A stretch of 64,000 nucleotides of DNA from Ceratobasidium sp. AG-K (taxonomy: Eukaryota > Basidiomycota > Agaricomycetes > Cantharellales > Ceratobasidiaceae), in contig JAWNGF010000002.1 of NCBI GenBank assembly GCA_037039685.1, positions 4,092,001 to 4,156,000 on the forward strand, in the 5' to 3' direction. Below, piece after piece: positions 1 to 64,000 of the stretch (within the stretch, counting starts at the first letter, position 1; each line of letters begins with the position of its first letter). The position numbers were made by a program, and so were the translations under genes. The notes under the pieces are model-generated. The model was not told where the DNA came from. It searched no databases and saw only the letters and a list, made by a program, of their open reading frames with translations.

Positions 1-1448
1 AACCTGTGCCAATGGTTGAGTATATAAACCCCTGCCAGGGACCCACATTCCTCACCTCTACTCTACCACCAGAAAACACAGCAGGTGCCCCCAAGCCTGT
101 TAACCCATTAAGGCAACCCAGGGAACTTCATGAATCTCAGACAAAAGGAACTTGTTGATGGTATATTCCAAACTGAGATTGCTGCAATAAACACTGATAA
201 AAAAATACAGCAGCATTCATTGAAGCAGGGAGAATGGTTCCATTGGTGGAAGTGAGGAGGCATCTAGCTTGTGAGGTAGGTGTAGTCAGGATCATCAAGG
301 TTCCTTCTTTGGGCTATTGTATATGGGGGTCTCATTTGGTCATCATTCTGCCTGGGATCATGTTAGGTCACAAGACTTTGAGGCTGATATGGATGGAATT
401 GGGAATTGGGCTGCTACTCAAAAAACTTGACTCCAATGTTATGGAAGTTCTCAAGGCTTATGTGGTAGGGTGCAAATGAGGATTCCTGCACATAGATAGG
501 CCAGAGAACCTTATCCATAGCCAGAATCCTCTTGCCAGGTCTCCAAGTTCATTGTACTTTCTCCACAATTGCTAACTTTGTGCACAGCTAGGGCTATCAC
601 TTGATCAAGTGACAAACAGATTAAAGTATCTGCGCCGCTGTGAAGCTGGTCATTCACGACACAGTCCAAGAGAGTGGATGAGGCATGACTGGCGATCAGC
701 ATCATATCAATGGCAAAAGACAAATAGCACCCAAGAGGATTCCTCAGTCTCTCAAAGGGAAGAATCACAATCATCTCAGATGAGGTTTGTCCAAGGTATG
801 TTCAAGCACTGGGAGGAGCAAGCAGGATCAAGACTCAAGATCAAATGTTTGTAGGGACACAGATTGACCCCAATGATGGCATCATCCAAGAAATGGAGAG
901 ATCATTCATTAACTTTGAGCCATACAATTAATCAGGTTTCACAAGTTGAACTGGTTGTAGGTATTTATTCAGACTTTACACCATTTCCCAGACACTTTTC
1001 TTTTGTCAATGATTTGTCTTGCCTCTTCATATCTTGTCTCTATGTTTTGGTGCATGAATATAGATGATTCTGGAAGGATGAGTCCTATCAGGCCAGATCA
1101 GATTTTATCTCATGTGCAGAAATTCAAAGCAATGAGTTGTTGCCAGTGTAAGGAATATATAGATTTGACACTGCTGAATGTCATCATGTATGTGAGATTA
1201 CCAGAAATGATTGCCATGACATAGCCACATTAGGAAGTTGTTATGGATATTGTAATAAGTTCTACAATGAATATTCTATCTTTTGGAGCACTTTCTATGC
1301 AGAAACTTGGAGAATAGGCATGTGAATAATGTAACTTGTGCTGTGAGTTGCTCAGAGCTTCCAAAAATGCATAAAAAGAGCCCTTGGGTTTGTCTCAACT
1401 CCCCAAGTTCCAATTCACTCTTGGTACACTCAGCTGTCTTGGTCCATA
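1..1448. other. Unassigned AT-rich region, probably interior of a family V-like retroelement
   Basis: No protein domain could be recognised on either strand; the longest open frames are under 90 codons and carry no gag or pol motif. The first 100 bases have a TATA-like sequence (TATATAAA near 21) followed by a CT-rich stretch, which resembles the core-promoter layout of the family V solo LTRs at 10258 and 54913, so an LTR 3' part may lie here. A second resemblance is TGTTATGGATATTG near 1239, close to the family V LTR start. Neither is strong enough to draw an LTR border. The region is judged element-internal because it leads into an ORF, a polypurine tract and an LTR start at 2501. Confidence 0.4.
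1369..1378 (+). promoter_or_regulatory. TATA-like box upstream of the terminal ORF
   Basis: GCATAAAAAG lies about 70 nt before the ATG at 1449 and is followed by a CT-rich stretch, as in many fungal core promoters. Similar boxes precede ORF3 of families I, II and IV. Promoter activity is inferred, not shown. Confidence 0.35.
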
Positions 1449-2471
1449 ATGCCCAATGCCTCCTTCACTGAACCCATCACCCCTCAACAGGCTCAGGCTT
1501 TGTCACTCTATTACAGAGATGTGTTTGGGGCACTTAGGCCCTGCTACCAGTCTTGGCCCACCTATGCTGTCATTTCTCCTTCAATCCTCAAGTGGGATCC
1601 TAGAGATCCTGAATTCCATTATAGACACTCTGATCAGCGGTTTGCTCCTGGGACTATCCCCTCAGCAGATACTCCATACACTGAATACTTCAGGCTCAAG
1701 AGCAAATTTGTTTGCAGCCTTGTGGATGCTTGTAAGCAGGTCAGGAAACTTGTTGGCCCATATTGCAACACAAATCATTACCTTATTGAATATGGGCCAT
1801 TCTCCTTGCTCTATACTCCCTTCTTTGAAGCAGCTAATTGTTATCCTAAGGAGCCTCACAACATCTTTGACATTGGTTATTTCCTTGGGCCTTACCCCTC
1901 ACTTCAAGTGCTTGCTGACCATGTCCACTTAGCCCAACTCTGGGGCCTTGGAATGATTGTAGCTCTCCATTGCCTAGCCCTTCATGATGGTATTTCCTTT
2001 GATGAACTGCACATCCACTTGCCCAACTTTCCCATTCATCAAGTTGTACTTGGGTGCAAAGCTCTGAGGGAGAAGCAGAAAAAAGCGCATGAATTTGCTC
2101 TGGATTGTGGTCTGTCTGGGGAGCCACTTGCACCTTGCTATTCCCTAGACAGCACTGATGCAATTTTATTAGTGCCTTTACCCTCTCCAGTCTGCTCTTT
2201 ATCTCCTTCACCAGAACCTCTTCAGTATCCACCTAGCTCTCCTCCTGATTCACCCAAGTATTGCCCTACTTCTCCTTCCTGGATTGCCAGCAGTCCCCCA
2301 GCTCCTTCTGTGTCATCTGAGGAGTTTGTCTATTGTCCTACTACACTGTTTAGGATGGTTGATTATGAATCTTCCCATGAAGAAGATGGCTTTGAGATCA
2401 GGGTAGAGGAGGATGAGGAAGCTGCCCAAAGGCTATTGCACTCTCCAGCCTTATTCTTTATTACAGCTTAA
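1449..2471 (+). CDS. Terminal ORF of a family V-like retroelement, 340 aa, function unknown
   Basis: An uninterrupted ORF starting at an ATG (CCCAATGCC) and ending 20 nt before a polypurine run and an LTR start. I do not recognise the family. Residues 1 to about 230 look globular, rich in aromatics and Cys/His, with a hydrophobic helix near 165-180 (LWGLGMIVALHCLAL) but no signal peptide. Residues about 250-290 are Pro/Ser-rich and include YPPSSPPDSP and KYCPTSPSW, which resemble degenerate RNA polymerase II CTD heptads. The C terminus is acidic (EEDEEAAQ). Its position between coding region and 3' LTR matches ORF3 of families I, II and IV, although I see no sequence similarity to those. A captured host gene is the alternative. 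Being open over 1 kb among decayed elements suggests recent coding function. Confidence 0.6.
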   Translation: MPNASFTEPITPQQAQALSLYYRDVFGALRPCYQSWPTYAVISPSILKWDPRDPEFHYRHSDQRFAPGTIPSADTPYTEYFRLKSKFVCSLVDACKQVRKLVGPYCNTNHYLIEYGPFSLLYTPFFEAANCYPKEPHNIFDIGYFLGPYPSLQVLADHVHLAQLWGLGMIVALHCLALHDGISFDELHIHLPNFPIHQVVLGCKALREKQKKAHEFALDCGLSGEPLAPCYSLDSTDAILLVPLPSPVCSLSPSPEPLQYPPSSPPDSPKYCPTSPSWIASSPPAPSVSSEEFVYCPTTLFRMVDYESSHEEDGFEIRVEEDEEAAQRLLHSPALFFITA

Positions 2472-2490
2472 ACAACAGTAAGTTTAGACT

Positions 2491-2741
2491 GGGGGAGCTA
2501 TGTTATGGATACTGACTTCCATTGGTATCTACACTTAGTCTAAACTCACTGTACTCAAGGATCAGAAAATGTACAAAATATGTCTTGTTTTGTATCACCT
2601 GTAACAAATGTGTTTCAACTGGCATTGTGTATAGGAGTATCTGAATTGATACTTCTGATGTTTCTCTATCAGTTGTGACCTTCAGCAACTTGAATGATCT
2701 GGAATTCATCTAGTTGAAAATTGTTTAACTTTAATCAATTT
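2491..2741 (+). repeat. Polypurine tract and truncated family V-like LTR
   Basis: GGGGGAG at 2491-2497 is the plus-strand primer region. The LTR starts at 2501 with TGTTATGGATACTGAC, the same 16 bases that open the family V solo LTR at 54913; beyond this the two diverge, so it is a related subfamily. The LTR is cut short at 2742, where another LTR begins. Confidence 0.6.
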
Positions 2742-2825
2742 TGTTGTGAGCTAGGCTCACCATGGACTTGTCTTGCACCCTCTCCTGCATTTAGTACAGT
2801 GTATGGATGATGGGTCACCCTTGGC
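2742..2825 (+). repeat. Old family I-related LTR, part 1 of 3
   Basis: Starts TGTTGTGAGC, like family I LTRs, then diverges. It is interrupted at 2826 by element I-a; the last five bases (TTGGC) are duplicated at 10055-10059. Parts 2 and 3 lie at 10055-10257 and 11419-11558. Confidence 0.6.
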
Positions 2826-3281
2826 TGTCGTGAGCCAGCTCACTCCATCGGACTTGCCCTGCGTCTCGCCCGCCTGTCTTCCCTTTTTGTGTTACGTTCC
2901 CGTTTCTGTTTGCCGCGTTGCCACCTTCTTGTGGTTATTCTGTTACTTTGTGTAACGCGGCTGTGCTTTGTACGAGTCATGTCTGTTCATACAGCATGAC
3001 TCACATGGACACTCCTGACTGGTTGACTGTTGTGACTCTTGTGGCTGCGTCCTGTATGACTCGGCCTGGTCTTGAATATATATAGAGGACCAACAAGCCT
3101 GGTAACCCCAGCTTGTTTTGTCTCGTCAAAACATCCCTTTGAGTGACACTCAGAACCACCCCTACCCTCAAGAGCCTACAGACACTTAAGTGTGTTGCGG
3201 TTCAAGAGGTCACTTAGGTCTTAGTGCCGTCCACTCCCCGTCGCGGTTTGTCTCATAGCCACCAAGAAGAAGCTTACGACA
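2826..3281 (+). repeat. 5' LTR of I-a
   Basis: 456 bp, bounded by TGTCGTGAGC and CTTACGACA. It contains a bZIP-type TGACTCA at 2997-3003, TATATATA at 3077-3084, a putative transcript start at 3110, and a perfect 12-bp palindrome ACACTTAAGTGT at 3182-3193 that is kept in every family I LTR here. Its partner is 9599-10054. Confidence 0.95.
3077..3121 (+). promoter_or_regulatory. Core promoter and self-primer source (I-a)
   Basis: TATATATA at 3077 is followed 33 nt later by AGCTTGTTTTGT (3110-3121). This 12-mer is the exact reverse complement of the PBS at 3284-3295, so the RNA 5' end is predicted at or near 3110. The preceding CTGGTAACCCC block is shared with other family I LTRs and, with changes, with family IV. 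Confidence 0.65.
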
Positions 3282-3283
3282 TT

Positions 3284-3295
3284 ACAAAACAAGCT
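3284..3295 (+). promoter_or_regulatory. Primer-binding site complementary to the element's own 5' RNA end
   Basis: ACAAAACAAGCT begins 2 nt after the 5' LTR and pairs with 3110-3121 over 12 of 12 bases. No initiator-Met tRNA complement is present. Self-priming is known for the Tf1/sushi group; its use here is inferred. Confidence 0.7.
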
Positions 3296-3311
3296 TAACA
3301 AACATACAAGC

Positions 3312-5312
3312 ATGTCTATTCAAGAAGACGGAGGGTCACGTCCCTCGTCCACTAGATCAACACGAAGAGGACCCAGTCGGGCAGCAAGGCCTACTGGATC
3401 GCTAAATGAGCAAGACATCGCACAAGCTCAAGCGGGAGGTCCGGCCCGATCACGCTCTCAGAGCCAATCTTCAATGCCAGGAGCTTTCGGCATCTCTGAC
3501 ATGACAATAGTACAAGAGGAAGAACCCACCATCACGAGTAGAGAACCAGGAGATCTCACAAATGACCCCACTCCAGCTGTAATTCGCATTTCAACTGGAA
3601 GTCCAGGGCCATCACGTCCCTTATGGCCACTAGGGACTAGGAGGCAGTTCTTTTCTCCCCAGCCCGAGGCTCATGGGGGCGTGTCGCTTGTCCCCATTAG
3701 ACCTCCTCCTACACCACACATTCCCAATGTACCTACAGTCCCTCAAATTGGAGGAACCATCACCAACGCAGGACCAATCCCAACGGCTTCCCAGCCAGTC
3801 ACACCAGCGATTCCAGCACCGCCCTATGTCCCACAGGGTTACTCTGGGCAGTCGTCCCTGGTACCACAAGGCGCCGGTGATCCGGGAAGCTCAAGTTCAA
3901 GTTCCAGCGCCAGCGGCAGAACTGTAATCAGTAATTTAGACGACCTGGACGACCTCCTAGAAGGAAGACACAACGCCACCCTTAGGGTTATAGACGGAAT
4001 GAGGGTCACCATGGATCAAAGGCTTAGTGGCTTAGAACAAGCCACACAAGTCCTAGCAAACAACCAACAAATCTTTAACGACTCCATCAACACCCTACAA
4101 GGCACCCTAACAGACATTCTGAACTCGGCAAGAAATGGCGAACACAATTCCTTTTTAGTCGGACAAGATGTGACACGCCTTTGGAATGAGGTTGCCAACA
4201 CTCAAGGACTAGTGAACAATGTACGCGAAGAACTCAACACTACCAGACAAGGGCAACTTGAATGGAACGAAGCAGTAACTCAAGGACTGGAAAACTTACG
4301 ACAAGAGGGAACCTCCTTCACTACCAAAATCACGGAAGTTCAAGAAGCTATCAACAATATGCGAGAAGAAATCGACAAAACTTCCCTGCACGGGATCCCA
4401 TCTAGGCGATCAAATTCTCCACCACATCCAGACGCAGAATCTACCAGGATCGACGAATTAGAGTTAAGAATACAACGACTGTCCGAGAACCCAAACATCG
4501 GTAGCAGTCCATGACGTCCCAAAGTAACTCGCCCAGAAGCCTTTGACGGAAAGAAAGGGGAAGGTGCTGAAATGTTCATCACACAAATGGAAAGCTACTT
4601 CGTGCGACTAGGCGATCAATATGCTTCCAATGAAGAAAGGATTCGCGAAGCCCTAGCAAACTTCAAATCCGAGAACAAAGCTGCCACTCACTGGGCACAA
4701 GTTCTCTTACGATCGCTCAACCAAAGGGAAAATAACCAAAACCTTGTCTCATGGGAAAGTTTCAAGGCACACTTCATGGAACAGTTCAGCGACCCAAACA
4801 AAAAATCTAAAGCCGAAGCAGATATCCGAAAATGCAAGCAGAACAACTCTGTAGCAAACTATGCCTCGGAATTCCGATATCTTCTGGTGGACGTGAACTG
4901 GGGACAAGAAGCTCTGATCAACCAGTTCAAGGAGGGATTAAAGTCAGAAGTCAAGACTGAACTGGCTCGCTTCGAATTGACCCTGATCAATGAAGATGGG
5001 ACAGAACGAGAACTTTCCCTTGACCGGTGGATCTCAATCGCAATCTCTATCGACCAGAAATTGCAACAAATCAAGACCTCGACAGGAAAGAAGACCACCC
5101 AACCGACCGCTAGTGGACAGTCCTCTACAAAACGGCTGCCTGACAAAATATACAAAGCAAGAATAGCAACCAACCGCTGCCTGAAGTGCGGACAGGAAGG
5201 ACACCGTTCATTCAAATGCCCATCCAAGGAATGGATAACGACGGAACCTAGTGTTAAAGGAAGGGAAGCAACAATCATAGAAGACTCGGGAAAAGAAGGG
5301 GTCTCCCTCTAA
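3312..5312 (+). pseudogene. gag: gag of I-a (one nonsense codon)
   Basis: A 667-codon frame from ATG at 3312 to TAA at 5310, broken once by TGA at 4512-4514 where I-b has an Arg codon (CpG to TpG type change). The N-terminal 200 residues are Pro/Ser-rich and probably disordered, with a poly-Ser run near residue 197. A long region with spaced hydrophobics and NNQQ motifs (about 210-390) is probably coiled coil. The capsid-like retrotransposon gag domain follows (about 410-590). A CCHC zinc knuckle (CLKCGQEGHRSFKC) lies near 620-635. The product would form the particle shell and bind RNA. The gag of I-c is the intact relative (660 aa). The end of gag overlaps pol in the -1 frame. This stop is the only clear gag/pol lesion in the element. 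Confidence 0.9.
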
Positions 5313-5329
5313 CTGTGTGTGGAGAGACC
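5288..5329 (+). promoter_or_regulatory. Programmed -1 frameshift signal (GGGAAAA plus hairpin)
   Basis: Gag codons read TCG GGA AAA, so the heptamer G-GGA-AAA at 5288-5294 has the X-XXY-YYZ phase. A 5-nt spacer leads to a stem GGTCTC (5300-5305) pairing with GAGACC (5324-5329). The gag TAA lies in the loop. Slipping back one base enters the pol frame, which is open from there. The hairpin is identical in I-b, I-c, I-e and I-f. Confidence 0.75.
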
Positions 5330-8300
5330 AAGAAACCGGCAACGGAAACAATGTACTTTAGAGCGACAAATGAATCTACCATTGTTTACGCGAACGTTAC
5401 CGGAATCACAGAACCTATCCCAACCCTCATTGATTCTGGAGCATCGAAGAACTTCCTGGACATTTCATGGGCTCGATCCAACAACATTCCGCTCATAGAA
5501 CTCTCCACTCCTAGAAGAGTAATTGGTATCCAAGGGAAAGAACTCTCTCACCAAATTCGTTTCAAAGCAAAGCTAGAACTGGAAGTGGAGGGAAGAGCCT
5601 TCAAACAAATCTTCTTCGCTATGCCCACTGGAGAAACTAAACTCATCCTAGGATTGGAATGGTTAGAAGAATCAAACCCTGTCATCGATTGGAAAACAAA
5701 GCACATATCATGGCGGGCAGAAGCCATTCAAGCAAGGACAGCCTCAATAGACGACCTACCCGAGGAATTCAAGGAATTTGCCGACGTCTTTAGCGAAGAA
5801 AAATTCAAGAGAATCCCAGATCACCGCCCATACGACTGTGCCATCGACTTCAAAGAAGGAGCTGAGCTCCCGAAACCAGCCAGACCTATCCCACTCTCTC
5901 CAGCAGAATCAATTGCACTGAGAGAATACTTGGATGAAGAAATAGCAGCGGGAAAAATTCGACCAAGCAAATCACCCATTGCATCACCTTGCTTCTTTGT
6001 CAAAAAGCCGATCGATCCCAAGAATCCAGGGGCAGTTCGGCAATTACGACTTGTTCAAGATCTTAGAGGAGTAAACGCCATTACGAAGGACGACAGATTC
6101 CCAATGCCCCTAATGGAAGACCTCTTGGATAAAATCAAGGACGCAAAAATCTTCTCCAAGATCGATTTACGCATGGGTTTCAACAATATCAGGATCAAGG
6201 AAGGAGACGAATGGAAGACAGCCTTCAGAACAAAAGAAGGACTGTTCGAATATGTTGTCATGCCTTTTGGACTAAAAAACGCGCCCGCCATATTCCAAAG
6301 ATATATGAATCACATCTTCCATGATCTCATCGACGTATGTGTCATAGTATATATCGACGACATCTTAGTCTTCTCTAAAAACAGAAGTCAACATACCGTG
6401 GATGTCAGGAAAGTGCTAAAAATCTTACTGGAGGAAAACCTTTTCGCAAAGCTTCCAAAATGCGAATTCTTTGTCACCAAATTGACATATACTGGACTTG
6501 GAATCAGCGATTCGGGCATCTCAATGGAGGAAGAAAAGGTCAAGGCAATAAAGGAGTGGAAGGAACCAAGAACACTCAAGCAAGTCCAAGCATTCCTAGG
6601 ATTCGCAAACTTCTACCGAAGATTTGTACCGAATTTTAGCCGATTAGCAAAACCCCTGACATCCTTAACAAGAAAAGAGAACAAATGGGAATGGGGAAGC
6701 GATCAACAGGAAGCTTTTGAAGCCCTAAAGACGGAAATCAGCAAGGAGCCCACACTACGCCATCCAAACCCGGACAAACCCTTCTTCTTGGAAACAGACG
6801 CAAGTGGAGTAGCAATGGGAGCAATCCTGTCGCAAAGGCAAGATGATGGCTACCTACACCCTATTGCTTTTCTTTCAAAATCTTTCAATGAGGCTCAGCT
6901 CAACTACGACGTCCACGATAAGGAACTTATGGCGATCATAGAATCTTTAACACATTGGAGGCTTTACCTCGAAGGAACAAAGGAACCTATTACCATCTAC
7001 ACCGATCATAGGAACTTACAGTTCTGGAAGGAAGCAAGAACTTTCAACCGCCGACACGCAAGATGGCACCAATTGCTTGCTTCCTATAACTTTGACATCA
7101 TATATCGGCCTGGAATCCTGTCATCAAAACCGGACCTGTTGTCAAGACGATCAGACCATGAAGATATCCCGACACCTGAACAAGTTATGATATCTGCCAA
7201 AAGGTTCAAGGGATTTATGGGTCAAGTTGACACAAACATCATAGAAACTATCAAAGAGGCTCAGGAAACAGATGAAGGACTGGCACGAATCAAAGAAATC
7301 TGCAAGTCAAGAGAATCGTTACCAAAAACCCTACAACACAGCGCAAAAGACTATGATTTCAAGGAAGGACTTTTATGGTTTAAGGGAAGGATCTACGTGC
7401 CGGAGGATAAGGAATCCAGACTAGCCGTCATACGAGCTCATCACGATTCAAAAATTGCAGGACATCAAGGACAGGCTAGAACACTGGAACTAATATCAAG
7501 AAGATACTTCTGGCCAGGAATGAAGCAAAGCACAAACAGATATGTGGAATCATGCGAGACCTGCCAACGAACAAAGGGATCGAAGTCCATAGTCCCGGTC
7601 AAGCCTCTGGAGATTCCAAAAGGACCATGGGAAGACATAGCATTTGACTTTGTGGTGAAGTTGCCAAAATCCAGGGGGTCAGATAGCATCTTAGTAGTGG
7701 TGGACCAATTCTCAAGAATGGCGCACTTCATACCCTGCAGAGAATCTCACACGGCGAGCGACCTCGCAAATCTCTTCATCACAAATGTTTGGAAGTTGCA
7801 CGGTTTTCCAAAAAGCACTATCTCAGACCGAGGAACTACTTTCAATTCTAAACTTATGAAAGCCATTTATGAGAAGATTGGAACTAGCCCAGGGTTCAGC
7901 ACTGCCTACCACCCCCAAACAGATGGAATAACGGAAAGGATCAACCAATGGATGGAAGGCTGGCTGCGATCGTTCGTCAACTACCGGCAGGATGACTGGG
8001 CGGACTTATTACCAATTGCGGAGTTCAGCTATAATCTACAGAAGCACCGCGTAACAGGTAGTTCCCCTTTCGAAATTGTCTACGGGAGGGAACCACTGTG
8101 GAACATATCTGCAGAAGAATCAACAGTTCCTGAAGCAAACAACATCACAGGAAAATGGCGTAAAATCCACGACGAAGCAATTGCATCAATGGAAACCCAA
8201 AGGCTTCCAGAAGAGGAACCAAAGAATGAATACCAAGAAGGAGATCTAGTGTGGCTGCTGGGAAAGAACATTCAAACAAAAAGACCGTCAAAGAAACTGG

Positions 8301-9229
8301 ACAACAAAAAGCACGGGCCGTTTGTTGTAAAACGACAGATAGGGACACACGCTTACGAACTTGATCTGCCAGCAACAAGGAGGGTGCATCCTGTTTTCCA
8401 CATCGAGTTGCTCAGCCCTTACAAAGGAGACACTGAATTCAGCCGTAACCAACCCCAACCACCGCCGATCATAACAGAAGAAGGAGAGGAAGAATACGAA
8501 GTAGAGAAGATTTTGGACTGGAAAGAGACAAAGGACGGTCTTTTTTACAGGGTCAGATGGAAGGGCTATGGAAGTGAAGAAGACACAGAACAAAGGGCGG
8601 AAGATTTTGGTCACCTTTCAAAGATCATCAAGGATCTTCTACGCCGACACCCCGAGGCTCCCACGCCATCTAACTACACTCCAGGGAGGATAAAAGGGAG
8701 AGGGGGCGAAACCAGTAGTATCACTTGCAAAACTTGCTACTACTCCAAACTTCACTCCGCTCTCAACTCTCTAAATCTTTCCTGCTCTCAAAAATGCCTG
8801 CCGTCTCCCGCTCCACTATCGTCAACAACCTCACCCGCGTCCTGGATGGACCAGCGTTCGCTACGGCACGAATCCTTGACGCCGGAGCCGCGCTCTACGT
8901 CTTCAAAAGGTCCCAGCAAAGCTCAGGGAGAATGCACTTCAGGGCGTCGGACGACGTTCTCCACTCAGACTTGGGTGAATTCCAGTGGGTCGGCAAAAAA
9001 TGGCCGACAAAAATGCAACTCGCAAGAAAAGACATCTTCGTCTGCCAAGGATGCGCGGCCTTCCAAGTGTCAGAGGTGGTCCTGCTATCCACCCACATGC
9101 TCGGAGTCGTCGAATGGGGACAAGAAGGGGCATACTCAAGCGAGTGGGTACCAGGGTACGACGGAAGGCAACCGACGTTGCGACCACGATGGAACGATGC
9201 CTGGGACGCCAACTACGAAAGGGACCTGA
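5294..9229 (+). CDS. pol: Pol polyprotein of I-a (PR-RT-RH-IN-chromodomain)
   Basis: Open for about 1,310 codons. There is no ATG at its head; expression as Gag-Pol by -1 slippage at 5288 is inferred. Positions count from 5315. Protease has LIDSGAS near residue 40. RT has the FGLKNAP region and catalytic YIDD at 346-349 (6350-6361). RNase H has ETDASG near 493 and YTDHRNL near 565. Integrase has an HHCC finger (HH near 710, CETC near 747) and D, D, E in FDFVVKL, ISDRGT and ERINQW (about 778, 838, 875). A chromodomain with EEYEVEKI and RWKGY (about 1058-1112) keeps the three aromatic positions known to bind methylated H3K9 in HP1. The last about 145 codons overlap ORF3 in another frame and are Ser/Thr-rich; the stop position differs in other copies, so this tail is probably incidental. 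Confidence 0.93.
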   Translation, partial: RRGLPLTVCGETKKPATETMYFRATNESTIVYANVTGITEPIPTLIDSGASKNFLDISWARSNNIPLIELSTPRRVIGIQGKELSHQIRFKAKLELEVEGRAFKQIFFAMPTGETKLILGLEWLEESNPVIDWKTKHISWRAEAIQARTASIDDLPEEFKEFADVFSEEKFKRIPDHRPYDCAIDFKEGAELPKPARPIPLSPAESIALREYLDEEIAAGKIRPSKSPIASPCFFVKKPIDPKNPGAVRQLRLVQDLRGVNAITKDDRFPMPLMEDLLDKIKDAKIFSKIDLRMGFNNIRIKEGDEWKTAFRTKEGLFEYVVMPFGLKNAPAIFQRYMNHIFHDLIDVCVIVYIDDILVFSKNRSQHTVDVRKVLKILLEENLFAKLPKCEFFVTKLTYTGLGISDSGISMEEEKVKAIKEWKEPRTLKQVQAFLGFANFYRRFVPNFSRLAKPLTSLTRKENKWEWGSDQQEAFEALKTEISKEPTLRHPNPDKPFFLETDASGVAMGAILSQRQDDGYLHPIAFLSKSFNEAQLNYDVHDKELMAIIESLTHWRLYLEGTKEPITIYTDHRNLQFWKEARTFNRRHARWHQLLASYNFDIIYRPGILSSKPDLLSRRSDHEDIPTPEQVMISAKRFKGFMGQVDTNIIETIKEAQETDEGLARIKEICKSRESLPKTLQHSAKDYDFKEGLLWFKGRIYVPEDKESRLAVIRAHHDSKIAGHQGQARTLELISRRYFWPGMKQSTNRYVESCETCQRTKGSKSIVPVKPLEIPKGPWEDIAFDFVVKLPKSRGSDSILVVVDQFSRMAHFIPCRESHTASDLANLFITNVWKLHGFPKSTISDRGTTFNSKLMKAIYEKIGTSPGFSTAYHPQTDGITERINQWMEGWLRSFVNYRQDDWADLLPIAEFSYNLQKHRVTGSSPFEIVYGREPLWNISAEESTVPEANNITGKWRKIHDEAIASMETQRLPEEEPKNEYQEGDLVWLLGKNIQTKRPSKKLDNKKHGPFVVKRQIGTHAYELDLPATRRVHPVFHIELLSPYKGDTEFSRNQPQPPPIITEEGEEEYEVEKILDWKETKDGLFYRVRWKGYGSEEDTEQRAEDFGHLSKIIKDLLRRHPEAPTPSNYTPGRIKGRGGETSSITCKTCYYSKLHSALNSLNLSCSQKCLPSPAPLSSTTSPASWMDQRSLRHESLTPEPRSTSSKGPSKAQGECTSGRRTTFSTQTWVNSSGSAKNGRQKCNSQEKTSSSAKDARPSKCQRWSCYPPTCSESSNGDKKGHTQASGYQGTTEGNRRCDHDGTMPGTPTTKGT
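8690..8697 (+). promoter_or_regulatory. TATA-like box for ORF3 (I-a)
   Basis: ATAAAAGG lies exactly 104 nt before the ORF3 ATG. The same box at the same 104-nt distance occurs in I-b (39121), I-c (50891), I-d (22041) and I-e (57963). A CT-rich stretch precedes the ATG. It also encodes part of a conserved Ile-Lys-Gly in the pol tail, so conservation may be partly protein-driven. Confidence 0.45.
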
Positions 9230-9558
9230 GCGACTGGAAGCTGGAGAGGGGAAGGTACCAGAAGGAGAAGTTCGAGTGGGCGCCAAACTGGTGGAAGTGG
9301 GAGGAAGTGGACGTGTCAGCATGGAAGGAGACGGAGCCGGACGTGCGACAATGGGACAAGGAGTTCGTGGAGGCTCGGGAAAGGGTTTTGGACTGGTCCA
9401 AGGCGGACTGGACGAAGGAGGAGACTTGGGAAGAATGGGAGAAGTTCTCGGACGAACCGGGAAATACTACCTTCAACCCGATCGACCTTACCTTGGATGA
9501 CGAGGAGGGGTTGGAGGAATATATGCTGAAGAAGGAAAAGGACTGTGCAGTACAATAG
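8794..9558 (+). CDS. ORF3, accessory protein of family I, 254 aa, function unknown
   Basis: Intact ORF in a different frame from pol, starting MPAVS at an ATG in a good context (CAAAAATGCC) and ending just before the polypurine tract. I know of no matching family. Residues 1-120 contain a basic/aromatic segment ending in VCQGC, which recurs as HCQGC in the family IV ORF3 and hints at a small metal-binding fold. Residues about 130-225 are exceptionally rich in Trp and charged residues (WDxxY, DWSKADW, EEWEKF), likely helical. Residues about 228-242 read FNPIDLTLDDEEG, matching a SUMO-interacting motif (hydrophobic I-D-L-T then acidic). There is no signal peptide or membrane segment, so it is not envelope-like. 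The same 254-codon length is intact in I-b and I-c although their gag or pol carry stops. Confidence 0.8.
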   Translation: MPAVSRSTIVNNLTRVLDGPAFATARILDAGAALYVFKRSQQSSGRMHFRASDDVLHSDLGEFQWVGKKWPTKMQLARKDIFVCQGCAAFQVSEVVLLSTHMLGVVEWGQEGAYSSEWVPGYDGRQPTLRPRWNDAWDANYERDLSDWKLERGRYQKEKFEWAPNWWKWEEVDVSAWKETEPDVRQWDKEFVEARERVLDWSKADWTKEETWEEWEKFSDEPGNTTFNPIDLTLDDEEGLEEYMLKKEKDCAVQ

Positions 9559-9586
9559 GTCCGTTCAGGTCCCCCAAACGGACTCT

Positions 9587-9595
9587 AAGGGGGAG
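9587..9595 (+). promoter_or_regulatory. Polypurine tract (I-a)
   Basis: AAGGGGGAG, followed by TAA and the 3' LTR at 9599. It is the expected plus-strand primer. The same layout ends every family I copy here. Confidence 0.85.
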
Positions 9596-9598
9596 TAA

Positions 9599-10054
9599 TG
9601 TCGTGAGCCAGCTCACTCCATCGGACTCGCCCTGCGTCTCGCCCGCCTGTCTTCCCTTTTTGTGTTACGTTCCCGTTTCTGTTTGCCGCATTGCCACCTT
9701 CTTGTGGTTATTCTGTTACTTTGTGTAACGCGGCTGTGCTTTGTACGAGTCATGTCTGTTCATACAGCATGACTCACATGGACACTCCTGACTGGTTGAC
9801 TGTTGTGACTCTTGTGGCTGCGTCCTGTATGACTCGGCCTGGTCTTGAATATATATAGAGGACCAACAAGCCTGGTAACCCCAGCTTGTTTTGTCTCGTC
9901 AAAACATCCCTTTGAGTGACACTCAGAACCACCCCTACCCTCAAGAGCCTACAGACACTTAAGTGTGTTGCGGTTCAAGAGGTCACTTAGGTCTTAGTGC
10001 CGTCCACTCCCCGTCGCGGTTTGTCTCATAGCCACCAAGAAGAAGCTTACGACA
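9599..10054 (+). repeat. 3' LTR of I-a
   Basis: 456 bp, the pair of 2826-3281. It ends CTTACGACA followed by the target duplication TTGGC. Two differences from the 5' copy were seen, both at CpG sites. Confidence 0.95.
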
Positions 10055-10257
10055 TTGGCCCATATGGCCTTGGCTGTTTCTTGGTTTCTTTGCTTCCCTT
10101 TGACCAGTGTTCCCTTTGTCTAGCCACAACCTTGTGGCTACCCTGTTACCATCATGTAACACTGGCTGCACTTTGAATAGAGTCATGTCTCTTGATAGAA
10201 CATGACTCACAGATGTTCCTGATTGGATAGACTGTATGACTTGTTTCTTGTAGCAGC
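10055..10257 (+). repeat. Old family I-related LTR, part 2 of 3
   Basis: Continues 2742-2825 across the I-a insertion. It aligns in order with family I LTRs: CTTGTGGCTA, GTAACACTGGCTG, GAGTCATGTCT, ACATGACTCAC. It is interrupted at 10258 by a family V solo LTR. Confidence 0.65.
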
Positions 10258-11418
10258 TGTTATATATCTGAGAGTTGCAGCTACTTGTATGTACAAGTGA
10301 TATAACTACAGAATACACACAGTGGAACAATATAAAGTAATGTCTCAGTAGTCTGAGATGCTCTCAGTAAGTAAGCAATCTAGTTGCACACTTAATGGAA
10401 TTGATACTACTGTAGAGTGTATGTACACTAGTAATAGAAAGAGCAGGAGTACTGAGCTCAGGTTCCCTTAGCTATTAAATGTCACTGTTTCACACTCCTA
10501 GTTGCAATGAACTAAGTATGTACTAATCTTAGGCTATTCCCTAAATGCCTTCCTTGTTCTTACTTGTAAAAGCACTATAAGACGTCTGCAACCTTTCCTC
10601 TATAATAGGTACTCAGGAGATCCTTTTCTTTAGGCTAACAAATACTGTTTGAGGCACACAACAATAATGGGGGAAATCACACAGCCAAGCCAAAGCACAA
10701 CAGATGTAGAGTGAGGTGAGGATGGAGGGCTCTTAGAGGGCATGTATTTATACCCTAGAGGCCTCAGAACACTAGTCATCTGGTTGTGGCTATCATTGGG
10801 GGCATCTACCAATGATAGGAGGGGTGGATGAACACTGATGCCTTGATGACTAGCATTCATGGAGTCAGAGTGCTTTGGTTGGCTGGAACATATATTATGA
10901 GTCATCTAACTAATTGCTCCAGTCAAGTAACTATACTAAATCACTATCTACAAGCTATGCAGCTCTCAAGATCTGGTGGCTGCTGAAATGAGTCATTTCA
11001 GCACCTTGACAAGCCACGAGACATATCGCGGGAAATAGCCGGTCAATTCACATGAAACAAGTGCGAACGGCTGAATTGGAAGCTTGCGAGTCAGTCGCAA
11101 GTTCAAGCTAAGCAAACGGATCAGTATTGGTGGAGATACAAGTATAACAATGTATCTCTCCCTAAGCGCCAAAGACAATAAACTTAGACATTTCATATCT
11201 TTATGAAATCCCCGCATATAGAGACGCAAAAGACAATGAATTGAAGCTACTAGAGAGTACTACATTTCGACATAAAGAAGTAGCACAAAAGTAGCGTTCA
11301 AGAGGGAGTAAAGACAGTTACAAAACTGCATACATGCAAACAAGCAGAAAAGTCGCCACAAGCATAGGTTTGGATTTCAGTATGTTATTCCTATGACAGA
11401 ATGTCAGTATCCATAACA
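10258..11418 (-). repeat. Family V solo LTR, minus strand
   Basis: 1,161 bp from TGTTATATAT to TCCATAACA on the plus strand (reads TGTTATGG...ATATAACA in its own sense). It is flanked by GCAGC at 10253-10257 and 11419-11423. It is almost identical to the plus-strand copy at 54913-56083. There is no internal region, so it is a product of LTR-LTR recombination. It contains bZIP-type TGASTCA sites and a TATAAATA box. Open frames of 78 and 91 codons occur in both copies but carry no recognised domain. Confidence 0.9.
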
Positions 11419-11558
11419 GCAGCAGTGCTTAACACTGCCATGTTTGCCTATATATATGAGCCAAACCAAGCCTGGTAACCCCAGCTTGTTTGCCTTGTTG
11501 TTCACCCTCACAATGTCCCTCTACCTCTAAGTGTTAAGAGTGTGCTCAGTGCAGCACT
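11419..11558 (+). repeat. Old family I-related LTR, part 3 of 3
   Basis: Resumes after the solo LTR with TATATATATG and the shared core block CTGGTAACCCCAGCTTG. It stops at 11558 without an LTR 3' terminus, at the start of the family II LTR. The missing end supports a rearranged junction here. Confidence 0.6.
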
Positions 11559-12004
11559 TGTCACAACCTTTTGTTTTTCTCTCTTTGTTTGTCCTGTTTG
11601 TCTTGTGCTTGGTCTTGTTCTTCTCGCCTTGGCGCATTTAGTTGGCTTTATGTAAGCCATGACTACGGGACATGCCTGCCTGGCCTGTTCCCTTGTTCCC
11701 TTGGAGTCCATGGACTTAGCCTGCTTCCTTTGTGTGTTGTCCTCTTCTCTTGGACTGTTGTCTTTCCTTGTTTTGTGTTCCTTTGTTGCATGCTCTCTAT
11801 TGTACACAGCCACAGTAGTCAGTATATATACCAGCAACACAAGTCTTGTCTCCACAAGACTTGTTCTCTTGTTGTTTTCCCCATTACTCATTGCGTGACT
11901 CACTTAGGCCTAAGCGCCACACATTTGACCTTCGTCATTGCCCCAACCCCCATCCTCACTGCCTGTGGAGTCTAGGCCTCCAAGGTTCAACTAGGGTTGT
12001 GACA
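11559..12004 (+). repeat. 5' LTR of family II
   Basis: 446 bp, TGTCACAACC to GTTGTGACA. TATATATA at 11823-11830 lies 31 nt before ACAAGACTTGTTCT (11854-11867), the predicted RNA start and self-primer. A TGACTCA site lies at 11896-11902, downstream of that start. Confidence 0.93.
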
Positions 12005-12006
12005 CT

Positions 12007-12020
12007 AGAACAAGTCTTGT
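12007..12020 (+). promoter_or_regulatory. Self-complementary primer-binding site (family II)
   Basis: AGAACAAGTCTTGT starts 2 nt after the LTR and is the exact 14-nt reverse complement of 11854-11867 in the LTR. The spacing is the same as in families I, III and IV although the sequence is different. Confidence 0.72.
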
Positions 12021-12411
12021 TGCCTTTGCCGCGGATACAGCCTTTGTTGCTGTCGGAACCAGGTCTTTCATCACCAGGTCACCTCTGAGCAATTGCCGAC
12101 CCTTCACCGTTGTCAGCTAATACCCCCATCTCCCCCCTGCATCATTTACACATTGAGGCACACTGCAGCTTGCACCCATTAGCCTGTCAACAACGTCCCC
12201 TATCCTCTGATATCACTGAACCGTGGCCACCTAATCAGGAAGCACCGTTCATATATTCTATTGGAACAAGGACCTCTGAGACCATTGCACTGAACCTACC
12301 ATTGACTACATTCCCCCTATACATTCCATCTCTACCCAGGGGATATATTTTTCTATAACATACACTACTAGCCAATTTTGGTCAAAGCGCACCAGGAAGC
12401 GCATTTTTTAG
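12021..12411 (+). other. Untranslated leader of family II
   Basis: About 390 nt between PBS and the gag ATG. It has an 82-codon open frame without recognisable features. Packaging signals are expected in such leaders but none can be identified from sequence alone. Confidence 0.5.
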
Positions 12412-14076
12412 ATGTCCAACAGAAGCCGTGCAAATTCAGCAGATTCTTACCAAGCAACAATGTCTTCCATGATGCCCTCCTTCTCTAAGGGCAAAAGCCC
12501 CATTGCGATACCTCCACCAGAAACCCCCCTTCATCAAACTCACTTCTCAGAACCTCCCCCATCAAGGAAAGAAGGCAATGAGGAAGGATCAGTAGGGAAT
12601 ACAACCATTTGTTCCCAACCGGCCCCCTACAAAACCTTTGACGCAGAATCAAGACCACCATCCCCTGCCATTAGGGAATACAAGGGCAACTCCTGGTGGG
12701 AAACCTGTGAAGGCAATTTTCAAAAAGAAGTTCTCTTCATTCTCAGAGAATTATTGTTGCGCCATAGTCTCATGGCAGAGAGGTTTGAACATGTCGAACA
12801 ATGGATCTTACATAATAGGGATGATGGAAATATCTGCATCAACCAACTGATGGAAATTGCAGATCAGAATTGCAAACTATACAACAAAATGACAGATCAA
12901 CACAGAATAACAAGGGATGCAGTTTGAGCACAAGGAATTGTATCAAGTGGAAGACCAACGGGAGGAAGTGGAACAACTGCAGCTCAAACAAACACCCTAA
13001 TAACCAGCCAACTAGGGTTGCTGCTAGGAGGAGGGATGGCAACCCAAGGACTAAGGGGCTCTATGATGCAATTTGCACCACCCTTGTCAGGAGCAACAAC
13101 AGGCCTGGCATCTTTGATCTTTGGAAGTGGAAGAATGGAAAAATCAGCAGTGTCCAAACCAACTGAATTCCAGGGCGAGCAAGGAGCCAAGGCCAGGGAT
13201 TTTACTTACTCCTGCGCAAATTACATTGCCAACTCCCACTATGCCACCACCTTGGATGAAAAGAAAATCCGTCTTATCATTTCATACCTACGTGGCCCTG
13301 CGATTGACTGGATTTGTCCTTTCCAAGGCCTACACAATGCAGGCATACCCCAAGCCATTTTCACAAATCTAGATATCTTTCAGCAGGAGTGGGAATTAGC
13401 CTTTGGCAAAATAGAGCAAGTAGAGGTCTACAGACAGAAGTATAAGGCACTTTCCCAGACCAAAACAGTGGTTGAATACCTCACCCAATTTAGGATTCTG
13501 TTGGCACCACTAGACTACAACAAGCAGACCCTGAAAGACAACTTCTATGCAGGGCTCAAGGACAACATCAAGGATATGCTAACCTCCCAGGCCTATAATT
13601 GTCACAATGCAACACCACAGGAACTGTTTACTAGGACCCAGGAAATTGATGCTGCACTCATTCCAAGAAACATGGAGAAGAAGGGAACCAACGTCCTGGA
13701 GAGGGCAACCTTGAGCGGCACCCAGAAGCGGGTAACCATGAGCGCAACAGCGCATAGATACCAGAAAGGAGAGGCAATCTACATGGTTACTCCCCAGGGC
13801 AGCAAGAAGGGCACAATCAAGTCAATTAGCAAGAACAAACATGGTTTCCTTACCCCCAAGGTCAAATGGACTGATGGAACAACATTGGAAATTCCCTTTA
13901 GCTTCATCAAACCAGATGTTTGCCAGGCTAGGGTGGAAGTAGCAGTGGTCACAAGCAAAACCACCTGTTATCACTGCCAGAAAAAGGGGCATATTGCTAA
14001 AGATTGTCGAACGCAAATAGCAGCCCTGGAAGAAGTTGTCACTAGCAATTCAGAGTCGGGAAAAGGCAGCAACTGA
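12412..14076 (+). pseudogene. gag: gag of family II (one nonsense codon)
   Basis: A 554-codon frame from ATG (TTTTTTAGATG) to TGA at 14074, interrupted by one TGA at 12925. It has a disordered Ser/Pro-rich N terminus, a helical region with an RxxLLLRHSLMAERFEHVE heptad-like pattern, and a capsid-like gag domain from about residue 240 (FQGEQGAKARDF, AFGKIEQVEVY). A conserved patch (GSKKGTIKSISKN) near 465-480 is followed by a CCHC knuckle (CYHCQKKGHIAKDC) near 520. The patch is matched in the family III gag (SKISSITRNAKG), suggesting II and III are closer to each other than to I. Confidence 0.88.
14058..14064 (+). promoter_or_regulatory. -1 frameshift heptamer GGGAAAA (family II)
   Basis: Gag codons TCG GGA AAA place the heptamer in the correct phase, 9 nt before the gag stop. 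Slipping to the -1 frame gives an open path into pol through 14100. No obvious simple hairpin follows, so a pseudoknot or weaker structure would be needed. Confidence 0.6.
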
Positions 14077-17000
14077 GGGGAGCATCAGGCGCCCTAAAGT
14101 TGGAATTAGATTGTGTAATCTCAGGAAATCAGAAGCAGTCTGTAAACAAAATATATCTTTGTTCCACCAAATATGCAGACCAGCTTTGCGTTCCCATCAC
14201 AATTGAAAGCCTGAAAAACCTTATTACTGTAGCCATGATTGACTCAGGGGCATTGGGAAACTTCATTAACTCTGAATATGTAAAGAAACACAAAATCCCA
14301 ACAAAAAAGAAGACAGCAATAAGGGTCCAGGTGATAGATGGCCAACCAATAGCGAATGGTTTAATTGACAAGGAATGCACCTTCCAAGTCATTATGAACA
14401 ATCATGTGGAAGAAATTACTTGCAATATTGCACCATTAGGCCAACACACTGTGGTTCTGGGTATTCCGTGGCTGAAAAAACATAACCCAAAAATTGATTG
14501 GGCAGCAGGAACATTAGAATTTGAATCAGATTACTGCAAGGAAGAATGTCTATATGAGGACTGCAATGCCATAGAAGGGGGAGTAGTTGGCCAACTTCCC
14601 AACAAATACATGGAATTCAAGGATGTTTTTGTTTCCAAAGAAGTGGACAAGCTACTGCCACATTGACCATATGACCTCAAAATTGAATTGGAACCAGGCG
14701 CTAAACCCAAGATTGGTGTGGTATACTCCCTCACTAAGGAAGAAGACCAAATCTTGAGAAAATGGATTGACAAAAATCTGGATAAAGGATTCATTGTTCC
14801 CTCCACATCCCAATGGGCATCACCAGTAATGTTTGTCAAGCGGCACAATATAGAAGGCATTCCCCAACCCCCAAGATTGTGCATGGATTATTGATACCTC
14901 AACAGCCAAACCAAGAAAAACCGTTACCCACTGCCTAGAACCAACAATCTTATTGAACGGGTTAAAGGTGCCAAGATATTCACCAAACTTGATCTCAAAT
15001 CTGGGTACAACCTGGTCAGGGTAGCAGATGAGGACATTCACAAAACAGCGTTCAGAACCAAATATGGACTGTTTGAAACAAAAGTCATGCCTTTTGGCCT
15101 CACTAATGCACCAGCCACCTTTCAAAACATGATGGACACTGAGTTCAGGGACATCAAAGGGGTGTATGTGGAAATCTACATTGATGATATCCTAATCTTC
15201 TCCAAAAATCCTGAAGAGCATCCCATGCACATGAAGGAGGTCCTGCGCCGTCTACAACGCCTGGGTCTCTATTGCTCCCTGAAGAAATGCTCCTTTCATG
15301 TCTCTAAGGTAGACTACCTAGGGCTAGTCATATCAGGAGAACTGGTTGAGATGCAAGAGGAAAAAATCTTGACAATCAAAAAATGGCTGACACCCAAGAA
15401 TGTTACAGATGTGCAGACGTTCCTGGGATTTGCAAATTTCTACTGGCATTTTATCCAAAATTATACCCACATAGCACAACCCCTGTATGATTTGACAATG
15501 AAAACAAAACAATGGGAATGGGGAACAGAAGCAGAACGTGCCTTCCAGGGACTAATCAAGGAATTCATCAAGGCGCCCATCCTTCTACAACCTGACCAAG
15601 ACAAAGGGTTCATCATTGAATGTGATGCATTGGACAAAGCTACAGGAGCAGTCCTTAACCAATATGGCCCTGACAACAAACTCCACCCTGTTGCATTTAT
15701 GTCCAAAAGCCTATCCCCAGCAGAATGTAACTACAACATCTTTGACAAGGAACTCTTGGCAATCATCAAAGCATTCAAAGAATGGCGTCATCTTTTGGAA
15801 GGAACAGAGATTCCAGTATTGCTTGTTACAGATCACCAAAACCTGGAATATTTCATGACCTCTAAAGTGTTGACAAAAAGACAGAACAGATGGGCCGTCT
15901 TCCTCTCGGAGTTTAACTTCCAAATCAAGTACAGAGCTGGCAACCCTAATGGCAAAGCAGATGCACTCAGTTGACAAAGTGATCACAACCTAGAAGGGGG
16001 AGTAGTCCCTCAAAAAGCCCTACTTTTGCCGCATCTCTTCATCAATTTGGCAGAAGAGGGATCTCAGGGTATGGCATCAACCACGGATATTTGGCAAGCA
16101 GTCAAGGATCAGACACAAAAAGATGAATACGTTAGATCAATCTGGGATTTCCTTAGCAACCACCCAGAAAAAGCGCCTGCCTCAGTACAAAAGGAATTCA
16201 AAGACTGGAAGATTAGGAATGACATGCTGTACCGCAAAGGAAGGATCTACATCCCAAACAACAATGAGATCAAGCGCCAGGTCCTAGAACTCCACCACAA
16301 CAACAAAGCAGTTGGACACATGGGTCAAGCAAAAACACTGGAAATGATCAAACGGCAGTATTGGTGGCCATCCATGAAGGCCTATGTCAACAAATACGTG
16401 TCATCATGCAACTTATGCCAGCGGTCAAAACCCATTAATCAACAACCTCTGGGGGAATTACAACCACTTGAATTCCCTCCAAACCCTGGCAACACATTTT
16501 GGTTGATATGATTGTCAAACTTCCCCTGTCCAAGGGTCTAGACTCAATATTGGTCATTGTTGACACCCTGACCAAGATGGCACACTTCATTCCATGCACT
16601 GAAAGAACCACGTCACCCAAGCTCATGGAACTGTTCATGGAACACTGCTGGAAGCTACATGGCACCCCAGAAACAGTTGTATCAGATTGTGGACCAACCT
16701 TTGCATCCAAATTCATGAAGGAGCTCTATCAGGCCCTGAACATCCGGCCTAGACTTTCTACAGCTTACCACCCTGAAACTGACAGACAAACGGAGCGCAT
16801 CAATCAAACGGTCAAGGCTTTCATGCAGACATACTGTGCCTTCAAGCAACACAACTGGGCTTCACTTTTACCCTTTGCCAAATTTGCATACAACAACTTG
16901 TTCCATTCTAGCATTGGTATGACACCTTTCTTTGCCAACACGGCTTGCCACCCATCAATCAAAGGTACACCAGTGGAAGATGGTTCCATCCCGGAAGCTG

Positions 17001-18067
17001 CGGCACATGCGCAATGTATCCAAGACAACCTGGACAAAGCTAAGGCTAGTTTGGCCCTGAGCAAAGAACGGGACAAGGAATATGCAGACAAAAGAAGGCA
17101 AGGAAATCCCTTTATCCTGGGCAATAAGGTTTGGCTAAGCCATGATCACATCACAACCAATTGGCCATCCTTGAAATTATCACATAAACAACTTGGCCCC
17201 TTCACTATCCTGGAAGCAGTAGGGAGGAATGCGTACAAACTACAACTCCCGCCTTCTACGACCATGCATCCAGTAATCAATGTATCACACCTAGCCAAAT
17301 ACAAGGAAGATGAAATTGAGGGCCGCCATGTGGATCCACCCCCACCAATCAAGACACCAGAAGGCAAAGAAGAATATGAGGTAGAACACATCCAAAGTTC
17401 CAAGTTGGAGAAAGGAATCCTGAAATATTTTGTCAAATGGAAGGGCTACACTGTGGAACATGACTCTTGGGAACCCTTGGAGAACCTTGGCAACGCATCA
17501 GAACTCATTAATGAGTTCCACAAGGAACATCCAGACGCCATCAAAGAAGTCCCCAGAGTTACCAGGAAGTGTTGCCATGAGGAAACAAGGGATGACTTGG
17601 CAGCCGATAACAAGGAAGAACAGCCCATTAGGCGCTCTAAGCATATAAAAGAGGCTGCTGGGATCCAAGTCCCTCATCAAAAAACTTTTACCTGCTCCCG
17701 TCCTATGCTTAAACCCTCAACTCCCACCTTACTTGTTGCACCATGTCCTCCCAACGCCAATCCACCAACTCAGTCATGGTCTGGGTCTACCACAACCTCT
17801 ACACCTGCTCGGCTGCCTTCAAGCGGTCCCTCAAAGTTGTACCCCCCCAGGAACAAGGCATGTACTGGCATCCCGGCATGCGCCAACGTTTCTACTTTAT
17901 TGTATCCGCGCTCTACTGGTCAGGAGAGGCCCCCAGGTTGTTCATTGGCCGCCCCCTTGTCCACTGGTGCAACTGGATTGGTTATGCTGCCGACAACATC
18001 CACAACGCCCTTGAAATTATGGACAGGTCTTGCAAGGTCCAGCTTGGAGGCAATCCATTTGAGATAA
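14064..18067 (+). pseudogene. pol: pol of family II, with TGA codons and one frameshift
   Basis: Protease MIDSGALGNFIN (near 14240); RT with MPFGLTNAPATFQ and intact YIDD (15180-15191); RNase H (ECDALDKATGA, VTDHQNL); integrase with HHNN...CNLCQRSK finger, then VDMIVKLP, VSDCGPTF and ERINQ; chromodomain EEYEVEHI...VKWKGYTVEHDSWEPLENL (17370-17500). TGA codons lie at 14664, 14892 and 15972, all at positions where Arg is expected. A one-base shift near 16475-16490 separates the two integrase parts (frame of 16026-16511 versus 16499-18067). RT metal-binding residues survive, but this copy cannot make full Pol. The open tail beyond 17743 overlaps ORF3. Confidence 0.88.
17644..17650 (+). promoter_or_regulatory. 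TATA box upstream of the family II ORF3
   Basis: TATAAAA within GCATATAAAAGAGG, 99 nt before the ORF3 ATG and followed by a CT-rich stretch. It is a stronger TATA than in family I, at nearly the same distance. Confidence 0.5.
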
Positions 18068-18216
18068 TCAACCTCACAGTTGACTTGGAGGTTAGGGAGG
18101 AGACTGTAATTGATTTGACGGATGACAAGGAGGATTATGGGGTGTGGAAGGGGACGGGGTCAGCTGAGGACCCTTTTGTAATTGATGATTCTGAGGAGTT
18201 TGTGCTGGTGGAGTAA
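17743..18216 (+). CDS. ORF3 of family II, 157 aa, function unknown
   Basis: Starts at an ATG (GCACCATGTCC) in a frame different from pol and ends 25 nt before the 3' LTR. Residues 1-95 are rich in Trp and Tyr (VWVYHNLY, YWHPGMRQRFYF, VHWCNWIGY), with no recognised domain. The C terminus is strongly acidic and contains ETVIDLTDDKED near 118-130, a close match to the canonical SUMO-interacting motif; a second hydrophobic-acidic segment (FVIDDSEEFVLVE) ends the protein. Family I ORF3 has NPIDLT plus acidic residues at the equivalent place. No membrane segment or signal peptide is visible. Confidence 0.7.
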   Translation: MSSQRQSTNSVMVWVYHNLYTCSAAFKRSLKVVPPQEQGMYWHPGMRQRFYFIVSALYWSGEAPRLFIGRPLVHWCNWIGYAADNIHNALEIMDRSCKVQLGGNPFEIINLTVDLEVREETVIDLTDDKEDYGVWKGTGSAEDPFVIDDSEEFVLVE

Positions 18217-18228
18217 GCCCCGGCCTAG

Positions 18229-18240
18229 AAGGGGGGGTAG
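18229..18240 (+). promoter_or_regulatory. Polypurine tract (family II)
   Basis: AAGGGGGGGTAG directly precedes the 3' LTR at 18241. Confidence 0.85.
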
Positions 18241-18686
18241 TGTCACAACCTTTTGTTTCTCTCTCTTTGTTTGTCCTGTTTGTCTTGTGCTTGGTCTCGT
18301 TCTTCTCGCCTTGGCGCATTTAGTCGCCTTTATGTAAGCCATGACTGCGGGACATGCCTGCCTGGCCTGCTCCCTTGTTCCCTTGGAGTCCATGGACTTA
18401 GCCTGCTTCCTTTGTGTGTTGTCCTCTTCTCTTGGACTCTTGTCTTTCCTTGTTTTGTGTTCCTTTGTTGCATGCTCTCTATTGTACATAGCCACAGTAG
18501 TCAGTATATATACCAGCAACACAAGTCTTGTCTCCACAAGACTTGTTCTCTTGTTGTTTTCCCCATTACTCATTGCGTGACTCACTTAGGCCTAAGCACC
18601 ACACATTCAACCTTTGTCGTCGCCCCAACCCCCATCCTCACTGCCTGTGGAGTCTAGGCCTCCCAGGTTCAACTAGGGTTGTGACA
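18241..18686 (+). repeat. 3' LTR of family II
   Basis: 446 bp, the pair of 11559-12004 with about 12 substitutions. It ends GTTGTGACA and is followed by AGGCA, which does not match the left flank GCACT. Confidence 0.93.
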
Positions 18687-18720
18687 AGGCAAGTCCAATG
18701 GAGGGAGCTGGCTCATGACA
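18687..18720 (-). repeat. Stub of a minus-strand family I LTR
   Basis: In its own sense it reads TGTCATGAGCCAGCTCC..., the first 34 bases of a family I LTR. The rest of this LTR is missing at the junction with the family II element. It lies inside the pol of I-d. Confidence 0.75.
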
Positions 18721-21700
18721 ATTCTGGATCACGCCCTTATGATTGTGCTATTGATTTCAAAGAAGGCACCAAAGTCCCAAAACCAGCAAGACCTATACCT
18801 TTATCCCCAGCCAAATCCATTGCAATGAGAGAATACCTTGATGAAGAACTTGCTGCAGGAAAGATCAGGCCTAGCAAATCCCCAATAGCATTGGCATGTT
18901 TTTTTGTCAAAAAACCAGGCCCACTAGGGGGACTATGATTGGTACAAGACCTGCAACCTGTTAATGCCATCACAAAGGACAACAGATTTCCTATGCCCCT
19001 TATGGAAGGTTTGCTTGACAAAATAAAAGATGCATAAATCTTCTCAAAAATTGACCTAAGGATGGGTTTCAATAACATCCGCATCAGGGAAGGAGACAAA
19101 TGGAAGGCCGCATTCAGGACAAAGGAAGGACTATTTGAATACATTGTCATGCTGTTTGGACTAAAAAATGCACCAGCCACATTTCAATGGTATATGAATC
19201 ACATCTTTCACAACAAAATTGATGTGTGTGTCATTATTTATATCAACAACATCCTTGTCTTTTCAACAACCTGCTCTCAACATGTAGTGGATCTATGAGA
19301 AGTACTTCAAATCCTGAAGGAGAACAACCTTTTTGCAAAACTACCAAAATGCAAGTTCTTTGTCTCAGAACGCATTTACATGGGACTGAAGATCAGCAAC
19401 GAAGGTATATCCATGGACAAAGAAAAAATCAAGGCCATAAAGGAATGGAAGGAACCAAAGACAGTGAAGCAAGTGCAAGCATTTCTAGGCTTTGCAAATT
19501 TCTATAGGAGATTTGTACCTGGTTTCTTGACGATTGCTAAACCTCTCACTGGATTAACACAAAAGGATCTTCCATGGAAATGGGAAAACAAGGAACAAAA
19601 TGCATTCAATGGTATCAAGGAATTGATTTGTAAAGATCCCATACTCCAACACCCCAATCCGGAGAAGCTGTTTTTCCTTGAAACCAATGCTAGTGGAGTA
19701 GCAATGGGGGAAATACTGTCCCAGAGACAAGAGGACGGAAGGCTACACCTGATTGCGTTCCTTTCAAAATCTTTCAACCTGGCACAGATGAACTACAACA
19801 TACATGATAAGGAACTTATGGCTATCATTGAGGCACTTATGCATTGGAGACTCCACCTGGAGGGAACAAAGGAAGAAATCACAGTATACACTGATCACAG
19901 GAACTTACAATTCTGGAAAGATGCAAAAACATTCAACAGGAGCCATGCAAATTGGCACCAAATACTGGCATCATACAATTTTGTGATTGTGTACAGACCT
20001 GGGATCCTTTCCCAAAAGCCTGATCTATTGTCAAGAAGGGCCAACCAAGCAGAAACTCCATTGGCGGAACAGATCATGATTGCCAACAAAAAATTCAAGG
20101 GCTTTGCAGGAGAATGCAAAGTCATCTCATTAACAATATCATCAAAGCACAACATGAGGACCCAGGACTACAAGGAATGATGGAACTTTGCAAAAAAAAA
20201 GAACTCTTTACCCAAGAGTATTCTTGCCAGCATAAAGGACTACAAAGTACGCAAAGAACTACTATGGTACAAAGGAAACATTGTGGTACCACAGGACAAG
20301 GATTGCTGACTAGCAATCATGCAAATGCACCATGGCTCCACAATTGCAGGGCATCAAGGGCAAGCAAGAACCCTAGAACTAGTGTCAAGACATTACTACT
20401 GGCCAGGGATGGAACAAAGTGTCAACAAATATGTGGATTCCTGTGAACAGTGCCAAAGAGCAAAGGGTACCAAAACGCAAGCCCTGTTAAAGCCCTTACA
20501 ACTTGCAAATGAACCATGGGAAGACATAGCCTATGATTTCATAGTCAAACTGCCTAAGTCAAAGGGGATGGATAGCATCCTGGTTGTAGTGGATAGGTTC
20601 TCCAGAATGGCTCATTTCATACCATGTAAGGAGGTGCACAAGGCAAGCAAGTTAGCAGAACTTTTCCTATGCAACATCTGGAAACTCCATGGATTTCCCA
20701 GAAGCACTGTCTCTGACTGGGGAGGCACCTTTAACAGCAAGTTCCTGAAAGCAATATATGAAAGGATTGGAGTCTCACCCTCCTTTAGCACCACCTACCA
20801 CCCCCAAACCAATGAAATCACAGAACAAGTAAACCAGTGGCTAGAAGCATGGCTTTGCACTTTCATCAACCATCACCAAGATAATTGGGTGGAACTACTT
20901 CCTATTGCCAAATTCTGTTACAACATGCACAAACACAAAGTTACAGAAAAGAGCCCATTCAAACCCGTTTACAGAAAGGAACCTTTATGGAACATTTCCA
21001 GTATAGTAACAGAAGTCCTGGAAGCAAACAAGGTTACTGCAATGTCGTAAGCTTCTTCTTGGTGGCTATGAGACAAGCCGCGATGGAGAGTGGACGGCAC
21101 TAAGACCTAAGTGACCTCTTGAACCGCAACACACTTAAGTGTCTGTAGGCTTCTTGAGGGTAGGGGTAGTTCAAAGTGTCACTCAAAGGGGATGTTTGAC
21201 GAGACAAAACAAGCTGGGGTTACCAGGCTTGTTGGTCCTCTATATATATTCAGAAAGTGACTGAGTCATACAAGACGCAGCCACACAAGTCATACATACA
21301 AGCCAGTCAGGAGTGTCCATGTGAGTCATGCTGTATGAACAGACATGACTCGTACAAAGCACAGTCGCGTTACACAGTGTAACACATAACCACAAGAAGG
21401 TGGCAACGCAACAGGAAAAACAACAAGGAAGAAACACAAACACATACATAGGAAAAGGATGAGACTTAGGCAAGTCCGATGGCGGGAGCATGGCTCACGG
21501 CATGCAAGATGGGAGGAAACAAGAAAGGAAGCTATTGCCACCATGGAACTACACCAGGTTAGGGAAGAAGAGGTCAAGGAGGAATACAAAGAAGGAGACC
21601 TAGTGTGGCTATACAGACCAGACATCAAGTCAAACAGACCTTCAAAAAAACTTGACAACAGGAAGTTTGGACCCTTTCCCGTAAAAAGGAAAATCTCTTC

Positions 21701-22358
21701 TCACCCTTACAAGCTTGATCTGTCACCAACTATGAAGAAGTACCCCGTTTTTCATATTGACCTCCTAAGTCAGTACAAGGTTGACAAGGAATTCAATTGG
21801 AACCAACCACGTCCTCTGCCAATCATCACCAAAGAAGGGAACAAAGAATATGAAGTGGAAAAAATGGTCAACTGGGAGATGACAAAGGAAGGGGTCTTCT
21901 ATGGGATCAGATGGAAAGGATATGGAGAAGAAGATGATACAGAACAACAAGTGGAGGATGTGGGCCACCTAACTGAGATAATACAGAAGTTTCTGAAGAA
22001 ACACCCTGAAGCACCAACACCAGCAAATTTCAAAGGAAAGATAAAAGGCCAAGGGGTGAGAGAGTGGGAAACCATCTGCAAAACTTGCAACTACTCTGAA
22101 ATCCACTCATTGCTCAACTCTCTCAACCTTTTTTGCGCTTCACCATGCCTGCTGTTTCCTGCTCCACCATTGCCAATAACCTCATCCGCATCCTCAACGG
22201 ACCGGTGTTTGCTATGGCAAGAATCCTTGACGCTGGGGCTGCCCTCTATGTCTTCAAGAGGTCACGGCAAGGCCCGGGCAGAATGCAATTTCAGGTGTCA
22301 GACAACATACTCCACTCAGACCTGGGGGTGTTCCAATGGGTTGGCAAAAAATGGCTGA
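18721..22358 (+). pseudogene. pol: pol remnant of I-d
   Basis: One main reading frame with stops at about 18937 (TGA), 19036 (TAA), 19297 (TGA) and 20307 (TGA), and compensating frameshifts near 20110 and 20195-20215, the latter at a run of nine A. The RT catalytic motif is YINN at 19239-19250 instead of YIDD, both changes being G to A after C. The RNase H motif is ETNASG instead of ETDASG. The integrase finger and most of the core are recognisable, followed by a chromodomain near 21850-22010. Removing the solo LTR and one copy of TGCAA keeps the frame. It is inactive on several independent grounds. Confidence 0.88.
21043..21502 (-). repeat. Family I solo LTR, minus strand
   Basis: 460 bp with 5-bp duplications TGCAA at 21038-21042 and 21503-21507. 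It carries the ACACTTAAGTGT palindrome, the bZIP-type TGASTCA site and the TATA box. Its 5' terminus is TGCCGTGAGC instead of TGTCGTGAGC. It was inserted after the integrase core of I-d. Confidence 0.92.
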
Positions 22359-22879
22359 CAAGAATGCAACTTCAAAGGAAGGGCATATCTGTCTGCCAAG
22401 GATGCGCTGCATTCCAGGTCTTGGAGGTTGTCCTCCTGTCCATGCATATGCTTGGAGTTTTGGAATGGGGAATGGAAAGAGCATACTTGAGTGAATGGGT
22501 ACCAGGAGCCAAAGGAAGACTGCCAACACTCTGACCCAGGTGGAATGACACCTGGGACGCCAACTTTGAAAAGGACCTGAGTGACTGGAGAATGGAGAGG
22601 GGTAGATACCAGAGGGAGAATTTTGAGTGGTCACCGTATTGGTGGAGGAAAGAGGGGACAGACGTGCAACAATGGGATGAAGAGTTTGTGGAAACCCAGA
22701 AGAGGGTGTTAGACTGGTCCAAGGCTGACTGGACAAGGGAGGAAACCTGGGAAGAATGGGAGAAATTCTTGGACAAACCAGGTAACACTGTGTTCAATCC
22801 CATTGATCTGACCTTGGAGGAGGACAAGGGACTGGAGGATTATGTGCGGTGTAAGGAGAAGGACTGCACATTACAGTGA
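22145..22879 (+). pseudogene. ORF3 of I-d (one nonsense codon)
   Basis: Starts MPAVS at an ATG, 104 nt after ATAAAAGG at 22041, and keeps the frame to 22879 except for a TGA at 22532-22534 in an Arg position. The VCQGC motif, Trp-rich helical part and NPIDLTLEEDKG SIM-like segment are all preserved. This conservation in an otherwise decayed element is notable, but it may only reflect shared ancestry. Confidence 0.8.
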
Positions 22880-22920
22880 GTCCATTTGAGTCCCCCAAAC
22901 AGACTCTTAGGGGGGAGTAA

Positions 22921-23385
22921 TGTCATGAGCCAGCTCTCCACTAGAGTTGTCTTGTGTCTTGCCTTCTGCTCTTGCATGTGTTGTTCTGTTTGTGTGTTGT
23001 TTGTCCTTTCCTGTGCCACGTTGCCATGTTCTTGTGGTTGTTCTGTTACTTTGTGTAACACAGCTGTGCTTTGTATGAGTCATGGCTGTTCATACAGCAT
23101 GACTCACATGGACAGTCCTGACTGGCTTGTATGTATGACTTGTGTGGCTGCGTCTTGTATGACTCAGCCACTTTCTGAATATATATTGAGGACCAACAAG
23201 CCTGGTAACCCCAGCTTGTTTTGTCTTGTCAAACATCCCCTTTGAGTGACACTTTGAACCACCCCTACCCTTGAGAGCCTACAGACACTTAAGTGTGTTG
23301 CAGTTCAAGAGGTCACTTAGGTCTTAGTGCCGTCCTCTCTCCATTGCGGCTTGTCTCATAGCCACTAAACAAGAAGCTTATGACA
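22921..23385 (+). repeat. LTR shared by I-d (as 3' LTR) and I-c (as 5' LTR)
   Basis: 465 bp. On its left is an I-d polypurine tract (AGGGGGGAGTAA); on its right is a family I PBS and the I-c gag. One LTR therefore serves two elements, the expected product of LTR-LTR recombination. It differs at many sites from the I-c 3' LTR (51802-52269), more than other LTR pairs here. TATATATT at about 23180 lies 33 nt before AGCTTGTTTTGT (23213-23224). Confidence 0.88.
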
Positions 23386-23387
23386 TT

Positions 23388-23399
23388 ACAAAACAAGCT
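23388..23399 (+). promoter_or_regulatory. Self-complementary primer-binding site (I-c)
   Basis: ACAAAACAAGCT, 2 nt after the LTR, is exactly complementary to 23213-23224. Confidence 0.68.
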
Positions 23400-23407
23400 T
23401 AACAATC

Positions 23408-25390
23408 ATGTCCATTCAGGAGGACGCGGGATTGTGTCTTGCAACACCATTATCAACAAGGAGAGGACCAAGTAGGGCCTCAAGACCTACAAGTTCCCTC
23501 AACAAGCAAGATATTGCACAAGCACGAGCCAGAGGACCAGCAAGGCCTCACCCACAAAGCCAAGCCTCTATGCCTGGAACATTCAATGCTGAGAACATTT
23601 CAGTCATACAAGAAGAACCCACCATTGTTACTAGGGAACCAGGCAATATTACCAACAATCCCACACTGGTCACAATTCCAATCCCTATCACAAACACAAC
23701 TCCAGGCCCACCACGTCCACTATGGCCTATGGGATCCAGAAGACAGTTTCTTTCCCCTCAACCTGAGGCTCACAGGGGCGTATCCCTTGTTCCTATCAGA
23801 CCCCCCCCCACGCCACACATTTCCCACGCTCCTCAAGTACCCCAGATTGCGAGAACTATCACCAATGCCGGTCTGGTCCCAATAAACTCTCAGGCCGTGA
23901 CACCTGTTAACCCAGCACCGCCATATGTACCACAAGGGTATTCCCAGCAACCAACAGGAACTGAAGGCCAAGAAATCCCTGGGATTCCCACCTCAAGTTC
24001 TAGTTCCAGCAGTAGGACAGTGATTAACAATCTTGACGACCTCAACAACCTCCACCTTGGAAGACACAATGCACTCTTAAGGATTATTGATGGAATGAGG
24101 ATAACAATCAATAGGCAACTCAACAGGTTAGAACAATCTACTCAAGTGTTGGCCAACAACCAACAAATCTTCAACAATTCTCTCAACAACCTACAAGGAA
24201 CCCTGACAGATATCCTCACCGCTGCACAAAACAGTGAACATAACAGCTTCCTGGTTGGGCAAGATGTAATCCGCCTAAGAAACAGAGTCACAAACACACA
24301 AGGACTAGTAAACAATGTACAGGAAGACCTTAACACCATGAGGCAGGCACAGTTAGCCTGGAATGAAGCAGTCACACAAGGACTAGAAGGACTAAGGGGA
24401 GACAGAAGGATTGCAATTGGACAAATTAACACCATGCAAGAGACAATCAACAACATGCGCAAACAGATGGATGAAGCATCCCTACATGCTGTATCACCTC
24501 CCCACCCCAAAGCAGAATCCACTAGGCTTGACAAATTGGAACAAAGGCTACGTCAGCTTTCTGAAAACCCTGACAACAGAAGGGAAAATAGGCGTCCAAA
24601 AGTAACTAGACCAGAAGCTTTTGACGGGAAGAAAGGAGAGGGAGCAGAAATGTTCATCACCCAAATGGAGAGCTACTTTGTCAGGTTGGGTGACCAATAC
24701 AGCTTGGGACAAGAACAAATTAGAGAAGCACTTGCCAATTTCAAATCGGATAACAGATCTGCTACACATTGGGCACAGGTGCTACTCCAATCCATGAACA
24801 ATGGAGTACCTGATCCAAACCTATCATCATGGGAAACATTCAAGTCGCACTTCATGGAACAATTTAGCGACCCTAACAAGAAGGCTAAGGCAGAAGCCAA
24901 TATCCAAAAAAGCAAACAAGTCAACTCAGTAGCAAACTATGCAACAGAATTCCAATTTCAAATGGTAGATGTGAATTGGGGGGAAGAAGCCCTGATCAAC
25001 CAATTCAAGGAAGGACTCAAGCCGGAGATCAAAACAGAATTGGCACAATTCAAACTTTCCCTTATCAACAAGGATGGAACTGAAAGGCACCTTAACCTTA
25101 ACCAATGGATCACTCTTGCAATCTCCATGAACCAGAAATTGCAACAGATCAAGGCATTTACTGGGAAGAAAACACCCCAATTGACCACTACTGGGCAAAC
25201 CTCTACAAAGGGGCTTCCAGACAAAGTATACAAGGCAAGAATAGCATCAAACCAATGCCTGAAGTGCGGCCAAGAAGGTCACCGTTTGCTCAAATGCTCA
25301 TCAAAGGAGTGGATAACAACTGAGCCCAGCATAAAGGGAAGAGAAGCTACAATAATAGAAGATTTGGGAAAAGAAGGGGTCTCCCTCTAA
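23408..25390 (+). CDS. gag: Gag of I-c, intact, 660 aa
   Basis: The only uninterrupted family I gag in the window. It starts MSIQED at an ATG shared with I-a, I-b and I-f. It has a disordered Pro/Ser-rich N terminus with a Ser run near 198, a long NNQQ-containing helical segment, the retrotransposon gag capsid domain (about 405-590), and the CCHC knuckle CLKCGQEGHRLLKC near 618-631. It ends GKEGVSL, overlapping the -1 pol frame. The protein is expected to assemble the cytoplasmic particle and bind element RNA. It is CpG-poor relative to I-a, so survival of the whole frame is somewhat surprising in this older copy. Confidence 0.9.
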   Translation: MSIQEDAGLCLATPLSTRRGPSRASRPTSSLNKQDIAQARARGPARPHPQSQASMPGTFNAENISVIQEEPTIVTREPGNITNNPTLVTIPIPITNTTPGPPRPLWPMGSRRQFLSPQPEAHRGVSLVPIRPPPTPHISHAPQVPQIARTITNAGLVPINSQAVTPVNPAPPYVPQGYSQQPTGTEGQEIPGIPTSSSSSSSRTVINNLDDLNNLHLGRHNALLRIIDGMRITINRQLNRLEQSTQVLANNQQIFNNSLNNLQGTLTDILTAAQNSEHNSFLVGQDVIRLRNRVTNTQGLVNNVQEDLNTMRQAQLAWNEAVTQGLEGLRGDRRIAIGQINTMQETINNMRKQMDEASLHAVSPPHPKAESTRLDKLEQRLRQLSENPDNRRENRRPKVTRPEAFDGKKGEGAEMFITQMESYFVRLGDQYSLGQEQIREALANFKSDNRSATHWAQVLLQSMNNGVPDPNLSSWETFKSHFMEQFSDPNKKAKAEANIQKSKQVNSVANYATEFQFQMVDVNWGEEALINQFKEGLKPEIKTELAQFKLSLINKDGTERHLNLNQWITLAISMNQKLQQIKAFTGKKTPQLTTTGQTSTKGLPDKVYKARIASNQCLKCGQEGHRLLKCSSKEWITTEPSIKGREATIIEDLGKEGVSL

Positions 25391-25407
25391 CTGTGTGTGG
25401 AGAGACC
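25366..25407 (+). promoter_or_regulatory. -1 frameshift signal (I-c)
   Basis: GGGAAAA at 25366-25372 in phase, a 5-nt spacer, GGTCTC (25378-25383) pairing with GAGACC (25402-25407). The stem, loop and spacing are the same as in I-a although flanking codons differ. Confidence 0.72.
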
Positions 25408-26253
25408 AAAGAACCGGCAATGGAAACAATGTACTTTAGAGCAACAAACAAATCAACCATTGTTCACACAAACATTGCCAGAATCACAGAACCAGTCCCT
25501 ACTCTCATTGATTCAGGAGCTTCTAAAAACTTTATGGATATCTCTTGGGCCTGCTCCAACAACATTCCTCTCATTGAGCTTCCCTCTCCACAAAAAGTAA
25601 TTGGCATCCAGGGAAAAGAACTCTCACACCAAATACGCTTCAAAGCCAAGCTTGTACTAGACGTAGAAGGAAAAACCTTCAAACAAATCTTTTTTGCTAT
25701 GCCTACTGGAGAAACCAAGCTCATTTTAGGACTTGAATGGTTAGAAGAAGCAAACCCTGATATTAACTGGAGAACAAAGCACATATCATGGCAACCTGAA
25801 CGCATACAGGCAAGAACAGCCTCAATAGACAACCTACCAGAAGAATTCAAGGAATTTGCCAATGTGTTTAGCAAGGAAAAGTTCAAAAGAATTCCGGATC
25901 ATTGCCCATACGACTGTGCCATTGACTTCAAGGAAGGGGCTGAACTTCCAAACCCAGCGAGACCTATCCTGCTCTCACCGGCCGAATCTATTGCACTAAG
26001 GGAATACCTGGATGAGGAAATCGCCACCAGGAAAATTTGACCCAGCAAATCCCCCATTGTGTCACCTTGTTTCTTTGTCAAAAAACCTATTGATCCAAAG
26101 AATCCAGAAGCAGTGCAACAATTACGGCTTGTTCAAGACCTCAGAGGAGTGAACACCATTACAAAGGACAACAGGTTCCCAATGCCCTTAATGGAAGATC
26201 TTCTGGATAAAATCAAGGATGCAAAATTTTCTCCAAAATCAATCTGCGCATGG
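25372..26253 (+). pseudogene. pol: pol of I-c, 5' part (protease and start of RT)
   Basis: Protease LIDSGASKNF is present. A TGA at 26038-26040 replaces the CGA (Arg) seen in I-a at the same place. A one-base deletion in an A/T run near 26225 shifts frame just before the family IV insertion at 26254. It continues at 48381. Confidence 0.88.
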
Positions 26254-26740
26254 TGTTGCAACCTGCTAAGTAGTAGAGTTGATGACTCCTAATTGCCTTG
26301 TTGACTGTGAGCAATAAGTCTAAGTAGACTAAATTGCTAAGGGAAATCACTAGCTTCTAAGTAGAAGTCCTAGCTCCAAATCCCAAGTGGCTGCTGAAGT
26401 GGCTAAGTAGCCAAGTGCCTCTGATCACACACTGCAGGGAGAGTTGACAAGGCAAAGCAAGCTGGGGATGACCATGCTTGCAAGCCAGTATATATACTCA
26501 GAAAGCAAGTGAGTCATAGTATATACATGAGTCACATGCCTGAGTCAAAGTCCAAGTCATAAAGGGGCTGTGCAGGCCAGCCAATAGAAAACAGCATGAG
26601 TCATATGACTCATGGTGACACGTCATCCATACACCTCACTAAACAAGGGAGAGGGCACATCTATACAGAAAGGGCGCATAAGGCGCCAGTACAAGCCACA
26701 AGACCGCAGAGACAGAGAGAGGGCGGGACAGGTCACGACA
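26254..26740 (-). repeat. 3' LTR of family IV
   Basis: 487 bp, TGTTGCAACC to GTCACGACA on the plus strand. It contains the 18-bp palindrome ATGAGTCATATGACTCAT at 26596-26613 and several TGASTCA sites. A polypurine tract (own sense GGGGGGGCAA) lies just inside at about 26741-26751. Confidence 0.93.
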
Positions 26741-26780
26741 TTGCCCCCCCACATAGGACCAGGTAGTGGAGCACCTGGGC

Positions 26781-27917
26781 CTATCTGCGGGCAACCCATT
26801 CCTTTAGCTCCAGCCAGCCAACACGTTCTGCCAGGTTCCGCATGTCCGCCTTGAGGACCTTGTTCATGCGGTCCCACTTTTCTTGGTAGAGCCTGTCAAG
26901 CTCTTCCTGGTGCCGTTTTTGGAGCTGCTCGAGTTCTTCTTGCTCGCGGAGTGCCCACTGCTCCTGTCGGTGGTCAAGCCATTTGTTGAGCTGGTTGACC
27001 GTCCAGGATCCGCACTGGACAAGGCGGTAGGCCTCCAGGACGTTGGTGTTGCAGGGCATGCGATTGGCCGGCAGGTGGGGCTCGAGGTCGGCAATTGCCT
27101 GCCCAACATTGGCAATGAGGGCCTCGACATTTTCCCGGGCCCTGTCCCAGGTTGCGTTCCACTCCTGTTTGACTCGCTCGGCGTCGTCATTGGTGATGGG
27201 AGGAGGGGGAGGGACATCAACCGTCTCCTTCTTGAGTTTGCCTGGCTCCATTGGCTGGTCGCTTTCATTGGCGCCTTTTGACCAGTTGGTAGCAAAGAGC
27301 GGGGATTTGGGGTAAGTGTTGTCAGTGATTGGTGGTTAAGGCTTTTTCTGCCACTCACAAGGGGCAGGCCAACTGCTGGTGAAGTCGTAGGAGCAATCAC
27401 TCCACCAGGTTCCCTTGTCGTCATTGTGTCCTCCATTGGCCAAGGCGGTGTGGGGGTTGGTTTCACGCTTGAGCCACTTGTCGCCTTCCCAGTTGTGGCT
27501 GGTGTCCCTGTTCCAGGTGTCGGAGCTCTTGGTGACCAAATTGCGGATGGTAAGTCCAACGCATCCCTGGCAGTGGTAGTATTTGCTCTGACCAATGTTG
27601 GTCGGGTCTGAGGGCCAGGCGTTGGGGTGGCTGCCCCAGAGGAGGGAGCCAAGTTGGGGGTGGATGAGGGACTTGTGTTCCTCATCCCACTTGAGGTTGC
27701 CTCGTTTGGCAAGGGGGATGTAGCCAAGGTGAACCCCAGGCTTGAGGTTGTTGGCCAGCTTCCTGGCCTCCTTGAGGGACCGGGGCGCTGTGGCCCTGCA
27801 GCTGATGGCAAATTTGCCAGGTCCTCTGGCCATGATGGCCTTGTCATAGGCGGCACTGCGCCTGTAGGAGGTGAGACAGGCAGCAGCGGCGGTGTTGTTG
27901 GAGCGGATAGGGGCCAT
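26781..27917 (-). pseudogene. ORF3 of family IV (one TAA), about 378 codons
   Basis: Starts MAPIRSNN at 27917 in a frame different from pol; one in-frame TAA at 27338-27336 splits it. The N-terminal part contains LHPQLGSLLWGS-like and HCQGC segments that align with the LHSDLG...WVGKKWP...VCQGC region of family I ORF3, so the two are probably homologous. The C-terminal part (27251-26781) is new: a Pro-rich link, then a strongly helical, Glu/Gln/Arg-rich stretch (REQEELEQLQKRHQEELDRLYQ) typical of a coiled coil. The family I SIM-like segment was not found. A TATA-like ATACAAAAGG (28040-28031) lies 123 nt upstream of the ATG. Confidence 0.65.
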
Positions 27918-30900
27918 TGCAAAGGGTAAAAGGAGTTTTTTGAAAAAATGGTGTGAGAGTGGGCTAAGAGCGGACTGGTGCAAGTAGGCTGAGTAGCTGG
28001 GATGAGGACTTCAGCTGCCTTTCCTCTCATCCTTTTGTATTCTTGTGGTTTGAAATTTGGAGGAAGAGGGCCAGTGGGAAAGTCCTTCTGGAACTTTCTC
28101 ATCACTGGAGTCATATTGGCAAATTTTTCTGCCCATTCTTCCGTGTCTTCTAGAGGTCCATATCCTTTCCATCTGATGCAATATTTCAACCCATCAGGGT
28201 CTTGATGCCAATCAATGATCCTTTCTACCTCATATTCCTCCTCTCCTTCTTCCATAATGATTGGTGGAGGTTGGGGTTGGTTCCAATGGAAATCCTGATC
28301 TTCCTTGTAGTGAGTCAACATGTTTCCGTGGAATACGTCATGTATTTTCGTGGGCTTGGGGAGGTCAAGTTGGTACGCGTGTGAAGAAATTTGCTTCTTG
28401 ACAACAAAGGGACCGGTCTTTTTGTCATCAAGTTTTTTGCTTGGGCGCCTGGTTTTGATGTTGGTGGTTAGGAGCCACACGTTGTCCCCTTCCTTGTATT
28501 GCTTCCTTGGAAGTTCTTCCTTTGTTTGATGGTATTCCATCATGGCTTTTGCTTCTTCTCACACAGCCTCCATATCATTTGTCCATTTGTTGCCTTCCGG
28601 CAAGTGAGTCATGTAGTCCTCAATAATCCATTTTGGAGTCATCCCAGAGACAATCTCAAAGGGTGATTTGTTTGTCATGCAATTTTTGTGATTGTTGTGA
28701 CAGAATTCTGCAATAGGTAGCCATTTGGCCCAGTTGTCTGGTTGATGGTTGCAAAAAATTCTCAGCCATCCTTCTAACCATTGGTTTGTTTTTTCCGCAA
28801 AGCCATCAGTTTCTGGGTGGAAGGCGGTGCTGAAGGTTGGTTGGATATTGAGTCATTTGTACACCGCCTCCAGGAAGTGAGATTTGAAAGTTGTTCCTCT
28901 ATCAGAGACAGTGGTTTTTGGGAAGCTGTGGAGGCGCCATACCTCCTTGATGAAGATGTTGGCAAGTTGTTCCAAGTTGGTAGCTTTGTTGCAAGCAATG
29001 AAATGTGCCATTCTTGAGAAGCAATCTACAACCACAAGGACACTGTTGAAGCCTTCCAATCTTGGTAGTTTCACAATAAAATTGTAAGCAATGTTTTCCC
29101 AGGGTTTTTCCGGGATGGGTAAGGGTTTGAGCGGCAAGTGTCCTTTGCTTCCCTTCCCCCTTTGGCAGATTTTGCAGCTTTCAACAAATGGATTCACTTG
29201 GCTTTTCATGCCTGGCCAATAGTATTGTCTTCAGAGAAGTTCCAAGGTCCTTGCTTGTCCTTGGTGACCAGCCATGGGTGTGTCATGATTTAGTTGTAGC
29301 AGCTTCAGCTTGATATCTTTTTCGTCAGGGACGACAATCCTTCCTTGATACCACAGGAGGTCTTCCTCCCATTCATAGTCTTTGAATTGTTTTCTCACGG
29401 AAGGCAGAAGGGACTCTTTGTCCTTTGTGCTGGTAATCAAAGTTTGCAAGGCTTTGTCCTCTTCCTGTGCTTCTTTGAGGTCACTCATGAGGTCTGATCC
29501 CATCATGGCAGCAAAGCCCTTGAATCTCTTGGCGGAGATCATAGTCTGTTCCGCAGATGCAATGTCCCCATGGTTGCTTCTTCTAGAGAGAATGTCTGGC
29601 TTTTCCGACATCTTCCCAGGCCAATAGTGGATTTTGAAATTGTAACTTGCTAGCATCAGAAGCCATCTGTGGTGTCTTTGGTTGAAATTGACAGAGTCCT
29701 TCCAGTACGTCAAGTTTTTGTGGTCTGTGTAGATAATCACTGGTTCCTTTGTTCCTTCAAGGTGAATGCGCCAGTGTCTCAGTGCTTTGATGATAGCAAA
29801 AAGTTCCTTGTTGTGTGTGTCATAGTTCAACTCCGTGTCTTTGAAGCTCTTGGAGAGGAAGCCAATTGGGTGCAAGTAACTGTTGTCTTGTTGTTGGCTA
29901 AGGATTGCTCCTAAAGCGACTCCTGAGGCATCAGTTTCTAGGAAGTATTGCTTTGATTCATCTGGATGTGCCAGTACTGGTTCTTCCGAGATCATATTCT
30001 TCAACTTTTTGAAGGCTTCTTGGTGTACTTCCTTCCATTCCCATTTCTGGTCCTTTTGTATAAGCTGGGTAAGCGGTTTGACAATGGAGGAGAAGGAAAC
30101 CACAAATCTTCTGTAGAAGTTGCAGAAACCAACAAAAGCTTGTAGTTGCTTGACGGTTTTCGGAACCGGCCATTCCTGGATAGTCTTGATTTTGTCCTTG
30201 TTCATGGAGATACCATTTTTGTCCACAACAAATCCCACCCAATCGGCTTTTTTGCCGTAAAAAGTGCATTTCTTGAGGTTGCCATACAGATTGTTTTTTT
30301 GTAGTCTTTTGAGGACTTCTCTGATATCCAAAGTGTGTTGATTTCTTCCCCTAGAAATGATCAAGATGTCGTCAATGTAGACTACTATCTTTTTTCTGAT
30401 TTTGTCTCTGAAGATGTTGTCCATCATTATTTGGAAGGTCAAACATGTGTTTTTCAGTCCAAAGGCCATCACAGTGTATTCAAAGAGACCTTCAGAGGTG
30501 CTGAATGCTGTTTTCCATTCATCCCCTTCTCTAATTCTCACGTTCCAGAAACTGTTTTTCAGGTCCAGGGAGGTGATGAAGAGTTCTTCATTCGATTTGT
30601 CACTAGTCTTTTTGAAGATTTCCAGAAGTTGATCCATCAAGGGTATGGGGTAGCGATCCAGGATGGTTTCTGTGTTTGCCCCTCTGTAGTCAACAACTGG
30701 TCTCAGGTCAGGAACAGTCTGTCCTGGTTTCAAAGCTTTTGTGACAAAGAATAGGCTAGCGGCAATGGGGGAGTCGCTGGGTCTAATTCTTCCTGACTTG
30801 AGTTCTGATTTCACATATTCCTTTGTGGCTTCCCTTTCTCTTGGTGAGAGGGGATAAGCTTTCCTTGGTTTAGGAAGCCTATTGTTGTTGTAGAAGTCGA

Positions 30901-31537
30901 TTTTGCAGTCCCATTCCCTGTGTTCCGGCAGTTTGTTGTATTGTTCTTCATCAAAAACATCAGCAAAGTCCTTGAGTTCTTCTGGGAGTTCTTGTAACAT
31001 CCCTGCTTTTGCTTGGATGTCGAGCTCCTTTCTCTATTTGATAGAGAATGGGGCCCAGGAAATTTTGGGGTTTGTTTCCTTCAACCAAGTCATACCAAGG
31101 ATCATTGGCTGAGTTCCTGTTGGCATAACATAGAATCTTTGTTTGAAAGTTCTTCCTTTGATATCAAATTTCAATTTGCAACAGTGTCAGATAAGGTCTT
31201 TTTGGGTTTTCCTGTCAATCATCTCCACGTTCCTAGGGGTTTGTAAAGGGATCAAAGGAATGTTGTTTTTCTTTGCAAAGTTCAGGTCAATGAAGTTTCT
31301 ACTGGAGCCAGAGTCAATGAGAGTAGAGATGTTTTCCATGATTCCCTCTGCTTGTGCACATACCATGGGTGATTCATTTGTGGCTTTGCAGTAGTATAAA
31401 CTTTGCAGAGAGGGTATTGGGGCATCTTCACACACGGTGGAGAGATGCCCATCTAGCTTTCCAACTCCAAGTCGGTGGACTTGGCTTCCTCCGCTTCCCC
31501 TTTGTTCACTTTGCCGGCTTTCCCCTTCATCGGTGCC
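26864..31537 (-). pseudogene. pol: pol of family IV (nonsense codons only)
   Basis: One frame throughout. Protease STLIDSGSSRNFID near 31310; RT with MAFGLKNTCLTFQ and intact YIDD near 30370; RNase H with ETDASGVALGA and YTDHKNL; integrase with a CKICQRGKG finger near 29165 and DRGTTF; SH3-like and chromodomain parts (EEEYEVERI...IRWKGYGPLEDTEEW) near 28260-28100. Stops near 31187, 29231, 28853 and 28560 are TGA at expected Arg positions and one near 31015 is TAG. The frame stays open past the chromodomain across ORF3 to 26864; this Pro/Ser/Thr-rich tail is the out-of-frame reading of ORF3. Confidence 0.88.
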
Positions 31538-33258
31538 TTTCCCTTGTCTTTGTAGGTCCATTCCTTTTTGCAATCAGCAATTGTGTGTCCCGCTTCTCCA
31601 CATTTGATGCAGAGGTTGTTTTCCTTGCGGTGTGTTTTTTCAGCCTTCGGAACAAGATCTCCTTTCACTTGTTTGGAAGGCCTGGATCCTTTGGCCTTTT
31701 CTTCCTTCTTTCCTTTGTTTTGCAGATTGGTGAGCTTCTGAATTTCTTTGGCTTGAAGGGCAATATTGATCCATCCTTCTAGATCCCTCTGTGCAGTGGT
31801 CCTTCTATCCCTGAGTTCTTTGCAGACAAGTTCTGCTTTGATGAGTCTGCTCAGCCCTTGCCTAAAACGCGCACTCAGGGCAGCGTCGTTCCAATCGAGT
31901 TCTTGTGCAAGAAGTTGGAATTCAGAGACGTATTTGCCTACGGACTTGTTTTGATAGAGGTGTTGGATCCCTTGTTCTGCTTGGATTTTCTTGCTAGGGT
32001 TGCTCCACTGCTTCTCATAGGCGTTTTGGAAAGCTTCCCATGATTCCAGCCAAGGATGGTTTTCCCTGTTGTTGTATCAATTGAGAGCGGGTTGTGCCCA
32101 ATTTCCTGCCGTGCCTTCTGCCATGTTCATAAGGGTGGCAACGATCCGACGTTCTTCAGTGTCATATTGGTTTGGGTTCAAACGGAAAAATGCTTTCATT
32201 TGTGCAAGGAATGTTTCGGCGGCCGTTCCTCTTGTTCCTTTGAATGCTTTGGGCATCTTGATACGTGGGCCTGATCCATTCCTGTTTGCACCTTGTCCTG
32301 TTTGGATGATAAAGGTTCTCCCTTCATCCCTGATCTGGTATCCTGATTGTCCTTGCACCTCAAATGAGGGTGATATCCTTCCTTGGAGTGAAATGTTTCT
32401 CCTGTGTGGAGGAGGTTCCCTAGGGTTTGGGACTTCCATGGAAGTTTGTCTGGATTCCTTGCGTCTGTGATCCAATTCTACTTGGGCATTGGCTCCAATT
32501 TTTTCAAGAAGGTCAAATGTTTCTTGTCCCCCTGTCTGGATTTCCCTAAGTCGATTGGTTTGATCTTGTAATCCTTCTGCAACTTCTTCATCAATTTGTC
32601 CTAGGGCAAGGGTGATATTTCTCATTCCCTCAGCCATTCTTCCCATGGTTTCTTCCATTCTGTCAATACGTCCTACTTGATTTTGCAGGTTCTGAGTAAT
32701 CAGCTGATTTTGAGCCACCAGTTGTTGGTTGATATACTCAAAGTTTTCTACAGATCGTTCAAATATTTGTTCAATCCTTTGTTGTGCGCAATCAACGTTT
32801 TGGAGATGCTCGTAAAAGGTGTTGACCCCGTCTTTGGTTCTGGATGCAATGCGCTCAATCTGCTGCATCATGTTGTTGCTTTCCTGCTGCTGAAGATCCC
32901 ATCTTCTTTCCAGTCCCTTGATGCAGAGTGCCTGTACTGCTTTCTTGTTGATACTGGACTTGTAATGTATTGAAGATTCTTTCCAATGTTTGTACTGCGT
33001 GTCCATTGGTGTTTTCAATGATGATTTCCCTTCTCAATCTTTTGTCTTTGGAGATGGTTTCTATGCTCCTTTGTGATTTGAAGGTAGCGGGAACGCTTGC
33101 CACACTTTGGCTTCTGGATGCTACCATCATCACTGGAACTATACTGGGAGTAGGAGGTGCTGGAGTAGTCTGTGGGAAAAAATTGTCTAAGTTTGGCATC
33201 TCAAGGGGTTGCCTAGGCCCAAGGAGTGCAGGTAGTGGTATTGATGGCCCTGGTGTTG
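31453..33258 (-). pseudogene. gag: gag of family IV, main part
   Basis: The capsid-like domain and CCHC knuckle (CIKCGEAGHTIADC, near 31600) are clear. Upstream is a long helical region with NQLITQNLQNQ-type repeats. A TGA at 32079-32077 lies in an Arg position, and a frameshift near 32945 joins the frame of 33199-32855 to that of 33018-32077. The frame reaches the I-b insertion at 33258 and resumes at 40491. Confidence 0.85.
31537..31543 (-). promoter_or_regulatory. Candidate -1 frameshift heptamer GGGAAAG (family IV)
   Basis: Gag codons AAG GGA AAG put G-GGA-AAG in phase; the -1 frame is open from here into protease. The heptamer ends in G, and it lies about 85 nt before the gag stop, further than in families I to III, so this is less certain. 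Confidence 0.45.
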
Positions 33259-33714
33259 TGTTGTGAGCCAGCTCACTCCATCGGACTCGCCTGTTGTCTT
33301 GCCCGCCTGTTTCCTTCTTTTCTGTTGTGTTTCCGTTTCCGTTTGCCGCGTTGCCACCTTCTTGTGGTTTTTCTGTTACATTGTGTAACGCGGCTGTGCT
33401 TTGTACGAGTCATGTCTGTTCATACAGCATGACTCACATGGACACTCCTGACTGGTTGACTGCGTTGACTCATGTGGCTGCACCTTGTATGACTCGGCCT
33501 CTTTGTGAATATTTATAGAGGACCAACAAGCCTGGAAACCACAGCTTGTTTTGTCTTGTCAAACATCCCCTTTGAGTGACACTTTGAACCACCCCTACCC
33601 TCAAAAGCCTACAGACACTTAAGTGTGTTGCGGTTCAAGAGGTCACTTAGGTCTTAGTGCCGTCCACTCTCCATCACGGCTTGTCTCATAGCCACCAAGA
33701 AGAAGCCTACAACA
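33259..33714 (+). repeat. 5' LTR of I-b
   Basis: 456 bp, TGTTGTGAGC to CCTACAACA. ATTTATAG at 33511 replaces the TATATATA of I-a; AGCTTGTTTTGT (33543-33554) lies 32 nt downstream and is complementary to the PBS at 33717-33728. Confidence 0.94.
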
Positions 33715-33716
33715 TT

Positions 33717-33728
33717 ACAAAACAAGCT
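33717..33728 (+). promoter_or_regulatory. Self-complementary primer-binding site (I-b)
   Basis: ACAAAACAAGCT, 2 nt after the LTR, exact complement of 33543-33554. Confidence 0.68.
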
Positions 33729-33742
33729 TAACAACATACAAT

Positions 33743-35743
33743 ATGTCTATTCAAGAAGATGGAGGGTCACACCCCTCATCCACTATATCAACAAGGAGAG
33801 GACCCAGTCGGGCAGCAAGGCCCACAGGATCACTAAACGAACAAGATATCGCACAAATTCAAGCGGGAGGTCCTGCCCGATCACGCTCCCAAAGCCAAAC
33901 ATCAATGCCGGGAGCTTTCGGCATCGCCGACATGACAATTGTACAAGAGGAAGAACCCACTATCATGAATAGGGAACCAGGAGATCTCACAAATGACCCC
34001 ACTCCAGCAGCAATTCGCATTCCAACTGGAAGTCCAGGGCCATCACGTCCCTTGTGGCCACTAGGGACTAGGGGACAGTTCTTTTCTCCCCAACCTGAGG
34101 CTCATGGGGGCGTGTCACTCGTTCCCATTAGACCTCCTCCTACACCACACATCCCGAATGTCCCTACAGTCCCCCAAATTGGAGGAACCATCACCAACGC
34201 AGGACCAATTCCAGTGGCTTCCCAGCCAGTCACACCAGCGATTCCAGCACCACCATATGTCCCACAGGGTTACTCGGGACAATTAGCCCTGGTACAACAA
34301 AGCACCGGTGATCCAGGAAGCTCAAGTTCAAGTTCCAGCTCTAGCAGCAGGACTGTAATCAGTAATCTAGACGACCTGGATGACCTTCTAGAAGGAAGAC
34401 ACAACGCCACCCTTAGGGTTATAGACGGAATGAGAGTCACTATAGATCAAAGGCTTAGCAGTCTAGAACAGGTCACACAAGTCCTAGCAAACAACCAGCA
34501 AATCTTTAATGAATCCATCAACACCCTACAAGGCACCTTAACGGACATTCTGAACTTGGCAAGAAACGGCGAACATAATTCCTTCCTAGTCGGTCAAGAC
34601 GTAACCTGCCTTCGAAATGAGGTTACCAACACTCAAGGACTAGTAAACAATGTACGCAAAGAACTCAACACTACCAGACAAGGGCAACTCGAATGGAACG
34701 AGGCAGTAACACAAGGATTAGAAACCTTATGACAGGAAGGAACCTCCTTCACTGCCAAAATCACGGAAGTTCAGGAAACTATCAACAACATGCAAGAAGA
34801 AATGGACGAAGCATCCCTGCACGGGATCCCCTCCAGGCGATCAAATTCTCCACCACATCCAGACGCAGAATCCACCAGGATTGACGAATTGGAATTGAGA
34901 ATCCAACGACTGATTGAGAACCCAAACATTGCTAGCGGACCACGTCGTCCCAAGGTGACTCGTCCAGAAGCCTTTGACGGAAAAAAAGGAGAAGGTGCCG
35001 AAATCTTCATCACACAAATGGAGAGCTACTTTGTACGTCTAGGCGATCAATACACTTCCAACAAAGAAAGGATCCGCAAAGCTCTAGCAAACTTCAAATC
35101 CGAGAACAAAGCCGCCACTCACTGGGCACAAGTACTCTTACGATCACTTAACCAAGGAGAAAACAACCAAAATCTCACCTCATGGGAAAGTTTCAAGGCA
35201 CACTTCATGGAACAGTTCAGCGACCCCAACAAAAAAGCTAAAGCCAAATCAGACATCCAAAAATGCAAACAGAACAACTCTGTAGCAAACTATGCTTCAG
35301 AATTCCGGTATCTTCTGGTAGACGTAAATTGGGGACAAGAAGCTCTGATCAACCAATTCAAGGAAGGGTTGAAGTCTGAAGTCAAGACCGAACTAGCTCG
35401 TTTCGAGCTAACCCTGATCAATGAAGATGGGACAGAACGAGAACTTTCCCTCGACCGGTGGATCTCAATCGCAATCTCTATCGACCAGAAGCTGCAACAA
35501 ATCAAGGCCTCTACAGGGAAGAAGGCAGCCCAACCAACCGCTAGCGGACAATCCTCTACAAAGCGGCTGCCCGATGAAGTATACAAAGCAAGGATAGCAG
35601 CCAACTGCTGCCTGAAGTGTGGGCAGGAAGGACACCGCTCATTCAAATGCCTGTCCAAGGAATGGATAATGACGGAACCTAGCATTAAAGGAAGGGAAGC
35701 AACAATTGTGGAAGACTTGGGAAAAGCAGGGGTCTCCCTCTAA
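33743..35743 (+). pseudogene. gag: gag of I-b (one nonsense codon)
   Basis: 667-codon frame, the same architecture as I-a: Pro/Ser-rich N terminus, Ser run, helical NNQQ region, capsid-like domain, CCHC knuckle (CLKCGQEGHRSFKC). One TGA at 34730-34732 corresponds to CGA (Arg) in I-a, a direct CpG to TpG change. The end of the frame carries the frameshift cassette. Confidence 0.9.
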
Positions 35744-35760
35744 CTGTGTGTGGAGAGACC
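35719..35760 (+). promoter_or_regulatory. -1 frameshift signal (I-b)
   Basis: GGGAAAA at 35719-35725, 5-nt spacer, GGTCTC (35731-35736) pairing with GAGACC (35755-35760); the loop is identical to that of I-a. Confidence 0.74.
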
Positions 35761-38700
35761 AAAAAACCGGCAACGGAAACAATGTACTTTAGAGGAACAA
35801 ATGAGTCAACCATTGTTTACGCAAACGTTGCCGGAATCACAGAACTTATCCCAACCCTCATCGATTCTGGAGCATCAAAGAACTTCTTGGACATCTCTTG
35901 GGCTCGATCCAACAATATTCCACTCATGGAGCTTCCCACTCTGAGGAAAGTAATCGGTATCCAGGGGAAGGAACTCTCTCACCAAATACGTTTCAAAGCT
36001 AAGCTGGAACTAAACGTGGAGGGAAGAACCTTCAAACAAGTCTTCTTTGCTATGCCTACTGGGGAAACTAAACTTATCCTAGGATTGGAATGGTTAGAAG
36101 AAGCAAACCCGGTCATCGATTGGAAAACGAAGCACATATCATGGCGGCCAGAACCCATCCAAGCAAGAACGGCCTCAATAGACGACCTACCGGAAGAATT
36201 CAAGGAATTTGCCAATGTCTTCAGCAAAGAGAAATTCAAAAGAATCCCGGATCATTGACCATACGACTGCGCCATCAACTTCAAGGAAGGAGCTGAACTT
36301 CCAAAACCAGCCAGACCTATCCCACTCTCTCCGGCAGAATCTATTGCACTAAGAGAATACCTGGATGAAGAAATCGCGGCGGGAAAGATTCGACCAAGCA
36401 AATCACCCATTGCATCACCTTGTTTCTTTGTCAAAAAACCAATCAATCCAAAAAATCCAGGGGCAGTTCGCCAACTACGACTTGTTCAAGACCTCAGAGG
36501 AGTAAACGCCATTACAAAGGACGACAGATTCCCAATGCCCCTAATGGAAGACCTCCTGGATAAAATCAAGGACGCGAAAATTTTCTCCAAGATCGATCTG
36601 CGCATGGGTTTCAACAATATCAGAATTAGAGAAGGCGACAAATTGAAGACAGCTTTCAGAACAAAAGAAGGACTCTTTGAATACGTCGTCATGCCTTTTG
36701 GACTAAAAAACGCACCCGCCATTTTCCAAAGATATATGAATCACATTTTCCATGATCTTATCGACGTATGTGTCATAGTATACATTGACGACATCTTAGT
36801 CTTCTCTAAGGACAGAAGCCAACATACCGTGGATGTCAGAAGAGTGCTAAGGATCTTACTGGAGGAAAATCTTTTCGCAAAGCTTCCAAAATGCGAATTC
36901 TTTGTCACCAAATTGACATATACGGGACTTGGAATCAGCGATTCTGGGATCTCAATGGAGGAAGAAAAAGTCAAGGCAATAAAGGAATGGAAGGAACCAA
37001 GAACAGTCAAGCAGGTCCAAGCATTCCTAGGATTCGCAAATTTCTACCAAAGATTCGTACCAAATTTCAGCCGATTAGCAAAACCCCTGACAACCTTAAC
37101 AAAAAAGGACAACAAATGGGAATGGGGAAACGATCAGCAGGAAGCCTTTAAAGCCCTAAAAGCGGAAATCAGCAAGGAACCAACTCTATGCCATCCGAAC
37201 CCTGACAAACCCTTCTTCTTGGAAACAGACGCAAGTGGAGTAGCAATGGGAGCAATCCTGTCACAAAGGCAGGATGACAGCTACCTACACCCTATTGCTT
37301 TTCTTTCGAAATCTTTCAACGAGGCTCAACTCAACTACGACGTCCACAATAAGGAACTTATGGCAATTATAGAATCTTTAACACATTGGAGACTATACCT
37401 CAAAGGAACAAAGGACCCTATCACCATCTACACCGATCATAGGAACCTACAGTTCTGGAAGGAAGCAAGGACTTTCAACCGTCAACACGCAAGATGGCAC
37501 CAATTGCTTGCTTCCTATAACTTTGACATCATATACCGCCCTGGAATCCTGTCGTCTAAACCGGACCCATTGTCTAGACGATCAGACCATGAAGATACCC
37601 CCACACCTGAACAAGTCATGATAGCTGTCGAAAGGTTCAAGGGGTTTATGGGACAAGTAGACACAGATATCATAGAAACTCTCAAGGAAGCACAAGAAAC
37701 AGACGAAGGATTGGCACAAATCAAAGAAATTTGCAAATCGAGGGAAACGCTACCAAAAACCCTACAACACAGTGCAAAAGATTATGATTTCAAGGAAGGA
37801 CTATTATGGTTCAAGGGAAGGATTTACGTGCCAGAAGATAAGGAACCCAGGCTGGCCATCATGCAAGTTCACCACGACTCAAAAATCGCGGGTCATCAAG
37901 GACAAGCTAGAACTTTGGAACTAATATCGAGAAGATACTTCTGGCCGGGAATGAAGCAAAGCGTAAACAGATACGTGGAATCCTGTGAGACTTGCCAACG
38001 GACAAAGGGATCAAAATCAATAGTTCCGATCAAGCCTCTAGAGATTCCAAAAGGACCATGGGAAGACATAGCGTTTGATTTTGTAGTGAAATTACCAAAA
38101 TCAAAAGGAGCAGATAGCATCTTAGTTGTGGTGGACCAATTCTCAAGAATGGCGCATTTCATACCCTGCAAAGAATCTCACACGGCGAGCGACCTTGCAA
38201 ACCTTTTTGTCACAAATGTTTGGAAACTACACGGCTTTCCAAAAAGCACAATCTCAGACAGGGGGACTACTTTCAACTCTAAACTTATGAAAGCCATTTA
38301 TGAGAAAATTGGAACTAGCCCAGGTTTCAGTACTGCCTACCACCCCCAAACGGATGGAATAACAGAGAGAATAAATCAATGGATGGAAGGATGGCTACAA
38401 TCATTTGTCAACTACCGACAGGATGACTGGGCGGACTTGTTGCCTATTGCGGAATTCAGCTATAATCTACAGAAGCACCGCGTAACGGGTAGTTCCCCTT
38501 TCGAAATTGTCTACAGCAGGGAACCACTATGGAACGTCTCTGCAGAAGAATCAGCGGTTCCGGAAGCAAACAACATCACGGAAAATTGGCGAAAAATCCA
38601 TGACAAAGCAATTGCATCAATGGAAAGCCAAAGGCTCCCAGAAGAGGAGCCAAGAAACGAGTACAAGGAAGGAGATCTAGTATGGCTTGTGGGAAAGAAC

Positions 38701-39570
38701 ATTCAAACAAAAAGACCCTCAAAAAAGCTGGATAACAAGAAACACGGGCCGTTTATTGTGAAACGAAAGATAGGGTCACACGCTTATGAACTCACTTTGC
38801 TGGCAACAATGAGGGTGCACCCTGTTTTCCACATCGATTTGCTCAGCCCTTACAAAGAAGATACAGAATTCAGCCGAAACCAACCCTGACCACCGCCGAT
38901 CATAACAGAAGAAGGAGAAGAGGAATACGAAGTAGAAAAAATCGTGGATTGGAAGAAAACTAAGGATGGGCTCTTCTACAGGGTCAGATGGAAGGGTTAT
39001 GGGGAAGAAGAAGACACGGAACAAAGGGCAGAAGACTTTGGCCACCTGTCCAAGATCATCAAGGACTTGCTATGGCGACACCCCAAGGCTCCAACACCTT
39101 CTAACTATGTTCCGAAAAAGATAAAAGGAAAGGGGAGCACAATTAGTAGCGACATCTGCAAGACTTGCAACTACTCCAAGCTTCATTCCTCGCTCAACTC
39201 TCTAAATCTTCTCTGCTCTCCACAATGCCTGCCGTCTCCCGCCCCACCATCGTCAACAACCTCACCCGCGTCCTGGACGGACCAGCGTTTGCTACGGCAA
39301 GAATCCTTGACGCTGGAGCCGCGCTCTACATCTTCAAGAGGTCCCAGCAAGGCTCAGGAAGAATGCACTTTAGGGCGTCAGACGACGTTCTCCACTCAGA
39401 CTTGGGCAAATTCCAGTGGGTCGGCAAAAAATGGCCAACAAAAATGCAGCTCGCAAGAAAAGACATCTTTGTCTGTCGAGGATGCGCAGCCTTTCAAGTG
39501 TCGGAGGTGGTCCTACTGTCCACCCACATGCTCAGAGTCGTTGAATGGGGACAAGAAGGTGCATGCTTGA
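35725..39570 (+). pseudogene. pol: pol of I-b (two nonsense codons)
   Basis: All domains in one frame: protease LIDSGASKNF, RT with intact YIDD, RNase H ETDASGVAMGA, integrase HHCC finger and DDE core, chromodomain. TGA at 36256-36258 lies where I-a has CGC (Arg), between protease and RT. TGA at 38887-38889 lies before the chromodomain, where I-a has CAA; I-f has TGA at the same site, so the ancestral codon was probably CGA. The tail to 39570 overlaps ORF3. Confidence 0.9.
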
Positions 39571-39989
39571 GCGAGTGGGTACCAGGGTACGACGGGAGGC
39601 AACCAATGCTGCGACCTCGGTGGAACGACGCCTGGGACGCCAACTACGAGAGGGACCTGAGCGACTGGAAGATGGAAAGGGGAAGGTACCAGAAGGAGAA
39701 GTTTGAATGGGCGCCAAACTGGTGGAAGTGGGAGGAAACAGACATGTCAGCATGGAAGGAGACGGAGCCAGACGTGCGACAATGGGACAAGGAGTTTGTG
39801 GAGGCTCAGGAAAGGGTTTTGGACTGGTCCAAGGCCGACTGGACAAAAGAGGAGACATGGGAAGAATGGGAGAAGTTCTCGGACAAACCGGGGAACACCG
39901 CGTTCAATCCCATCGACCTGACCTTGGAGGAAGATGAAGGGCTTGAGGAATATATGCTGAGGAAGGGAAAGGACTGCGCGGTGCAGTAA
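39225..39989 (+). CDS. ORF3 of I-b, intact, 254 aa
   Basis: Same length and start (MPAVS) as in I-a, 104 nt after ATAAAAGG at 39121. It keeps the cysteine pair (VCRGC instead of VCQGC), the Trp-rich helical part and the SIM-like NPIDLTLEEDEG. It is uninterrupted although gag and pol of this copy carry three stops in total. Function unknown. Confidence 0.8.
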   Translation: MPAVSRPTIVNNLTRVLDGPAFATARILDAGAALYIFKRSQQGSGRMHFRASDDVLHSDLGKFQWVGKKWPTKMQLARKDIFVCRGCAAFQVSEVVLLSTHMLRVVEWGQEGACLSEWVPGYDGRQPMLRPRWNDAWDANYERDLSDWKMERGRYQKEKFEWAPNWWKWEETDMSAWKETEPDVRQWDKEFVEAQERVLDWSKADWTKEETWEEWEKFSDKPGNTAFNPIDLTLEEDEGLEEYMLRKGKDCAVQ

Positions 39990-40030
39990 GTCCATTCAGG
40001 TCCCCCAAATGGACCCATAGGGGGGAGTAA

Positions 40031-40486
40031 TGTCGTGAGCCAGCTCACTCCATCGGACTCGCCTGTTGTCTTGCCCGCCTGTTTCCTTCTTTTCTGTTGT
40101 GTTTCCGTTTCCGTTTGCCGCGTTGCCACCTTCTTGTGGTTTTTCTGTTACATTGTGTAACGCAGCTGTGCTTTGTACGAGTCATGTCTGTTCATACAGC
40201 ATGACTCACATGGACACTCCTGACTGGTTGACTGCATTGACTCATGTGGCTGCGCCTTGTATGACTCGGCCTCTTTGTGAATATTTATAGAGGACCAACA
40301 AGCCTGGAAACCCCAGCTTGTTTTGTCTCATCAAACATCCCCTTTGAGTGACACTTTGAACCACCCCTACCCTCAAGAGCCTACAGACACTTAAGTGTGT
40401 TGCGGTTCAAGAGGTCACTTAGGTCTTAGTGCCGTCCACTCTCCATCACGGCTTGTCTCATAGCCACCAAGAAGAAGCCTATGACA
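40031..40486 (+). repeat. 3' LTR of I-b
   Basis: 456 bp, preceded by the polypurine run AGGGGGGAGTAA. It ends CCTATGACA and is followed by the duplication TGTTG. Confidence 0.94.
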
Positions 40487-40703
40487 TGTTGTGTTCCTTT
40501 GCCCCAATTGCGCCGTTCCTGTTGGTTGAATGACCCTAATTGCCTGTGGGCTGGCTATTGTTTCTGGATCTCTTTGTAGAGTCACAGGTGGCGGCATGTT
40601 GTCTGTGATTTCAATCACCCTGATGGTAGGGGATGTTGATTGTTCATTGGAATTGGTGGGTTCTTCCTGCAAAGTTTTGACTATGTTGCCAATTCCTCCT
40701 GGG
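40487..40703 (-). pseudogene. gag: gag of family IV, N-terminal middle piece
   Basis: Between the I-b and family III insertions. In its own sense it encodes GGIGNIVKTLQEEP...IRVIEITDNMPPP and joins, after removing the two elements and one copy of each duplication, to the pieces at 33258 and 47653. Low complexity and probably disordered, as in family I gag N termini. Confidence 0.75.
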
Positions 40704-41116
40704 TGTCCCGACTTGGGTCAATTAGGTATATAAAGGTTAAGGGGTTTGACTTAGACAAGTCTTAGAACCCAAGGAGTAGTGATAGTAAGGGGATTTGATT
40801 GAGCAAGTCCTAGTGGAGAGGAGGTCAAGCCTTGTTGTTAACCAGCTTGACCTCTGGGTTTATATACATGAGGGATCAAGGCCATGTCATCATCTATCAG
40901 TGTGGGAAAGCCAAGTACAACCAATGACAAGCAAGATAAGAGATATGACTCAACATTCTGGAAGTTCTGGAAGCATCACTGATATCAAATGAAAAGACAA
41001 ATACATCACCTGATACAAGTTAAGCGCCAGAGGACATTTGTACCAAAAAAGGAAAGTGTTCGGAAAAAAAGATATAAAATCAGAATAAAATGTCTGAGCT
41101 TAGTCAGCTCATGACA
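40704..41116 (-). repeat. 3' LTR of family III
   Basis: 413 bp, TGTCCCGACT to GCTCATGACA on the plus strand. The polypurine tract (own sense AGGAGGGGGTAA) lies at 41117-41128. Confidence 0.94.
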
Positions 41117-41126
41117 TTACCCCCTC

Positions 41127-44100
41127 CTAAGGGCCTGGCGCGGTGGGGTGGAGTTTGTGAAATTTATCAACCAGTTCAGGAGCGTTCTTGAGATCTTCCT
41201 TTGATTGCCAAGAGTTGTCTGCATGAGAGTATCCTTTCCACTTGACGTAATAGTGAAGTTGGCGGCGGATTTTCTTGGAATTAAGGATCTCTTTGACTTC
41301 CCATTCTTCTTCTCCTTCTTGTGTGACAATAGGGGGTGGTTGAGCAGGTTTGCGGCCATGGGGATCAGAGTGGAATTTCTTGAGCAGCATGACGTGGAAG
41401 ACAGGATGAATCTTCATTGATTTCAGTAATTCCAGTCTAAAGGCATGAGTCCCTACTTTTTCCATTACTTTGTAAGGGCCTAAAACTTTGTGGGAGAGTT
41501 TTACTGAGGGTCTGTCTGTGGAAATGTTCTGATGATTAAGCCAGACTTTATCTCCCGGGTTTATCTCTTCTGGTTCTTTGGCTCCTTTATCAAAGTAGTG
41601 TTTATAGGACTGATTTGCTAGAATGAGGGCTGCTTTAACTTTGTTGTATCCTTTCAACAGGAATTCTGCATGGGCGTCAGCTTCAGGAACAGTATAGTCT
41701 GATTCTTCCCCAATGTTCATTCTATGGTTGAAACCCTGGCAGATTTGGAAAGGGGTTTTGCCAGTGGATGCTTGGATTCCATTGTTGTAAGCAAATTCTG
41801 CCATAGGGAGCAGGGCCACCCAGTTGTTTTCCCTATGGTTGACAAAAGCCCTGATAAAGATTTCAACAACTTGGTTTGCCCGTTCTGACTGTCCGTCTGT
41901 CCTTGGATGGTAGGCTGTGCTGAAGGTAGGTTTTACGTCCAACCGTTTGTACAGATGCCTAATGAACTTTGAGTTGAAAGTGGATCCTCTATCTGAGACT
42001 GTTGCTTTTGGGGTGCCGTGAAGTTTCCAAATGTTTGCAACAAAGATATTGGCTATGTCTACTGCTGTGGCCATTGATTTGCAAGGGAGATAGTGTGCCA
42101 TCTTGGAGAACCAATCTACCACTGTCAAGATTGCATCATATCCTTCTGATTCTGGGAGCCCTACAATCATGTCGTAGGAGATCTCTTCCCAAGGTCTCTC
42201 AGGAATATGTAAAGGACGCAGTAGTCCTGTGGGGAGTTGGTTCAATGGTTTAACTCTAATGCATGTTTTGCAGTGTGACACATAAGAGTTGACAAATTTC
42301 TTCATGGTTGGCCAGTAGTAAGTTCTTGAGACCAATGCCAATGTTCTTGCTTGTCCAGGATGCCCAGCTGTAATATTGTCATGGCGCAATTCCAATATCA
42401 GGTTTCTGACGGTTTCATCCTTGGGGACAAAGATCTTTCCTTTGAACATTAGGAGTCCTTCTCTGTATTCCCAATCTTTGACTTTTTCTCCGTTTCTCAG
42501 TTTATTGTGGGCTTCCTCTAATCTGGGATCTTTGAGGATTGCTTCTCTGATTAGATTGTTAATCTCCTGGTCAGGGGTAATAGCCAAAATAAAAATGTCT
42601 GGTTTGAGGAGAACTTGGTTCTCTACCCCCCCCCCCCCAAAGGTTCTAGGTCATATTGCCTCAAGAGAATGTCTGCTTTTTTGTTTTGGTTTCCTGGTCT
42701 GTACAAGATTTGGAAGTTGAAGTCCACCAAGAAATTCATCCAGCGGATTTGGCGTTGGTTCAATTGTTTGGATGAAGAGAAGTATTCCAAATTTTTGTGA
42801 TCTGTTATCACTTGAATGGCTTTTTCTGTGCCTTGAAGTAAGTGCCGCCATTCTTTGAAGGCTCTAATAATTGCTAATAGTTCTTTGTCAAAAATGTCAG
42901 TTTTGTTCAGCTGGATTCAGTGATTTAGAAAGAAAAGCTACAGGGTGTAATTTCCCTTCTTCATCCTTCTGAGATAAAACTGCTCCTGTGGCAAATCCCG
43001 ACGCATCTGTCTCAAGGAAAAATTCCTTATTTTGATCAGGCTGCATCATTACAGGTGCCACCTTAAGAGCTTCTTTTAGTGCATTCATGGCCTCTTGTTC
43101 TTTGCTTGTCCACTGCCACTTTTGATCCTTCTTAAGTAGGTTATATAGAGGTCTGGCTTTGCCAGCAAAGTCTTGAATGAATCTTTGATAGAAATTGACA
43201 AATCCTAGGAACTCTTGAACTTGCTTGACATTCTTGGGTGCTTTCCAATTCATAGCTGCCGTGACTTTTTCCTGATCCGTTTCGATTCCTTTATTGGAAA
43301 TGACCAATCCTACCCAGTCCAGTTTGGTTTGGTGGAACTTGCATTTCCTCAATTTTGCAATCAACTTGTGTTCCCTTAGTCTTCTTAGCACCTCTTTCAT
43401 GTGTCCTGGATGATCTTCGACTCGTTTGGAAAAAACAAAGATATCATCAATGTATACAAGTACAAAAACCCCCATAATGTCCCTGCATATAGAGTTCATT
43501 AGGGACTGGAAGCTTGATGGAGCGTTTTTGAGACCAAAGGGCATGACTTTCCATTCATACATGCCGTATTGAGTTTTGAATGCTGTTTTCCATTCATGGC
43601 CTGCTGCTATTCGGGTTTGATGGAATCCCTGTGCCCAGTCTAGAGTGGTGCCAATGACAAATCCTTCCAGGGCCCTTAACCATTGGTCCAGTAGAGGTAT
43701 TCTACTTGCGTTGAATTTGCATAGCAAATTCACATATCTGTAGTCAATGCAGAAGCGTAACTCTGGGTTGTTCGGATCTTCTGGATGTGGTTTTTTGACA
43801 AATAGAACCGGGGAAGCCAAAGGAGACTTAGAAATTTGAATGTGTCCCCTTTGGATAAGGGTTTCTAGTACTTTCTTCATTTCTTTGTCTTCAGCTGGGG
43901 ATGTTTTGTAAATAGGGCCGTGTTTCAGTTTAGCTTCCGGTAGGAGGTCGAGCGTAATGTCAGTTGGCCTGTGAGGTGGGAGTTCTTCTAATCTGGACTC
44001 GTCAAATACATCCGCGAACTCTTCGTATTCCTCTGGTAGTGTAGTTTTGGCTGCAATTTGGAGTGTAGATGGGATTTCTAGGCAGTTTTTTGAGCAGAAT

Positions 44101-44585
44101 TCGCTTGTGTATGCAATTGTCCTATTTTTCCAATTAATTTGTGGGTTATGTTTCTTGAGCCATGACATCCTGAGTACAATGGGGTGTCTTCCAATGTTTG
44201 TGACATGACATTCTATTTCACTGGAATGTGTTCCCATGACAAGTTTAAATTTGGTATAGTGGGTGACTTTTCCAGACAAAACTTCTCATCCGTCTATAAC
44301 TTGCAGAGTCTTTGGTTTTTTGTGTTGGAAAAGGGGAAGGTTTACCCCTTTTGCTAGGGAAGGGTTGATGAAACAGGAGGTTGCACTGCAATCAAGGAGT
44401 GCTTGTCCAGAGAATTTTTTTGATCTGTTAACTGACTTAGAATCAGGAGCCGTAGCTAGTGGATGAGTGGTGAAATCAAGGTATAATTGGTTTTCATTTG
44501 ATATTGACATGATTTCTAGTTCATCCATATTACTAGCTAATATATCACCAAGTACTTGGCTCCTTAATAAGCCTCGGTGACGTCT
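41127..44585 (-). pseudogene. pol: pol of family III, broken by one TGA and two frameshifts
   Basis: Protease region (LDCSATSCFINPSL, near 44380), RT with FGLKNAPSSFQ and intact YIDD near 43450, RNase H ETDASGFATGA near 43010, integrase HDN...CKTCIRVK finger, VSDRGSTF and ERANQ core, and a chromodomain (EEEWEVKEI...YVKWKGYSHADNSWQS) that ends the protein at 41127. The first cage position is Trp instead of Tyr. A TGA lies at about 44286 in an Arg position. A two-base deletion near 42897 and a run of 13 C (42626-42638) shift the frame away and back in RNase H. Upstream protease is open from the frameshift site. Confidence 0.88.
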
Positions 44586-45916
44586 TTTCCCAATTCAATG
44601 TCTGAAGAGATTTCTTCAATCTGGGCTTCAAACCCTGAGGCTGTGTTCTTGGAAGGACAGACTCTTGCTGAGTGTCCCTTGCCGCCGCAGGTGAAGCAAA
44701 TCATTGGTCCTTTTCCTTTTCCATCAAGATCCATTGCATTAGGGTCTTTAGCAGGAGTGGACAATTTGGGTGTTTGAATGATAGGAGCGTTGAAGGTACT
44801 GGTTCGGGTATCTTTTTGAATTGCTCCAAAAGGGACATTTCCTTTTGTCCCATTGTCCCAGGAGATCTGTGGAACTGGACGGCCCTTGGCGTTTCTGGTA
44901 ATGCTTGAGATTTTGCTGTATTGCACCCCCCCTGTAGGTTTTGACATAAAGACACAATCGTTTACGTTGAATCTTTGACCCAGTGAGGTGCTTGGAGTGC
45001 TTGTGGTTGTCTTGGAAGTAGTTTGTTTTGAAGTGCTGGTTTGTGGGCTTTGCAATTTCTTTGGTGCATTAATGGCATTCATTGTGGAGTCAATTTCCAG
45101 GGCTCTTTTGCGAACTTGGTTGAATGTCCTTGTTGCTTCATGGGGTTTAAAGTTCTGTGACACCATGGCCATCTTGATTTCATCCTTAAGACCATCATAG
45201 AAATCATCATGAAGTACTCAATCAGTGTACCCAAGTACTGATGAATAAGTAACAAAGTCTTGTAGATAATCTTGGACAGAGTTCTTCTGGATCAATTTCT
45301 TGTATAGTTGTCTATATCGGTCAATCTTGTGAACATTGCCAAACCTAGCTTGCATTTTGTTCCAGAATTCATCCATGTCATGTAGCCAATTTGTTGCTCC
45401 CCTTCTTGCCATGTCTACATCAATTCCAGGTTGCATCCATACATAGGCAGGCCCCTTGCAATAACCCATGATGTAAGTGATTTTTTGTTCTGTGGTTGCT
45501 TGTGGGGATGTGTGATTTATGTACCAAGTACATTGCGACTTAAACTCATCAAATTTATCTACATCTCCAGAAAATTCTTCTGGGGCATGCATTTTGAGTT
45601 TGTATCCTGGGGTGGTTGTTGACGCAGTGGTGGAGGGTGTTGCACCTAGGTTTGCAAGTGACTGAGACACTGCATTCATTAATTGGTGAAGGGGTATAAT
45701 TTGTGCAGTTTGATTTTGAATTGCATGGATATCTGCAATGTTATCGTCAATTCCCTGTTCTAGGGTAGAGGTGATACCATTTAAGGCATTAATATGACTG
45801 TTAATTTTTTGCACTTTGTCTATTAAGGCATTGATTGCATGTGCAACTACATCGGGTCCGGATGTTGCTGAAATTTGGGTAAATCCCCCTTGACTAGGTG
45901 ATGGGGCTCTTGACAT
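44564..45916 (-). pseudogene. gag: gag of family III (one nonsense codon)
   Basis: 450-codon frame from ATG (MSRAPSPSQGG) to TAA at 44564. One TGA at 45220-45218 in an Arg position. It has an N-terminal helical region, capsid-like gag domain (APEEFSGDVDKFDEFKSQ onward), a SKISSITRNAKG patch resembling family II, and a CCHC knuckle CFTCGGKGHSARVC near 44690. It ends LGKDVTEAY, overlapping pol. Confidence 0.88.
44585..44591 (-). promoter_or_regulatory. -1 frameshift heptamer GGGAAAA (family III)
   Basis: Gag codons TTG GGA AAA put the heptamer in phase, 21 nt before the gag stop. The -1 frame is open from here through MDELEI into protease. No long simple stem was found after it. Confidence 0.62.
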
Positions 45917-45940
45917 ATTGGAGCGGGGAAAAAAGTAGAT

Positions 45941-46764
45941 TTATTGGGATCCAAGGCCGTACAAAATATCACGGATTCTTCTTTGAACCCTTCTGTTTTT
46001 AATGATGCGCAAACTCCTCAAAAATACCAGTTCAAGATTTTTGTCTTCCAAAAACAACGCGTTGATTACTCCTAGTTTGTCGTACTGTTTGTATATGTAG
46101 TTGCAATGAACGTCTTCAATAAAGAGTTTTAGGGACTCTAGTCTAAGCTGTTCCCTGTGTTGTTCCTGTGTGAGTTGAGGTCTTGGTCCCACTGAAAAGG
46201 GTTGGGTGCGATGGTATTAAGGTGATTTAGAAGGCGGTAATCCTGGTTAATAGGAATATGCACTTCTGCTGCGAGATGATAGTATTTGCCCTTGATTTTG
46301 TCTTTAAGGGTTTTGATAGTACGCCACTGACGTTTGTTGATGTTGATGAGGGTTTTGACCTTTTGAGTGTGTTTTTCTTGGATTTTAATAAGTTGGTTGC
46401 AATTTTCAATCAAGACACAGGTTTGTTCTTGCAAGCGCTTGACTTCAATATTGGTGTCAGCTAGATTTATGCTTTGGACATGATCTTGATCAGCTTGTTG
46501 CTTGTTTGTGTTGTCGAGGTTAATTTTGATGAACTCGAGCCTTGAATGAAGAGATTGATAATCGGCTTCAAGTTGATTGTGGTTTTTGTTGTTTCTGGTA
46601 TGTTCAACCCTTAAATCCTCTGCTTGTTTGACTTGATCTTCTTCTAGTACTTCAATTCAACTCTTTAATTCGTTGACTTTGGTGTCTAGATCAAGTACAA
46701 AATCTTTTAGTCTAAAGACTGCTTCGCAGAGGCTAAAAAATGCGGGAAACACTTTTAAGGTTAA
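45941..46764 (-). pseudogene. ORF0 of family III, upstream of gag, coiled-coil-like
   Basis: A long open region between leader and gag, in two overlapping frames (46764 to about 46138, then 46192 to 45941), with one TGA near 46660 (KS-stop-IEVLEE, Arg position). Composition is rich in Lys, Gln, Asn, Leu and Ile with heptad-like spacing (NCNQLIKIQEKHTQKVKTL), suggesting coiled coil. No ATG is seen at the upstream end, so the start is lost or lies elsewhere. The frame change occurs near an in-phase CCCTTTT (AAC CCT TTT), which could be a slippery site or an old indel. There is no counterpart in families I, II or IV. Confidence 0.5.
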
Positions 46765-47225
46765 TTAGTTAGTTACTAATTAGTCCCTTTTTAGTGCGTA
46801 CTGATGGAAACGACAAGTTGATGTGGTTCTTGATGGATGAGAGTGTTAACTTGGGTGGTGCTCCGACCACTTTCCAGTTTTGCTTGAGAGGATCTGGCTT
46901 CCTTGAGATGTTGATTTGGATGTGAAGGGTGCTAGACACTAAGCTTTTGCTTTATATACTCCTTTTCTGATCTTATCAGTTATCAACAGCCTTGGGCGGG
47001 CGTGATAGCGACAGTGTATAACAGAGCAAGGGTGTATTTAGCTGACTAAAGCTGCTATGACCCAAAAGAGGATAACGATTGGGTTCACTGACAGTGTATA
47101 GCAACGTGGGACTACTGGTCTATATCAAGTATAGCTCTTTGTCCGTTGTACTATGCCCGTTTTCCCGTGTACGTTCTATCTACTTGGTGGAAAAGCAGGA
47201 GCTTTTTAAGGCTGATGCTTTTTAA
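46765..47225 (-). other. Leader of family III
   Basis: About 460 nt between the PBS and ORF0. No open frame or motif stands out. Confidence 0.45.
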
Positions 47226-47237
47226 AAGGCTTGACCT
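47226..47237 (-). promoter_or_regulatory. Self-complementary primer-binding site (family III)
   Basis: In its own sense AGGTCAAGCCTT, starting 2 nt after the 5' LTR. It is the exact complement of AAGGCTTGACCT (47369-47358) in the LTR, which lies 33 nt after TATATAAA (47402). Confidence 0.7.
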
Positions 47238-47239
47238 AA

Positions 47240-47652
47240 TGTCCCAACTTGGGTCAATTAGGTATATAAAGGTTAAGGGGTTTGACTTAGACAAGTCTTA
47301 GAACCCAAGGAGTAGTGATAGTAAGGGGATTTGATTGAGCAAGTCCTAGTGGAGAGGAGGTCAAGCCTTGTTGTTATCCGGCTTGACCTCTGGGTTTATA
47401 TACATGAGGGATCAAGGCCACGTCATCATCTATCAGTGTGGGAAAGCCGAGTACAACCGATGACAAGCAAGATAAGAGATATGACTCAACATTCTGGAAG
47501 TTCCGGAAGCATCACCAATATCAAAGGAAAAGACAAATACATCACCTGATACAAGTTAAGCGCCAGAGGACATTTGTACCAAAAAAGGAAAGTGTTCGGA
47601 AAAAAAGATATAAAATCAGAATAAAATGTCTGAGCTTAGTCAGCTCATGACA
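47240..47652 (-). repeat. 5' LTR of family III
   Basis: 413 bp. Own-sense TATATAAA starts at 47402; predicted RNA start 47369; a TGASTCA site at 47482-47488 lies upstream. It pairs with 40704-41116. Confidence 0.94.
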
Positions 47653-47827
47653 CTGGGACGCTGGTAGATGGTGGCCTTGAGGCTCTGCTGTTGCTTCTAA
47701 GTGGTGCTGTCCAATCTCCAGCTCATTCCCTGGATGCTCTTGAAGGGTTGGCTTGAACCTCTACTATTTGTGGCTCAGGCTGAGTAGCCTGCCTATCTGA
47801 TGCTGCGCTCGAGGGTCTTGAGTTCAT
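47653..47827 (-). pseudogene. gag: gag of family IV, N-terminal piece
   Basis: ATG at 47827 (own sense ACAATGAACTC) begins MNSRPSSAASDRQ. A TGA follows after about 35 codons. The frame then runs to the family III insertion and continues at 40703. The start is chosen because it is the first ATG after the PBS and the Ser/Pro-rich style matches other gag N termini. Confidence 0.65.
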
Positions 47828-47874
47828 TGTTGAGAAGTCACATGACCTTGTTTCTTGTGGCTCAGCGGAAGTGG

Positions 47875-47886
47875 AGCTTGCTTTGC
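47875..47886 (-). promoter_or_regulatory. Self-complementary primer-binding site (family IV)
   Basis: Own-sense GCAAAGCAAGCT, 2 nt after the LTR, exact complement of AGCTTGCTTTGC (48098-48087) in the LTR; TATATATA starts at 48131, 33 nt upstream. Confidence 0.7.
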
Positions 47887-47888
47887 AA

Positions 47889-48375
47889 TGTTGCAACCCA
47901 CTAAGTAGTAGAGTTGACGACTCCTAATCGCCTTGTTGACCGTGAGCAATAAGTCTAAGTAGACTAAATTGCTAAGGGAAATCACTAGCTTCTAAGTAGA
48001 AGTCCTAGCTCCAAATCCCAAGTGGCTGCTAAAGTGGCTAAGTAGCCAAGTGCCTCTGATCACACACTGCAGGGAGAGTTGACAAGGCAAAGCAAGCTGG
48101 GGATGACCATGCTTGCAAGCCAGTATATATACTCAGAAGGCAAGTGAGTCATACTAAATACATGAGTCACATGCCTGAGTCAAAGTCCAAGTCATAAAGG
48201 GGCTGCGCAGGCCAGCCAATAGAAAACAGCATGAGTCATATGACTCATGGTGACACGTCATCCATACACCTCACTAAATGAGGGAGAGGGCACATCTATA
48301 CAGAAAGGGCGCATAAGGCGCCAGTACAAGCCATGAGACCGCAGAGACAGAGAGAGGCCAGGACAGGTCACAACA
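47889..48375 (-). repeat. 5' LTR of family IV
   Basis: 487 bp, pair of 26254-26740. Upstream of the TATA it carries five TGASTCA sites within about 103 bp (48145, 48163, 48176, 48232, 48241), the last two forming the palindrome ATGAGTCATATGACTCAT at 48231-48248. It is followed by the duplication CATGG. Confidence 0.93.
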
Positions 48376-51300
48376 CATGGGTTTCAACAATATCAGAATT
48401 AGGGAAGGGGACGAATGGAAGACAGCCTTCAGAACCAAGGAAGGCCTGTTTGAATACATTGTCATGCCATTTGGACTAAAAAATGCACCCGCCATATTCC
48501 AAAGATACATGAACCACATCTTCCACGACCTTATCAACGTATGTGTCATAGTATACATTGACGACATCCTAGTCTTCTCTAAAAACAGAAGTCAACATAC
48601 TATAGACATCAGGAAGGTGCTGAAGATCTTACTGGATGAAAACCTATTTGCAAAACTCCCGAAATGCGAATTCTTTGTCACCAAACTTACATATACCGGA
48701 GTTGGGATCAGTGATTCTGGCATCTCTATGGAGGAAGAAAAGGTCAAGGCAATAAAGGAATGGAAGGAACCAAAAACAGTCAAGCAAGTTCAGGCATTCC
48801 TAGGATTTGCAAACTTCTACCAAAGATTTGTACCAAATTTTAGCCATTTAGCAAAACCCTTAACAACCCTTACAAGAAAGGATAACAAATGGAAATGGGA
48901 GAAGGATCAACAGGAGGCTTTTGATGCCCTGAAAGCAGAAATTAGCAAGGAACCCACACTATGCAATCCTGACCCTGAGAAACCCTTTTTTCTGGAGACA
49001 GATGCAAGCGGAGTAGCAATGGGGGCAATTCTGTCTCAAAGGCAAGATGATGGCTACCTACACCCTATAGTGTTTCTATTGAAATCCTTCAATGAGGCTC
49101 AGCTCAACTATGACGTCCATGACAAGGAACTTATGGCAATCATAGAATCACTAACACATTGGAGGTTATACCTTGAGGGAACAAAGGATCCAATCACTAT
49201 CTACACCAATCACAGGAACCTACAGTTCTGGAAAGAAGCAAGAATGTTCAACCGTCAACACGCAAGATGGCATCAACTACTGGCTTCCTACAACTTTGAT
49301 ATCATATACTGTCCTGGAATCCTTTTGTCTAAGCCGGACCTATTGTCAAGACAATCTGACCATGAGGATATTCCCACACCAGAACAAATTATGATATCCG
49401 CTGAAAAATTTAAAGGGTTTATGGGGCAGATGAACACAGACATTATGGCAACTATCAAGGAGGCACAAGAAACTGATGAAGGACTGGCAAAAATAAAGGA
49501 AATCTGCAAATCAAGGGAAATGCTACCAAGAACCCTGCAACACAGCGCAAAAGATTACAACTTCAAGGAGGGACTAATATGGTACAAAGGGAAAATTTAC
49601 GTCCCAGAAGATAAGGAAGCCAGACTGTCCATCATGCAACTACACCACAACTCAAGGATTGCAGGGCATCAGGGACAAGCCAGGACATTGGAACTAATAG
49701 CAAGAAGATACTTCTGGCCAGGGATGAAGCAGAGCATAAACAGATACATGGAATCCTGTGAGACCTGCCAACAAACAAGGGGATCAAAGTCAATAGTACC
49801 AATCAAACCTCTAGAAATTCCAAAAGGTCCCTGGGAAGACATAGCATTCGACTTTGTAGTGAAATTGCCAAAATCCAGAGGGTCAGACAGCATCATGGTA
49901 GTGGTAGACCGGTTCTCAAGAATGGCGCATTTCATACCCTGCAAAGAATCTCACATGGCAAGCAAGCTGGCAAATCTATTTATCACAAATGTTTGGAAAC
50001 TACACGGCTTTCCAAAAAGCACAATCTCAGACCAAGGGACTACTTTCAATTCTAAACTTATGAAGGCCGTTTACAAGAGAATTGGAACTAGCCCAAGCTT
50101 CAGCACTGCCTACCACCCCCAGACAGATGGAGTAACAGAAAGAATCAACCAATGGATGGAAGGCTGGCTACGTTCCTTTGTCAACTACCAGCAAGATGAT
50201 TGGGCGGACTTGTTACCTATTGCAGAATTCAGTTATAATCTGCAGAAGCACCATGTAACAGGGAGTTCCCCTTTTGCAATTGTCTACAGCAGGGAACCAT
50301 TGTGGAACATCTCATCAGACGAAACAACAGTTCCTGAAGCAAACACCATCATGGAAAAATGGCGTTGCATCCACGACAAAGCTATTGCATCAATGGAAAA
50401 CCAAAGGCTCCCAGAGGAAGAACCAAAAAATGAGTACCAGGAAGGAGATCTAGTATGGCTGTTGGGAAGAAACATCCAAACAAAAAGACCCTCAAAGAAA
50501 CTGGATAACAAGAAGCATGGACCATTTGTTGTGCAGTGGAAGATAGGATCACATGCTTATGAGCTCACTCTGCCAGCAACAATGAGGGTGCACCCTGTTT
50601 TCCACATCGACTTGCTCAGCCCTTACATAGAAGACACAGAGTTCAAACAAAACCAACCCCAACCACCGCCAATAATTACTGAAGGAGAAGAAGAATATGA
50701 AGTAGAAAAGATTTTGGACTGGAAGGAGACAAAGGATGGTCTTTTTTACAGGGTCAGATGGAAGGGTTATGGAAGTGAAGAAGACACAGAACAAAGGGCG
50801 GAAGATTTTGGTCACCTTTCTAAGATCATCAAGGACCTTCTACACCGACACCCTGAGGCTCCCACGCCATCTAACTACGTTCCAGGAAAGATAAAAGGCA
50901 GAGGGGGCGCAACTGGTAGTGGTACTTGCAAAACTTGCTCAAGATCCAACTCGCTCTACACACTCCACACTCTAAATCTCTTTTGCTCCTCACAATGCCC
51001 GCCGTCACCCTCTCTACAATTACCAACAACCTCATCCGCATTCTTGAAGGGCTGGCCTTCCAAACAGCGTGCATCCTGGACTCAGGAGTGGCCCTCTACG
51101 TATTCAAACGGTCTCAACAAGGCCCCGGGCGCATGCAATACCATGCGTTGGACCACGTGCTCCACTCAGACCTGGGGGAATTCCAATGGGTGGGAAAAAA
51201 ATGGCCAACACAGATGCAATTGCAGTGGAAGGACATATTTGTCTGCAGAGGATGCACCGCCTTTCAAGTCTCTGAGGTTGTGCTGTTGTCCACCCACATG

Positions 51301-51382
51301 CTCGGGGTGGTGGAATGGGGCCAAGAAGGCGCCTACAGCAGCGAATGGGTCCCAGGATATGAAGGGAGGCCACCGTCCCTGA
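48376..51382 (+). pseudogene. pol: pol of I-c, 3' part (RT to chromodomain), open
   Basis: Resumes exactly where 26253 stopped (CATGG duplication, then GTTTCAACAATATC). From here the frame is open for about 1,000 codons: RT with intact YIDD near 48560, RNase H ETDASGVAMGA, integrase HHCC finger and DDE core, chromodomain EEYEVEKI...RWKGYGSEEDTEQ near 50690-50860. The final about 130 codons overlap ORF3. It is listed as a pseudogene because the 5' half is separated and mutated. Confidence 0.9.
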
Positions 51383-51759
51383 GACCCCAATGGAACAACG
51401 CCTGGGATGCAAACTTTGAGAAGGACCTGGTGGACTGGAGGATGGAGAGGGGGTGCTACCAAAGGGAGAAGTTTGAGTGGAAACCATACTGGTGGCAGGA
51501 GAAGGATGCAGATGTGTTGCAATGGAAGGAGGTAGAGGGGGATGTGTGCACATGGGATAAGGACTTTGTGGAGCTGCAGGAGAGGGTCTTGGACTGGTCA
51601 AAGGCGGACTGGACAAAGGAGGAGACATGGGAAGAGTGGGAGAAGTTCTCAGACAAACCAGGTAATACTGTGTTCAACCCAATTGACTTGACCATTGAGG
51701 ATGATGAGGGGCTTGAAGAGCACTTGCTAGCCAAGATCAAGGATTGCAAGATCCAATGA
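50995..51759 (+). CDS. ORF3 of I-c, intact, 254 aa
   Basis: Starts MPAVTLS at an ATG 104 nt after ATAAAAGG (50891). It is identical in length to ORF3 of I-a and I-b despite many substitutions. It keeps the cysteine pair (VCRGC), the Trp-rich helical segment and NPIDLTIEDDEG, followed by an acidic end. It is uninterrupted in the oldest well-preserved copy, next to a pol that is broken upstream. Function unknown. Confidence 0.8.
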   Translation: MPAVTLSTITNNLIRILEGLAFQTACILDSGVALYVFKRSQQGPGRMQYHALDHVLHSDLGEFQWVGKKWPTQMQLQWKDIFVCRGCTAFQVSEVVLLSTHMLGVVEWGQEGAYSSEWVPGYEGRPPSLRPQWNNAWDANFEKDLVDWRMERGCYQREKFEWKPYWWQEKDADVLQWKEVEGDVCTWDKDFVELQERVLDWSKADWTKEETWEEWEKFSDKPGNTVFNPIDLTIEDDEGLEEHLLAKIKDCKIQ

Positions 51760-51801
51760 AGCCCATCCATGGCCCCTAGATGGACTCTTAAGGGGGAGTA
51801 A

Positions 51802-52269
51802 TGTTGTGAGCTAGCCCACTCCATTGGACTTGTCTTGCGTCTCACCCTTCTGTTCTCTCTTTTGTTGTTCTGTTTGTATGTTGTTTGTTGTTTCCTGTGC
51901 TGCATTGCCATGTCCTTGTGGTTTTTCTGTTACATCATGTAATGCGGCTGTGCTTTGTATGAGTCATGACTGCCTGCACAGCATGACTCACTTGGACACT
52001 CCTGACTGGCTTGCTTGTGTGACTTGTGTGGCTGTGTCCTGTATGACTTGGCCTGTTTCTGAATATATATAGAGGACCAACAAGCCTGGTAACCCCAGCT
52101 TGTTTTGTCTTGTCAAACATCCCTTTTGAGTGACACTTCAAACCACCCCTACCCTCAAGAGCCTACAGACACTTAAGTGTGTTGCAGTCCAAGAGGTCAT
52201 TTAGGTCTTAGTGCCATCCACTCTCCATTGCGGCTTGTCTCATAGCCACTAAAGAAGAAGCTTACAACA
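51802..52269 (+). repeat. 3' LTR of I-c
   Basis: 468 bp, TGTTGTGAGC to CTTACAACA, preceded by the polypurine run AAGGGGGAGTAA. It adjoins the internal gag of I-e at 52270. Confidence 0.92.
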
Positions 52270-53439
52270 TCCACCTGTAATGCAGAACATAACACCTACC
52301 TCATGGGAAGAGAAGTGGACACCGTCCGGAACAAAGGTGCAAACACTCAGGGACTTGTAACAAATGTACAACAAGACATTGACACTACACGCCAGGGACA
52401 GTTGCATTGGAACAAAGTGGTAACTCAAGGAATTGAGCAAGTCAGGGAGGGATTCTCAACATTGAACAATCGAGTGGCAACCATGGAACAATCCATCAGC
52501 AACCTAAGGGAAGAAGTCAATGAAGCCTTGCTACACACAGCCAGCAAACGATCCATGCCAGAAGCTGAATCTACAAGAATCAATGATCTAGAAGGAAGAC
52601 TCCAGCGCCTGATCAGCTCCCAAGAAGGAAGCCCACCAAGACATCCCAAGGTCACTAGACCAGAAGCGTTTGATGGAAAGAAAGGAGAAGGAGCAGAAAT
52701 GTTCATCACCCAGATGGAAAGCTACTTTGTTTGGCTAGGCAACCAATACAGTTCTGGACAAGAAAGGATCAGGGAAGCACTGGCAAATTTTAAATTGGAT
52801 AACCACTCTGCCACACATTGGGTGCAAGTGCTTCTCCAATTGATGAACTCTGGAGTACCAGACCCAAACCTGAGGTCATGGGAAATGTTCAAAACACACT
52901 TCATGGAACAATTCAGCAACCCTAACAAGAAAGCCAAGGCAGAGGCCGATATTTGAAAATGCAGACAAGTTAACTCAGCAGCAAACTATGCAACTGAGTT
53001 CTGCTTCCATATGGTTGGTGTAAATTGGGAAGAAGAAGCCCTCATCAACCAACTCAAAGAAGGACTTAAGCTGGAAATCAAGACTGAGCTGGCACAATTT
53101 GAACTGTCCCTCATCAATGAAGATGGTACCAAAAGGCATCTTAACCTAAATCAATGGATAACTCTAGCAATCTCCATTGATCAAAAACTACAACAAATCA
53201 AGACCTCTACTGGAAAGAAAGCATCACAATCTACCACTACGGGGCAGCACTCTACAAAGTGGTTGCCAGACAAGGTATACAAAGCAAAGATGGCATCAAA
53301 CCAATGTCTGAAATGCAGTAAAGAAGGACACTGTTCACTCAAATGCTCATCCAAGGAATGGATAACAACCAAACCCAGCATAAAGGGAAGAGAGGCAACA
53401 ATTACAGAAGAATTGGGAAAAGAAGGGGTCTCCCTCTAA
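52270..53439 (+). pseudogene. gag: gag of I-e, 3' part
   Basis: Begins at the helical region matching residues about 280 onward of I-a gag, then the capsid-like domain and knuckle (CLKCSKEGHCSLKC). TGA at 52954-52956 corresponds to CGA in I-a. It ends with the GGGAAAA (53415-53421) and hairpin cassette; GAGACC is at 53451-53456. Confidence 0.86.
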
Positions 53440-56400
53440 CTGTGTGTGGAGAGACCAAAGAACCAGCAATGTACTTTAGAGCAAACAAAGAATCCACAAT
53501 TGTTTACAGCTACATTGCCAGAATCACAGACCCGATCACCACTCTTATTGACTCTGGAGCCTCCTGAAATTTTGTGGATATTGCTTGGGCCAGGAAGAAT
53601 AACATTGCCTTGAGTGAGCTCCCCATCCCTCTAAAGGTCATTGGAATCCAAGGAAAGGAGATAGCCCACACTATCCGTTTCAAAACACGTATGGAAATAA
53701 TGGTGGAAGGACAAACGTTTAGAGAAGAATTCTTTGCCATGCCTACCGGGGACACAAACATCATCCTAGGACTTTCCTGGCTAGAAACTGCAAACCCTAG
53801 CATTGACTGGAAGCAAAAAAGCATCTCTTGGAGAAACAAAGAAGTACACAGAAGAGAAGGAACCGTAGACCTTATTCCAGAAGAAATAAAGGAGTTTGAG
53901 GATGTTTTTAGTGAAGAAAGGTTCAAACACATTCCAGATCACCATCCTTACAAGTGTGCTATCGATTTCAAGGAAGGTGCAGAACTCCCAAAGCCAGCAA
54001 GACCTATACCTTTATCCCCCGCCAAATCCATTGCAATGAGAGAGTACCTTGACAAAGAACTGGCCACAGGGAAAATCTGGCCTAGCGAATCCCCCATAGT
54101 GTCAGCATGTTTTTTTGTCAAAAAACCAGGTCCACTAGGGGGATTACAACTGGTACAAGACCTACAACCCATTAACGCCATCACAAAGGACAACAGATTC
54201 CCTATGCCCCTCATGGAAGACCTACTAGACAAAATAAAGGACACAAAAATCTTCTCAAAAATCGACCTAAGGATGGGGTTTAATAACATCCGCATCAGAG
54301 AAGGAGACAAATGGAGGACTGCATTCAGGACAAAGGAAGGACTATTTGAATACGTTGTCATGCCCTTTGGACTGAAAAACGCACCTGTCATGTTGCAACA
54401 ATATATGAATCACATCTTCCACAACAAAATTGATGTGTGTGTCATTGTCTATATTGACAATATCCTTTTCTGTTCAAAAACCTGTTCTCAACATGTGGTG
54501 GATCTATGAGAAGTACTCCAAATCCTGAAGGAAAACAACCGTTTTGCAAAACTGCCAAAATGCAAGTTCTTTGTCACAGAACTCATTTACACAGGATTGG
54601 AGATCAGCAAGGAAGGTATATCCATGGATGAAGAAAAGATCAAGGCCATAAAGGAATGGAAGGAACCAAAGATGGTGAAGCAAGTGAAAGCATTCCTAGG
54701 TTTTGCAAACTTCTATAGAAGATTTGTACCCAGTTTCTCCACAATTGCTAAACCCCTCACGGGATTGACATGAAAGGATCTCTCATGGAAGTGGGGGAAC
54801 AAAGAACAAAAAGCTTTTGAGGGTATCAAGGAGATGATTTGCAAGGATCCTGTACTCCAACACCCCAATCTGGAAAAGCTGTTTTTCCTTGAAACCAATG
54901 CAAGTGGAGTAGTGTTATGGATACTGACATTCTGTCATAGGAATAACATACTGAAATCCAAACCTATGCTTGTGGCGACTTTTCTGCTTGTTTGCATGTA
55001 TGCAGTTTTGTAACTGTCTTTACTCCCTCTTGAACGCTACTTTTGTGCTACTTCTTTATGTCGAAATGTAGTACTCTCTAGTAGCTTCAATTCATTGTCT
55101 TTTGCGTCTCTATATGCGGGGATTTCATAAAGATATGAAATGTCTAAGTTTATTGTCTTTGGCGCTTAGGGAGAGATACATTGTTATACTTGTATCTCCA
55201 CCAATACTGATCCGTTTGCTTAGCTTGAACTTGCGACTGACTCGCAAGCTTCCAATTCAGCCGTTCGCACTTGTTTCATGTGAATTGACCGGCTATTTCC
55301 CGCGATATGTCTCGTGGCTTGTCAAGGTGCTGAAATGACTCATTTCAGCAGCCACCAGATCTTGAGAGCTGCATAGCTTGTAGATAGTGATTTAGTATAG
55401 TTACTTGACTGGAGCAATTAGTTAGATGACTCATAATATATGTTCCAGCCAACCAAAGCACTCTGACTCCATGAATGCTAGTCATCAAGGCATCAGTGTT
55501 CATCCACCCCTCCTATCATTGGTAGATGCCCCCAATGATAGCCACAACCAGATGACTAGTGTTCTGAGGCCTCTAGGGTATAAATACATGCCCTCTAAGA
55601 GCCCTCCATCCTCACCTCACTCTACATCTGTTGTGCTTTGGCTTGGCTGTGTGATTTCCCCCATTATTGTTGTGTGCCTCAAACAGTATTTGTTAGCCTA
55701 AAGAAAAGGATCTCCTGAGTACCTATTATAGAGGAAAGGTTGCAGACGTCTTATAGTGCTTTTACAAGTAAGAACAAGGAAGGCATTTAGGGAATAGCCT
55801 AAGATTAGTACATACTTAGTTCATTGCAACTAGGAGTGTGAAACAGTGACATTTAATAGCTAAGGGAACCTGAGCTCAGTACTCCTGCTCTTTCTATTAC
55901 TAGTGTACATACACTCTACAGTAGGAAAGCTTAGTATCAATTCCATTAAGTGTGCAACTAGATTGCTTACTTACTGAGAGCATCTCAGACTACTGAGACA
56001 TTACTTTATATTGTTCCACTGTGTGTATTCTGTAGTTATATCACTTGTACATACAAGTAGCTGCAACTCTCAGATATATAACAAGTAGCAATGGGTGCAA
56101 TCCTGTCCCAGAGACAAGAGGATGGAAGGCTACACCCAATTGTGTTCCTTTCCAAACCCTTCAACTCAGCACAAATGAACTATGACGTCCACAATAAGGA
56201 ACTTATGGCAATCATTGAAGCACTTACACATTGGAGGCTTTACCCAGAAGGGACAAAAGAGGAAATCACAATATACACAGACCACAGAAACCTCCAGTTC
56301 TGGAAAGACGCAAAAACATTCAACCAGAGACATGCATGCTGGCACCAAATACTTGCTTCTTACAACTTTGTGATTGTATACCAGCCAGGAATCCTCTCGC

Positions 56401-58066
56401 AAAAACCTGACTTACTGTCTAGACGGGCCAACCATGCCAAAGTCCCATCAGCCAAGCAAGTCATGATTGCCAACAAAAAATTCCGGGGCTTTGCTGCAGG
56501 ACTCAAGGAATACATCATTAGTGATATGATCAAAGCGCAACAAGAAGACCCTAGTCTACATGGAGTAATTGATCTCTGCAAAAGGAAGGAATTGCTACCT
56601 AGGAGTATTCTGTCCAGTATCAAGGATTACAAACTATGCAAAGGACTACTGTGGTACAAAGGAAAGATAGTAGTCCCAGAAGATAAGGATTGCTGTTTAT
56701 CAGTATTAAGACTGCATCATGACTCACCTATTGCTGGTCACCAAGGACATGCAAGAACCCTGGAACTCATGTCAAGACACTACTACTGGCCAGGAATGAA
56801 GCAAAGCCTCAACAAATATGTAGATTCATGCAAACAGTGTCAAAGAGCAAAAGGTACAAGATTGCAGGCTCCCTTAAAACCATTACAAATCGCAAATGAG
56901 CCATGGGAGCATATAGTGTATGACTTTATTGTATAACTCCCTAAATCAAAGGGAATGGACAGCATTCTTGTTGTGGTGGACAGGTTCTCCAGAATGGCAC
57001 ACTTCATACCTTGCAGGGAGTTGCACAAGGCAAACAAACTAGCAGAGCTATTCCTGAGCAACGTCTGGAAACTTCACAGATTTCCCAAGAGCACTGTATC
57101 AGACCAAGGAAGTACTTTTAACAGCAAACTGCTGAAAGCAATCTACAAGAGAATTGGAGTGTCACCTGCTTTTAGTACTGCTTGCCACCCTCAAACCAAC
57201 AGAATTACGGAACAAATCAACCAATGGCTAGAAGCATGGCTACGCACATTCATCAATCTCCATCAGGACAATTGGGTGGAATTACTGCCTACTGCCGACT
57301 TCTGTTACAACATGCACAAGCACAGAGTAACGGGAAAAAGCCCTTTTGAACTTGTCTATGGAAAAGAACCCTTATGGAATGTATCCAGCATAGCAACAGA
57401 AGTTCCTGAAGCAAACACAGTAACAACAAGATGGGAGGAGGCTAGGAAAGAGGCTAGTGCTGCTATGGAACTACATTGAATAAAGGAGGAAAGCATCAAG
57501 GAGGAGTACCAGGAAGGAGATCTTGTATGGCTGTTTGGACCGGACATCAAATCAAATAGACCATCAAAAAAGCTAGATAACAAGAAGTTTGGACCTTTCC
57601 CTGTGAAAAGAAAAATATCTTCACACGCCAACAAGCTGGATCTACCACCAACTATGAAGAAGAACCCTATTTTCCATATTGACCTTCTAAGTTGGTACAA
57701 GGTTGACAAGGAATTCAATCGGAACCAACCGTGTCCTCTGCCAATTATCATGGAAGAAGGAAATGAGGAATATGAAGTTGAGAAAATTGTTGATTGGAAA
57801 ATAACAAAGGAAGGGATCTTCTATAGAATCTGATGGAAAGGATATGGAGAAGAAGATGATACAGAACAACGTGCAGAGGATGTAGGGCACCTAACCAAAA
57901 TAGTGCAGAAGTTCCTGAAAAAACATCCTGAAGCACCAACACCAGCAAATTTCAAGGGAAGGATAAAAGGCCAAGGTGCAAGAGAGGAGGAACCCATCTG
58001 CAAAACCTGCAACTACTCCAAGTCAAACCCATCACTTCACGCTTTAAATCTTTTCTGCGCTTCACA
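53421..58066 (+). pseudogene. pol: pol of I-e
   Basis: A single frame with stops at about 53567, 54508, 54772, 57477 and 57831 (TGA) and 56935 (TAA), and split by the solo LTR. Protease is LIDSGAS followed by a stop. RT has YIDN at 54450-54461 instead of YIDD. RNase H has ETNASG. The solo LTR removes 1,176 bases including one duplication, so the frame is kept across it. Integrase and chromodomain are recognisable. Confidence 0.87.
54913..56083 (+). repeat. Family V solo LTR, plus strand
   Basis: 1,171 bp, TGTTATGGAT to ATATATAACA, flanked by AGTAG at 54908-54912 and 56084-56088. It lies within the RNase H ASGVAMG codons of I-e. It contains a near-palindrome centred on TGACTCA (55330-55348), a second TGACTCA at 55427 and TATAAATA at 55579. 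It is nearly identical to 10258-11418. Confidence 0.93.
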
Positions 58067-58157
58067 ATGCCTGCTGTCTCCTGCTCCACCATTGCCAACA
58101 ACCTCATCCGCGTCCTTGATGGACCAGCATTTGCTACGGCAAGGATCCTTGACGCTG
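58067..58157 (+). pseudogene. ORF3 of I-e, N-terminal stub
   Basis: Starts MPAVS, 104 nt after ATAAAAGG at 57963. It is cut after about 30 codons (RILDA) by the I-f LTR. Confidence 0.75.
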
Positions 58158-58624
58158 TGTTGTGAGCCAGCTCACTCCATTGGACTTGTCTTGTGCCTTG
58201 CCCGTCTGTTCTCATTTTGTTGTTTCTGTGTGTGTGCTGTTTGCCTTTCCTGTGCCGTGTTGCCACCTTCTTGTGGTTACCTTGTTACATTGTGTAACAC
58301 GGCTGTGCTTTGTACGAGTCATGTCTGTTCATACAGCATGACTCACATGGACGCTCCTGACTGGTTGTTTTGTATGACTTGTGTGGCTGCGCCTTGTATG
58401 ACTCGGCCACTTTCTGAATATATATAGAAGACCAACAAGCCTGGTAACCCCAGCTTATTTTGTCTTGTCAAAACATCCCCTTTGAGTGACACTTTGAACC
58501 ACCCCTACCCTCAAGAGCCTACAGACACTTAAGTGTGTTGCAGTTCAAGAGGTCACTTAGGTCTTAGTGCTGTCCACTCTCCATTGCAACTTGTCTCATA
58601 GCGACTAAGAAGAAGCTTACAACA
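58158..58624 (+). repeat. 5' LTR of I-f
   Basis: 467 bp, TGTTGTGAGC to CTTACAACA. The predicted RNA start reads AGCTTATTTTGT, so pairing with the PBS at 58627-58638 (ACAAAACAAGCT) has one mismatch. The ACACTTAAGTGT palindrome is kept. Confidence 0.92.
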
Positions 58625-58646
58625 TTACAAAACAAGCTTAACAATC

Positions 58647-60629
58647 ATGTCCATACAAGAGGACGCAGGGTTGTGCCTTGCAACACCACTCTCTACAAGA
58701 AGAGGACCAAGTAAGGCTTCAAGACCTACAAGTTCCCTCAACGAGCAGGATATTGCACAAGCACGGGCAGGAGGACCAGCAAGGTCTTGCCCACAGAGCC
58801 AAGCCTCTATGCCTGGAACATTCAATGCTGAGAACGTTTCAATCATACAAGAAGAACCTACTGTTGTTACTAGAGAACCAGGAGATATCACCAACAACCC
58901 CACACCAATCACAATTTGAATCCCTACCTCAAACAAATCCCCAGGCCCATCACAACCACTATGGCCTATGGGATCCAGAAGAGAGTTTTTTTCCCCTCAA
59001 CCCAAAGCTCACAGGGGCGTATCCCTTGTTCCTATCATGCCTCCACCCACACCGCACATTCCCCTTACTGCTCAAGTACCACAGATTGGGGGAACCATCA
59101 CCAAGGCCGGCCCAATCCCAATAAGCTCTCAGGCCGTAACCCCAGTTAACCCGGCACCACCATATGTACCACAAGGGTTTTCCCAGCAAGCAACAGCAAC
59201 TGAAGGACAAGAACCCCCTAGGATTCCCAGCTCAAGCTCTAGCTCCAGCGGAAGAACCGTGATTAGCAACCTTGACAATCTAGACAATCTTCACCTCAGA
59301 AGGCACAATGCATTACTAAGGATCATTGAGGGAATGAGAATAACAATCAACAGAAGACTCAACGGATTAGAACAATCCACCCAAGTGTTGGCTAACAACC
59401 AACAAATCTTCAACAATTCCTTCAACAACCTACAAGGAACCTTGACAGATATCCTTACCGCCGCTTGTAATAGTGAACACAACAGCTTCCTGGTTGGGCA
59501 AGACATAATCCGCCTAAGAAACAAAGTCACAAACACACAGGGACTGGTAAACAATGTACAGGAAGACCGTAACACCACAAGACAGGCACAGTTAGCCTGG
59601 AATGAAGGAATCACCCAAGGACTAGAAGGACTAAGGGGAGACGGAAGGATTGCAATTGGACAAATTAACACCATGCAAGAAACAGTCAACAACATGCGCA
59701 AACAGATGGATGAAGCATCCCTACATGCCATATCACCTCCCCATCCCAAAGCAGAGTCTACCAGGCTCAACAAATTGGAACAAAGGCTACGTCAGCTTTC
59801 TGAAAACCCTGACAATAGAAGAGAAAACAGGTGTCCAAAAGTAACTTGACCAGAGGCGTTTGATGGGAAGAAAGGAGAAGGAGCAGAAATGTTCATCACC
59901 CAAATGGAGAGTTACTTTGTCAGGTTGGGTGACCAATACAGCTCAGGACAAGAACAAATTAGAGAAGCTCTAGCAAATTTCAAGTCGGATAACAGGTCCG
60001 CTACACATTGGGCACAAGTACTACTCTGGTCCATGAACATTGGAGTACCTGATCCAAACCTAACGTCATGGGAAACATTCAAGTTGCACTTCATGGAACA
60101 ATTTAGCAACCCTAACAAGAAGGCTAAAGCGGAAGCCAATATCTGGAAGAGCAAACAAGTCAACTCAGTAGCAAACTATGCGACAGAATTCCGCTTTCAC
60201 ATAGTGGATGTGAATTGGGGGGAAGAAGCCCTTATCAACCAATTCAAAGCAGGACTCAAGCCGGAAATCAAAACAGAATTGGCGCGGTTTGAACTTTCCC
60301 TTATCAACAAAGATGGAACTGAAAGGCGGCTTAACCTTAACCAATGGATCACTCTTGCAATCTCCATAGACCAGAAATTGCAACAGATCAAAGCATCCAC
60401 CAGAAAGAAAACACCTCAGGCAACCACTACAGGGCAAACCTCTACAAAGCGGCTTCCAGACAAAGTGTACAAGGCAAGAATAGCATCAAACTGATGCCTG
60501 AAGTGCGGCCAGGAAGGTCACTGTTTGCTCAAATGCTCATCCAAGGACTGGATAACAACTGAGCCCAGCATAAAGGGAAGAGAAGCTACAATCATAGAAG
60601 ACTCAGGAAAAGAAGGGGTCTCCCTCTAA
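58647..60629 (+). pseudogene. gag: gag of I-f (three nonsense codons)
   Basis: 661-codon frame with TGA near 58917, 59847 and 60492; the last is in the zinc knuckle (CLKCGQEGHCLLKC). Architecture as in I-c. The frameshift heptamer is AGGAAAA (60605-60611), one base from the family consensus, while the hairpin (GAGACC at 60641-60646) is unchanged. Confidence 0.88.
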
Positions 60630-63600
60630 CTGTGTGTGGAGAGACCAAAGAACCAGCAATGGAAACAATGTACTTTAGAGCAACAAACAAATCAACCATT
60701 GTTTACACAAACATTGCTGGAATCACAGAACCAGTCCCTACTCTCATTGATTCTGGAGCTTCTAAGAACTTTATGGACATCTCTTGGGCCCGCTCCAACA
60801 ACATTCCTCTCATTGAGCTTCCCTCTCCACAAGAAGTAATTGGCATCCAGAGAAAAGAACTCTCATACCAAATACGCTTCAAAGCCAAGCTCATACTGGA
60901 CGTAGAAGGGAGAACCTTCAAACAAATCTTTTTTGCCATGCCTACTGGAGAAACCAAGCTCATTCTAGGACTTGAATGGTTAGAAGAGGCAAACCCCAAT
61001 ATCAACTGGAGAACAAAGCACATATCATGGCAACCTGTACCCATACAGGGAAGAACAGCCTCAAGAGACAACCTACCAGAAGAATTCAAGGAATTTGCTG
61101 ATGTGTTTAGCAAGGAAAAGTTCAAAAGAATTCCGGATCATTGCCCATACAACTGTGCCATTGACTTCAAGGAAGGGGCCAAACTTCCAAAACCAGCCAG
61201 ACCTATCCCGCTCTCACCAGCTGAATCTATTGCACTAAGGGAATACCTGGATGAGGAAATTGCCACTGGGAAAATTCAACCTAGCAAATCCCCCATTGCA
61301 TCACCCTGCTTCTTTGTCAAGAAACCTATTGATCCAAAGAACCCAGAAGCAGTGCAACAATTATGGCTTGTTCAAGACCTCAGAGGAGTGAACGCCATTA
61401 CAAAGGATGACAGGTTCCCAATGCCCTTAATGGAAGACCTTCTGGATAAAATCAAGGATGCAAAAATTTTCTCCAAAATTGATCTGCACATGGGTTTCAA
61501 CAATATCAGAATCAGGGAAGGGGACAAATGGAAGACAGCCTTCACAACCAAGGAAGGCCTATTCAAATACATTGTCATGCCATTTGGTCTAAAAAATGCA
61601 CCTGCCATATTCCAAAGATACATGAACCACATCTTCCACGACCTTATCAATGTATGCGTTATAGTATACATAGACAACATCCTAGTCTTCTCTAAAAACA
61701 GAAGTCAACATACTATAGACGTCAGGAAGGTGCTGAAGATCTTACTGGATGAAAACCTATTTGCAAAACTCCTGAAATGCGAATTCTTTGTTACCAAACT
61801 TACATATACTGGACTTGGAATCAGTGATTCTGGCATCTCTATGGAGGAAGAGAAGGTCAAGGCAATAAAGGAATGGAAGGAACCAAAAACAGTCAAGCAG
61901 GTTCAAGCATTCCTAGGATTCACAAACTTCTACCAAAGATTTGTACCAAATTTTAGCCATTTAGCAAAACCCTTGACTACCCTTACAAGAAAGGATAACA
62001 AATGGAAATGGGAGAAGGATCAGCAGGAGGCCTTTGAGGCCCTGAAGGCAGAAATTGGCAAGGAGCCCACACTACGCCATCCTGACCCTGAGAAACCCTT
62101 TTTTCTGGAGACAGATGCAAGCGGAGTAGCAATGGGAGCAATCCTTTCTCAAAGGCAAGACAATGGCTACCTACACCCTATAGCGTTCCTGTCAAAATCC
62201 TTCAATGAGGCGCAGCTCAACTACAACGTCCATGACAAGGAACTTATGGCAATCATAGAGTCACTGACACATTGGAGGCTATACCTTGAGGGAACAAAGG
62301 ATCCAATCACTATCTACACTGATCACAGGAACCTACAGTTCTGGAAAGAAGCAAGAACGTTCAACCGTTGACACACAAGATGGCATCAACTACTGGCTTC
62401 CTACAACTTCAATATCATATACTGTCCTGGAATCCTTTCATCTAAACCGGACCTGTTGTCAAGACAATCTGACCATGAGGATATTCCCACACCGGAACAA
62501 ATTATGATATCTGCTGAAAAATTTAAAGGGTTTATGGGACAGATGGACACAGACATTATGGCAACTATCAAGGAAGCACAAGAAACTGATGAAGGACTAG
62601 CAAAGATCAAGGAAATCTGCAAATCAAGGGAAATGTTACCAAGAACCCTGCAACATAGCGCAAAAGATTACAACTTCAAGGAACGACTAATATGGTACAA
62701 AGGGAAGATTTACATCCTGGAAGATAAGGAAGCCAGACTGTCCATCATGCGGCTACACCACAACTCAAGGATTGCAGGGCATCAGGGACAAGCCAGGACG
62801 TTGGAACTAATAGCAAGAAGATACTTCTGGCCAGGGATGAAGCAGAGCGTAAACAGATACATTGAATCCTGTGAAACCTGCCAACAAACAAAGGGATCAA
62901 AGTCCATTGTACCGATCAAACCTCTAGAAATTCCAAAGGGTCCCTGGGAAGACATAGCATTTGACTTTGTAGTAAAACTGCCAAGGTCCAGAGGGTCAGA
63001 CAGCATCATGGTAGTGGTAGACCAGTTCTCAAGAATGGCGCATTTCATACCCTGCAAGGAATCTCACACGGCAAGCGAGTTGGCAAATCTTTTTGTCACA
63101 AACGTTTGGAAACTACACGGCTTTCCAAAAAGCACAATCTCAGACCAAGGGACAACTTTCAATTCTAAACTTATGAAGGCCGTTTACAAGAGAATTGGAA
63201 CTAGCCCAGGTTTCAGCACTGCCTACCATCCCCAGACAGATGGAGTAACAGAAAGAATCAACCAATGGATGGAAGGCTGGCTGCAATCCTTTGTCAACTA
63301 CTGGCAAGATGATTGGGCGGACCTGTTACCAATTGCAGAATTCAGTTATAATCTGCAGAAGCACCGTGTAACAGGTAGTTCCCCTTTTGCAATTGTCTAT
63401 GGCAGGGAACCATTGTGGAACATCTCATCAGAAGAAACAACGGTTCCTGAAGCAAACACCATTACAGAAAAGTGGCGTGGCATCCACAACAAAGCTATTG
63501 CATCAATGGAAAACCAAAGGCTCCTGGAGGAAGAACCAAAAAACAAGTACCAGGAAGGAGATCTAGTATGGCTGTTGGGAAGAAACATCCAAACAAAAAG

Positions 63601-64000
63601 ACCCTCAAAGAAACTGGATAACAAGAAGCATGGACCATTTGTTGTGAAACAGAAGATAGGATCACATGCTTGTGAACTCAGTCTACCAGCAACAATGAGG
63701 GTGCACCCTGTTTTCCACATCGACTTGCTCAGCCCTCACATAGAAGACACAGAGTTCAAACAAAACCAACCCTGACCACCGCCAATAATTACTGAAGAAG
63801 GAGAAGAAGAATATGAAGTAGAGAAGATTTTGGATTGGAAGGAGACAAAGGATGGTCTTTTTTACAGGGTCAGATGGAAGGGTTATGGAAGTGAAGAAGA
63901 CACAGAACAAAGGGCGGAAGATTTTGGTCACCTTTCTAAAATCATCAAGGACCTTCTATGCCAACACCCCAAGGCTCCCACGCCATCTAACTACGTTCCA
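60611..64000 (+). pseudogene. pol: pol of I-f (two nonsense codons, RT motif mutated)
   Basis: Protease LIDSGASKNF; RT with YIDN at 61667-61678 instead of YIDD; RNase H ETDASGVAMGA; integrase finger (HHNS...CETCQQTKG) and core; chromodomain at about 63800-63960. TGA at 62369-62371 (CAA in I-c, CGA in I-a) and at 63773, the latter at the same codon as in I-b. It continues to the window edge. Confidence 0.88.

Follow-up and report, generated by a model that had tools for sequence, protein, structure and literature searches.

Tf1 of fission yeast, which we take to be a self-priming element with a chromodomain integrase, has to our knowledge no gene behind pol. Elsewhere, extra genes in that place are a known kind. 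Additional ORFs behind gag and pol occur in plant LTR retrotransposons, where the sense-oriented ones (aORF-3S) are discussed in the accessible text as env-like, some with transmembrane domains (PMC7264820). In the available text of a survey of chromodomain elements of fungi and a spikemoss (Novikova et al. 2010, PMC2864245), most full-length elements have one or two ORFs and some are drawn with an unexplained 'add. ORF'; its carriers, place and sequence are not given in that text, and we liken it to the genes reported here by description only. Bdelloid rotifer LTR retrotransposons likewise carry different, unrelated ORF3s behind gag and pol, and those named in the open part of the report include a GDSL esterase/lipase, a DEDDy exonuclease and env (PMC5408684). 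Cer1 of C. elegans, as far as the accessible account goes, likewise has a non-env accessory ORF in env position, CERV, with a cysteine-rich region; it is made from a spliced mRNA that shares gag exons, is required for the export of genomic RNA from the nucleus, and is again likened to ORF3 by description (PMC10309623).

The genes reported here come from a stretch of 64,000 nucleotides (the window) of the genome of the fungus Ceratobasidium sp. AG-K. They differ from plant aORF-3S in having no convincing transmembrane domain and, in two of their types, in ending with a tail of SUMO-interacting type; unlike the rotifer ORF3s, they match no known family. The accessible portions of the literature gave no account of these families, of several types in one genome, or of a shared tail motif. 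Titles and abstract openings, in a scope that left subscription papers mostly outside, held no SUMO-interacting motif in a retrotransposon ORF3, and the available text of PMC3248453, PMC5741268, PMC9673352 and PMC3395311 has nothing on such an ORF.

Element I-a has the gene order gag-pol-ORF3-LTR, all in sense orientation, and its features are as follows.

2826-10054, plus strand: element I-a, whole, bounded by an LTR pair and a 5-bp flanking repeat, TTGGC
2826..3281, plus strand: 5' LTR of I-a, TG...CA, 456 bp
3284..3294, plus strand: primer-binding site (PBS) of self-priming type, the 11 bases ACAAAACAAGC, just past the 5' LTR
3312..5312, plus strand: gag frame, 400 aa, a stop, then 246 aa with Retrotrans_gag and a zinc knuckle
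5351..9229, plus strand: pol, with protease, RT, RNase H, integrase and chromodomain
8495..8629, plus strand: chromodomain of pol (Pfam PF00385, E 6.6e-8)
8734..8793, plus strand: pyrimidine-rich stretch, 60 nt, abutting the ORF3 ATG
8794..9558, plus strand: ORF3 of I-a, 254 aa
8863..9141, plus strand: core of ORF3 aligned with the family-IV ORF3, residues 24-116, with CxxC at residues 84-87
9478..9507, plus strand: PIDLT-LDDEE motif with acidic flank, residues 229-238, SUMO-interacting type
9559..9594, plus strand: hairpin directly 3' of the ORF3 stop
9599..10054, plus strand: 3' LTR of I-a, 456 bp

The LTR pair shows 2 differences in 456 positions, and the gag frame has an in-frame stop at 4512-4514 in this copy. 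The chromodomain lies at the integrase end, as in a Tf1-type chromovirus. The PBS word ACAAAACAAGC has its complement, GCTTGTTTTGT, within the LTR at 3111-3121, a stretch that begins 34 nt past the TATA start at 3077; both words are also visible in I-b. I-a has the chromodomain integrase of Tf1, and its layout at 3077-3121 and 3284-3294 makes it a candidate for Tf1-type self-priming. I-a itself sits within the apparent LTR (2742-2825 and from 10055) of an element that carries an ORF of 340 aa.

A sequence-only reading of the window had described ORF3 as intact at 254 codons in I-a, I-b and I-c, nearly intact in I-d, and present in family II (157 aa) and, with one stop, in family IV. These frames were all recovered, I-a at 8794-9558 and the remainder, with the 340-aa ORF, as listed.

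39225..39989, plus strand: ORF3 of I-b, 254 aa, PIDLT present
50995..51759, plus strand: ORF3 of I-c, 254 aa, PIDLT present
22145..22876, plus strand: ORF3 of I-d, 71% identical, interrupted by one in-frame stop and missing a short segment, PIDLT present
17743..18216, plus strand: ORF3 of family II, 157 aa
26781..27917, minus strand: ORF3 of family IV, with one in-frame stop in the window copy
1449..2471, plus strand: 340-aa ORF, a candidate further ORF3 type

A translated search of the 53.6-Mb genome (17 contigs) put the gene well beyond chance. The best 149 of 777 type-I candidates, ranked by ORF3 similarity, all span residues 1-254, and 139 of these 149 are free of stops. A second sample consisted of 12 family-I copies from outside the ORF3 list, taken among at least 150 listed chromodomain matches (of 1445 candidates). 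Full-length ORF3 lies at the same offset in all 12 and is intact in 8; within this genome, ORF3 is not missing from most intact relatives. Among 32 family-I copies (30 fetched, with I-b and I-c) 29 are intact and the remaining three carry TGA at codon 85, a codon that reads CGA in 22 copies, CAA in 6, TGA in 3 and AGA in 1. TGA at codon 85 was also seen in one of the 12 chromodomain-chosen copies, and further changes from Arg to His, Cys or Gln were noted by eye. The decay of family I looks CpG-driven at the sequence level. ORF3 of I-a has the place of a sense additional ORF (aORF-3S) and is conserved in most copies, as such an ORF is. That it is an accessory gene we regard as virtually certain.

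ORF3 overlaps the tail of pol instead of following it. The pol frame of I-a continues past the chromodomain, with no stop before ORF3, and runs into ORF3 in another frame (8640-9229). Its first stop lies 433 nt inside ORF3 in 23 of the 32 family-I copies and 322 nt inside in 20 of 30 family-II copies. We pooled dN/dS over 150 random pairs of the 29 intact family-I copies and derived a neutral expectation by moving the same substitutions to random sites with the same base and CpG context. The ratio for ORF3 was 0.095 against 0.67 expected under neutrality, and is thus not near 1 across copies. It was 0.106 in the part outside the pol overlap and 0.077 in the ORF3 frame within it; the pol frame of the overlap gave 2.04, so that the run-on tail of pol shows no conservation at the protein level. 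On the same value we rejected the idea that this frame holds a second gene under constraint within ORF3. The 450-nt pol stretch upstream of ORF3 gave 0.23 in family I, so that ORF3 is under stronger constraint than the adjoining stretch of pol tested. In 11 chromodomain-anchored copies (L098, with a 6-nt deletion, left out; stop codons skipped) the ratio was 0.106 against 0.67 over all 55 pairs; these copies were not chosen by ORF3, and the ranking by ORF3 similarity therefore does not explain the constraint.

A tree of 43 family-I copies, the 32 and the 11 chromodomain-anchored ones with broken copies included, separates older from recent change. Relative to neutral, the ratio was 0.145 on internal and 0.257 on terminal branches, and stops stood at 0.016 of expectation on internal and 0.155 on terminal branches. 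This is the pattern of a gene required for replication, in copies that decay once inserted. Family-II ORF3 is constrained as well, with dN/dS of 0.28 against 0.72 in 27 intact copies of 30 close ones, and of 0.49 against 0.88 in 12 of 14 divergent copies, which were picked mainly among stop-free matches and lean to intact copies. A ratio of 0.87 for the upstream pol of family II was set aside, the stretch being unaligned across indels. We conclude that ORF3 is a true accessory gene, carried by Tf1-type chromoviruses that are putatively self-priming.

In the fetched copies, inspection by eye found no convincing slip site at which a -1 frameshift could join pol to ORF3, and no conserved AG as a splice acceptor before the ORF3 ATG. 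The 60 nt before the ATG are rich in pyrimidines, with mean C+T of 0.70 in 32 family-I copies and 0.71 in 30 family-II copies, and may be the leader of a separate mRNA. Behind ORF3, the hairpin at 9559-9594 has 94.3% of cells paired over 25 distinct but closely related rows and shows covariation at two of its pairs (G-C/A-U and U-A/C-G). None of 500 shuffles reaches its covariation score or its paired cells, but pairs that change on both sides number 2 against a shuffle mean of 1.6, which is no excess. The loop, UCCCCC, is C-rich and able to pair with the polypurine tract.

The ORF3s of the different families are not all related. The CQGC region was said to align between families I and IV, and profile comparison agrees: ORF3-I and ORF3-IV share a core around CQGC/CRGC (hhalign probability 85, E 6.6e-6, 86 columns). 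This is in keeping with the closer pol kinship of the two families, whose RT regions are 53.5% identical against 36.5-43.5% for the other five family pairs (one element each). Profile comparison detected no relation of ORF3-II to ORF3-I or ORF3-IV. At least 150 type-II and at least 151 type-IV genome matches were scored, fragments included. Of seven fetched ORF3-IV relatives, picked mainly among stop-free matches, five are open over 374-394 aa; in the alignment L108 (366 aa, more divergent) was kept and the frameshifted L106 dropped. The window copy of family III has no ORF3, nor room for one, because its 3' LTR (41116-40704, 97.6% identical to 47240-47652) starts about 10 bp past the pol stop. 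The 340-aa ORF was claimed to hold the same place as ORF3. It does end about 270 bp before the LTR-like start (about 2742) of the element hosting I-a; no pol is readable upstream of it within the window, but in one related copy a Pfam chromodomain (E 4.8e-9) lies some 1.1 kb ahead of the ORF. Since there are three good copies, one with a stop, and pN/pS is 0.50 (one pair), we treat this ORF as a candidate ORF3 type. We read the sequences as pointing to at least two independent acquisitions of an ORF3 in the same slot. The sequence-only reading spoke of an accessory protein of these chromoviruses; strong selection and the placement in 12 of 12 copies uphold the role, and the singular should read several, with at least two unrelated ORF3 families.

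Database searches add little about function. Pfam gave no match at E 0.1 for ORF3-I (I-a, I-c), ORF3-II or the 340-aa ORF; two weak matches for ORF3-IV (E 0.04-0.05), each to one member of the six scanned, were taken as chance. A PDB sequence search returned nothing for ORF3-I and one match each, at chance level, for ORF3-II (E 0.16) and ORF3-IV (E 0.28). AlphaFold on two ORF3 alignments reached mean pLDDT of only 39.6 and 34.4, and the models are therefore unusable. Scans of viral contigs found no ORF3 relative. Relatives of the ORF3 queries in the protein database numbered 2, 3 and 2, all metagenome contigs or records labelled Globodera pallida, and in one public record a chromodomain is followed by an ORF3-IV piece within one gene model. 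The records labelled G. pallida (P0010, P0011 and P0013) comprise ORF3-II relatives and the chromodomain with the ORF3-IV piece; they probably stem from fungal DNA that contaminates the nematode assembly.

An acidic tail with an IDLT motif closes the proteins of both type I and type II, which have no other detectable similarity. The sole stretch that hhalign aligns between the two profiles is PIDLTLDDEE with VIDLTDDKED (10 columns), at a probability of 2.9 and P 0.015, which is not significant by itself; by this comparison the likeness of the tails appears to be that of a shared motif, without homology. For scanning we used the pattern [PILVM][ILVM]DLT, which we take to be a stricter form of the SUMO-interacting motif (SIM). 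Of 43 family-I copies, 42 have the strict pattern and all 43 have it when D/N is allowed. At least one strict motif occurs in 30 of 39 family-II copies and at least one D/N motif in 38 of 39; with D/N allowed, 34 of the 39 copies match at the second position and 31 at the first, while the leucine of both is invariant (39/39). The ORF3-II of the window has one strict and one N-for-D motif of IDLT type and the end EEFVLV, an end shared by 30 of 39 family-II copies that could be another docking motif. Motif codons differ synonymously while the residues stay. The motif was noticed first and tested afterwards; under residue shuffling the strict form has a probability of 0.003 in I and 0.002 in II. 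Four strict motifs occur among the window's 43 ORFs that start with ATG and reach 150 aa or more (14,997 aa, counting overlapping ORFs). All four are in ORF3s, and they count as two independent events because I-a, I-b and I-c are kin.

A SIM is described, in the accessible text of PMC12751080, as a mostly hydrophobic four-residue core with an acidic flank. Judged by their letters, the tails of types I and II have such a short hydrophobic core and acidic flank, both conserved, and may be read as SIMs. The PIDL core of type I, with two aliphatic residues and proline only, is weaker than that of type II. The strict motif is absent from gag and pol of I-a and from the 340-aa ORF, and the aligned family-IV ORF3s show by eye no clear motif of this type; docking on SUMO is therefore not a universal role of ORF3.

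For types I and II, we rate docking on SUMO as having an even chance or slightly better. The explanation we favour overall, at about even weight, would be an accessory gene whose tail docks on SUMO-modified host proteins. Translation of ORF3 probably begins at its own ATG, on a shorter mRNA. The protein of types I and II consists of an N-terminal part and an acidic tail with one (I) or two (II) conserved motifs of SUMO-interacting type. The N-terminal part would bind a component of the element, whether capsid, integrase or RNA, and the tail would bind SUMO carried by host proteins of the nucleus. Next to the integrase chromodomain, the element would then have another means of holding on to SUMO-rich chromatin or nuclear bodies, which would aid nuclear retention and integration, or else blunt SUMO-dependent silencing. 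The SIMs of HIV integrase are reported, in the available portion of PMC6446281, to be needed for nuclear localisation, early replication steps and replication. Targeting, nuclear entry and silencing evasion had been put forward as guesses at the role of ORF3; the motif would suit targeting or silencing evasion alike, and does not decide between them.

The strongest competitor, somewhat unlikely in our estimate, is an RNA- or capsid-associated accessory protein acting in packaging or export of genomic RNA, with an IDLT tail that is incidental or serves a partner other than SUMO. ORF3-I and ORF3-IV do share the CxxC-containing core without a common tail, and CERV, in env position and with a cysteine-rich region, is needed in genomic RNA export according to the accessible text (PMC10309623). 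However, neither I nor II matched a Pfam family and IV has only the weak one-member matches, the five scanned proteins have a net charge of -9 to -17, an acidity atypical of RNA binders, and in type II few parts are as well conserved as the tail motif. Less probable again is an anti-silencing factor that ties up SUMO or SUMO-dependent heterochromatin factors, allowing new copies to escape repression. It draws on the same motifs as docking, which integration targeting accounts for equally, and ORF3-IV has no clear motif; yet SUMO is reported to favour silent chromatin across yeast, plants and animals (PMC8131101, accessible text), and the CpG-type decay at codon 85 suggests that the host may act on these elements.

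Two further explanations have very little left to commend them. The slot between pol and the 3' LTR is the env position, and in windows of 19 residues the highest hydropathy of I-a (1.61) and of the 340-aa ORF (1.58) comes near membrane values, as a degenerate envelope-like gene might show. The top window of I-a is marginal, though, and contains Q, S and E, those of I-c (1.43), II (0.93) and IV (0.73) are lower, and I and II match no family; the earlier view that ORF3 is not env for want of a membrane helix holds over these five proteins, and we consider an envelope origin highly improbable. That ORF3 is no gene, its frame being open only because pol's tail overlaps it or because of base composition, is more improbable still, to the point of being negligible: the pol frame is indeed open across those first 433 nt in most family-I copies, but within the overlap it is the ORF3 frame that is constrained and not the pol frame, and constraint persists outside it.

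An accessory gene with a SUMO-docking tail is thus the reading that we carry forward. At least 149 type-I copies were found in this genome, and at least two unrelated proteins occupy the slot. We suggest only tentatively, from the likeness of the tails, that unrelated accessory proteins in one slot may have converged on single or tandem SUMO-interacting tails. If so, they would form a class of retrotransposon-encoded SUMO adaptors beside the integrase chromodomain, choosing or opening chromatin. If the tails bind SUMO, an accessory gene of a mobile element would be tied to the host SUMO system, and how such elements find or survive heterochromatin would become testable by simple assays of binding and localisation.
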